Positions 1 to 33,655 of a DNA stretch of 33,655 nt are shown piece by piece. Location of the stretch: NCBI GenBank assembly GCA_017889625.1, contig JAGGAD010000059.1, positions 1 through 33,655 of the forward strand, given 5' to 3'. The position numbers and the translations under genes were made by a program. The stretch's first letter is position 1, and each line of letters opens with the position of its first letter. Source of the stretch: Bacillota bacterium (lineage in GTDB: Bacteria > Bacillota > Negativicutes > Sporomusales > CTSoil-080). Below the pieces are notes generated by a model. The model did not search any database. It saw only the letters and a list, made by a program, of their open reading frames with translations, and had not been told where the DNA came from.

Positions 1-405
1 AACTATTCCGTTGATGGCGGTGAGGGAAGCAGTATTTGGGAGGTGGCGGCACAAACAGCTATTTCTCCGGTGTTTACGTTGAACGGTGGTTACGCTAGAG
101 CGAATTCGGATAGTGATAATAAGGCGTTTACGTTAAAGGCTTCCTATAAAAATGCTAATCCGGGACAAATCGGTTCTTACGGAGCATGGCTGCAATACCG
201 TCATACAGAGGCCAACAGTTTGTATGTAACTACGTATGATATAACTAGTGTGAACAGCGGCGGAGCGAAGGGGATTGAACTGGGAGCGGAGTATGTTCCC
301 TGGAAAAATGTTTTGTGGAGCACAGTTTATGAGCCGTTTAAATCTATAAAAAATAGTTCTGATCACAATGATTTTTTCTATAGCCGACTCTGGTTTTTCT
401 TTTAA
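1..405 (+). CDS. Porin-like outer-membrane beta-barrel protein, C-terminal part
   Basis: The reading frame is open from the first base of the window, so only the last 134 residues are seen and the start lies outside. The sequence alternates polar and hydrophobic/aromatic residues in strand-length segments separated by Gly/Asn/Ser/Asp-rich turns, as in the transmembrane strands of an outer-membrane barrel, and it ends in ...RLWFFF with a terminal Phe, the usual barrel-assembly signal. The stretch GIELGAEYVPWKN resembles the last hairpin of the SLH-domain porins common in Negativicutes; this is a family inference, since the N-terminal SLH domain would be outside the window. A terminator follows about 90 bp downstream. 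Specific substrate unknown. Confidence 0.75.
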   Translation, partial: NYSVDGGEGSSIWEVAAQTAISPVFTLNGGYARANSDSDNKAFTLKASYKNANPGQIGSYGAWLQYRHTEANSLYVTTYDITSVNSGGAKGIELGAEYVPWKNVLWSTVYEPFKSIKNSSDHNDFFYSRLWFFF

Positions 406-493
406 TCAACTGGATTTTTTCTAAAGTAATATTGAGACCAAAAAGTGTCTAACAATTTAAACTACCCGATCTTCACATAAAACTACCTAAATT

Positions 494-528
494 AAAAACA
501 CGGACAGTCCAAGCTGCGCCGTGTTTTG
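494..528 (+). terminator. Rho-independent terminator of the porin gene
   Basis: Arms AAAACACGG (495-503) and CCGTGTTTT (519-527) are perfectly complementary around a 15-base loop and the 3' arm ends in a T-run. It lies about 90 bp after the porin stop codon. A very similar AACACGG/CCGTGTT stem follows the polysaccharide deacetylase at 23812-23843. Confidence 0.8.
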
Positions 529-536
529 CTGTAATA

Positions 537-572
537 TAAAAAAACAACCGGGCTCCCAGTTGGAACCCAGTT
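537..572 (-). terminator. Rho-independent terminator of the beta-helix gene
   Basis: Read on the minus strand, AACTGGG (572-566) can pair with CCCGGTT (552-546) with one G-T pair, followed by G and a run of seven T. It sits about 30 bp beyond the stop of the minus-strand gene at 600-1979 and back-to-back with the porin terminator. Confidence 0.7.
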
Positions 573-599
573 AAATAGCCGTTCAAAACCAATTACGCC

Positions 600-1979
600 T
601 CATTTACAAACCACCAAAACTCCGCCGCTAGCCAGTGAATAACTCCCCAACAAAGCACAATCAGCACCAGCCTTGGCGGTGATAGTAACCCCTGGCAGAG
701 CGTCAATCTTATTTACATTGAAACTGCCTTTTAAGGTATTCAGAACTATCGTAGAATCCGCCGTTGCCGTCCACTTGCTCTCGGCATCAAGATAAAGCGA
801 AGCATTTTTTATTTGCCCCGTTAGCGTCGTGTTCATGAGCGTAACCTTCATCGTCCGTTCGGTATCCTCGTGCAGAATATTGCCGGCAAGCGTCATATCT
901 TTCAAAGTTGCTCTTATACCATATACTACTTCTCCCGGCGCAACCTTAGTTCGAAATGCATCTTGGTTAATAATTGATTTCAGTAAAATACCATTTTTAG
1001 CTTCGAGCTTCGCACCATCAATAACAATATCAGCATTATCACTTTTCACTAAGAATGCAGCATCATTTGTAACTACATTACCCCCGGTGACCCGCAATGA
1101 AGCTTTTTCGGAGCTTTTACCCATTACACTGTGCAACATCACAAAATAAGTACCGCAAACCGCATCGCTATCATTAAAAGTGACATCACTTTCACCGGCC
1201 ATTATTGTCGCCATTGCGGCGACATTAAACTGGCATTTATTAAACACATCATGACAACCCCAGTCCGCGTAGGAACCATAGCCGTCCTTGATGGTCTGAA
1301 TCTTGCAATTGTTTGCTTCCAAATAAACATAACCGTCTGAATTATCCGTAGACAACGCGCCCCAGCCATTAGCAATAATCGTAGAATTATAATAATAACT
1401 TTTTGAATTTCCCATCGTCAGACAGACCCGAGCAGTACCGCTGATTCCCAAACCCGCCGGCGGCTCCATCATTCCCGGTCCAATAAGAGGCTTATAATCG
1501 CTCGGCAAAGTACCGCCATTAGCAATCAGCGTAGAATCATAAACTTTCAGGATACTATGATCTAAAGCCGTAGTGGCACTTCGCACACAGCCATTAGTAG
1601 TAATCTTAACATTATTTAAAATCAGCGTCGCCCCTTTATCGGCCATTGCCGCCGCTCCAATGCCGCTAAAATCGTTAGCGCCGTTGCCCGAAAGCTCAAT
1701 TTGCGCGTCGGATAAAGTATATCTAGAATTAACCCCTGCTACATAAAGACCGTTTAACCTTTCTGAATCCGCGGTAATGTTAATACCAGAGGCCGCATTA
1801 TCACCTATGTTCCCGCCTGATACCGCTTGAATTGATGATTGCTCTGCCAAATATTTGCCATCGCTAATATCTATCGCTGGATTACTAATCCCCCCGTCGG
1901 CGGTAGCCACCGTATAAGACATTACCAGCCCTACTGTGCTTAAGACTAAAGTCTTCATGAAGCTGTTCATCAAACCCAT
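600..1979 (-). CDS. Secreted beta-helix-type protein of unknown function
   Basis: This 459-residue protein starts at an ATG placed 7 bases after AGGAGG. Residues about 1-27 form a signal peptide (short basic start, hydrophobic core LVLSTVGLVMSYTV, cleavage probably after VATA), so the protein is exported. The mature part is made of short repeating strand-turn units rich in N, T, S, G and D (for example LILNNVKITTNG, VYLEANNCKIQTI, LYLDAESKW), each carrying buried hydrophobics, typical of a right-handed parallel beta-helix as in adhesins and polysaccharide-active proteins. There is no recognised catalytic motif, no SLH domain and no C-terminal barrel. It is monocistronic, with its own terminator. 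It could bind a polymer or be an adhesin; no function is assigned. Confidence 0.8.
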   Translation of the reverse strand: MGLMNSFMKTLVLSTVGLVMSYTVATADGGISNPAIDISDGKYLAEQSSIQAVSGGNIGDNAASGINITADSERLNGLYVAGVNSRYTLSDAQIELSGNGANDFSGIGAAAMADKGATLILNNVKITTNGCVRSATTALDHSILKVYDSTLIANGGTLPSDYKPLIGPGMMEPPAGLGISGTARVCLTMGNSKSYYYNSTIIANGWGALSTDNSDGYVYLEANNCKIQTIKDGYGSYADWGCHDVFNKCQFNVAAMATIMAGESDVTFNDSDAVCGTYFVMLHSVMGKSSEKASLRVTGGNVVTNDAAFLVKSDNADIVIDGAKLEAKNGILLKSIINQDAFRTKVAPGEVVYGIRATLKDMTLAGNILHEDTERTMKVTLMNTTLTGQIKNASLYLDAESKWTATADSTIVLNTLKGSFNVNKIDALPGVTITAKAGADCALLGSYSLASGGVLVVCK

Positions 1980-2125
1980 ATTTGTATCCTCCTATTAATA
2001 GATGTCATCGCATGCAAACCATTGTTTACCCTAACCTCATCTCCTCCATTAAAGCTAAATTAAATGGAAATTCTACCATTTAATTCCTTGTTTTGGTAAA
2101 AATATCCTGCAAAAAAGACAAAAAA

Positions 2126-2147
2126 AGAGATTTAAATATTAATCTCT
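2126..2147 (-). terminator. Possible 5'-leader hairpin with T-run (minus strand)
   Basis: AGAGATT (2126-2132) and AATCTCT (2141-2147) form a 7-bp stem around an 8-base loop. On the minus strand it is followed by seven T. It lies about 150 bp upstream of the beta-helix gene, so it could be an attenuator for that gene or only an AT-rich accident. Confidence 0.3.
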
Positions 2148-2179
2148 AAATGATTTTTTAAAATTTAGCTGAATGGATT

Positions 2180-2207
2180 TTGCCCTTGTGTTCAAAAGGT
2201 GTATAAT
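2180..2207 (+). promoter_or_regulatory. SigmaA-type promoter of the 64-residue protein gene
   Basis: TTGCCC (2180-2185), a 16-base spacer and TATAAT (2202-2207). The expected start point near 2214 lies after the ATG codons at 2173 and 2209, so the ATG at 2233 must be the start of the gene. Confidence 0.6.
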
Positions 2208-2232
2208 TATGGTAAAAAGGATGGTGCTAAAT

Positions 2233-2427
2233 ATGACGACAACTGTTGGTGCAACGGAGACTTGGTTTGGCAAAAATATGCATGAGACAATAATCATATC
2301 AGGTAGAGACTATATTTTGTTGAATATGGGTAAAAAAGAAAAAGCGGCATTCCTTGGCACATCAAAAGAAGATGCTAGAATAACGCTAAAAAAAATGTGT
2401 AAGATAGATAATTTCCCGGATTTTTAA
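2233..2427 (+). CDS. Small protein of unknown function (64 residues)
   Basis: The start at 2233 is chosen because the promoter predicts a transcript beginning near 2214 and because AAAGG (2216-2220) sits 12 bases ahead; longer readings from 2173 or 2209 would start before the transcript. The protein opens MTTTVGATETWFGKNM, has a short hydrophobic beta-like segment (TIIISGRDYILLNMG) and a basic, helical C-terminal half (KKEKAAFLGTSKEDARITLKKM). It has no signal peptide or metal motif. The order strand-turn-strand-helix suggests a small globular fold. A terminator follows 13 bp after the stop, so it is a single-gene transcript. No family recognised. Confidence 0.6.
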   Translation: MTTTVGATETWFGKNMHETIIISGRDYILLNMGKKEKAAFLGTSKEDARITLKKMCKIDNFPDF

Positions 2428-2440
2428 CCTTTCTCAATAC

Positions 2441-2464
2441 AGCGTCCTTGGGGGCGCTTTCTTT
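2441..2464 (+). terminator. Terminator of the 64-residue protein gene
   Basis: AGCGTCC (2441-2447) pairs with GGGCGCT (2452-2458), with one G-T pair, followed by TTCTTT. Confidence 0.7.
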
Positions 2465-2516
2465 ATATTCAAAAACAGCTAATAATGGTAAACTATCGTT
2501 AACTATTTTTGAATAT
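2465..2516. repeat. 14-bp inverted repeat, intergenic
   Basis: ATATTCAAAAACAG (2465-2478) and CTATTTTTGAATAT (2503-2516) match at 13 of 14 positions around a 24-base centre that itself contains GTTAAC. It lies directly after a terminator and about 60 bp upstream of the peptide-1 promoter. It could be an operator or a decayed small element. Confidence 0.5.
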
Positions 2517-2542
2517 TTTGAGTAGTTGCAATAGTTAGAATA

Positions 2543-2575
2543 AATGATTATTTATATTAAAAGATAATCATTATT
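2543..2575. promoter_or_regulatory. Fur-box-like dyad upstream of peptide gene 1
   Basis: AATGATTAT (2543-2551) and ATAATCATT (2564-2572) are a perfect 9-bp inverted repeat. The right side, GATAATCATTATT (2563-2575), matches the right 13 positions of the classical 19-bp Fur box at 12 positions. It abuts and slightly overlaps the -35 box at 2574, a place where a repressor would act. Iron or metal regulation is an inference. Confidence 0.45.
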
Positions 2576-2602
2576 GACAAACTCTCGATTCATTGGTATT
2601 AT
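2574..2602 (+). promoter_or_regulatory. Near-consensus sigmaA promoter of peptide gene 1
   Basis: TTGACA (2574-2579), a 17-base spacer and TATTAT (2597-2602). The predicted start point near 2609 leaves only a ~20-base leader, consisting almost entirely of the ribosome binding site of the peptide gene. Confidence 0.75.
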
Positions 2603-2629
2603 TAAATCAAGGAAAGGGGAGAATCAAAA

Positions 2630-2728
2630 ATGAAAACATTGCTTAAACTTATTTCTAACTATCCGCAAACTTCACCATTTTTATTTTTATATGGAAATTC
2701 CATGAAAATAGAAAACAGTAAAAAGTAA
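2630..2728 (+). CDS. Small peptide, tandem copy 1 (32 residues)
   Basis: A short ORF with a strong Shine-Dalgarno (AAAGGGGAG, 2613-2621) 8 bases ahead of ATG, under a near-consensus promoter. The peptide begins MKTLLKLISNYP, an amphipathic helix-like start, continues with an aromatic stretch (PFLFLYGNS) and ends basic (MKIENSKK). Its relative at 2926-3015 has the same pattern: M-K-x-L/I-L, then YP, then PF-x-F/Y-LYGN-S/T-x-KI, with 14 identical residues over 29. Conservation at protein level after nucleotide divergence argues that it is really translated. There is no Cys, no leader-peptidase motif and no modification enzyme nearby. Candidate roles are a membrane-active or signalling peptide; function unknown. 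Confidence 0.65.
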   Translation: MKTLLKLISNYPQTSPFLFLYGNSMKIENSKK

Positions 2729-2925
2729 AAACAAACATCGGGCTATACTATTATTTTTATAGTGAAATTTTACTCTGGTAAAGCGGCTTTTTGCTTTTTA
2801 TCTGGAATTTTGGATAAATAAATTACTCTAAATAATTTGCAAAAACTATAATTTATAGCGCAATATTCATTGCCGTAAATTAGAAGACTTTTATATATTA
2901 AACGAAGCTCAGGAGAGATGACAAA

Positions 2926-3015
2926 ATGAAAAAAATTCTAGAAATTATTGAAAAATATCCGCCTTTTATGCCATTTGCATATTTATATGGAAACACTAAA
3001 AAAATAAAATTCTAA
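2926..3015 (+). CDS. Small peptide, tandem copy 2 (29 residues)
   Basis: Paralogue of the peptide at 2630-2728. AGGAGA (2911-2916) lies 9 bases ahead of ATG. The peptide opens MKKILEIIEKYPP and ends PFAYLYGNTKKIKF, sharing the YP...PF-x-x-LYGN-x-x-KI core with copy 1. A possible promoter is TTGCCG (2870-2875) with TATATT (2894-2899). The downstream 80 bases also match those after copy 1, including AGTGAAATTT and AGCGG-x-TTTTT, so the unit was duplicated with its 3' untranslated region. No Fur-like box is seen here, so the copies may be regulated differently. Confidence 0.65.
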   Translation: MKKILEIIEKYPPFMPFAYLYGNTKKIKF

Positions 3016-3058
3016 AAATAAGTGGTTCGGATATAGTAAACTATTTAAAGTGAAATTT

Positions 3059-3081
3059 AACCGCTGATATAGCGGTTTTTT
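3059..3081 (+). terminator. Terminator of peptide gene 2
   Basis: AACCGCT (3059-3065) and AGCGGTT (3071-3077) form a perfect stem around GATAT, followed by TTTT. The equivalent place after copy 1 (2768-2799) retains AGCGG-CTTTTT but a poorer stem. Confidence 0.8.
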
Positions 3082-3210
3082 ACTTTTAGTCTGTGAAACT
3101 CAAAATTAATGTGGGTTGCTATAGCTGGTATTAATAGTAAAAACGAATAAATTTTACGCTGAGATAATTATACCGTTGACATTGTTGTATAAACTGAATA
3201 AACGTTAAAA

Positions 3211-3254
3211 AAACCCAAGAAGCGGGAATTAAAGTCCCGTATTTCTTGGGTTTT
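3211..3254. terminator. Strong bidirectional terminator
   Basis: AAACCCAAGAA (3211-3221) pairs with TTCTTGGG plus T-run (3243-3254), and an inner CGGGA/TCCCG stem extends it. A and T runs on both sides make it work in both directions. It lies 20 bp beyond the stop of the tannase remnant (minus strand) and probably once served as the terminator of that tannase gene. Confidence 0.8.
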
Positions 3255-3274
3255 GTAATTTACAGAGTAGTTAT

Positions 3275-3478
3275 TTATTGGTTACTATGCTGAGAAACGC
3301 AGATGTTGCTGATCCATGTAAAGAGTTCATCCAAATCGTAATCTCCGCCATGTCCTGTGTTCCAAGGCAACGCGAAGTCAACATTGAAGCCCTCGTTTTC
3401 CAGTTTAGTGGTCAGAATGACGGGGCTGGCGAGGGCGGTATATCGAAGCATATAATACAGACCAAGAGGGGAATGCAT
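3275..3478 (-). pseudogene. Tannase remnant, C-terminal ~57 residues
   Basis: The minus-strand frame encodes a piece closely matching the end of the intact tannase at 9114-10724: shared blocks are GFNVDFA-x-PW, GHGGDYDL-x-ELFTWI and NICVS. It keeps the catalytic His (GHGG) but lacks the nucleophile region, signal peptide and everything before the DRDTSLAIP-like segment, which is here altered to LRYTALASP. The reading upstream of about 3448 no longer resembles tannase. It therefore represents a second, deleted tannase gene whose 5' part has been replaced by the divergent UbiD gene region. No ribosome binding site precedes the first Met, so it is unlikely to be expressed. Confidence 0.85.
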
Positions 3479-3573
3479 ATTGTTTTGGAATAAGACAAGT
3501 CCATTTCTGAATTGTTATGTAAAATTAGATTATCTATACTTAAATATATAAACATTAAGGAGGAATGTATTCC

Positions 3574-5055
3574 ATGTCAGATATACAAGTAAATGATTTA
3601 AGGACTACTCTTGAATTGCTGAAGAAGATACCAGGGCAGTACCTTGAAACAGATGAACCCGTTGATCCTAACGCTGAATTGGCGGGGGTTTATCGTCATG
3701 TTGGCGCTGGCGGAACAGTGCAACGGCCAACTCGGAAGGGACCGGCAATGATGTTTAATAAGGTAAAAGGGCATCCCGACGCCAAAGTGGTAATCGGCGT
3801 TTTGGCCAGTCGTGAACGGGTTGGACTTATGTTGGGTGAAGATCCCAAACGGCTTGGTTCTGTACTCAAAGATGCGGTAGCTAAAGCCATACCCCCAATT
3901 GAAATTCCTCAGACAGAGGCTGTCTGCCAAGAAGTCAAGCACTTTGCCACAGAAGTGGATTTTGATCTGCGCAAGCTGGTTCCTGCGCCAACGAATACGC
4001 CTGAAGACGCTGGTCCATATATTACGTTTGGTATGTGTTACGCGTCAGATCCAGAAACACACGAATCAGACATAACCATTCATCGTTTGTGCATCCAAGA
4101 CAAAGATACATTGTCAATGTGGATTACACCCGGTGCACGTCATATTGGTGCTTTTTTCGACAAAGCAGAAAAGGCTGGCAAGCCGCTTCCAATTTCCATT
4201 AGCATCGGCGTAGATCCAGCCATTGCCGTCGGAGCCGGTTTTGAACCACCAACAACACCTATCGGCTTTAATGAATTAAGTATTGCCGGCGCGCTTCGCA
4301 ATAAAGCGGTTGAGCTCGTTTCTTGCCTCACGATCAAAGAAAAAGCAATTGCCAATGCGGAATATGTCATCGAAGGCGAATTGCTGCCCAACACAAGAAT
4401 GCGCGAAGATATAAACACCAATACCGGCAAGGCTATGCCCGAGTTTCCTGGGTATACTGGACCGGCCGCGCCAGCGCTTAATGTGATAAAGGTAAAGGCA
4501 GTGACGCATCGCAAAAATCCGATTATGCAAACCTGCATTGGACCAAGCGAAGAACATGTCAGCATGGCCGGCATCCCGACAGAAGCCAGCATCCTTGACA
4601 TGGTCGAAAGAGCAATGCCTGGGCGATTACTGAATGTTTACGCTCATGCTTCCGGCGGCGGCAAAATGATGGCCGTGCTTCAATTTAAGAAGAGCGTCCC
4701 CAGCGACGAAGGACGGCAACGTCAGGCGGCATTACTGGCATTTGCAGCTTTTTCCGAGCTGAAACATGTAATTTTGGTTGATGAAGATGTCGATCTGTTT
4801 GACAGCAATGATGTCCTTTGGGCATTGAACACCCGTTATCAGGGTGATGATGACACCATCTTCATCCCGAGAACCCGCTGTCACCCGCTTGATCCGTCAC
4901 AAACGCCGGAATTCAACCCTGCTTTGCGTGAAAAAGGCTTATCATGCAAAACAATTTTTGACTGCACAGTTCCGTTTGAACTTAAAGACAAATTTGTTCG
5001 GTCAGAATTTATGAACGTAGATCCTTCACGTTTTGCTCCCGAGCTTTTTAAGTGA
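3574..5055 (+). CDS. lpdC: UbiD-family decarboxylase, probable gallate decarboxylase (LpdC-like)
   Basis: A 493-residue protein of the size of Lactobacillus LpdC (about 490). AAGGAGG ends at 3563, so the ATG at 3574 (spacing 10) is preferred over the in-frame ATG at 3565, which lies 1 base from it. The UbiD fold is recognised throughout: VVIGVLASRERVGLMLG near 73-88, the ITIHRL arginine at about 171, the E-x3-E-G motif (AEYVIEGELLP) at 263-271, HASGGGKMMAVLQF, and LVDEDVDLFDSNDVLWAL. UbiD enzymes use prenylated FMN and a catalytic Glu/Arg network to (de)carboxylate aromatic acids in the cytoplasm. The substrate is inferred from context: tannase sequences on both sides, a transporter, and UbiX and LpdD partners make gallate to pyrogallol most likely; protocatechuate or 4-hydroxybenzoate are alternatives. 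Confidence 0.88.
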   Translation: MSDIQVNDLRTTLELLKKIPGQYLETDEPVDPNAELAGVYRHVGAGGTVQRPTRKGPAMMFNKVKGHPDAKVVIGVLASRERVGLMLGEDPKRLGSVLKDAVAKAIPPIEIPQTEAVCQEVKHFATEVDFDLRKLVPAPTNTPEDAGPYITFGMCYASDPETHESDITIHRLCIQDKDTLSMWITPGARHIGAFFDKAEKAGKPLPISISIGVDPAIAVGAGFEPPTTPIGFNELSIAGALRNKAVELVSCLTIKEKAIANAEYVIEGELLPNTRMREDINTNTGKAMPEFPGYTGPAAPALNVIKVKAVTHRKNPIMQTCIGPSEEHVSMAGIPTEASILDMVERAMPGRLLNVYAHASGGGKMMAVLQFKKSVPSDEGRQRQAALLAFAAFSELKHVILVDEDVDLFDSNDVLWALNTRYQGDDDTIFIPRTRCHPLDPSQTPEFNPALREKGLSCKTIFDCTVPFELKDKFVRSEFMNVDPSRFAPELFK

Positions 5056-5084
5056 TTTTAGTGTCAGTAAAATAATGAACAGAG

Positions 5085-5112
5085 TACAATGATTTCTAAT
5101 TAAATCATTGTA
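5085..5112. repeat. 11-bp perfect hairpin between decarboxylase and transporter genes
   Basis: TACAATGATTT (5085-5095) and AAATCATTGTA (5102-5112) are perfectly complementary around a 6-base loop. No T-run follows, so it is not a typical terminator. It may stabilise the decarboxylase message or set its level relative to the transporter. Confidence 0.6.
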
Positions 5113-5164
5113 TCATTCATTATTGACCCGCTAATAAAAATTCCGTGTATGAGGAGGTAGCTTT

Positions 5165-6547
5165 ATGTCAAAATACAAACGAATTATTGGCTTAGTTTTA
5201 GGCGTGCTTGTAGCCATAATCATTTATAATTCACATTTTGCAGGACTTTCTGTCGAAGGGCAAAAATGTCTTGCGATTAGTTTGGGTGGAGTCATATGCT
5301 GGGCGGCCAGTGTAGCCCAACCCGGCTACGTAGCTCTGTTGATGCTCGTTTCCTATGTACTTACTAATACAGCTCCGGCTAATGTTGTTTTTTCTTTATG
5401 GCAAACCCACTTGGTTTATCTTGTAATCGCCGGGTTTCTGATTGCATCCGCAGTCGAAAGTTCGGGCTTAGGGAAACGCATTGCGTATTCGTTTATTTTA
5501 AAATTTGTGAATTCATTCACTAGCGTTATTGTCTCTTGTTACGTACTGGGGCTTCTTTTGAGCTTTCTCATTCCTCATCCATTTCCTCGTTGCTTTTTGA
5601 TTATGTCTGTCATGACTTTTGTCATTAAAGCAGCTGATTTACCGCGTAAAGATGTGGCGATTATCGGATTAGCGGTGTTTGGCGGGTCTACAGCCAACTC
5701 CATGGTATTGCTTACTGGTGATAGTACCCTCAACATTATGGCGGCTTCTTTTGGCGGACAAACATTAAGTTGGCTGGAATGGGCCAAATACATGGCGGTG
5801 CCGGGTCTTGTTGCTCATGTATTGATGTGTGGGGTGCAACTTAAACTATTTAAACCAAGCAAGCCTTTTAATCTAGACAAAGAAATTATTCGTCAACAAT
5901 TAACAGAATTGGGTAATTTAACAAAAATTGAAAAGAAAACACTTTTTTGGATTGTGATTGGGGTTGTGCTGTGGGCTGCTGATTCCATCCATCACATCCT
6001 TCCCGGCTGGATAGGTATTATCGTGGTTTGTGGATTGGCGATGCCGGTAATCGGCGATGTTCTTAAACCTAAAAATTGGGACAATGTTCCTATCGGTACG
6101 CTTCTGTTTCTTACTGCCGCTATGGCTATTGGGACGGTGGGCGCTCATACTGGTATGAATCAGTGGATTGCGTCTGTAGCACTACCGAGTTATGTACCAA
6201 CAAACCCCTTTGTATTTGCTTTAATAGTAACAACTATTGCTGTCTGTATTCATTTGGTTATGGGCAGTTTACTAGCTGTTCTTGGTATTGTCGCGCCAGC
6301 TATCATTGCTTATGCTGCTAACACGGGGTGGAATCCTCTATTCTCTTCTTTGATAGTTTATACCGCTATCGGCATTCATTGGATCCTGCCGATGCATAGC
6401 CTAAATATTCTTGTTGGCACAGGCGAGGGTGGAGGACAATATAACGATTCCGAGGTAATAAAATTTGGTTTAGCACAGACTCTTGTTGTCTATTTCATCA
6501 TCCTTGCTGTTGAGATTCCCTGGTGGAAACTTGTCGGTCTAATTTAA
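5165..6547 (+). CDS. DASS/SLC13-type anion transporter, probable gallate permease
   Basis: A 460-residue integral membrane protein with about 12 hydrophobic segments; ATG is 6 bases after GAGGAGGT. The hairpin regions VFGGSTANSMVLLTGD (about 170-185) and the later AIGIHWILPMHSLNILVGTGEGGG (about 410-435) correspond in position to the two conserved Ser-Asn-Thr/Pro-type anion- and Na+-binding loops of divalent-anion:sodium symporters. It sits between the decarboxylase and its cofactor-forming partner, as a permease does in the tannin gene region of lactobacilli (GacP). Import of gallate, possibly coupled to export of pyrogallol, is an inference from context. The 109-bp gap upstream contains a hairpin but no clear terminator, so cotranscription with the decarboxylase is likely. 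Confidence 0.78.
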   Translation: MSKYKRIIGLVLGVLVAIIIYNSHFAGLSVEGQKCLAISLGGVICWAASVAQPGYVALLMLVSYVLTNTAPANVVFSLWQTHLVYLVIAGFLIASAVESSGLGKRIAYSFILKFVNSFTSVIVSCYVLGLLLSFLIPHPFPRCFLIMSVMTFVIKAADLPRKDVAIIGLAVFGGSTANSMVLLTGDSTLNIMAASFGGQTLSWLEWAKYMAVPGLVAHVLMCGVQLKLFKPSKPFNLDKEIIRQQLTELGNLTKIEKKTLFWIVIGVVLWAADSIHHILPGWIGIIVVCGLAMPVIGDVLKPKNWDNVPIGTLLFLTAAMAIGTVGAHTGMNQWIASVALPSYVPTNPFVFALIVTTIAVCIHLVMGSLLAVLGIVAPAIIAYAANTGWNPLFSSLIVYTAIGIHWILPMHSLNILVGTGEGGGQYNDSEVIKFGLAQTLVVYFIILAVEIPWWKLVGLI

Positions 6548-6581
6548 AAATTATGCAAGTTCTATCCTTGTTTGTCTTTTA

Positions 6582-6598
6582 ACCATATCTGATATGGT
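6582..6598. promoter_or_regulatory. 17-bp perfect dyad upstream of the UbiX gene
   Basis: ACCATATC-T-GATATGGT is a perfect palindrome with a one-base centre, 34 bp after the transporter stop. It has the size of a regulator half-site pair; the convergent LysR regulator is a candidate binder, though no copy is seen before the decarboxylase gene. Confidence 0.45.
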
Positions 6599-6656
6599 CT
6601 ATGATGGAGGACTATCATTACTCGGCGAATTAAAGTTTAGAAAGGGAGGGTTTGGT

Positions 6657-7235
6657 CTGCATAGGAGTGGGAAATTAGTCAAACGGCTGGTTATTGGCAT
6701 GAGCGGTGCGAGCGGCATCCCGATTGCAGTTGGTTTGCTGAAAGAAATGAAAAAAAGTCCAGACTGGGAAACACATCTGGTCATTACAAATGGTGCGGAA
6801 AAAACAATTGAACAAGAAACGCCGCTTTCCGGAAGGGAAATAGAGGCTCTGGCTACGAAGTGCTATTCGCTGACTGACATAGGTGCCAGTATAGCCAGCG
6901 GGACATTTCAGACGGAAGGAATGGTTGTTGTACCTTGCAGTATGAAAACGGTTTCTGGCATCGCAACTGGTTTTTCTCAAAACCTGCTGCTGCGAGCCGC
7001 CGATGTCACGCTCAAGGAGGGTCGCAAGCTGGTTCTGGTGGCGCGAGAGACACCTCTCAGCCCGATCCATCTTGCTAATATGCTTACTTTGGCTCGCCTT
7101 GGGGTTAGAATTTTGCCGCCCATGCTGACTTATTATAACAAGCCGACCAGCATTGATGATATGACAAGACATATTGTTGGGAAAATTACGGATGAGTTTC
7201 AGATTGAAACGACGGGGTTTCAGCGATGGACATAA
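6657..7235 (+). CDS. lpdB: UbiX-family flavin prenyltransferase (LpdB-like)
   Basis: It makes prenylated FMN, the cofactor of the UbiD partner, from FMN and dimethylallyl phosphate. Family marks: the FMN loop VIGMSGASGIPIAVGLL; VVPCSMKTVSGIATG; the segment LLLRAADVTLKEGRKLVLVARETPLS; and the C-terminal LPPMLTYYNKP. UbiX proteins are about 187-195 residues and begin within a few residues of the first strand. The frame is open back to an ATG at 6594 (213 residues), but that ATG has no Shine-Dalgarno and lies in a palindrome. AAAGGGAGG (6641-6649) instead points to a non-AUG CTG at 6657, giving 192 residues. The start is therefore uncertain. The gene overlaps the next one, so the two are translationally coupled. 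Confidence 0.85.
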   Translation: MHRSGKLVKRLVIGMSGASGIPIAVGLLKEMKKSPDWETHLVITNGAEKTIEQETPLSGREIEALATKCYSLTDIGASIASGTFQTEGMVVVPCSMKTVSGIATGFSQNLLLRAADVTLKEGRKLVLVARETPLSPIHLANMLTLARLGVRILPPMLTYYNKPTSIDDMTRHIVGKITDEFQIETTGFQRWT

Positions 7236-7618
7236 TGAAACGGAGAATAATCGCACCTGCTATCAAGTCTGACGGGCGAATAATAATTAAATTTACGGTC
7301 ATAGACATGGGACTGGATTTATGTATAGTCGTTTGTGGCGGTGATCGTCCTCACCTGGGAGCTATGGCGCTGGCTCAATGCCGTGTGAGTCTCGAGAACC
7401 CGTTGGAAATGAGCGCATCCGTTTCTGTTTTGACACTACTAGGGCATAAGGAGGACCAGATTTCATCTTTAGTCGCAGCGCGCATTTCACAAAATGTCGG
7501 AACGAACGTGGCTGTTCTGTGCGGCATACATTTGGATGATATCGGCAAAACGGAAATCGAAACGATCCGTCGGATGGTCGACGAGTGGTGCGACGAGTTC
7601 ATCCAAGTTACTTCTTAA
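7226..7618 (+). CDS. lpdD: LpdD-like prenylated-flavin chaperone subunit
   Basis: A 130-residue protein overlapping the UbiX gene by 10 bases. A second Met at 7235 forms a TAATG stop-start overlap and would give 127 residues; GGGG at about 7214 favours 7226. The length fits LpdD (about 128) rather than the much shorter VdcD/ShdD proteins. Visible features are an Ile-rich strand (GRIIIKFTVIDMGLDLCIVVCGGDRPHLGA), ALAQCRVSLENP and a Cys/His-containing C-terminal half. LpdD-like proteins accompany UbiX and UbiD genes in hydroxyarene decarboxylase operons and are proposed to help deliver or mature the prenylated flavin. Its 3' end overlaps the convergent LysR gene by 11 bp. Confidence 0.8.
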   Translation: MDIMKRRIIAPAIKSDGRIIIKFTVIDMGLDLCIVVCGGDRPHLGAMALAQCRVSLENPLEMSASVSVLTLLGHKEDQISSLVAARISQNVGTNVAVLCGIHLDDIGKTEIETIRRMVDEWCDEFIQVTS

Positions 7619-8492
7619 ACCATTTTATAAGAAAATTGCGGAACAAATTTGCGCTTGGTGATAGTTTTTTCCCGTGAGGGAAGACGAGCGCGACAGTGCT
7701 GCTTACTGGCTCCTGTAATTCTATACATACGATGTCGGGATGCCGGAAGAAACTTACCACCTTTTTCATTAACAAAGATACGCCGATGTTTTCCGCGACA
7801 AAGCCGATGATGGTTTCGATGCGCGTATGATGATAACGGACTGAAGGCGAAAATCCTGCTTTGGCGCAAGCGGATAAACACAAGTCGTATAATCCCGGAC
7901 CTGAATCTAACATGATAAATGATTCTTTTGCCGCTTCCTTGAGAGGAAACGGTCTTTTTGTGGCTAAGGGATGAGTCTTATTAGCGACCAATACCATTTC
8001 GTCATTGGCAAGTGGTATCACTTTATATGAGTTGCTGGACAAGGTTGCCGTTCGCAAGATAGCCAGATCAAGCTGTTCGTCGTCGAGCATTTTCAGGATA
8101 TGGCCGCCATTTTCTTCAAAAGTCCGAATCATAATGTCCGGGTATTGTTTTGTAAAAGTGGCAATAGCGCGATGAATGTCGTACTGACTCATAATCGGGA
8201 TTGAGCCAAGGGTCAGGTAGCCTTCAGAGGTCCGTCGATATTGCTGCATTTTACTCATCATCGCGCTGTACTTAACTATTATATCTTCGGCAAAGTTGAT
8301 AAATTCATGGCCGGCAGAATTCAGACGCAATGTGCGCCCATCTCTGTCAAAGAGTTTTAAGCCAATCTCGTCTTCTAATTGGAGGATATGTTTCGATAAG
8401 GAGGATTGAGAAATATAGAGGTGATCCGCGGCTACCGTCATATTATGGTATTGGGAAACTGTCAAAAAGTACTTTAACTGCTCGATGTCCAT
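7608..8492 (-). CDS. LysR-family regulator of the tannin/gallate locus
   Basis: 294 residues. Residues 1-60 form the winged helix-turn-helix (MDIEQLKYFLTVSQYHNMTVAADHLYISQ pattern, then SSLSKHILQLEDEIGLKLFDR). Residues about 90-290 are the periplasmic-binding-protein-like effector domain (LTLGSIPIMSQYDIHRAIATF; LDLAILRT; HPLA; GFVAENIGVSLLM). The minus-strand transcript converges on lpdD with overlapping 3' ends. By analogy with the LysR regulator TanR of lactobacilli, it probably senses gallate or a tannin product and activates the decarboxylase and tannase genes; this is inferred from position only. ATG follows AAAGGAGA by 6 bases. Confidence 0.88.
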   Translation of the reverse strand: MDIEQLKYFLTVSQYHNMTVAADHLYISQSSLSKHILQLEDEIGLKLFDRDGRTLRLNSAGHEFINFAEDIIVKYSAMMSKMQQYRRTSEGYLTLGSIPIMSQYDIHRAIATFTKQYPDIMIRTFEENGGHILKMLDDEQLDLAILRTATLSSNSYKVIPLANDEMVLVANKTHPLATKRPFPLKEAAKESFIMLDSGPGLYDLCLSACAKAGFSPSVRYHHTRIETIIGFVAENIGVSLLMKKVVSFFRHPDIVCIELQEPVSSTVALVFPHGKKLSPSANLFRNFLIKWFKK

Positions 8493-9031
8493 GATGGTAT
8501 GGTCTCCTTTTTAGTATTAAAAATGGAATCGATTTAAGTCGTATTTTAGTGTTTACTGTCTGTAATGATTCGTTATAATAGGTGAAATCCCTGTAGCATT
8601 TAACATAATCTGTTTAACTAAGTGAAATTACTGGTGGTTCGGGATATGATTCATACCTGTCCATTGGACTTTGCTGATTATCAAGCAGCTGCAGAAATCT
8701 TTGAAGAGATTGCTTTTCTTATCCGCAAGAAGTTAAAACAGACATTATAATTACGATAGTATGTGTTACATACGCAGAAATATGGACAAGCAATCCGGTA
8801 AAACAGGAAAACACTTTACCAAAAAATTTAGACCGTTTATCGATAAATACAGTATGGGCAACTGTCATTACTATAATCTAAAGGAATGAAGAATGATGCA
8901 TGCATCGACTGCTTGAACAAAATGCTTTAAAAAGGACTTCATCAATACAATGAACAAGTCACAGCCTTTTTTGGGCCGAAGTCCGAGCTTCATAGTCTGT
9001 TGAATGTAAGACCGCTAGAACAATAAAAAGG
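8493..9031. other. Gene-poor intergenic stretch with two unsupported short ORFs
   Basis: This 540-bp stretch separates the LysR start from the tannase terminator. It holds the LysR promoter region. Two short plus-strand frames (8646-8750, beginning MIHTCPLDFADYQAAAEIF; 8761-8889, beginning MCYIRRNMDKQSGKTGK) lack ribosome binding sites and match nothing I recognise; they may be decayed gene pieces. A GGACTTC/GAAGTCC inverted repeat spans 8934-8984. Confidence 0.5.
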
Positions 9032-9074
9032 GAGCTTATTCAGGATGCTTACCTTGAAACATCTGAATAAGCTC
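9032..9074 (-). terminator. Terminator of the tannase gene
   Basis: GAGCTTATTCAG (9032-9043) and CTGAATAAGCTC (9063-9074) are perfect 12-bp arms. On the minus strand they are followed by CCTTTTTATTG. It lies 40 bp beyond the tannase stop. Confidence 0.85.
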
Positions 9075-9113
9075 AACATAAAATTTTTAAAGATATTGAA
9101 CTATATTACAAGT

Positions 9114-10724
9114 TCACTGAACAGAGTTGGTCCTAGTGTAAGAAACACAGATATTGTCGATCCAGGTAAAGAGTTCATTCAGATCGTAATCGCCACCATG
9201 TCCTTGGCCCCATGGTGAGGCGAAGTCAACATTGAAACCTTTATTATCCAATGCCGTGGCTAGAATGATTGGAATCGCGAGGGACGTGTCTCTATCAACA
9301 GCGCCGTGGCGAATTCTCCAGTAATGAGCGGTAGTAGTTCCCTCAGTTCCAATGTAGTTCATAGGGTTTAATAACTTTACAATGGATGCATCGGCCAGCG
9401 AACTGCTCGTCGTACTATGATCTTTACCGAAGCTAGTAAAGTGCTGGGCTTTGATAGTTGCAGTGCCAAACAACTCATTTTCACCAGTTTTTAAATCTAA
9501 TCCATCAAAAGCTGACGTTGCTTTCATCCTATTGGCGTATTTGACGTATTTATCAAAGTCGATATCGGTGACGGTTCCGCCTTGGATTGTAATCCACGTC
9601 AAGTTAGACAGGTCGATACCGCTATCTAAAGCTTTTTGAGCTGATGCAATTACATAGTATTTAACATAGTCTTTAAAGGTACCGTTACCGTTAGTGTCTA
9701 GTGTTAATGGAGTTCCATCGTTCATTTTAAGACCTAAGCTATTCAGATATGCAGGAAACCGAGTTTTTAACTCATTAGAAACCTTAATTTGATCTTTTGT
9801 CATTGTAGTTTTGACTTCAGGGGGCTTTGGTGGCCGACCTGTAGGCATTTCACCTAAGTTAGGCGGCGGATTGCCTTGATCTGGAGGCATTGCACCTAAA
9901 CCGGGAGACGGGTTGCCTGGCTTTGGCGGCATTGGGCCTGGAAACGTCATTTTACTGTATTCGTTTAGACCATTGAACAGCCATTCATAGGCCATGTCGG
10001 CATTATCTAAATTTGTGATTGGACAGTAGCAAGAAGCTGCAAAAATGTCATCACGGGCATCGGCCGCACCGATTGCCTTTAAATAAGGCTCATAATCCTT
10101 ATTGTTACCAGTGGCACCGAGTAACGCAGAAAGCGCACCGCCTGCGCTCGTGCCATTGGAAATAATTTTTTCAGCGTCACCTGGTAGAAGTTTGTCGTTA
10201 TAGCGCAAATAGCGGACAGCGGCCTTTAAATCAACGATACAGGCTGGGGCCTTGCCGGTGTATTGGCCATTTTTATTCTGGGTAGTACGGCCGCGTGCGC
10301 CCGGTTCTGCTACCACATAGCCTTTTGACAGGGCAAGGAGCGCGGCATTCGGCCCACCATCCATGCCTTGACCGGGACTTCCGGGAGCACCGGGCATATA
10401 ACCTCCGACTGTATTCGGCAAGAAGATTGGAGCAGTCTCGGCGGTGTAGCCTCCGATGGATTTGCCCTCATAGTATTCTTCAGGGACATAAATATTCATG
10501 ATCTCATAATTGGTGTCAACAGGATACTTCACATAGACGATATTTTCATAAGCACGGTAGGTGATGATTTTGTTATTCAAAGTTAAGGTCTTCAACGTAT
10601 ACTTGGCTGTATCGAATTTTAAGCTGTACCCATCGGTTTCATTTGAGCTTGCAGACACTGTGGCCAATGGCATGACAAGAAGAGATAACATCAGAATAGA
10701 GGAAAACCATTTTTGAACTTTCAT
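9114..10724 (-). CDS. Secreted tannase (tannin acylhydrolase), bacterial alpha/beta-hydrolase type
   Basis: 536 residues. Signal peptide about 1-25 (MKVQKWFSSILMLSLLVMPLA core, cleavage near VSA). The nucleophile elbow is GTSAGG with Ser193; the acid lies in the IRHGAVDRDTS segment (Asp477 or Asp479); the catalytic His is His509 in GQGHGGDYDL. These are the Ser-Asp-His positions of bacterial tannases such as that of L. plantarum. PGARGR and CIVDLKAAVRYLRYN fit the same fold. It cleaves galloyl esters to gallic acid outside the inner membrane, feeding the transporter and decarboxylase encoded nearby. Odd feature: residues about 260-305 are a Pro/Gly/Met-rich insert with two MPP-x-x-GNP-type repeats. 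AGGGAG precedes the ATG by 8 bases. A truncated paralogue lies at 3275-3478. Confidence 0.88.
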   Translation of the reverse strand: MKVQKWFSSILMLSLLVMPLATVSASSNETDGYSLKFDTAKYTLKTLTLNNKIITYRAYENIVYVKYPVDTNYEIMNIYVPEEYYEGKSIGGYTAETAPIFLPNTVGGYMPGAPGSPGQGMDGGPNAALLALSKGYVVAEPGARGRTTQNKNGQYTGKAPACIVDLKAAVRYLRYNDKLLPGDAEKIISNGTSAGGALSALLGATGNNKDYEPYLKAIGAADARDDIFAASCYCPITNLDNADMAYEWLFNGLNEYSKMTFPGPMPPKPGNPSPGLGAMPPDQGNPPPNLGEMPTGRPPKPPEVKTTMTKDQIKVSNELKTRFPAYLNSLGLKMNDGTPLTLDTNGNGTFKDYVKYYVIASAQKALDSGIDLSNLTWITIQGGTVTDIDFDKYVKYANRMKATSAFDGLDLKTGENELFGTATIKAQHFTSFGKDHSTTSSSLADASIVKLLNPMNYIGTEGTTTAHYWRIRHGAVDRDTSLAIPIILATALDNKGFNVDFASPWGQGHGGDYDLNELFTWIDNICVSYTRTNSVQ

Positions 10725-10817
10725 AGTTTAGCTCCCTTTTTAAAAATTTAAACTTATATGGTAAAATTTTCTCTGACTTTTTTATTGCTTTCCTGCCTAT
10801 TGAAGAGAATTATTAAC

Positions 10818-11027
10818 CTACGCCTTTATATCAATACCTGCCTTTTTAAGTTTTTGTATGTCTGCATCGCTAGGCTTTTGGCCTGGTTTGATCTTTACTC
10901 CAGCTTTTTTTGCCGCATCTTTAAATTTATCGATGTCTGCTTTACTCGGTTTACCATGCGGGGGGGTCTGTCGAATTTGTTGATAAGAATTGAGGTCGCT
11001 ATTGCTAGAAACTGAATTTATAACCAT
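10818..11027 (-). CDS. Small repeat protein upstream of tannase (69 residues)
   Basis: The minus-strand frame opens at a TTG one base after GAGGTG, but the in-frame ATG at 11027 lies 7 bases after it and is the likely start. The N-terminal third is Ser/Asn/Gln-rich (MVINSVSSNSDLNSYQQ). The rest is two copies of a KPS-x-ADI-x-K-x-K-x-AG-I/V unit: HGKPSKADIDKFKDAAKKAG followed by QKPSDADIQKLKKAGIDIKA. No signal peptide is visible. It is on the tannase strand, about 95 bp ahead, and could be cotranscribed. Function unknown; the short helix-turn repeats suggest a peptide- or ion-binding role, but this is speculative. Confidence 0.7.
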   Translation of the reverse strand: MVINSVSSNSDLNSYQQIRQTPPHGKPSKADIDKFKDAAKKAGVKIKPGQKPSDADIQKLKKAGIDIKA

Positions 11028-11164
11028 ATCCAAACACCTCGTAGTATAAAGTTTTGATTAATTTTAAAAAATGCTTAGCAAATCATCTTAATACAAAAAC
11101 GTGATTGTCTATTTATCTCAAAATAGATAGGAAAGCAATATTTTTATCTGATCTACATTTTTGC

Positions 11165-11199
11165 AATAAGTTGTTATAACAACAATATAACAACTTATT
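11165..11199. repeat. 14-bp inverted repeat containing GTTGTTATAACAAC
   Basis: AATAAGTTGTTATA (11165-11178) and TATAACAACTTATT (11186-11199) are perfect arms around a 7-base loop. The embedded TTGTTATAACAA palindrome recurs twice at 31785-31818. It lies about 140 bp upstream of the 69-residue protein gene and just past the end of the DUF4405-like gene, so it may be an operator or a terminator. Confidence 0.55.
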
Positions 11200-11301
11200 A
11201 TTACAATACTGTAACAATGCTGTCAAAAAAATTGTAACAAAATAGAGGGGTACCGATATTTTCGATAAAGTCTGGTGGGTGACTACTTACTTTAAAATAA
11301 G

Positions 11302-11574
11302 CTATTTTTTGCTAAGATTGAAATATGATATCATTGGCCTTCTATTAAGCCAGAAATGTACTAATCCCGCGCCAATAAAGAGAAACCCAGCCAATTCATG
11401 AGCCTGCTTAGGATAAAATGGTATTCCTTCCGTGGCCATTGATTTAGTACCATCGTTGTTTCCTAGCATTTGTTGGTGAAAACTTTGAGGCTTGGGAATA
11501 ACGACCATCTGTACACCAGATACTGATACAATAATGAATGTGATCACCAATATAATGGATGTAATTTTTCTCAT
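11302..11574 (-). CDS. Small membrane protein, DUF4405-like
   Basis: 90 residues from the ATG that follows GGAAGGTGA by 4-5 bases; an upstream in-frame TTG would overlap the ribosome binding site. There is one N-terminal transmembrane segment (ITSIILVITFIIVSVSGVQMVV) and a second near the end (HELAGFLFIGAGLVHFWLN) carrying two His, the arrangement of DUF4405 membrane proteins, where the His may bind haem or a metal. The assignment rests on this pattern alone. It is divergent from the marR pseudogene, and the shared intergenic region holds the AGTTG-N6-CAACT palindromes. Confidence 0.65.
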   Translation of the reverse strand: MRKITSIILVITFIIVSVSGVQMVVIPKPQSFHQQMLGNNDGTKSMATEGIPFYPKQAHELAGFLFIGAGLVHFWLNRRPMISYFNLSKK

Positions 11575-11786
11575 AAAATCACCTTCCTTCAATTAATAAT
11601 AGTAAAACAAACATGTAGCAGCTTTTTGGCGTGCATGGTTGTTTTACTATTTATGCCTTTTAAGAATACACGTTACAAGGCGAGAATTGTTCTTTTCATT
11701 TGTAAAAAGATTTTCTGAGAGATAATGCATAGTAAAATAAATAATCCCTTGGAACGCCTCCAAGTAGTAAATTATCGTCAACAATA

Positions 11787-11802
11787 AGTTGCATATGCAA
11801 CT
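11787..11802. promoter_or_regulatory. Candidate MarR operator 1
   Basis: AGTTGCATATGCAACT is a perfect 16-bp palindrome between the divergent DUF4405-like gene and marR. It shares AGTTG-N6-CAACT with the site before the RND operon (14174-14189). Confidence 0.7.
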
Positions 11803-11819
11803 ACATAATAACGCAAAAA

Positions 11820-11835
11820 AGTTGTCAATACAACC
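11820..11835. promoter_or_regulatory. Candidate MarR operator 2 (imperfect)
   Basis: AGTTG-TCAATA-CAACC: one mismatch in the outer half-site compared with operator 1, 18 bp downstream of it. Confidence 0.5.
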
Positions 11836-11855
11836 AATTTAATGATGAAATTTTC

Positions 11856-11883
11856 TTTACTATATGAAAAAAAATTATATAAT
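11856..11883 (+). promoter_or_regulatory. marR promoter
   Basis: TTTACT (11856-11861), a 16-base spacer and TATAAT (11878-11883). The third palindrome begins 10 bases after the -10 box, placing it over the transcription start. Confidence 0.55.
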
Positions 11884-11892
11884 TTATCATAG

Positions 11893-11908
11893 AGTTGCAA
11901 ACGAAACT
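11893..11908. promoter_or_regulatory. Candidate MarR operator 3
   Basis: AGTTGCAAACGAAACT differs by one base from AGTTGCAAACGCAACT at 14174-14189. It overlaps the predicted marR start point, as expected for autorepression. Confidence 0.65.
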
Positions 11909-11941
11909 TTTTTTGGCAAATAATTTACGGAGGTATATATT

Positions 11942-12318
11942 TTGCAAAAGGACAGATTTGGTAAACATATTTCTTTGATTTATAGGTACAGTCAAATATT
12001 TTTCAACTCAGAATTAAAAAAATATAATCTAGGCAGTGGTCAATATATTTTTCTTGTTAACTTGTTTAAAAATAATGGTATCAATCAGGAACAATTGTCA
12101 GATATCGTAATGAAAATGATAAACGTGCTTATAATCTATATACTACTGACAAGGCAGAATCTATTAAAACTAATTTGTTTGGGCTGTTAGATTCGTGGAA
12201 TAGAATAATGTTAGATGATCTTGATAGTGAAGAAAGGAAAACCCTATTACAATTGATTGGAAAAGTGGGGTCTAACATTATTAGACATGCTAATCAATTT
12301 GAGCAAAATACTAAATAA
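11942..12318 (+). pseudogene. MarR-family regulator, inactivated by an internal deletion and frameshift
   Basis: A TTG start 8 bases after GGAGG begins a MarR-type N-terminus (dimer helix LIYRYSQIFFNSELKKYNLG, then INQEQLSDIV). After residue ~56 this frame runs into a stop at 12190. A second frame from about 12106 resumes the family sequence at RNENDKRAYNLYTTDKAE and continues (LLDSWNRIMLDDLDSEERK) to the stop at 12318. Joined, the pieces give about 125 residues; the family has about 145-150. The missing ~22-25 residues are the recognition helix and the strand leading to the wing, so DNA binding should be lost even if frameshifting occurred. The gene lies among palindromes it probably once bound. 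It could be a sequencing or assembly artefact. Confidence 0.8.
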
Positions 12319-12374
12319 AGTGATTACTTATAAACCCAAATATTAGAAATAACCCACCGACTATCAGTCACTGG

Positions 12375-13814
12375 TCATTGAGTTGAAGTAGATTGGTTTG
12401 ATTTAACAAATGACGCCAAAAGCAAACCAACCAGAATAAATCCAATTGCCACTAACAATGAATATTTCATGCCGAATAGGGAAGCTAATCGGTTCTCCAT
12501 GTCGGTAAAATTGGTTACTTTAAGTAAGTAATTTCGTTGGCCTGTTTCTAGCAAACCGATGAATAAAGACGAACCTAAAGCAGCCGCTATTTGTATTGAA
12601 GTATTGATGATGGCTACGCCATCTGCAGAATTTTGTGGAGGCAGTTGCTTTAAGCTATTGGTTTGTGCAGGGGCCATAATGAAGGCTCCCCCGAGACAAA
12701 AAACGCAATGTAAGGCAATTATTAGCGTTAAACTTGTATGAATTGAAATATAAGCCAAACAGGTCACCGGGATACCCATAAAGATAAAACCGGCAATAAG
12801 TAAAACTCTGGCGCCCAATTTATCATACATTCGGCCTGCTAGGGGAGAAAATATACCATTGATTAGCCCTCCCGGTAAAAGCGCAAGTCCGGCTACAACA
12901 GACGATACGGCAAGGGAATTTTGCATAAATGTAGGTAAAATAATATTGAGCGAAAACCAGATCATCATGTTAATCATAATCAATAGGACGCCGATTGCAA
13001 ACATGGGATATTTAAAAGCCCTCACTTCTAACATGGGTTGTTTTAAACCCAATTGCCGCCAGACAAACATAATTATGGACACTAAGCCAATTCCGAGCGC
13101 GATTAGTACATGTGAATTAAATAAACCAGCGCTTTCCGAGGCGCTGATACCATAAATAATGCCGCCAAAACCTAAGGTGGAGAGGATAATCGATAGAGCA
13201 TCGATTTTTGGTTTGGTAATCGTCGAAACGTTTTTTATATAAATACTCCCTAAAACAATAGCCACGAGTGCAAAAGGGATTAAGCAGAAAAATAATCCAT
13301 TCCAGTTGAAAAAACTCAAAATCAGTCCCGCAATAGTCGGTCCGATAGCTGGCGCAAACAAGATAACGAACAGGCCAAGTCCCAATGCTGCGCCATGTTT
13401 TTCCGGCGGATTAATCATTAAGATGGTATTCATCATTATCGGTACTAACATTCCGGTTCCACAAGCTTGGAACATTCGGGATATTAATAATATTGAAAAT
13501 GCAGTTGAAAACCCGGCGCTCAACGTACCAAGCAGAAATAAAACGATTGCCGTATTATAAAGTTGTTTAGTGGTAAAGGTATGGATTAAAAAGGCCGTAA
13601 TTGGTACCAATATTCCAACCACTAACATATAGCCGGTAGCTAACCATTGGACCGTTCCTGCACCTATATGCAAGTCACTCATTATTTGGGGAAAGGCAAC
13701 GTTTAATATTGTTTCATTAAGCAATGAAATAAAGCCGCCTAGTAATAATGTAATCATTATGGGGACTATGTTAAAATTCCGGTTCTGTAGCTGATTGTTA
13801 TTAATCTTTGTCAT
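12375..13814 (-). CDS. MFS multidrug exporter, DHA2 (EmrB/QacA) family
   Basis: 479 residues with about 14 hydrophobic segments, the count of the DHA2 drug:H+ antiporter family. Conserved marks include LNETILNVAFPQIMSDL in helix 1, TGYMLVVGILVPITAFL, the LISRMFQACGTGMLVPI segment and GLALLPGGLINGIFSPLAGRMYDKLGAR. ATG is preceded by AAGGAGA. It is convergent with the marR pseudogene and divergent from the RND operon. Its 200-base leader begins with an 18-bp hairpin directly at a predicted promoter start. It probably exports small hydrophobic or aromatic toxicants; the substrate is not visible in sequence. Confidence 0.88.
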   Translation of the reverse strand: MTKINNNQLQNRNFNIVPIMITLLLGGFISLLNETILNVAFPQIMSDLHIGAGTVQWLATGYMLVVGILVPITAFLIHTFTTKQLYNTAIVLFLLGTLSAGFSTAFSILLISRMFQACGTGMLVPIMMNTILMINPPEKHGAALGLGLFVILFAPAIGPTIAGLILSFFNWNGLFFCLIPFALVAIVLGSIYIKNVSTITKPKIDALSIILSTLGFGGIIYGISASESAGLFNSHVLIALGIGLVSIIMFVWRQLGLKQPMLEVRAFKYPMFAIGVLLIMINMMIWFSLNIILPTFMQNSLAVSSVVAGLALLPGGLINGIFSPLAGRMYDKLGARVLLIAGFIFMGIPVTCLAYISIHTSLTLIIALHCVFCLGGAFIMAPAQTNSLKQLPPQNSADGVAIINTSIQIAAALGSSLFIGLLETGQRNYLLKVTNFTDMENRLASLFGMKYSLLVAIGFILVGLLLASFVKSNQSTSTQ

Positions 13815-13960
13815 ATGAGAACTTCTCCTTATAACCTGATCTATATAGGTTGGATAAAAAAATCATATTATCGATTTGATTAGCGTTGACTTTTGGGGTC
13901 GGCTTTACTATTTTGAATACCACCCTTCTTAAATTTATTACAGCTAATTTTGCATAACAA

Positions 13961-14013
13961 AACAGCGTGTAGTCTTGACAACTGGACTTATGTCATCAAG
14001 ACTACACGCTGTT
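13961..14013 (-). promoter_or_regulatory. 18-bp hairpin at the 5' end of the MFS leader
   Basis: AACAGCGTGTAGTCTTGA (13961-13978) and its exact complement (13996-14013) flank a 17-base loop. On the minus strand it follows the -10 box by about 8 bases and is followed by TTTTGTT. It could terminate transcription early, protect the 5' end, or be bound by a regulator. Confidence 0.65.
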
Positions 14014-14020
14014 AGCGTAT

Positions 14021-14049
14021 ATTATAGCAAAGAATTATTTGGTTTTCAA
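14021..14049 (-). promoter_or_regulatory. SigmaA promoter reading toward the MFS gene
   Basis: On the minus strand: TTGAAA (14049-14044), a 17-base spacer and TATAAT (14026-14021). Confidence 0.7.
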
Positions 14050-14142
14050 GATTCAAGACCGTGCTAATAGGATATTATATGTTCTTTTGGTTTTTGTAAA
14101 ATTTTTAATGGAAGCTTATAGCTGAAATATAATAAAAATAGG

Positions 14143-14171
14143 TTGCGCTTGTAAATATATTACGCTATCAT
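14143..14171 (+). promoter_or_regulatory. RND operon promoter
   Basis: TTGCGC (14143-14148), a 17-base spacer and TATCAT (14166-14171). The -10 box lies inside the 46-bp palindrome described next. Confidence 0.55.
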
Positions 14172-14204
14172 ATAGTTGCAAACGCAACTATATGATAGCG
14201 TAAT
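14159..14204. promoter_or_regulatory. 46-bp perfect palindrome with MarR-type operator core
   Basis: Two perfect 21-bp arms flank AAAC. The centre, AGTTGCAAACGCAACT (14174-14189), is the same motif as the sites around marR. It covers the -10 box and start point of the pump operon, so a bound repressor would block it. With marR broken, the pump may be constitutive unless another MarR protein acts here. Confidence 0.75.
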
Positions 14205-14240
14205 AACAGTGGCAGAGTTTGTAATCAGGAGGAACTGCTA

Positions 14241-15410
14241 ATGAGAATTAAAGAGCGCAGACTATTCTATGTAGGCTTTGGTATAGTGGGCATTTTACTG
14301 GCGCTTTTCGCGATCCACAGCGGCGTATTAACCAAAAAGCAAACTGCGAAAGCCCAGCCGGTAACAGTAAACGCGATGCAGGTAACTGCAAAGGATACGC
14401 CAATTAACTATGAGTTTGTGGGTAAGGTGCAAGCGAAAAATGAAGTCAAAGTCCTGGCGAAAATTTCCGGTAATATTGTGGAAAAGATGGTAAAGGGCGG
14501 CGATACCGTGTATAAGGGGCAGCCGTTGTTTCGAATCGATAATAAGCAATATCGCTCGGCGATCCGTTCGGCCCAGGCGAACTTGGCCAAATCGCAGGCG
14601 GTGTTGAACAACAGTCAGAGAGATGTTGCCAGATACCAGAGCCTGGCGGATCAGGACGCGATCGCTCAGCAGACGTTAGATACTCAGGTTGCCACAGCCG
14701 AGGAAAACGCGGCGGCGGTGGAAGCCAACGAAGCCAGTCTCCGGTCAGCGGAAGAAGACAACCAGGATACGCTGATTGTATCGCCGGTTGACGGACGAAT
14801 CGATGTCAATGACTTGAATGTCGGTGATTATGTAGTGGGGGGATCGACGACGCTGGCAAATGTTTCAACAACCGATCCGGTTGTGGTGCAATTTAGTATG
14901 AGTGAGAATGAATATATAAAATTTATTCAAATGGGTAACGGTGCATTGCCCGAGAACTTTAAAAACAATCTCAAACTTACATTGAGCGATGGCTCGGAGT
15001 ATCCGCTTGCTGGTAATGTCGAACAGATTGATAAGGGAATTAGCACGACCACCGGTACAATTACGATCAAAGCGATGTTTAGCAATCCGCAAAAATTTCT
15101 TGTTCCCGGCATGTTTGCCAGGATTGTGGCCGCGGGGGAAGTTCGTCCTAACGCGCTTTTAATTCCGCAGCGGGCGGTAAAAGAATTGCTGGACAATACC
15201 TTCGTCTTTGTAATTAACGCTGATAATAAGGCCGAACAACGCGCCGTAAAACTGGGTGATAAAGTCGGCAATATGATCCTGGTCGAAGCTGGTCTTGCAA
15301 CCGGCGATACGATTGTTGTAGATGGAATCGACAAGATAAAAACAGGCTCACTATTAAACACAACGATGATTGAACCGGATGATGCATCAACTAATCCGGT
15401 TCAACAATAG
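14241..15410 (+). CDS. RND efflux periplasmic adaptor (AcrA/MexA type)
   Basis: 389 residues. An N-terminal membrane anchor (LFYVGFGIVGILLALFAIHSG, no lipobox Cys) is followed by the adaptor modules. These are a beta-strand/lipoyl part (EFVGKVQAKNEVKVLAKISGNIVEKMVKGG), a coiled-coil hairpin (about 95-165, rich in A, Q, E), the second lipoyl half (VSPVDGRIDVNDLNVGDYV), and the beta-barrel and membrane-proximal domains (FLVPGMFARIVAAG; LLIPQRAVKEL; VVDGIDKIKTGS). It links the inner-membrane pump to the TolC-type channel. ATG follows AGGAGG by 7 bases. It is the first gene of the adaptor-pump-channel operon, 11 bp ahead of the pump gene. Confidence 0.92.
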   Translation: MRIKERRLFYVGFGIVGILLALFAIHSGVLTKKQTAKAQPVTVNAMQVTAKDTPINYEFVGKVQAKNEVKVLAKISGNIVEKMVKGGDTVYKGQPLFRIDNKQYRSAIRSAQANLAKSQAVLNNSQRDVARYQSLADQDAIAQQTLDTQVATAEENAAAVEANEASLRSAEEDNQDTLIVSPVDGRIDVNDLNVGDYVVGGSTTLANVSTTDPVVVQFSMSENEYIKFIQMGNGALPENFKNNLKLTLSDGSEYPLAGNVEQIDKGISTTTGTITIKAMFSNPQKFLVPGMFARIVAAGEVRPNALLIPQRAVKELLDNTFVFVINADNKAEQRAVKLGDKVGNMILVEAGLATGDTIVVDGIDKIKTGSLLNTTMIEPDDASTNPVQQ

Positions 15411-15421
15411 GGGATGTTCTG

Positions 15422-18400
15422 ATGGCAAAATTTTTTATTGAACGTCCGATTTTTGCGATTGTGTTATCGATTATTATTACTATCATCGGGGTAATTGCCG
15501 CGTTTACCCTGCCGATTGCCCAATACCCGAAGATTTCGCCGCCAACGGTGTCGGTTAGTACCACTTATCAAGGGGCCAATGCCGATGTTGTGAACCAAAC
15601 AGTGGCGCAAACCTTGGAAGAAGAAATCAACGGCGTTGAAGAAATGGTGTCGATGTCGTCAACTAGTACCGATGCTGGCACTTATTCATTAAGTGTTCAG
15701 TTTGAGTCCGATAAAAACCCGGATATTGCGGCGGTACAAACGCAAAACCGGGTTGCAGAAGTATTATCATCGTTGCCGACCACTGTGCAGACGACGGGTG
15801 TAACCACCAGGCAGTCATCACAGGATCAGGCGATGACTTTTACGTTGTATTCACCAAACGGCACATATGGTACTAAGTTTTTAAAGAATTATGCCAGTGT
15901 TTATCTGGTTGATGCCATTAAACGGGTCGATGGCGTGGGCGATGTTGTGGAATACGGTTCTGATTATAGTATGCGAGTCTGGCTTAATCCGCAAAAAATG
16001 GAACAGTTAGGCATTTCCACAACTGAAGTTACTTCAGCAATTGAAAGCCAAAATACACAGGCCGCGTCCGGTTCGGTGGGGAAGATGCCGAATGCATCCA
16101 GTCAGGAATTTCAATACACGACTCGGATTAAGGGGCGGTTAACCGAGCCTATTGAATTTGAAAATATAATTATTCGCGCCAAATCCGATGGCTCGTTTAC
16201 CCGCCTAAAAGATATTGCTCGGGTCGAAATGGGCAGCAAAGATTATACCTATAATACTTTGACAAATGGACAACCTTCGACAGGCTTGGCAGTTAAGTTA
16301 ACCAGTAGCGCCAATATTTTGGAAACAGTCAGCAAGGTTAAGCAGGTATTGACCGAAGCCTCGCAAAACTTCCCGGATGATTTAAAATACAAGATTGTTG
16401 TCGATAATAGTAATTTTGTTCGGGAATCAATTAAAGAAGTGCTTAAAACCTTCGCGGAAGCTTTGTTATTGGTGTTAGTTGTGGTATTTGTCTTTTTACA
16501 GAGTTGGCGGGCGACGCTGATTCCGATGCTGGCTGTACCGGTGTCCTTAATCGGAACTTTTGGAGCGTTTGTCGCGTTGGGATTTACGATCAATACTTTA
16601 AGTTTGTTCGCTATGGTGTTGGCGATTGGGCTGGTGGTTGATGACGCCATTGTGGTTATCGAGGCCGTGGAGCATCATATGCGCTATTCGGGGCTTAACC
16701 CGATGGAAGCGACGAAGAAAGCGATGAGTGAAGTTTCCGGCCCCGTGGTGGCGATTGCGTTTGTTTTGGCTTCGGTGTTTATTCCAGTCGCCTTTTTTGG
16801 CGGCATGATGGGAATTTTGTACAAGCAATTTGCTCTGACGATTGCAGTGTCGATGGCCTTGTCGGCGGTCGTGGCTTTAACATTAACCCCAGCCCTTTGT
16901 GCGTTGTTATTAAAACCGTATAATCCTGATGCTCATGGCGGTGTAATGGGACGGCTTTTTGACGCCTTCAATCGATTATTTGACGTCGGTATTGAAAGGT
17001 ATGCCAGTTTTGTAGGCAAAGCGATTGGTAAAGCCAGGCTATGTATAGCGCTGTTGGCAGTACTAATTATTTGTGCCGGGGTGTTATATAAAATAGTTCC
17101 ATCATCATTTGTTCCCGATGAAGATCAGGGCTTTTTTATAACGACGATTACGTTGCCTGAGGCGGCAAGTTTGAATCGTACTATTGATACGGTAAAAGAA
17201 TTGTCCGCCAAAGTACAAGCCCAGCCTGGAATTTTGAATGTTATGGGATTGTCTGGCATGGATGTATTGAGCGGTGGCACGAAACCCAACGGGGGGGTGC
17301 TCTTTGTTGCGTTGAAACCGTGGGAGGAACGGAAAGATGCTGCAACTCAGGTTAAAATGGAAATTGCTCAGAGTATGGCCAATGGAGCCCAACTGCCGGA
17401 AGGAACGGTCATTTCGTTTGCCCCGCCGGCATTACCGGGGTTAGGCATAATGGGAGGATTTACCTTAATGCTGGAGGCACAAAGCGGCGGAACTTTATCG
17501 CAACTGGACAGTGTGTCCCAGCAGTTTCTTGAAGCAGCTCGCCAGCGGCCGGAGATCGGCGCGATTACAGCTAATTTTAAAAGTAATACGCCCAGTTATG
17601 AATTTGAAGTGGATCGGGAGAAAGCCGAAACACTGGGGGTCGATGTTGCTGATGTGTTTACGACCTTGCAAGCAACAATTGGTGGTACTCAAGTCAATGA
17701 TTTTAATAGGTTTGGCCGCACTTACAAAGTTGTTGTTCAAGCGGAATCAAATTTTCGCGGCGATGTGAATGAATTGCGATCTATTTTTGTAAAGAATTCT
17801 AGTGACGTCATGGTGCCGTTAAATACACTGATTAAATCGAAAAAGGTAACTGCGCCGTCGTTGATTACCCGTTATAACGGTGTAAACGCTGCTAAGATCA
17901 GCGGCAGTCCAGCGACCGGTTATAGTTCCGGCCAGGCCATTACGGCGCTGGAAGAAGTGGCCAAGGAAACGTTGCCCAGTGGTTATTCTTATGAATGGGC
18001 GGGCGAAAGTCGCGAAGAAAAAATTTCTGGCAACCGGGCCCCGATAGTGTTCGGGATGGCGATAGTTTTTGTCTTCCTCTGTTTGGCGGCGCTATATGAA
18101 AGCTGGAGCGTTCCCTTTGCGGTGCTGCTCGCGATTCCATCAGGTATTTTCGGCGCGCTATTTTTCCAGTATATTCGAGGTCTGGAAAATAGCGTGTATA
18201 TGCAAATTGGTTTGGTTATGTTAATTGGTCTGGCGGCGAAAAACGCGATATTGATTATCGAATTCGCCAAAGTCCGGGTCGACAAGGGGATGTCTCCCGT
18301 CCAGGCCGCGATTGAGGCGGCAAAAATCCGGCTGCGACCGATTCTGATGACGTCGTTCGCATTTATTATCGGCTGCTTCCCACTGGCCGTCGCCACTGGG

Positions 18401-18562
18401 GCTGGTGCCGGGGCCAGAACGTCGATGGGAACGGCGGTTGTCGGCGGAATGTTTACCGCTACTTCGATAGGCATCTTTTTAATTCCAGTGCTGTTCGTCG
18501 TCGTAGAACGGGTAAACGCAAAAATTCACTCGTCCCGAAAACAGCGGCGGACGATAGAATAA
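15422..18562 (+). CDS. RND inner-membrane multidrug pump (AcrB/MexB, HAE1 type)
   Basis: 1046 residues, the full length of HAE1 pumps. It begins MAKFFIERPIFAIVLSIIIT as in AcrB. Proton-relay residues are present: the Asp pair in GLVVDDAIVVIEAVEHHM (helix 4) and the Lys in GLAAKNAILIIEFAK (helix 10). The porter-domain segments FPDDLKYKIVVDNSNFV and LPEAASLNRTIDTVKEL and the conserved FVPDEDQGFFI are also present. It takes amphiphilic compounds from the periplasm or membrane and drives them out using the proton gradient. The natural substrate is not evident; phenolics from the adjacent tannin locus or antibiotics are possible. The following 120 bp hold a weak hairpin and the ribosome binding site of the channel gene. 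Confidence 0.93.
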   Translation: MAKFFIERPIFAIVLSIIITIIGVIAAFTLPIAQYPKISPPTVSVSTTYQGANADVVNQTVAQTLEEEINGVEEMVSMSSTSTDAGTYSLSVQFESDKNPDIAAVQTQNRVAEVLSSLPTTVQTTGVTTRQSSQDQAMTFTLYSPNGTYGTKFLKNYASVYLVDAIKRVDGVGDVVEYGSDYSMRVWLNPQKMEQLGISTTEVTSAIESQNTQAASGSVGKMPNASSQEFQYTTRIKGRLTEPIEFENIIIRAKSDGSFTRLKDIARVEMGSKDYTYNTLTNGQPSTGLAVKLTSSANILETVSKVKQVLTEASQNFPDDLKYKIVVDNSNFVRESIKEVLKTFAEALLLVLVVVFVFLQSWRATLIPMLAVPVSLIGTFGAFVALGFTINTLSLFAMVLAIGLVVDDAIVVIEAVEHHMRYSGLNPMEATKKAMSEVSGPVVAIAFVLASVFIPVAFFGGMMGILYKQFALTIAVSMALSAVVALTLTPALCALLLKPYNPDAHGGVMGRLFDAFNRLFDVGIERYASFVGKAIGKARLCIALLAVLIICAGVLYKIVPSSFVPDEDQGFFITTITLPEAASLNRTIDTVKELSAKVQAQPGILNVMGLSGMDVLSGGTKPNGGVLFVALKPWEERKDAATQVKMEIAQSMANGAQLPEGTVISFAPPALPGLGIMGGFTLMLEAQSGGTLSQLDSVSQQFLEAARQRPEIGAITANFKSNTPSYEFEVDREKAETLGVDVADVFTTLQATIGGTQVNDFNRFGRTYKVVVQAESNFRGDVNELRSIFVKNSSDVMVPLNTLIKSKKVTAPSLITRYNGVNAAKISGSPATGYSSGQAITALEEVAKETLPSGYSYEWAGESREEKISGNRAPIVFGMAIVFVFLCLAALYESWSVPFAVLLAIPSGIFGALFFQYIRGLENSVYMQIGLVMLIGLAAKNAILIIEFAKVRVDKGMSPVQAAIEAAKIRLRPILMTSFAFIIGCFPLAVATGAGAGARTSMGTAVVGGMFTATSIGIFLIPVLFVVVERVNAKIHSSRKQRRTIE

Positions 18563-18592
18563 ATCAAATTCAGTAAGTTTATTAACCGGGTG

Positions 18593-18620
18593 CGGATAAG
18601 GTCCTGCAGGGCTTTATCCG
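18593..18620 (+). terminator. Weak hairpin after the pump gene
   Basis: CGGATAA (18593-18599) pairs with TTATCCG (18614-18620). Only a poor T-run follows, so it may lower rather than stop transcription into the channel gene. Confidence 0.4.
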
Positions 18621-18682
18621 TAATTTATAGCTGGTAACTGTCCAACGTGATGAGAAAGTTTTATTTTAAGGGAGGGATACTA

Positions 18683-19911
18683 GTGAAGAATAAAAAATGG
18701 CTGTTTTCATCAAGCATAGCGCTGGCGGCACTGCTTTCATTAAAGAAGCAATGTCGGCTCGGGAAACGAATTATTGGGCAGTAAAGCAGGCGGAGTCCGG
18801 CAAAGGGTTCACATTAGATTACACCCATGCAGCGGAGCGGTATACTACATATAGCAGTTATAAGGTTGGGTCTAACGGATATCTGCTGGCGGGTTCACAA
18901 TATTATGGCGTTACCGACTTTGACAACGCATTTTCGTTTACCCTTCCCTTATATAGCGGCGGCAGTCTGGAAGGGCAAATTGATGAGGCCAAGCTGAATC
19001 TTAAGGTATCGGATTTAACGCTGGAAGCGACTAAACAACAACTAAAACAGACGGTTGTCAGCGATTATTTCAGTGTGCTGGAATACAAGAATAACTTGGA
19101 AGTAAGTCAGGAAACGGTGGCTAACTATCAGAACCATCTGGCGAATGTCCAACTTGAATATTCGGCTGGCACGGTCGCCAAAACTGACGTGCTTGCTAGT
19201 CAGGTTTCCCTGGCGGATGCGCAGGCCAGCTTGATCAAGGTGCAAAATAGTTGGGATTTAGCGGTTGCTACCCTTAACAATGCAATTGGTTTGCCATTGG
19301 AGAGCGAGTTGACGTTGAAAGATGAGCTTGCGTATGAAAAAAATGAGTTAACGTTGGCGGCCTGTGATCAATATGCGTTGCAGCATCGACCGGAAATGGC
19401 CGAGTATCAGGCCCAAATAGATATTGCCAAGGCTGGAATTGATGTCGCTAAGGCTGGGAAAAGACCGTCGGTTAACTTAGTGGCGACGGAAGATTGGTAT
19501 GACAGTGATTTTCCCGGGACTGATAATAATAATTGGTCAGTGGGATTGGCTACGTCCTGGAGTATCTTGGATTCAGGCTTGGTTGATTCTAAGGTAAAAC
19601 AGGCTGAGACTAGCCTCAATGCCGCTAAGATTTCCGCCGATCAAGAACGGGATACGATCCGCCTGGAGGTTCGCCAGTATTTTCTCAGCATGCGCGAAGC
19701 GGAAAAACGGATTGAGACGACCAAAGTCGCAGTGAATCAGGCCCAAGATAATCTTCGGATTAGCGAGGTGCAATACAAGACGGGGGTAGGCACGAACCTA
19801 GATGTTTTGGATGCGGTATTATCCCTGAAAGAAGCAAAAACAAATTATATTCAGGCATTATACGATTATAATACAAGCAAGGCCTCGCTGGATAAAGCGA
19901 TGGGTAAGTAA
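18683..19911 (+). CDS. TolC-family outer-membrane channel, 5' end disrupted
   Basis: The ribosome binding site AAGGGAGGG (18668-18676) serves a GTG at 18683 that encodes a clean signal peptide (MKNKKWLFSSSIALAALLSL), but that frame stops soon after. The TolC body lies in a different frame, open from an ATG at 18697 that has no ribosome binding site and no signal peptide. Adding one A to the AAA run at 18742-18744 would join the frames as LSLKEAMSARETNYW. Even then the family's first ~25 mature residues (an L-x-L-x-x-A...AL-x-NNP-type segment) seem missing. The body has both TolC repeats: coiled-coil helices about 100-180 and 300-400, with YSAGTVAKTDVLASQVSLADA and YKTGVGTNLDVLDAVLSL. It would complete the RND pump if exported. 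Confidence 0.8.
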
Positions 19912-19960
19912 TGTTTAATACATAAGAAAAACGTAAATTATTTTTTGGCGAATATAAGAA

Positions 19961-20000
19961 AAACCGGCACACATAGTCTAACTATAGGTGCCGGTTTTAT
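19961..20000 (+). terminator. Terminator of the RND operon
   Basis: AACCGGCAC (19962-19970) and GTGCCGGTT (19988-19996), with an inner ATAGT/ACTAT extension, followed by TT. It closes the efflux operon. Confidence 0.85.
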
Positions 20001-20214
20001 GCGGTTTCATCCATTTAATTAAGCTTTTAACTTATCAAGTAATTGTTTAAGTCCAAACTTAGTCATGTTTTGTTGTTCTTAAAAATAACTTAGTGTAACC
20101 TTCTAATGGAATTGCTTTTGACGAACCCCCAGATGCTTTATGAAAGTTTATGGAAGGAATTTGCAATGAAAATAAGAAACATATATTAATGCTATAGCCG
20201 AGGAGTTGAGAAAC
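20001..20214. other. Intergenic stretch between the efflux operon and the GNAT gene
   Basis: On the minus strand a 15-codon frame (20023-20070, MTKFGLKQLLDKLKA) lacks a convincing ribosome binding site and may be the remnant of a larger gene. Otherwise nothing gene-like is seen before the GNAT ribosome binding site at 20199-20204. Confidence 0.35.
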
Positions 20215-20652
20215 ATGATAATCCGTAATATGGAAGAAAAAGACTTAAATGATGTAGCGATACTATATGAGTCGTTATCGGGGAAAAAGAGCAACATAGA
20301 AAATATGGCTAATAAATTTGCATTAATCAATAGCAATGCAAGCTATAATGTGGCAGTGGCCGAAGACAGTGGCAAAATAGTCGGCACCGCGATGGGGATA
20401 ATCTGCCATAATATGATGGCAGACTTAAATTCATTCTTGGTAATAGAAGCCTTTATCGTTGATGAAGCCCATAGAAGACAGGGGATAGGTAAAAATATAT
20501 TACTATACCTGGAAAATAAAGCCAAAAGCTGTGGGTGTAGCTATATTATTCTGATTTCTGGCGAACTAAGAACTGATGCCCATAAACTATACACACACCT
20601 AGGCTACGGCAAAGACAATGCCAAAGGCTTCAGAAAGATGTTAGTGAGTTAA
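20215..20652 (+). CDS. GNAT-family N-acetyltransferase
   Basis: 145 residues from the ATG 10 bases after GAGGAG; an upstream in-frame TTG is too close to the ribosome binding site. The acetyl-CoA motif A is clear (AFIVDEAHRRQGIGKNILLYLENKA), followed by strand YIILISGE and motif B ELRTDAHKLYTHLGYGKDNAKGFRKML. The Gly-x-Gly loop RRQGIGK binds the pyrophosphate of acetyl-CoA. The acceptor substrate cannot be read from sequence. It is a single gene with no functional link to its neighbours. Confidence 0.85.
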   Translation: MIIRNMEEKDLNDVAILYESLSGKKSNIENMANKFALINSNASYNVAVAEDSGKIVGTAMGIICHNMMADLNSFLVIEAFIVDEAHRRQGIGKNILLYLENKAKSCGCSYIILISGELRTDAHKLYTHLGYGKDNAKGFRKMLVS

Positions 20653-20764
20653 TCTTCCAAGTTTCAATAAATTAATGGAAATGGCAGTAATTTGTTATAT
20701 AATGCGTATAACTATTTAAATAAAACTGTTTTTCTGGCAATATAATTGATAGGAGTTGAAGAAT

Positions 20765-21763
20765 ATGGCAAATAAAAAACTAAAAGTATGTGTCTTTAAC
20801 TATCGTGAGTTTGATGAGGCTGAGTACTTCCACAAAATCAGCGAAGAACTAGAAATAGAACTGGTTATCAGTACCGAAAATCCGACTCTTGCCAATATCC
20901 ATCTCGCCAACGAATGTGATTGCATCAGCATTATAACGACCCCCGTGGATGCGGCGTTAATAAAAAAACTCCATGAAATGAATATAAAATTGATTTCAAC
21001 CAGAACGATTGGCTTTGATCATATTGATATACAATGTGCGAAAGAATTAGGGATTCAGGTAAGCAATGCAAGCTATCCGCCTGATGGTGTCGCTGATTAT
21101 GCGATTATGCTAATGCTGATGGCTTGCCGCCATATGAAGCGAATTATGGAACGGGCCGCTATTCAGGACTTTTCCTTGCCGGGGCTTAAAGGCAAAGACT
21201 TTGCAAAGCTGACAATCGGTATTATTGGGACGGGAAAAATCGGCCAAACCGTAATTCGCCATCTATCAGGATTTGGCAATGAGATATTAGCATACTCTTT
21301 ATATGAAAGTGAAGAAATTAAGCAATATGCAAAATATGTTTCCCTTGACGAACTTTTAAATCGTTGTGATATAATCAGCCTTCATGCACCGGTTGATGAA
21401 ACCAATCACCATATGCTCAATGCCACCGCAATAGCTAAAATGAAAGACCGAGTAATTATCATAAATACAGCAAGAGGCGCTTTGATTGATACAAAAGCCT
21501 TGCTAGACGGAATAGAAAGCGGCAAAATCGGCGCGGCAGCATTAGATGTGATCGAAAATGAAGCGGGACTATATTATAATGACTTAGAATCAAAAGTATT
21601 ACATAATCGTGATTTAGCAGCTCTAAAAAACTATCCCAATGTTATTGTAACTCCCCATATGGCCTTTTACACGAACAGTGCTATACAAGACATGGTCTAC
21701 TCCTCGTTAAAGAGCTGCCTCCTAGAAATTGAAGGAAAAGAAAATCCTTGGCGAGTAAATTAG
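20765..21763 (+). CDS. D-lactate dehydrogenase-like D-2-hydroxyacid dehydrogenase
   Basis: 332 residues; the ATG at 20765 lies about 9 bases after TAGGAGT. NAD-binding Rossmann motif GTGKIG at 155-160. Catalytic triad Arg236 (NTARGALID), Glu264 (DVIENE) and His298 (TPHMAFYT), close to the numbering of lactobacillar D-lactate dehydrogenase. The segment VADYAIMLMLMACR and YYND insert match the D-LDH/VanH branch rather than phosphoglycerate dehydrogenase. It reduces pyruvate or a related 2-ketoacid to the D-hydroxyacid with NADH, in the cytoplasm. No van-type ligase or dipeptidase genes accompany it, so a resistance role is not supported. Confidence 0.85.
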   Translation: MANKKLKVCVFNYREFDEAEYFHKISEELEIELVISTENPTLANIHLANECDCISIITTPVDAALIKKLHEMNIKLISTRTIGFDHIDIQCAKELGIQVSNASYPPDGVADYAIMLMLMACRHMKRIMERAAIQDFSLPGLKGKDFAKLTIGIIGTGKIGQTVIRHLSGFGNEILAYSLYESEEIKQYAKYVSLDELLNRCDIISLHAPVDETNHHMLNATAIAKMKDRVIIINTARGALIDTKALLDGIESGKIGAAALDVIENEAGLYYNDLESKVLHNRDLAALKNYPNVIVTPHMAFYTNSAIQDMVYSSLKSCLLEIEGKENPWRVN

Positions 21764-21928
21764 CAGAAGCTAATAATTCAAGATTACCTCCTACTGTCCT
21801 GCTTGTAAAATCGGCAATGGTTTTTTAACGATAATATTTGTTTTTTATCTTCAATGTATCTGTATTATGAATATTGCTAACAATATAGAGGTAGAAAGAC
21901 AATTTTACTATTTTTGGGAGGTTGCGTT

Positions 21929-22231
21929 ATGGCGCAAGATAAAACTCTAACCTGTCGTGAGTGCGGAAAAGAATTTGTTTTCAGTGCCTCAGAACAAGAC
22001 TTTTTTGCCGAAAAAGGTTTTACCAATGAACCCAGTCGCTGCCCCGATTGCCGGGCTGCCCGCAAACAACAGAACGCTGGTGGTTATAGCCGTGGTGGTG
22101 GGTCTCAGCGGCGTGAAATGTTTCCAGCTACTTGCGCGGAGTGTGGCAGAGAAACCCAAGTCCCCTTCCGTCCTAGTGGTGATCGCCCGGTTTACTGCAG
22201 TGATTGCTTTAATCGAAATAACCAGCACTAG
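21929..22231 (+). CDS. Zinc-ribbon protein with CxxC-x17-CxxC domain
   Basis: 100 residues, ATG 7 bases after GGGAGG; the earlier in-frame ATG at 21914 lies before the ribosome binding site. The N-terminal zinc ribbon is CRECGKEF...CPDCRAARK; a basic Gly/Ser/Arg linker (GGYSRGGGSQRR) follows; the second ribbon is CAECGRE...YCSDCF with exactly 17 residues between CxxC pairs. Such small double zinc-ribbon proteins are common in anaerobes and candidate phyla, with unknown function and probable nucleic-acid binding (cold-shock-like proteins often carry the same domain). It is monocistronic. Confidence 0.82.
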   Translation: MAQDKTLTCRECGKEFVFSASEQDFFAEKGFTNEPSRCPDCRAARKQQNAGGYSRGGGSQRREMFPATCAECGRETQVPFRPSGDRPVYCSDCFNRNNQH

Positions 22232-22366
22232 CAGATTGACCATTAATTGATCTGCTAGCAAAGGCTGACAAAGGTTGGATAAGCAGTTGATACCATCATT
22301 CTCCGGATTCCTAGTAGTGTGATACAAATGAGCGGTAGAAGTATTAAGAAAGGTTGAGGACAGAAT

Positions 22367-22588
22367 ATGGCACATATGTACAGATGGAGGTTTTATATGG
22401 ATTCACACGGAAATTGGCGCTGGAAACGTCAGGCATCCGCAAGCCAAGCCGTTGCCTATTCCACGAGCTTTGAGAATAGAACTGACTGTATTAATAATGC
22501 CAGGAGCTGTGGCTACATAGTAAGTGAAGCGGAAACGCCTCTTTCGAGAGACCCGTTTTCAGAGGTCCGACTCCCTGACCCCGAATGA
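22367..22588 (+). CDS. Small DUF1508/YegP-like protein
   Basis: 73 residues. The pattern YRWRFYMDSHGNWRWK, then AVAYSTSFENRTDCINNARSCGY, follows the DUF1508 repeat (F-x-x-Y-x-D-x-x-G-x-x-RW, A-x-S-x-x-Y/F, C-x-x-x-I/A-x-x...). This is a single repeat, where YegP of E. coli has two. GAGGAC precedes ATG by 7 bases. Function of the family is unknown. The hairpin at 22685-22745 may terminate it. Confidence 0.65.
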   Translation: MAHMYRWRFYMDSHGNWRWKRQASASQAVAYSTSFENRTDCINNARSCGYIVSEAETPLSRDPFSEVRLPDPE

Positions 22589-22684
22589 CCTATCTTGTTA
22601 TATACGGCTACTGTCATTGTTTGTTATCCACCATTTGAACTGACGAGAGACGGGAGGATTCGCAAGTCCTTACATCATCATGAG

Positions 22685-22745
22685 ATGCTCCCCATAAGGT
22701 AAACAGTGAAAATAAAAAACTGTTTATTCGAAGGGGGGCATTTTC
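22685..22745 (+). repeat. Long imperfect inverted repeat, terminator or decayed insertion-element end
   Basis: ATGCTCCCC (22685-22693) opposes GGGGGGCAT (22733-22741), and AAACAG (22701-22706) opposes CTGTTT, followed by TTTTC. It could be a terminator for the gene ending at 22588 or a solo inverted-repeat element. The rest of 22589-22996 shows nothing gene-like. Confidence 0.5.
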
Positions 22746-22996
22746 AATGCCTTAAAATAATAAAGAGACTAACCTTCTAATGATTGCTGAATGGTGAGGA
22801 AAATTATTTGACATAAACCACCATAAATACTGATTCCTCGCCAAAATATGAATAGCTTTAAAGTGCGATTTAATAAAATTAGCAGGGTTTTAGACGTAAA
22901 AAGCGAATTATAAAAACCTATGTCATTTTACTAAATTTCCGGCTTTGCCAGAAGTTAATATACAATGAAATGTTTTATCTTTTGTGGGGCGATACA

Positions 22997-23803
22997 GTGA
23001 AGTTATATAAAGTAATCGTAATCATTCTTATACTTGGAAGCTTATTGTTACAGGGAAATATAATTAGTCAGCCTAGAGAAATACCGGTACTAAACTACCA
23101 TATGGTTGAAGATAACGTTGATAACCAATTAGCAGTAACTGTCAAAGACTTTGACGATCAAATGTCCTATCTTTATCGGAATGGCTACAAATCAATTACT
23201 CCTGATGAATTGCTTTCATATCTGAAAAATGGTGATGATATCCCTGAAAAATCAGTATTAATTACCTTTGACGACGGCTATCGAGATACATATTTAAATG
23301 CTTATCCGATATTGGAAAAATATAGATTTACGGCAACTGTTTTTTTAATTACCGATGTAGTTGGTAATGATGACTGGTATTTAGATTGGGATCAAGTTAA
23401 AAAAATGCACCAAGCTGGGTTTGTCATTGGATCACATACCCTAAGTCATGTTCCGTTGACCACTCTTTCCCGGGATGAAGCATTGCTTGAATTGCAGAAA
23501 TCAAAAGAAAAAATTGAAGGGGAACTGGGAACAACGGCGAGTTATTTTGCCTATCCGACTGGTGCATATAATGATGAAGTTCTTGACTTGGTAAAGAAGG
23601 TTGGGTACAAAGCGGCTTTCTCAGTACAATTCGGAAAGTCCGGGCAAAATAGCAATATTTATGAATTAGAACGAATTCCTATCTTTAGATCGACTTGGGC
23701 ATTTTATGATTTTTACTTGCGGCTACATTTTACATCCTTAGTCGAAAAAGCTAGATGGATAAAAAAGGAAATAATGGGTGAGACTTTGGTTCAAGCTAAT
23801 TAA
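22997..23803 (+). CDS. Membrane-anchored polysaccharide deacetylase (NodB domain)
   Basis: 268 residues from a GTG at 22997; a longer form from ATG 22970 has no ribosome binding site either, so the start is uncertain. One N-terminal hydrophobic segment (KVIVIILILGSLLLQGNII) anchors or exports it. The NodB homology domain shows the metal/catalytic motifs TFDDGY (Asp-Asp), SHTLSH (His-x3-His) and FAYPTGAYN. Such enzymes remove acetyl groups from N-acetylglucosamine polymers such as peptidoglycan or surface polysaccharide. It has its own terminator and no linked polysaccharide genes. Confidence 0.88.
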   Translation: MKLYKVIVIILILGSLLLQGNIISQPREIPVLNYHMVEDNVDNQLAVTVKDFDDQMSYLYRNGYKSITPDELLSYLKNGDDIPEKSVLITFDDGYRDTYLNAYPILEKYRFTATVFLITDVVGNDDWYLDWDQVKKMHQAGFVIGSHTLSHVPLTTLSRDEALLELQKSKEKIEGELGTTASYFAYPTGAYNDEVLDLVKKVGYKAAFSVQFGKSGQNSNIYELERIPIFRSTWAFYDFYLRLHFTSLVEKARWIKKEIMGETLVQAN

Positions 23804-23811
23804 CTAAACAC

Positions 23812-23843
23812 AAAAAAACACGGACGTCTGGGCCGTGTTTTTA
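23812..23843 (+). terminator. Terminator of the deacetylase gene
   Basis: AACACGG (23817-23823) and CCGTGTT (23833-23839) with T-run; the stem matches that of the porin terminator at 494-528. Confidence 0.8.
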
Positions 23844-23900
23844 TATGCTGTGCGCCCGATTCTTAAAAAGACGCTACCGACTCGAATCCCTACTCGATTT

Positions 23901-24428
23901 TTAAAAAATAGCGAGATTTTTACTAGCTATAAAATATAGCAAAGCGGCTGGGCAATCGGATTGCGAATATTGTAGAGCCGTTGAAGGAGGCAAAGTTGTA
24001 TTTTCTGTGGTAGTTAAAGCGCCATGCTCGACATACTCCCAATTGAAAATATTTTGCTGCCCGATAATCGAGTACAACTCATTAGTGTGCCAGGCGGCTT
24101 TATTCTTTGAGGTTACATCCTGTGTAGGCTTGCCAAAATGCTTAAAAATAGTAGGAAGCCATGCTCTTCCGAACTGGCCATCTTCTTTAATGGCAACAGA
24201 ATAAACAAGATTATTCTTTAATACAACGCCAATTCTTAATTTGCCGAGGACCCCGTCGTAATAAGTAAACTCGGAAAACTGTTCCGGCAAATATAAGTAA
24301 TCCGTGCTGGCTGGCGGTTCACCAACTTTAAAATCAGTTAAAACCTTATTCAGATCATCAATATCACTGGCACTGACAACCCTTATTGAAAATAATAGAC
24401 ATAAAAATAATAAAATAACTCTTTTCAT
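23901..24428 (-). CDS. Exported protein of unknown function (175 residues)
   Basis: The ATG follows AAGGGATG by about 5 bases. Signal peptide: KRVILLFLCLLFSIRVVSA, cleavage near SASD. The mature part has mixed strands and helices (EFTYYDGVLGKLRIGVVLKN; AWLPTIFKHFGKPTQ) and ends in a Ser/Thr-rich segment followed by a hydrophobic tail containing one Cys. It resembles small periplasmic proteins with a tandem beta-strand core, but no family is recognised. It is convergent with the deacetylase gene. It reads as a monocistronic, probably periplasmic protein. Confidence 0.7.
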   Translation of the reverse strand: MKRVILLFLCLLFSIRVVSASDIDDLNKVLTDFKVGEPPASTDYLYLPEQFSEFTYYDGVLGKLRIGVVLKNNLVYSVAIKEDGQFGRAWLPTIFKHFGKPTQDVTSKNKAAWHTNELYSIIGQQNIFNWEYVEHGALTTTENTTLPPSTALQYSQSDCPAALLYFIASKNLAIF

Positions 24429-24603
24429 AATTCATCCCTTGTTTTTCTGCGTATGTCTGAATCTGTGGTGATTCGGTAGTTTCAACCCAATATATTATAG
24501 CTTTATCAATATTAAATTAGCTGCCAAGTGGTAGTTATCCTGCTTTTTATAGCGCCGTTCGTCTAAGAATGTTGTCGTAAAAATATATATATTTAACGAT
24601 AAG

Positions 24604-24632
24604 TTGACAAAAAAGTCAAATGATTATATAAA
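24604..24632 (+). promoter_or_regulatory. SigmaA promoter of the barrel protein gene
   Basis: TTGACA (24604-24609), a 17-base spacer and TATAAA (24627-24632), leaving a leader of about 88 bases. Confidence 0.75.
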
Positions 24633-24726
24633 GTTAATTGTCGAATTAGAATACGCGCAGGAAATTATAAATTGTTATTACCGATAATGCTTTTCAAATA
24701 ATAATTAAAACAAGGGGCTGTTAAAA

Positions 24727-25665
24727 GTGTTAAGAAAACTAAGTTTGCTTATTTTCGTACTCTTATTATTGGTTATCTGGAGTGGAATTTGTTTTTCTGA
24801 ACCAATCGCTGATGGTACTGAGCCGCAATGGGATATATCCGCAAGACAGTATCACTTTGGTGGAAATGCTGATTTTTGGCTATACTATCCTAGCCCAAGT
24901 ACTAATGTTATATCTCAACTGCATGCACCACAAAAGCAAACAATGAATGTTTTTGAAATAAAATATAATTTTTGCAGAAATCAATATCTGCGATTAAATT
25001 ATGGGACTACTGGTGAAGGTAATAAGGGTCAAGGTTTTGACAAGGACTGGAACTGGACCTATTCACATGATTATAACCAATTAACTGATTATGGAACGAT
25101 GAATTTTCATGGCGCGCAAAAAAACTATAATTTAGACTATGGTTATAAAATTGGCAGTTCGGCAGAAAGCTCTACATATGCTTTTGTTGGCTGGACCCAA
25201 CATAAATCAACCAATGAGCTCAGGGATATAGTGTATTATCGGGAAAATAACATAGATATTACTCCTACGGCCCAAGCTGTATATGGCGCATATTATAACC
25301 TCGACTTTAAAGGCTGTCGACTGGGGTTGGAACATACTGTTAGAGTTGATCAAAAACTTACGATAAACGGCTTGGCGGCCTTACACTTTATTGATGCTAA
25401 TCTGGAAGGCTTATGGACAAACCATACTCCGGCATGGTCATTTAAAGATAATGGATCGGCAAAGGGCTTTGAACTGAATGTTGGGGCCAAATACCAATTT
25501 GACTCGGCGATAAGTGCTAATTTTGGCTATAGCTATTATTATGCAAAGGCCAAGAATTGTACAAGATCAATGGATGAAGGTTCGGGATATTATGTTCTTA
25601 GTCAGAAAACAGATTTAGAATTAGCCCAGCACGGATATTACTTGGGACTTTCAGCAATTTTCTAG
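24727..25665 (+). CDS. Outer-membrane beta-barrel protein of unknown function
   Basis: 312 residues from a GTG start 9 bases after AAGGGG. Signal peptide (LRKLSLLIFVLLLLVIWSGICFS core). The mature protein consists of paired amphipathic strands rich in Tyr, Trp, Asn and Gly (for example YGYKIGSSAESSTYAFVGWTQ, FELNVGAKYQFDSA) and ends ...YLGLSAIF with a terminal Phe, as barrel proteins do. About 10-14 strands are expected. There is no SLH domain, so it differs from the porin at the window start. It is transcribed alone from a consensus promoter. Substrate unknown. Confidence 0.75.
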   Translation: MLRKLSLLIFVLLLLVIWSGICFSEPIADGTEPQWDISARQYHFGGNADFWLYYPSPSTNVISQLHAPQKQTMNVFEIKYNFCRNQYLRLNYGTTGEGNKGQGFDKDWNWTYSHDYNQLTDYGTMNFHGAQKNYNLDYGYKIGSSAESSTYAFVGWTQHKSTNELRDIVYYRENNIDITPTAQAVYGAYYNLDFKGCRLGLEHTVRVDQKLTINGLAALHFIDANLEGLWTNHTPAWSFKDNGSAKGFELNVGAKYQFDSAISANFGYSYYYAKAKNCTRSMDEGSGYYVLSQKTDLELAQHGYYLGLSAIF

Positions 25666-25902
25666 ATTCTAGACGTTCAGCGATACATTTCTTCTAGCTG
25701 TGACTATATCCAAGTTGCTTACCTATAGAGTAAAAAAAGATAATCTATTAATTAAAAAGTATTATTAATTAATATTGCAAAACCCATTAATAGATAGTAG
25801 TATATACATAAAAAGGGTCTTGCTATAAATGTTTGTTATACTTATGATGGTGTATAATAAAGGCGAATTTAACATTAAGTTATTGGGGAGATGCATGTTT
25901 TT

Positions 25903-27093
25903 ATGAATAAGATTGAAATAGCTAAGGGCGTGTATAATGTCGGGGCCGTCGATTGGGATATGCGGGACTTTCATGGGTTTACTACCAATCGTGGGGTAAC
26001 CTATAATTCTTATCTTATCGTTGATGAAAAAGTTTGTCTTATTGATACTGTTAAAGCGCCATTTGCGGCTGAAAATATAGAACGCATCAGCGAGATAATC
26101 GACCCGACGAAGATCGATTATGTAATTACCAATCATGTTGAACCAGATCATTCCAGCGGTTTGCCGGCCCTAATGCAAAAAGCGCCGCAGGCTAAAGTAG
26201 TAGTTACCGCAAATGGTAAAACCGAAGTTTTAAAACACTATCAGCAAGAATATGATTTTATGGTCGTCAAAGAGGGCGACGTATTGGACCTTGGCAAAAA
26301 CAAACTTCATTTTGTGCCGCTGCCGATGGTACATTGGCCTGATTCGATGGTTACATACCTCGACGGTGAACAAATTTTATTCTCTAGCGATTCTTTTGGC
26401 CAGCATATCTGCACCTCTAAACGCTTCGATGATGAGAATGATCTTGATAAAGTCATGTATGAAGCCGCAAAATATTATGCGAATATTTTAATGCCGTTGG
26501 GTAAAACGGTTAGCAAGGCCGTAGATAAGACGGCACAAATGCCGTTAAAGATGATTGCTACTGGCCATGGAATTATCTGGCGGAGCTATATTGATAAAAT
26601 AGTGGCTAAATATAAAGAATGGAGCAGCGGCCAGACTAAAGATAAAGTAGTAATTGCCTATGACAGTATGTGGGGCAGCACCGAGAAAATGGCCAGATGT
26701 ATTTTAGATGGGGTGGCCGCCACGGGGGTTGCAGTTAAACTGTACAAAATGTCTGACTCCGACCGCAGCGAAGTTGTTATGGAAATGTTAGATGCCGGTG
26801 GTATCTTGCTCGGCTCGCCGACCCTGCATAATGGTATGCTGGCAACAATGGGGGCCTTACTGATATACTTAAAAGGTCTTAAACCGGCCAATAAACTTGC
26901 GGCAGCTTTCGGTGCCTATGGTTGGGCCGGCGGTGCTCAGAAGGATATGGAGGAACTCTTAAAGACAGCGGGGGTATCGCTAACAGAAGGCGTAACTTTG
27001 AAATGGGTGCCTGATAAAGATGAAATGGATGCCTGCTTTAACTTTGGTAAGGAATTTGGCCAAAAAGTCCTTGAACGTAACCAAAAACCCTAA
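25903..27093 (+). CDS. fprA: FprA-type flavodiiron protein (O2/NO reductase)
   Basis: 396 residues. GGGGAG ends at 25889; the ATG at 25903 is preferred, because the in-frame ATG at 25891 touches it. The N-terminal beta-lactamase-like domain (1-245) has all di-iron ligands: His78, Glu80, Asp82, His83 (HVEPDH), His144 (HWPD), Asp163 (SDSFGQH) and His222 (GHG). The flavodoxin-like domain starts at about 248 (VVIAYDSMWGSTEKMA; GSPTLHNGMLATMG) and binds FMN. It reduces O2 to water or NO to N2O in the cytoplasm, protecting an anaerobe. A -10 box TATAAT at 25853-25858 precedes it. The C-terminus is complete. Confidence 0.93.
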   Translation: MNKIEIAKGVYNVGAVDWDMRDFHGFTTNRGVTYNSYLIVDEKVCLIDTVKAPFAAENIERISEIIDPTKIDYVITNHVEPDHSSGLPALMQKAPQAKVVVTANGKTEVLKHYQQEYDFMVVKEGDVLDLGKNKLHFVPLPMVHWPDSMVTYLDGEQILFSSDSFGQHICTSKRFDDENDLDKVMYEAAKYYANILMPLGKTVSKAVDKTAQMPLKMIATGHGIIWRSYIDKIVAKYKEWSSGQTKDKVVIAYDSMWGSTEKMARCILDGVAATGVAVKLYKMSDSDRSEVVMEMLDAGGILLGSPTLHNGMLATMGALLIYLKGLKPANKLAAAFGAYGWAGGAQKDMEELLKTAGVSLTEGVTLKWVPDKDEMDACFNFGKEFGQKVLERNQKP

Positions 27094-27121
27094 CCCAATC
27101 CTTAAATAAAACATAGATCCT

Positions 27122-27165
27122 AAATAAATGACCAGCCGCAGACTTCTGCGGCTGGTCATTTATTT
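27122..27165. terminator. Very strong bidirectional terminator
   Basis: Perfect 20-bp arms (27122-27141 and 27146-27165) with GC-rich core CCAGCCGCAG/CTGCGGCTGG, AT-rich outer ends and a 4-base loop. It lies between the convergent fprA and GNAT genes and runs 6 bp into the GNAT stop. Confidence 0.92.
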
Positions 27166-27618
27166 ACCGAGAATTTTTTGCAGACAAATTGATTCCTGTA
27201 AATCTTTGTACTGTCCGTATTTTTCAATTACCGAATAACCAATCTGCTGATATAAGCCCATAGCTTCAACCAGTGGTGCACCCGATTCTAACAGCAACTT
27301 GCAAAACCCCTTGGTGAGTGCCCGCTTTTCTAATAGACTCATTAATTGTTTGGCAATGCCAGTTCCCCGAAAATTCTTTTTCACGAAAACCCGCTTAACC
27401 TCGGCTGCCCCAGCTTCATAAAATTTAAAACTGGCACAACCAATAGGAACATTATCAGCATAAGCTAAAACTACATCATGTATATCCTCAAGGGTGTTGT
27501 ATTGAATATACTGAGCTCGATTTTTTTCTCCGCCGGCAATCTCATTAAGATAGTCATCTAGCAACCGACATAGCTTAATAAAGTCTTGATTGCAACCGTT
27601 GGTGTATATAAAGTTCAT
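27160..27618 (-). CDS. GNAT-family N-acetyltransferase
   Basis: 152 residues from the ATG that follows GGAGGTCAACA; the frame continues 19 codons upstream without a ribosome binding site. Motif A: EVKRVFVKKNFRGTGIAKQLMSLLEKRA (the Gly-x-Gly acetyl-CoA loop RGTGIAK), then LLLESGAPLVEAMGLYQQIGYSVIEKYG. The N-terminal part carries a two-helix region. Substrate unknown. The stop lies inside the shared terminator. It is 57 bp downstream of the YbaK-family gene on the same strand, so the two are probably cotranscribed. Confidence 0.85.
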   Translation of the reverse strand: MNFIYTNGCNQDFIKLCRLLDDYLNEIAGGEKNRAQYIQYNTLEDIHDVVLAYADNVPIGCASFKFYEAGAAEVKRVFVKKNFRGTGIAKQLMSLLEKRALTKGFCKLLLESGAPLVEAMGLYQQIGYSVIEKYGQYKDLQESICLQKILGK

Positions 27619-27675
27619 TGTTGACCTCCAATAATAAAATATAATCCTACAGCTTTTGTTAGCTAATGCTGCCAA

Positions 27676-28116
27676 TTAAAACTTAGCAATAATTTGATTC
27701 AATTCCGCTAACGCATGAGGACTGACTTTTAAGGTGTAATCTTTAATGCCAGTACCACCGTAAACAAATGAATGTTCAAAAAGAGTTGTATCTAAAATAT
27801 AGGGAAGTGGTATTCCCACTAGCGGAACATTGCCGAGGATATAACCCATATTCTCAACTTCTGTTGGTTTTGCTAATTTAACTTTTTGACAGTTTAATAT
27901 TTTGGCTACTTCCTTAAAATCAACCCGGCCATGACTGCCAGAAACAACTAAGGCCAAAAAACCAATATCTGTTTTGACAATCAATGTCGGAGCGGTTTGC
28001 CCGATGGCGATATTAAAGTACTTGGCTCCTTCTTCAGCCGAGCGTAGACGTGTTTCGTGGTGGATTAATTCGTAGGGATATTTGCTTTTTGCTAAAAGCA
28101 ATTTTAGACATTCCAT
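27676..28116 (-). CDS. YbaK/EbsC-family aminoacyl-tRNA deacylase domain protein
   Basis: 146 residues; the ATG lies 10 bases after AAGGGG, which is preferred to an in-frame TTG next to it. Family marks: YELIHHETRLRSAEEGAKYF, TLIVKTDIGFLALVVSGSHGRVDFKEVAKIL (Lys and the GSHGRVD-like segment of the editing pocket), and VPLVGIPLPYILDTTLFEHSFVYGGTG. Such stand-alone domains hydrolyse mischarged tRNA (for example Cys- or Ala-tRNAPro). The exact substrate cannot be read. Upstream gene of the GNAT pair. Confidence 0.85.
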   Translation of the reverse strand: MECLKLLLAKSKYPYELIHHETRLRSAEEGAKYFNIAIGQTAPTLIVKTDIGFLALVVSGSHGRVDFKEVAKILNCQKVKLAKPTEVENMGYILGNVPLVGIPLPYILDTTLFEHSFVYGGTGIKDYTLKVSPHALAELNQIIAKF

Positions 28117-28406
28117 TATAAACAAACCCCTTTTTCTAATGCTTTATTGAATGTAGTTTTAACCTCGTGTTTAATAATAGTATAAAAGCTATCGTTGCCA
28201 AAACTAAAAGGTTTCCATAGAAGTAATCTCCCTCGTCTGTTAGAATTATCCATGTTGAGAAAAAAACCTTTAGATTAAAGGAGCTGGTTTAACATAAATT
28301 TGTCTTATTCATAAATGATATAAGTGTAAGTCAGCATTAAACTGTACTTTTAGAGAAAAGCGTTGGTCGTTGCTTCTCGCCATCGTTGCCAAAACTGACT
28401 GACATG
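28117..28406. other. Intergenic stretch with a 15-bp direct repeat
   Basis: ATCGTTGCCAAAACT occurs at 28191-28205 and again at 28382-28396, 191 bp apart. Nothing gene-like is seen between; the minus-strand promoter of the YbaK gene must lie at the left side. Confidence 0.4.
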
Positions 28407-28435
28407 TTGTATTTATTGGAGTATTGTGGTATTGT
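28407..28435 (+). promoter_or_regulatory. Promoter of the ABC-F leader
   Basis: TTGTAT (28407-28412), a 17-base spacer and TATTGT (28430-28435); the predicted start near 28442 lies just ahead of the leader ribosome binding site. Confidence 0.6.
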
Positions 28436-28466
28436 AAAATTAACTTGTATAAAAGGAGGTGGCATG

Positions 28467-28619
28467 ATGAACGTAACCGGCTTAGTAAACGGAATCTTGG
28501 CAAGACTGGCTCACTATGTTTCTCGGATAACAGCCCTAACCGTCAGTAACGGAGGTGTCTGCCTGCAACTAAATATTATGTTAACTAAGCAACCGCGTCA
28601 TCATGCGCCTAACGCGTAA
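28467..28619 (+). CDS. Leader ORF upstream of the ABC-F gene (50 residues)
   Basis: AAGGAGGT (28453-28460) lies 6 bases before ATG 28467, a stronger site than most genes in the window have. The protein begins MNVTGLVNGILARLAHYVSR and ends KQPRHHAPNA; no known domain. It ends 7 bases before an intrinsic terminator, which is followed by the ABC-F gene 190 bp later. Antibiotic-resistance ABC-F genes are often controlled by ribosome stalling on such an upstream ORF, which prevents the terminator from forming. This role is inferred from layout. It may instead encode a functional small protein. Confidence 0.6.
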   Translation: MNVTGLVNGILARLAHYVSRITALTVSNGGVCLQLNIMLTKQPRHHAPNA

Positions 28620-28625
28620 ACGGGA

Positions 28626-28661
28626 AATACCCGGTGATTCGCTTGCCTGGGTATTGTTTTT
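28626..28661 (+). terminator. Leader terminator (attenuator) of the ABC-F gene
   Basis: AATACCC (28626-28632) pairs with GGGTATT (28649-28655), with a bulged GG/CC continuation, followed by GTTTTTC. It lies between the leader ORF and the ABC-F gene. Confidence 0.7.
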
Positions 28662-28700
28662 CTACAGGGAAATTTTGCCGGAACGGCAACATCTTGTTAT

Positions 28701-28751
28701 GATAAATAACGGCCTAGGCCAGCGTAAAGCGGGCTCAGGCCGTTATTTATC
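28701..28751 (+). promoter_or_regulatory. Second leader hairpin of the ABC-F gene
   Basis: GATAAATAACGGCCT (28701-28715) and its perfect complement (28737-28751) flank a 21-base loop; GGCCTAGGCC at its base can form an alternative pairing. No T-run follows. A small TTGCCG/CGGCAA hairpin precedes it (28675-28689). Confidence 0.65.
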
Positions 28752-28810
28752 GTTTAGCATAGCCTTTTCGTAACACTTAGACAGTCCGCTGGCAAAGAAA
28801 GGAGAACAAC

Positions 28811-30733
28811 ATGATTGAAATAGCATTACGCAATATTGAGAAATACTATGGGGCGCATCACTTGCTTAAAGGAGTTACCTTTGAAGTACAAACTGGAGAC
28901 AGACTAGGTCTTCTGGGCCGGAATGGTACCGGAAAAACCACCTTGCTCAATATTATGGAAGGCCGGACGGCCAGCGATGCCGGTGAAAAAATGCTTCGTA
29001 GAGGCGCTGTTGTAAGCCTGCTTGAACAAATGCCGGAATTTCCTCCCGAATACACCGCCTACGATGCTATCTATTCGGCCTACAGCGACTTAATAACAAT
29101 CAAAACACAAATGACGGACCTGGAACAAGCCATGGCGCAACAAACCGGCAGCCACGATATGTTGCAAAAGTACGGACAACTACAGCAAGCCTTTGAGAGC
29201 CGGGAAGGGTATGCGATCGAAGATAACCTGCGCCGGGTTTGCGTGGGGCTCGGGCTTAGCGCCGAACTCTTAGCAACCGAATTTACTGCTCTGAGCGGTG
29301 GCGAAAAAACCCAAGTTGTACTGGGAAAATTGTTGCTAAAAAAACCGGATATCCTATTACTGGACGAACCAACCAACCACTTGGATATTGCCGCCGTGGA
29401 ATGGCTTGAACAGTATCTTGCGGAATACAAAGGCACCGTTATCGTCATTTCTCATGACCGTTACTTTCTCGATCAAGTAGTGAATCGTGTCATCGAATTA
29501 GTTGAGGGCAAGGCCGAGATATACGAAGGCAACTACTCCTATTTCGTTGCGGAAAAACAGGCCCGCTGCGATCAGCAGCAACAACAATTTGACCAGCAGC
29601 AAAAAAAAATCCACCAGATGGAAATGGCTGCTAAACGCATGCATGACTGGGCTCAGCGGGCGGATAATCCCAGTATGCATAAACAGGCATTTAATATGGA
29701 AAAACGCATCGAACGGCTGGAAAAAACCGAGCGACCTCCCCAGACGGAACACATCAAAGCCCGGTTTGGCCAACAAAAATTTTCTGGACAAGAAGTGATT
29801 GTTGCCCGGAATTTGGCAAAACACTTTGACGGTCAAAGTGTTCTTAAGGGCTTGGATTTCACTCTACATAAAGGAGAACGAGTCGCTCTGTTTGGGGCGA
29901 ATGGCACTGGAAAGTCCACTCTGTTTAAACTTATTACCGGGGAACTAGCCGCAGATGCCGGGACAGTCAGTCTTGGTGCCAGCATCCGCCTTGCTTACCT
30001 GCCGCAGATAGTCACCTTTAAAGAACCAGAATACAGTGTGTTGGACACAGTCCGCTGTGAAGTGGGAGTTGAAGAAGGCGAAGCACGCCGGCTCCTGGCA
30101 AAATATCTTTTCCGGGGGGAAGGCGTATATCGTAAGACTAAAAACCTCTCCGGTGGGGAAAAAAGCCGCTTGCGGCTTTGCCTGCTGATGCAAAACGATG
30201 TCAACCTACTGCTCCTGGATGAACCCACCAACCATTTAGACATTGACGCCCGTGAATGGCTGGAAACAGCACTCGAAGACTTTGACGGCACCCTGCTGTT
30301 TGTATCGCATGACCGCTATTTTGTTGGTAAATTTGCCACACAAGTATGGGAATTAGGTGACGGAAGACTGACTGTATATCCGGGTGATTACGCCTACTAC
30401 CGACGAAAATATAGCGAAAAAACAGCAGTAGTTTTCCCGCTGGAACGACAGAAACGCGTTGCCGCAACCGAACTTTCTTCAATATCCCTGACGCCAGTCA
30501 GCCCCAAACCATCCCCGACCCGCAATTCCATTTCGTCGGACAAGGCCGCGGCAGTAAGTCAGGAACTGGAAAGTGCTATCGAGGAGCTAGAAAGAGCCTT
30601 AAAAGCCATAGAACCCCGTATGCAGCAATGCGGCAGCGACTTTGTCGCCCTCGAACCGTTGCTGCGGCAAAAACAAGAATGGGAAAATCAACGGGATACC
30701 CTATATCAAGAATGGTTGGAAATAAACAATTAA
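28811..30733 (+). CDS. ABC-F family ATPase, ribosome-protection/translation-factor type
   Basis: 640 residues with two ATPase domains and no membrane segment. Domain 1: Walker A GRNGTGKTT (36-44), signature LSGGEKTQVVLGK, Walker B ILLLDEPTNHLD. The linker is long and charged (QARCDQQQQQFDQQQKK, then RMHDWAQRADNPSMHKQAF), the arm that enters the ribosomal E-site. Domain 2: Walker A GANGTGKST, signature LSGGEKSRLRL, Walker B LLLLDEPTNHLD. A C-terminal coiled coil (about 575-635) follows. ABC-F proteins act on the ribosome; some displace antibiotics (Lsa, Vga, VmlR) and others are housekeeping factors. The attenuator-like leader favours an inducible resistance type, without proving it. AAAGGAG precedes ATG. 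Confidence 0.9.
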   Translation: MIEIALRNIEKYYGAHHLLKGVTFEVQTGDRLGLLGRNGTGKTTLLNIMEGRTASDAGEKMLRRGAVVSLLEQMPEFPPEYTAYDAIYSAYSDLITIKTQMTDLEQAMAQQTGSHDMLQKYGQLQQAFESREGYAIEDNLRRVCVGLGLSAELLATEFTALSGGEKTQVVLGKLLLKKPDILLLDEPTNHLDIAAVEWLEQYLAEYKGTVIVISHDRYFLDQVVNRVIELVEGKAEIYEGNYSYFVAEKQARCDQQQQQFDQQQKKIHQMEMAAKRMHDWAQRADNPSMHKQAFNMEKRIERLEKTERPPQTEHIKARFGQQKFSGQEVIVARNLAKHFDGQSVLKGLDFTLHKGERVALFGANGTGKSTLFKLITGELAADAGTVSLGASIRLAYLPQIVTFKEPEYSVLDTVRCEVGVEEGEARRLLAKYLFRGEGVYRKTKNLSGGEKSRLRLCLLMQNDVNLLLLDEPTNHLDIDAREWLETALEDFDGTLLFVSHDRYFVGKFATQVWELGDGRLTVYPGDYAYYRRKYSEKTAVVFPLERQKRVAATELSSISLTPVSPKPSPTRNSISSDKAAAVSQELESAIEELERALKAIEPRMQQCGSDFVALEPLLRQKQEWENQRDTLYQEWLEINN

Positions 30734-30853
30734 TAGCTTTTATCTAAAAATGTGATGGGATTTTTGGTATAATAAAGTAGTAGGACCAAACCTAAGAAAT
30801 AAGGTCTGAATAGATTTCGGTATAAATGGGGAACAGGGGAAAGGTGACAAGCT

Positions 30854-31765
30854 TTGAATGACGTACATATAAAACATTTTATTGAGCTAGCGAAATGCCT
30901 CAACTTTACTAAGGCCGCTCAAAATTTATACATTGCTCAGCCGGCGCTAAGCAGGAGCATTGCGAATATGGAAAAAGAGCTAGGCCTTACCTTGTTTGTT
31001 CGGAATAGAAAAAATGTGCGGTTATCACCTGCTGGCATAGTGATGATGGAGGGGTATCAAAAATTATTGCGGGATCATGATATTCTTTTAGCGAAAGCTA
31101 TGAAAGTTGGTAAGGGAGAGAGCGGAAAACTAACAGTTGGTATTATAGAATGTCAGAATACAGATTTTTATTTGCCAAAAATTGTAGAATTTTTTTGCGA
31201 AAATCATCCGGGAATTCAAATAGAAATGTTTTATGATAGCTTTAAAACCCTTAGACAAAAATTTGAAAATGGCGAAGCAGATATTGTAATTACGCAATTG
31301 TTTGATTTAAGTTCCTATACTAACGACGAGATTATATATGAAGCATTTGCAAATACTACCGGACGGTTTATTGTATCCCAAAAACATCCGCTGGCGCAGT
31401 ATGAAGAAGTTAGTGCAGAAAATTTAAACGGTGAGATGATGATCGTTATTTCCAAAGAAGCTTCAATTCAGGGGTATAACCAGGCGTTGAATTACGTAGA
31501 ATATCATAATATTCAAGTTGGCGGAATCAGAACCGCTGAAACTTTGCAAAACGTAATGCTTATGGTAGAAAATGGCTTGGGGTTTGCATTTTGGGATTGT
31601 ATTTCTAAAATAAATAAAGATTGTGTGAAACTTTTACCAATAGAAGATCACATTATATTATCATTAGTTGCTGTATGGCGGAAAAAAAATTATAATACTG
31701 CCATTCCGATCTTCATGGACTGTTTGTTAAAAGCAACTGAATCGATTGCAAAAAAATTGGCATAA
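30854..31765 (+). CDS. LysR-family transcriptional regulator
   Basis: 303 residues from a TTG start 6 bases after AAGGTGA. The N-terminal winged helix-turn-helix runs 1-60 (IKHFIELAKCLNFTKAAQNLYIAQPALSRSI; EKELGLTLFVRN); the effector domain follows (LTVGIIECQNTDFYLPKIVEFF; EADIVITQLF; HPLAQYEEV; MVENGLGFAFWD). It lies 360 bp upstream of and in the same direction as the EthD-like gene, its probable target. Effector unknown. Confidence 0.88.
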   Translation: MNDVHIKHFIELAKCLNFTKAAQNLYIAQPALSRSIANMEKELGLTLFVRNRKNVRLSPAGIVMMEGYQKLLRDHDILLAKAMKVGKGESGKLTVGIIECQNTDFYLPKIVEFFCENHPGIQIEMFYDSFKTLRQKFENGEADIVITQLFDLSSYTNDEIIYEAFANTTGRFIVSQKHPLAQYEEVSAENLNGEMMIVISKEASIQGYNQALNYVEYHNIQVGGIRTAETLQNVMLMVENGLGFAFWDCISKINKDCVKLLPIEDHIILSLVAVWRKKNYNTAIPIFMDCLLKATESIAKKLA

Positions 31766-31784
31766 TCCCGGTTTTAACATCCAT

Positions 31785-31818
31785 CTAGTTGTTATAACAA
31801 TTTTGTTATAACAACTAG
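31785..31818. repeat. 16-bp inverted repeat made of two TTGTTATAACAA palindromes
   Basis: CTAGTTGTTATAACAA (31785-31800) and TTGTTATAACAACTAG (31803-31818) are perfect complements around TT. Each half contains the 12-bp palindrome TTGTTATAACAA, also found at 11171-11182. It could terminate the LysR message or bind a regulator. Confidence 0.6.
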
Positions 31819-32054
31819 CCGGTTTAATTGTCTGCCTGGGGGGGATGCCGTTATATTTACCATTAAGTTGGAGTTGTCAACGCTAATTGACTTTTTACCG
31901 ATCTGGAATTACAATTATATTTGGCAAAAAAATATTGATAAAGCAAGAATAACTAATGTGTTATGCAAAAAATATATTTTTAAAATTTAAAATAGAATGA
32001 TAATATGGTATAGGAAATGGTATTATTATTGATGACAAAGTTAAATTAAAAAAA

Positions 32055-32093
32055 ACGGAGGGAAAAATGCAAAAAAATCATCACAGCCTCCGT
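32055..32093 (+). promoter_or_regulatory. Hairpin sequestering the leader-peptide ribosome binding site
   Basis: ACGGAGG (32055-32061) and CCTCCGT (32087-32093) are perfect complements. The left arm is the ribosome binding site of the 14-codon ORF at 32067 and the right arm lies inside that ORF, so translation and folding exclude each other. Confidence 0.6.
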
Positions 32094-32111
32094 ACCAAAA
32101 AAATAAAATAA
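32067..32111 (+). CDS. Leader peptide ORF (14 residues) before the EthD-like gene
   Basis: MQKNHHSLRTKKIK, ATG 5 bases after GGAGG, stop at 32109-32111, ending right before the TTGGAGA ribosome binding site of the next gene. The adjacent stop and ribosome binding site suggest translational coupling. Basic and His-rich composition. No database comparison possible here. Confidence 0.5.
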   Translation: MQKNHHSLRTKKIK

Positions 32112-32127
32112 ATTGGAGATGGTAAAC

Positions 32128-32964
32128 ATGGGATTAGAATTTAACCCGATGAGAAGTTTGATTTACGTAGACTGTATAAACGAACAATATCGTCATAAAC
32201 TAAAACATTGGTTATACTATCATCATATCCCTGAAAGTATTGCCCAATTTGGCCCGTATGTATCAAAATATGCCTTTTATCCGGCGCTTCCGGTTCCTGC
32301 TGAAGGTGAACGGTTTGGTGGCTATAAAATGCAGTTAACCGAGCATTATTGGATGGTGAATCCAATGTGTGCAGACCTTAATGTAAAAACCCTTAAAGAG
32401 TATTTCCCACTAGAAGTGCTAAAATGGCAGGGAACCATTCCGGAAGAAGTTCCGGAGGAACAGATGCTTGATGGCGATTCCGCCCGTTCTACTGGTGGTG
32501 ACAATGGAATGCCGCCGTTTATCTTTGCCTTTCTGCCGATAAGCTGGCAAGAAGACATCAAGGGTGACGGTCGCACCATGGAAGAAGGACCGAATTATCG
32601 GTGGCAGTTTATGCTTAAATATCCTGATGGAGTTTCACTGGAAGAAGGAGACAAATGGTTCTTTGAACAAGTAATACCTGTCTTTAAAAATGCTCCTGAA
32701 GTAACCCGGATTCTTACCAGTAAAGTAATTCAAAGTGTAAATGGCTGCCCATTCCAAAGAACCGTAGAAATGTGGTTTGATGGACCGAACGAATGGCGTA
32801 AAGTAGTGACAAAAGATGCTGCAGCTATTAAAAAACCTGTTTGGGCGTCCTGCGATAAATTCCCGTTTGTAAAGCCGAAATTCGAAATTGCCAGCCTGTT
32901 TTTAACTGATACCGCTGAGAGCGATAACTATACTCAGTATCGCGGCTATATCCCAATGCGCTAG
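32128..32964 (+). CDS. Two-domain EthD-like (dimeric alpha/beta barrel) protein, function unknown
   Basis: 278 residues; the ATG at 32128 follows TTGGAGA by 8-9 bases, and upstream in-frame Mets are closer than workable. Two ferredoxin-like halves can be discerned: about 8-110 (LIYVDCINEQYRHKLKHWLYYHHIPESIAQFGPYV, the EthD pattern of a strand, helix and paired His before a Gly-Pro) and about 165-275 (RWQFMLKYPDGVSLEEGDKWFFEQVIPVFKNAP, again strand-helix-helix). The middle is a Pro/Gly/Glu-rich linker (TIPEEVPEEQMLDGD). No signal peptide. EthD-like proteins act in degradation of aromatic or polyketide compounds, but this fold assignment is tentative. It is preceded by a leader peptide and a LysR gene. 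Confidence 0.55.
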   Translation: MGLEFNPMRSLIYVDCINEQYRHKLKHWLYYHHIPESIAQFGPYVSKYAFYPALPVPAEGERFGGYKMQLTEHYWMVNPMCADLNVKTLKEYFPLEVLKWQGTIPEEVPEEQMLDGDSARSTGGDNGMPPFIFAFLPISWQEDIKGDGRTMEEGPNYRWQFMLKYPDGVSLEEGDKWFFEQVIPVFKNAPEVTRILTSKVIQSVNGCPFQRTVEMWFDGPNEWRKVVTKDAAAIKKPVWASCDKFPFVKPKFEIASLFLTDTAESDNYTQYRGYIPMR

Positions 32965-32999
32965 TACATAATTAGCTATTTAGGCTAATATGCAAATAA

Positions 33000-33040
33000 T
33001 AAAAGATACTATTGATTTTATAAATCGATAGTATCTTTTA
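33000..33040. terminator. Terminator after the EthD-like gene
   Basis: TAAAAGATACTAT and ATAGTATCTTTTA arms with an inner GATTT/AAATC extension and one G-T pair; A and T runs on both sides allow both directions. Confidence 0.8.
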
Positions 33041-33228
33041 TTATCGTTAAAGTCCGTTAGCTGGTGACATTCACAAATCCTGGATTTATATACTGAAGCC
33101 GTTACATGTTATAAATATAGCAATAATAACGTCCTAAATTGAAAAACGAAATGCAACACTTGGGATCTCAAAATAAGTTATTTTAGCAGAAAAATTGATA
33201 GAAGCAAGACGGTTGCATCTTGTCATAC

Positions 33229-33256
33229 AAAAGATTGGCGATAAGCCAGTCTTTTT
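33229..33256 (+). terminator. Hairpin upstream of the transposase gene
   Basis: AAAAGATTGGC (33229-33239) and GCCAGTCTTTT (33245-33255) with one G-T pair, followed by T. Hairpins ahead of transposase genes often block read-in transcription from outside. Confidence 0.55.
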
Positions 33257-33319
33257 GTTTACAAGCCATTTCATCGCCATATATCCTGGATAGGTTGGCG
33301 GCAGAATGGAGTTATAATT

Positions 33320-33655
33320 ATGTCAAAATTTTTTACATATGAAGAAAGACTAAACCTTCAGAAATACCTAAAAGAAAGTCGCTCGTTTAAAGAAATTAGC
33401 CGTCTACTGGGGAAGAACTCGACAACGATTTCCAGAGAGGTTCGAAAGTACCTATCTGAAGTTGCAACGGGTTATCCTGGTTTTCCTTTCAACGTTTGCA
33501 AGAAGCGGTTGAACTGTAGGAAGAAAAAACTTTGCGGTAACGAATGTATGAGACCATCGGCAGCATATTGTAAGCTCTGTCAGAGATGTAATGATAATTG
33601 CCCGGACTTTATCGAGGAAATCTGCACAGCAAGATTCCGAGTGCCTTATGTATGC
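33320..33655 (+). CDS. IS30-family transposase, N-terminal part
   Basis: The first 112 codons are open to the end of the window. The N-terminal helix-turn-helix is typical of IS30 (TYEERLNLQKYLKESRSF, then KEISRLLGKNSTTISREVRK). It is followed by a Cys-rich zinc-binding segment (CKKRLNC...C...C...YCKLCQRCNDNC) seen in IS30 transposases of Clostridia and Negativicutes. GGAG lies 8 bases ahead of ATG. The DDE catalytic domain is outside the window, so whether the element is intact is unknown. Confidence 0.82.
   Translation, partial: MSKFFTYEERLNLQKYLKESRSFKEISRLLGKNSTTISREVRKYLSEVATGYPGFPFNVCKKRLNCRKKKLCGNECMRPSAAYCKLCQRCNDNCPDFIEEICTARFRVPYVC

Follow-up and report, generated by a model that had tools for sequence, protein, structure and literature searches.

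A conserved leader ORF in a putative ribosome-mediated transcription attenuator ahead of an ABC-F gene of Bacillota

An ABC-F gene preceded by a short reading frame and an intrinsic terminator raises the question of whether translation of the leader decides if transcription enters the gene. This question was addressed for a stretch of 33,655 nucleotides (the window), part of a 3.3-Mb draft genome from the order that also contains Sporomusa silvacetica and Sporomusaceae UBA7701. On the plus strand of the window a Shine-Dalgarno (SD) sequence, the leader ORF, a terminator, a strong hairpin and the ABC-F gene follow one another (Table 1). The original prediction took this as the layout of ribosome-stalling induction by antibiotics, with a leader peptide of unfamiliar sequence. 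Comparison with related loci indicates that the region is likely to be a ribosome-mediated transcription attenuator; the translated-leader layout was borne out and the peptide proved to be conserved. Leaders of this kind also occur at other loci.

Table 1. Features of the leader region and ABC-F gene, in window coordinates
Feature	Position	Strand	Basis
Candidate promoter CTGACA-17-TATTGT	28399..28427	+	9/12 consensus match; position only
Alternative promoter TTGTAT-17-TATTGT	28407-28435	+	weaker; likely the site of the original prediction
SD sequence AAAGGAGGTG of the leader ORF	28452..28461	+	direct reading; kept in homologues
Region 1: start codons plus codons 6-9, forming the 5' side of the leader hairpin	28463..28490	+	folding, pairing tests
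Leader ORF, 51 codons, MMNVTGLVNGILARLAHYVSRITALTVSNGGVCLQLNIMLTKQPRHHAPNA	28464..28619	+	homologous leaders; purifying selection on peptide
Nucleotide element GGAGGTGTCTGCC (approximate consensus GG(N)GAAGTCTGYCC)	28551..28563	+	comparison; frame-independent
Region 2: partner of region 1 (as anti-antiterminator) or of the terminator loop and 3' arm (as antiterminator)	28578..28605	+	
TAA in +1 frame, stop position of homologues (KYYVN-stop)	28586..28588	+	alignment
Intrinsic terminator, complementary to region 2 in its loop and 3' arm (about 28633-28647)	28626..28662	+	folding, z -3.3
Second hairpin, 17-bp outer stem	28699..28752	+	folding; homologues by inspection
ABC-F ATPase, 640 aa, ribosomal-protection-like	28811..30733	+	NF000355 match; tree

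The leader ORF and its homologues

The translatable uORF upstream of the ABC-F gene starts at ATG 28464 (or at 28467, the sequence being ATGATG) and stops with TAA at 28617-28619, giving 51 (50) codons. A search with the leader peptide by itself, apart from the ABC-F protein, recovered homologous leader ORFs followed by a terminator in five other genomes, each before an ABC-F gene of the same group (truncated in G126). The leaders of S. silvacetica (MMNSSSLVNNILDKLAHYISRITAFQCAMRRSLPIKEYYVN-stop) and UBA7701 (MTGSINNILAQLAHYISRITAQISACGGSLAQIVYYVN-stop) precede orthologous ABC-F genes, and those of G701 and G723 lie outside the class of the window. The five homologues have 38-41 codons, and the conserved core of the peptide is LVNxILxRLAHYxSRITA. 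Since SD, ORF and terminator recur in this way before ABC-F genes of the same group, the feature stands above chance, and the predicted order of ORF, terminator and second hairpin ahead of the gene was confirmed by reading, folding and these homologous leaders.

Three genomes of the order carry this ABC-F at E <= 1e-150, and a convincing leader match was obtained in the same three. The closest ABC-F (G028, 61%) has no recognisable leader, indicating that the distribution of the leader is sporadic. At L045:2907-4022 the leaderless G028 gene adjoins a divergent MFS transporter. A scan of genome contigs with strict back-translated patterns matched S. silvacetica and UBA7701 alone, tblastn of the leader peptide against plasmids and the search of viral contigs gave no match, and matches in phages were at chance level only. 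A match within a coding gene (L034) was discarded as chance, and another inside the start of a folP-like gene (L013) as probable chance.

Pooling codons 7-24 from the four most similar sequences gave a pS of 0.68 and a pN of 0.15 in the leader frame, whereas pS and pN were about equal in the other two frames, which show no amino-acid selection. Within LAHYISRITA, third codon positions differ by 62% and first and second positions by 5%. The contrast between pS and pN in the leader frame indicates that the peptide is very probably translated and that its residues matter.

The window has GG at 28551-28552 and its closest relatives have one G more (GGG in G126, for example). Most homologues carry GGG at the element and end in YYVN-stop at the position of window 28586-28588, an end that falls in the +1 frame of the window. 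Downstream of 28551-28552 the window ORF is read in a different frame, resulting in 51 codons and the C-terminus NIMLTKQPRHHAPNA. The predicted 50-codon ORF is real and has its SD, and its length is partly local, owing to this one-base frame difference. GG may be a real change or an error in the draft assembly; since G607 reads the element in the frame of the window (GGVC), the frame variation may be natural.

The ABC-F protein had NF000355 ("ribosomal protection-like") as best NCBIfam match, with 489.5 bits against a cut-off of 380. This label is broad, because the cut-off is likewise exceeded by a paralogue, L003 (493.3), which the tree places with EttA. In a tree with Msr, Vga, Lsa, OptrA and PoxtA the window protein falls in a supported clade of its own (98/94), deeper branching being unsettled. 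Between the SHD motif of the first domain and the second Walker A the protein has 8 residues more than EttA and fewer than Msr or Vga. A role of this protein in resistance is plausible.

The promoter is the weak part of the reading of the locus. A candidate site is present, as had been predicted, but it does not rise above expectation, four promoter-like sites having been found in the region against 4.9 expected from shuffles. A 15-bp direct repeat, ATCGTTGCCAAAACT, occurs in the intergenic region upstream of the leader at 28191-28205 and 28382-28396, one copy adjoining the divergent gene and the other at the candidate promoter. An Rfam scan of the window gave no match at gathering score; weak sub-threshold matches to TD-2, mir-1972 and ArcZ were discarded.

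RNA pairing and a proposed switch

A terminator between the uORF and the ABC-F gene is conserved in all six leaders. In the window it consists of a 12-bp stem with one bulge (28626-28655) followed by the U-rich tail GTTTTTC, and its stability (-12.7 kcal/mol) was equalled by none of 200 shuffles. A simple terminator scanner did not detect it, probably because of the bulge. The second hairpin, predicted with 15 bp, was borne out with a somewhat longer stem (-35.4 kcal/mol, z -8.2) and contributes much to the z of -3.0 of the entire leader up to the ABC-F start. By inspection, S. silvacetica, UBA7701 and G701 have analogous hairpins between terminator and ABC-F gene, followed by U-rich stretches. 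Sequestration of the SD of the window's ABC-F gene was considered and rejected, the SD region being essentially open.

The leader folds back on itself in three helices: the start codons pair with sequence just past YYVN (AUGAUGA/UCAUCAU), codons 6-9 pair with YYVN and its stop (GCUUAGUUAAC/GUUAACUGAGC), and codons 12-15 pair with the SLSK codons; in the window 28463-28470 pairs with 28598-28605 and 28480-28490 with 28580-28590. In G723 the middle helix is altered on both sides with pairing kept (GUUAAC/GUUAAC to GUGAAG/CUUCGC). When regions were set in the six sequences by sequence landmarks and not by folding, the 1:2 duplex reached -27.8 kcal/mol, compared to -11.9 for shuffled sequences, a value matched by 14 of 720 permutations of the partners. 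For the 2:3 duplex, between region 2 and the terminator loop and 3' arm, the values were -14.5 and -9.1 with 24 of 720 permutations as good, and for the 1:3 control 300 of 720. In a test of 15 loci none of 20,000 permutations equalled the 1:2 pairing, a result biased because region 2 had been selected as the partner of region 1; the 2:3 pairing, equalled in 29 of 20,000, is free of that bias, with a signal mostly from the window group, G607 and G583, and with weak pairing in Bacilli-type leaders.

RNAalifold of the six leaders gave changes on both sides in 9 of 47 pairs, although the total covariation term was unfavourable (+1.6). The leader hairpin of the window alone was not exceptional (z -1.1), and folds of leader plus terminator gave z from -1.5 to -7.1 in ten further loci. 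The compared sequences point to a helix between the start and end of the ORF with compensatory changes, the ORF end apparently being able to pair also with the terminator loop.

Switching was simulated by equilibrium folding with an unpaired 28-nt ribosome footprint at each codon, a procedure whose results are only suggestive. The terminator was weakened by simulated stalls at codons 3-5 of the window leader, at codons 5-7 of the UBA7701 leader and at codon 3 (partly 5) of that in G701; this early-stall effect was clear in the window, partial in UBA7701 and G701, and slight or absent in the other three. The window terminator also failed with the footprint at codons 43-47, which covers region 2 and the pre-terminator stretch, and the structure that displaced it in the window simulation differed from the proposed 2:3 helix. 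Two competing partners for region 2, in the uORF hairpin and in the antiterminator, are suggested in the six leaders by 1:2 and 2:3 complementarity, but folding reproduced the switch only in part.

Taken together, the comparison supports the leader ORF, selection on its peptide, the 1:2 helix, 2:3 complementarity, the terminator and linkage to ABC-F genes, and from these a mechanism can be proposed. Ribosomes would translate the leader peptide of about 40 residues (51 codons in the window) on the nascent RNA. Once they have completed it and dissociated, region 1 would pair with region 2, the whole ORF forming one hairpin, and the terminator would end transcription ahead of the ABC-F gene. If instead a ribosome stayed at the start or within the first few codons, most plausibly arrested by an antibiotic that targets it, region 1 would be covered; region 2 would then be free to pair with the loop and 3' arm of the terminator, and transcription would run on into the ABC-F gene, the product of which would relieve the arrested ribosome. 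Drug induction, the drug concerned and the stall position are inferred. The core (codons 15-24, LAHYISRITA) comes after the early codons at which a simulated stall is effective, and in the simple model a ribosome stalled on it would be too late to expose region 2, which leaves the core without an evident role; ribosomes queued behind such a stall may be one answer.

Related leaders and alternative readings

A covariance model built from the six leaders found two ABC-F leaders on which it had not been trained, in G583 (E 4e-12) and G607 (E 9e-7). It also matched, with E 0.0024, a second site in the genome of the window (C43:418-612; L077:418-612). This site carries a leader with a GTG start, MNVAKADLMNGMAYPLFSSSVTKAYAFTGYRGSLSIYKY-stop, has the element as GGGAAGTCTGTCC and forms the same type of hairpin (z -5.0 with the terminator included), followed by a terminator and an MFS gene weakly similar to tetracycline-efflux models, far below their cut-offs. 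C43:418-612 thus appears to be a second leader-ORF attenuator of the same type, before an MFS efflux-like transporter.

The second site bears on what the leader senses. A hard-to-translate peptide could stall the ribosome when ABC-F is scarce, so that the switch would respond to demand for ABC-F and not to a drug. The conservation of LAHYISRITA at the amino-acid level exceeds the need for RNA pairing, ABC-F proteins act on stalled ribosomes, and MsrD itself suppresses msrD induction (PMC10314930), all of which favours such autoregulation; feedback by ABC-F, however, makes little sense for an MFS efflux-like gene behind a related leader in the same genome, and we consider this reading unlikely. 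The presence of both MFS and ABC-F genes behind such leaders indicates a response to drugs.

It is less probable still that terminator and hairpins merely insulate the ABC-F gene and that the ORF encodes a small protein with its own function. The amino-acid selection on the peptide, which by inspection could form an amphipathic helix, and the weak promoter match would agree with this, but the two ends of the ORF show covariation at the RNA level, the terminator loop is complementary to the 3' one, and ABC-F or MFS genes lie next to the ORF. An ordinary amino-acid attenuator, in which the stall reports a shortage of charged tRNA, is very unlikely: classical amino-acid attenuators have the same 1:2 / 2:3 layout, but the peptides here lack a run of one amino acid and the downstream genes encode ABC-F and MFS proteins and not biosynthetic functions.

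An ABC-F search that ignored the leader added 17 loci, spread over 16 genomes. Leader ORFs assigned by eye carry the element GGGAGAAGTCTGTCC or a variant in about eight of them (G607, G583, G401, G593, G444, G501, G640 and G408), and several other ABC-F genes of the group have no leader. The 8-mer AGTYTGYC was present in 5 of 20 upstream regions (the 17 further loci, G028, Listeria and Staphylococcus epidermidis) against 0.42 expected from shuffles and in none on the opposite strand, a test that is not fully independent, the motif having first been noticed in two of these regions. Because it is read in three frames, the element was taken as a nucleic-acid element, and the GG..GUCUG stretch was dropped as a peptide motif for the same reason. 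Its GG(N8-9)TG spacing presumably resembles the consensus elemental pause of RNA polymerase, and 28551-28563 is a possible pause site.

In S. epidermidis plasmid pEpi56 (L050:550-696) an ABC-F gene has a 48-codon leader carrying GGTGAAGTCTGTC; no terminator was seen and a hairpin lies at the ABC-F SD, which suggests translational attenuation.

We tentatively propose, as a possibility somewhat short of even, that long-leader attenuators, including Listeria rliI, form a widespread but sporadic class in Bacillota, a portable drug-sensing module before an ABC-F subfamily and MFS efflux genes that would combine a nascent-peptide sensor, an ORF serving as switch hairpin and a frame-independent pause element. 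One type of switch would then link ABC-F and MFS genes.

Comparison with known systems

The Listeria leader found here is Rfam rliI (RF01487, 282.6 bits), which sits directly in front of the ABC-F gene and identifies it as lmo2760. Term-seq reported rliI as a conditional terminator of lmo2760 in Listeria monocytogenes, and the available part of that report makes no mention of a leader peptide (PMC8079631); a 2021 review called the physiological role of rliI unknown. The locus (L049:397-635) contains a 36-codon ORF behind an SD, MFLLNARTSIAKFLYIVRAIFSVIAVTLAKSAQKTV, that ends shortly after a GGCGAAGTCTGCCC element. Like the window, rliI has a leader-ORF hairpin followed by a terminator, the element near the ORF end and an ABC-F relative downstream (42% identity to that of the window); unlike the window, its peptide is unrelated and the element lies in another frame. 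RF01487 gave no match to the window at gathering score and none up to E 5 in 28380-28815, and the six-leader model did not match rliI (E 3), so that the kinship of rliI lies in layout, gene and motif and not in a sequence-structure match. A switch of the window type is a possible explanation for rliI.

Three other ABC-F attenuators resemble the window in layout. In vmlR of Bacillus subtilis (PMC9226507) the uORF lies inside an anti-antiterminator hairpin, with antiterminator, terminator and a further hairpin before the gene, but this uORF is the tripeptide MIN and SL-4 sequesters the vmlR SD, whereas the second hairpin of the window leaves the ABC-F SD uncovered. The antibiotic-induced cplR of Clostridioides difficile (PMC10201436) also has a uORF hairpin and a terminator before the ABC-F gene; its uORF is MRI and the terminator hairpin itself sequesters the SD of the gene. 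For msrD, ribosomes that stall on the leader peptide msrDL in the presence of a drug enable polymerase to get past an intrinsic terminator ahead of the ABC-F gene; the stall is at the stop codon of the 6-codon MYLIFM, and the available part of the report describes no long leader hairpin (PMC10314930). In Escherichia coli, toiL is a uORF on which different antibiotics stall ribosomes at different codons, and its first seven residues are reported to be conserved; it differs from the window in controlling topAI translation and Rho termination and not an intrinsic terminator before an ABC-F gene (PMC12121999).

The type of mechanism is therefore already known, and what appears to be new is a long leader in ribosome-mediated ABC-F attenuation. 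The literature-checked ABC-F uORFs have 3 to 6 codons (vmlR, PMC9226507; cplR, PMC10201436; msrD, PMC10314930) against a conserved peptide of about 40 codons here; the original description of the leader as unusually long was in this sense correct. Since this peptide is kept at the amino-acid level across several Bacillota lineages, the leader can be tested as a nascent-chain drug sensor.
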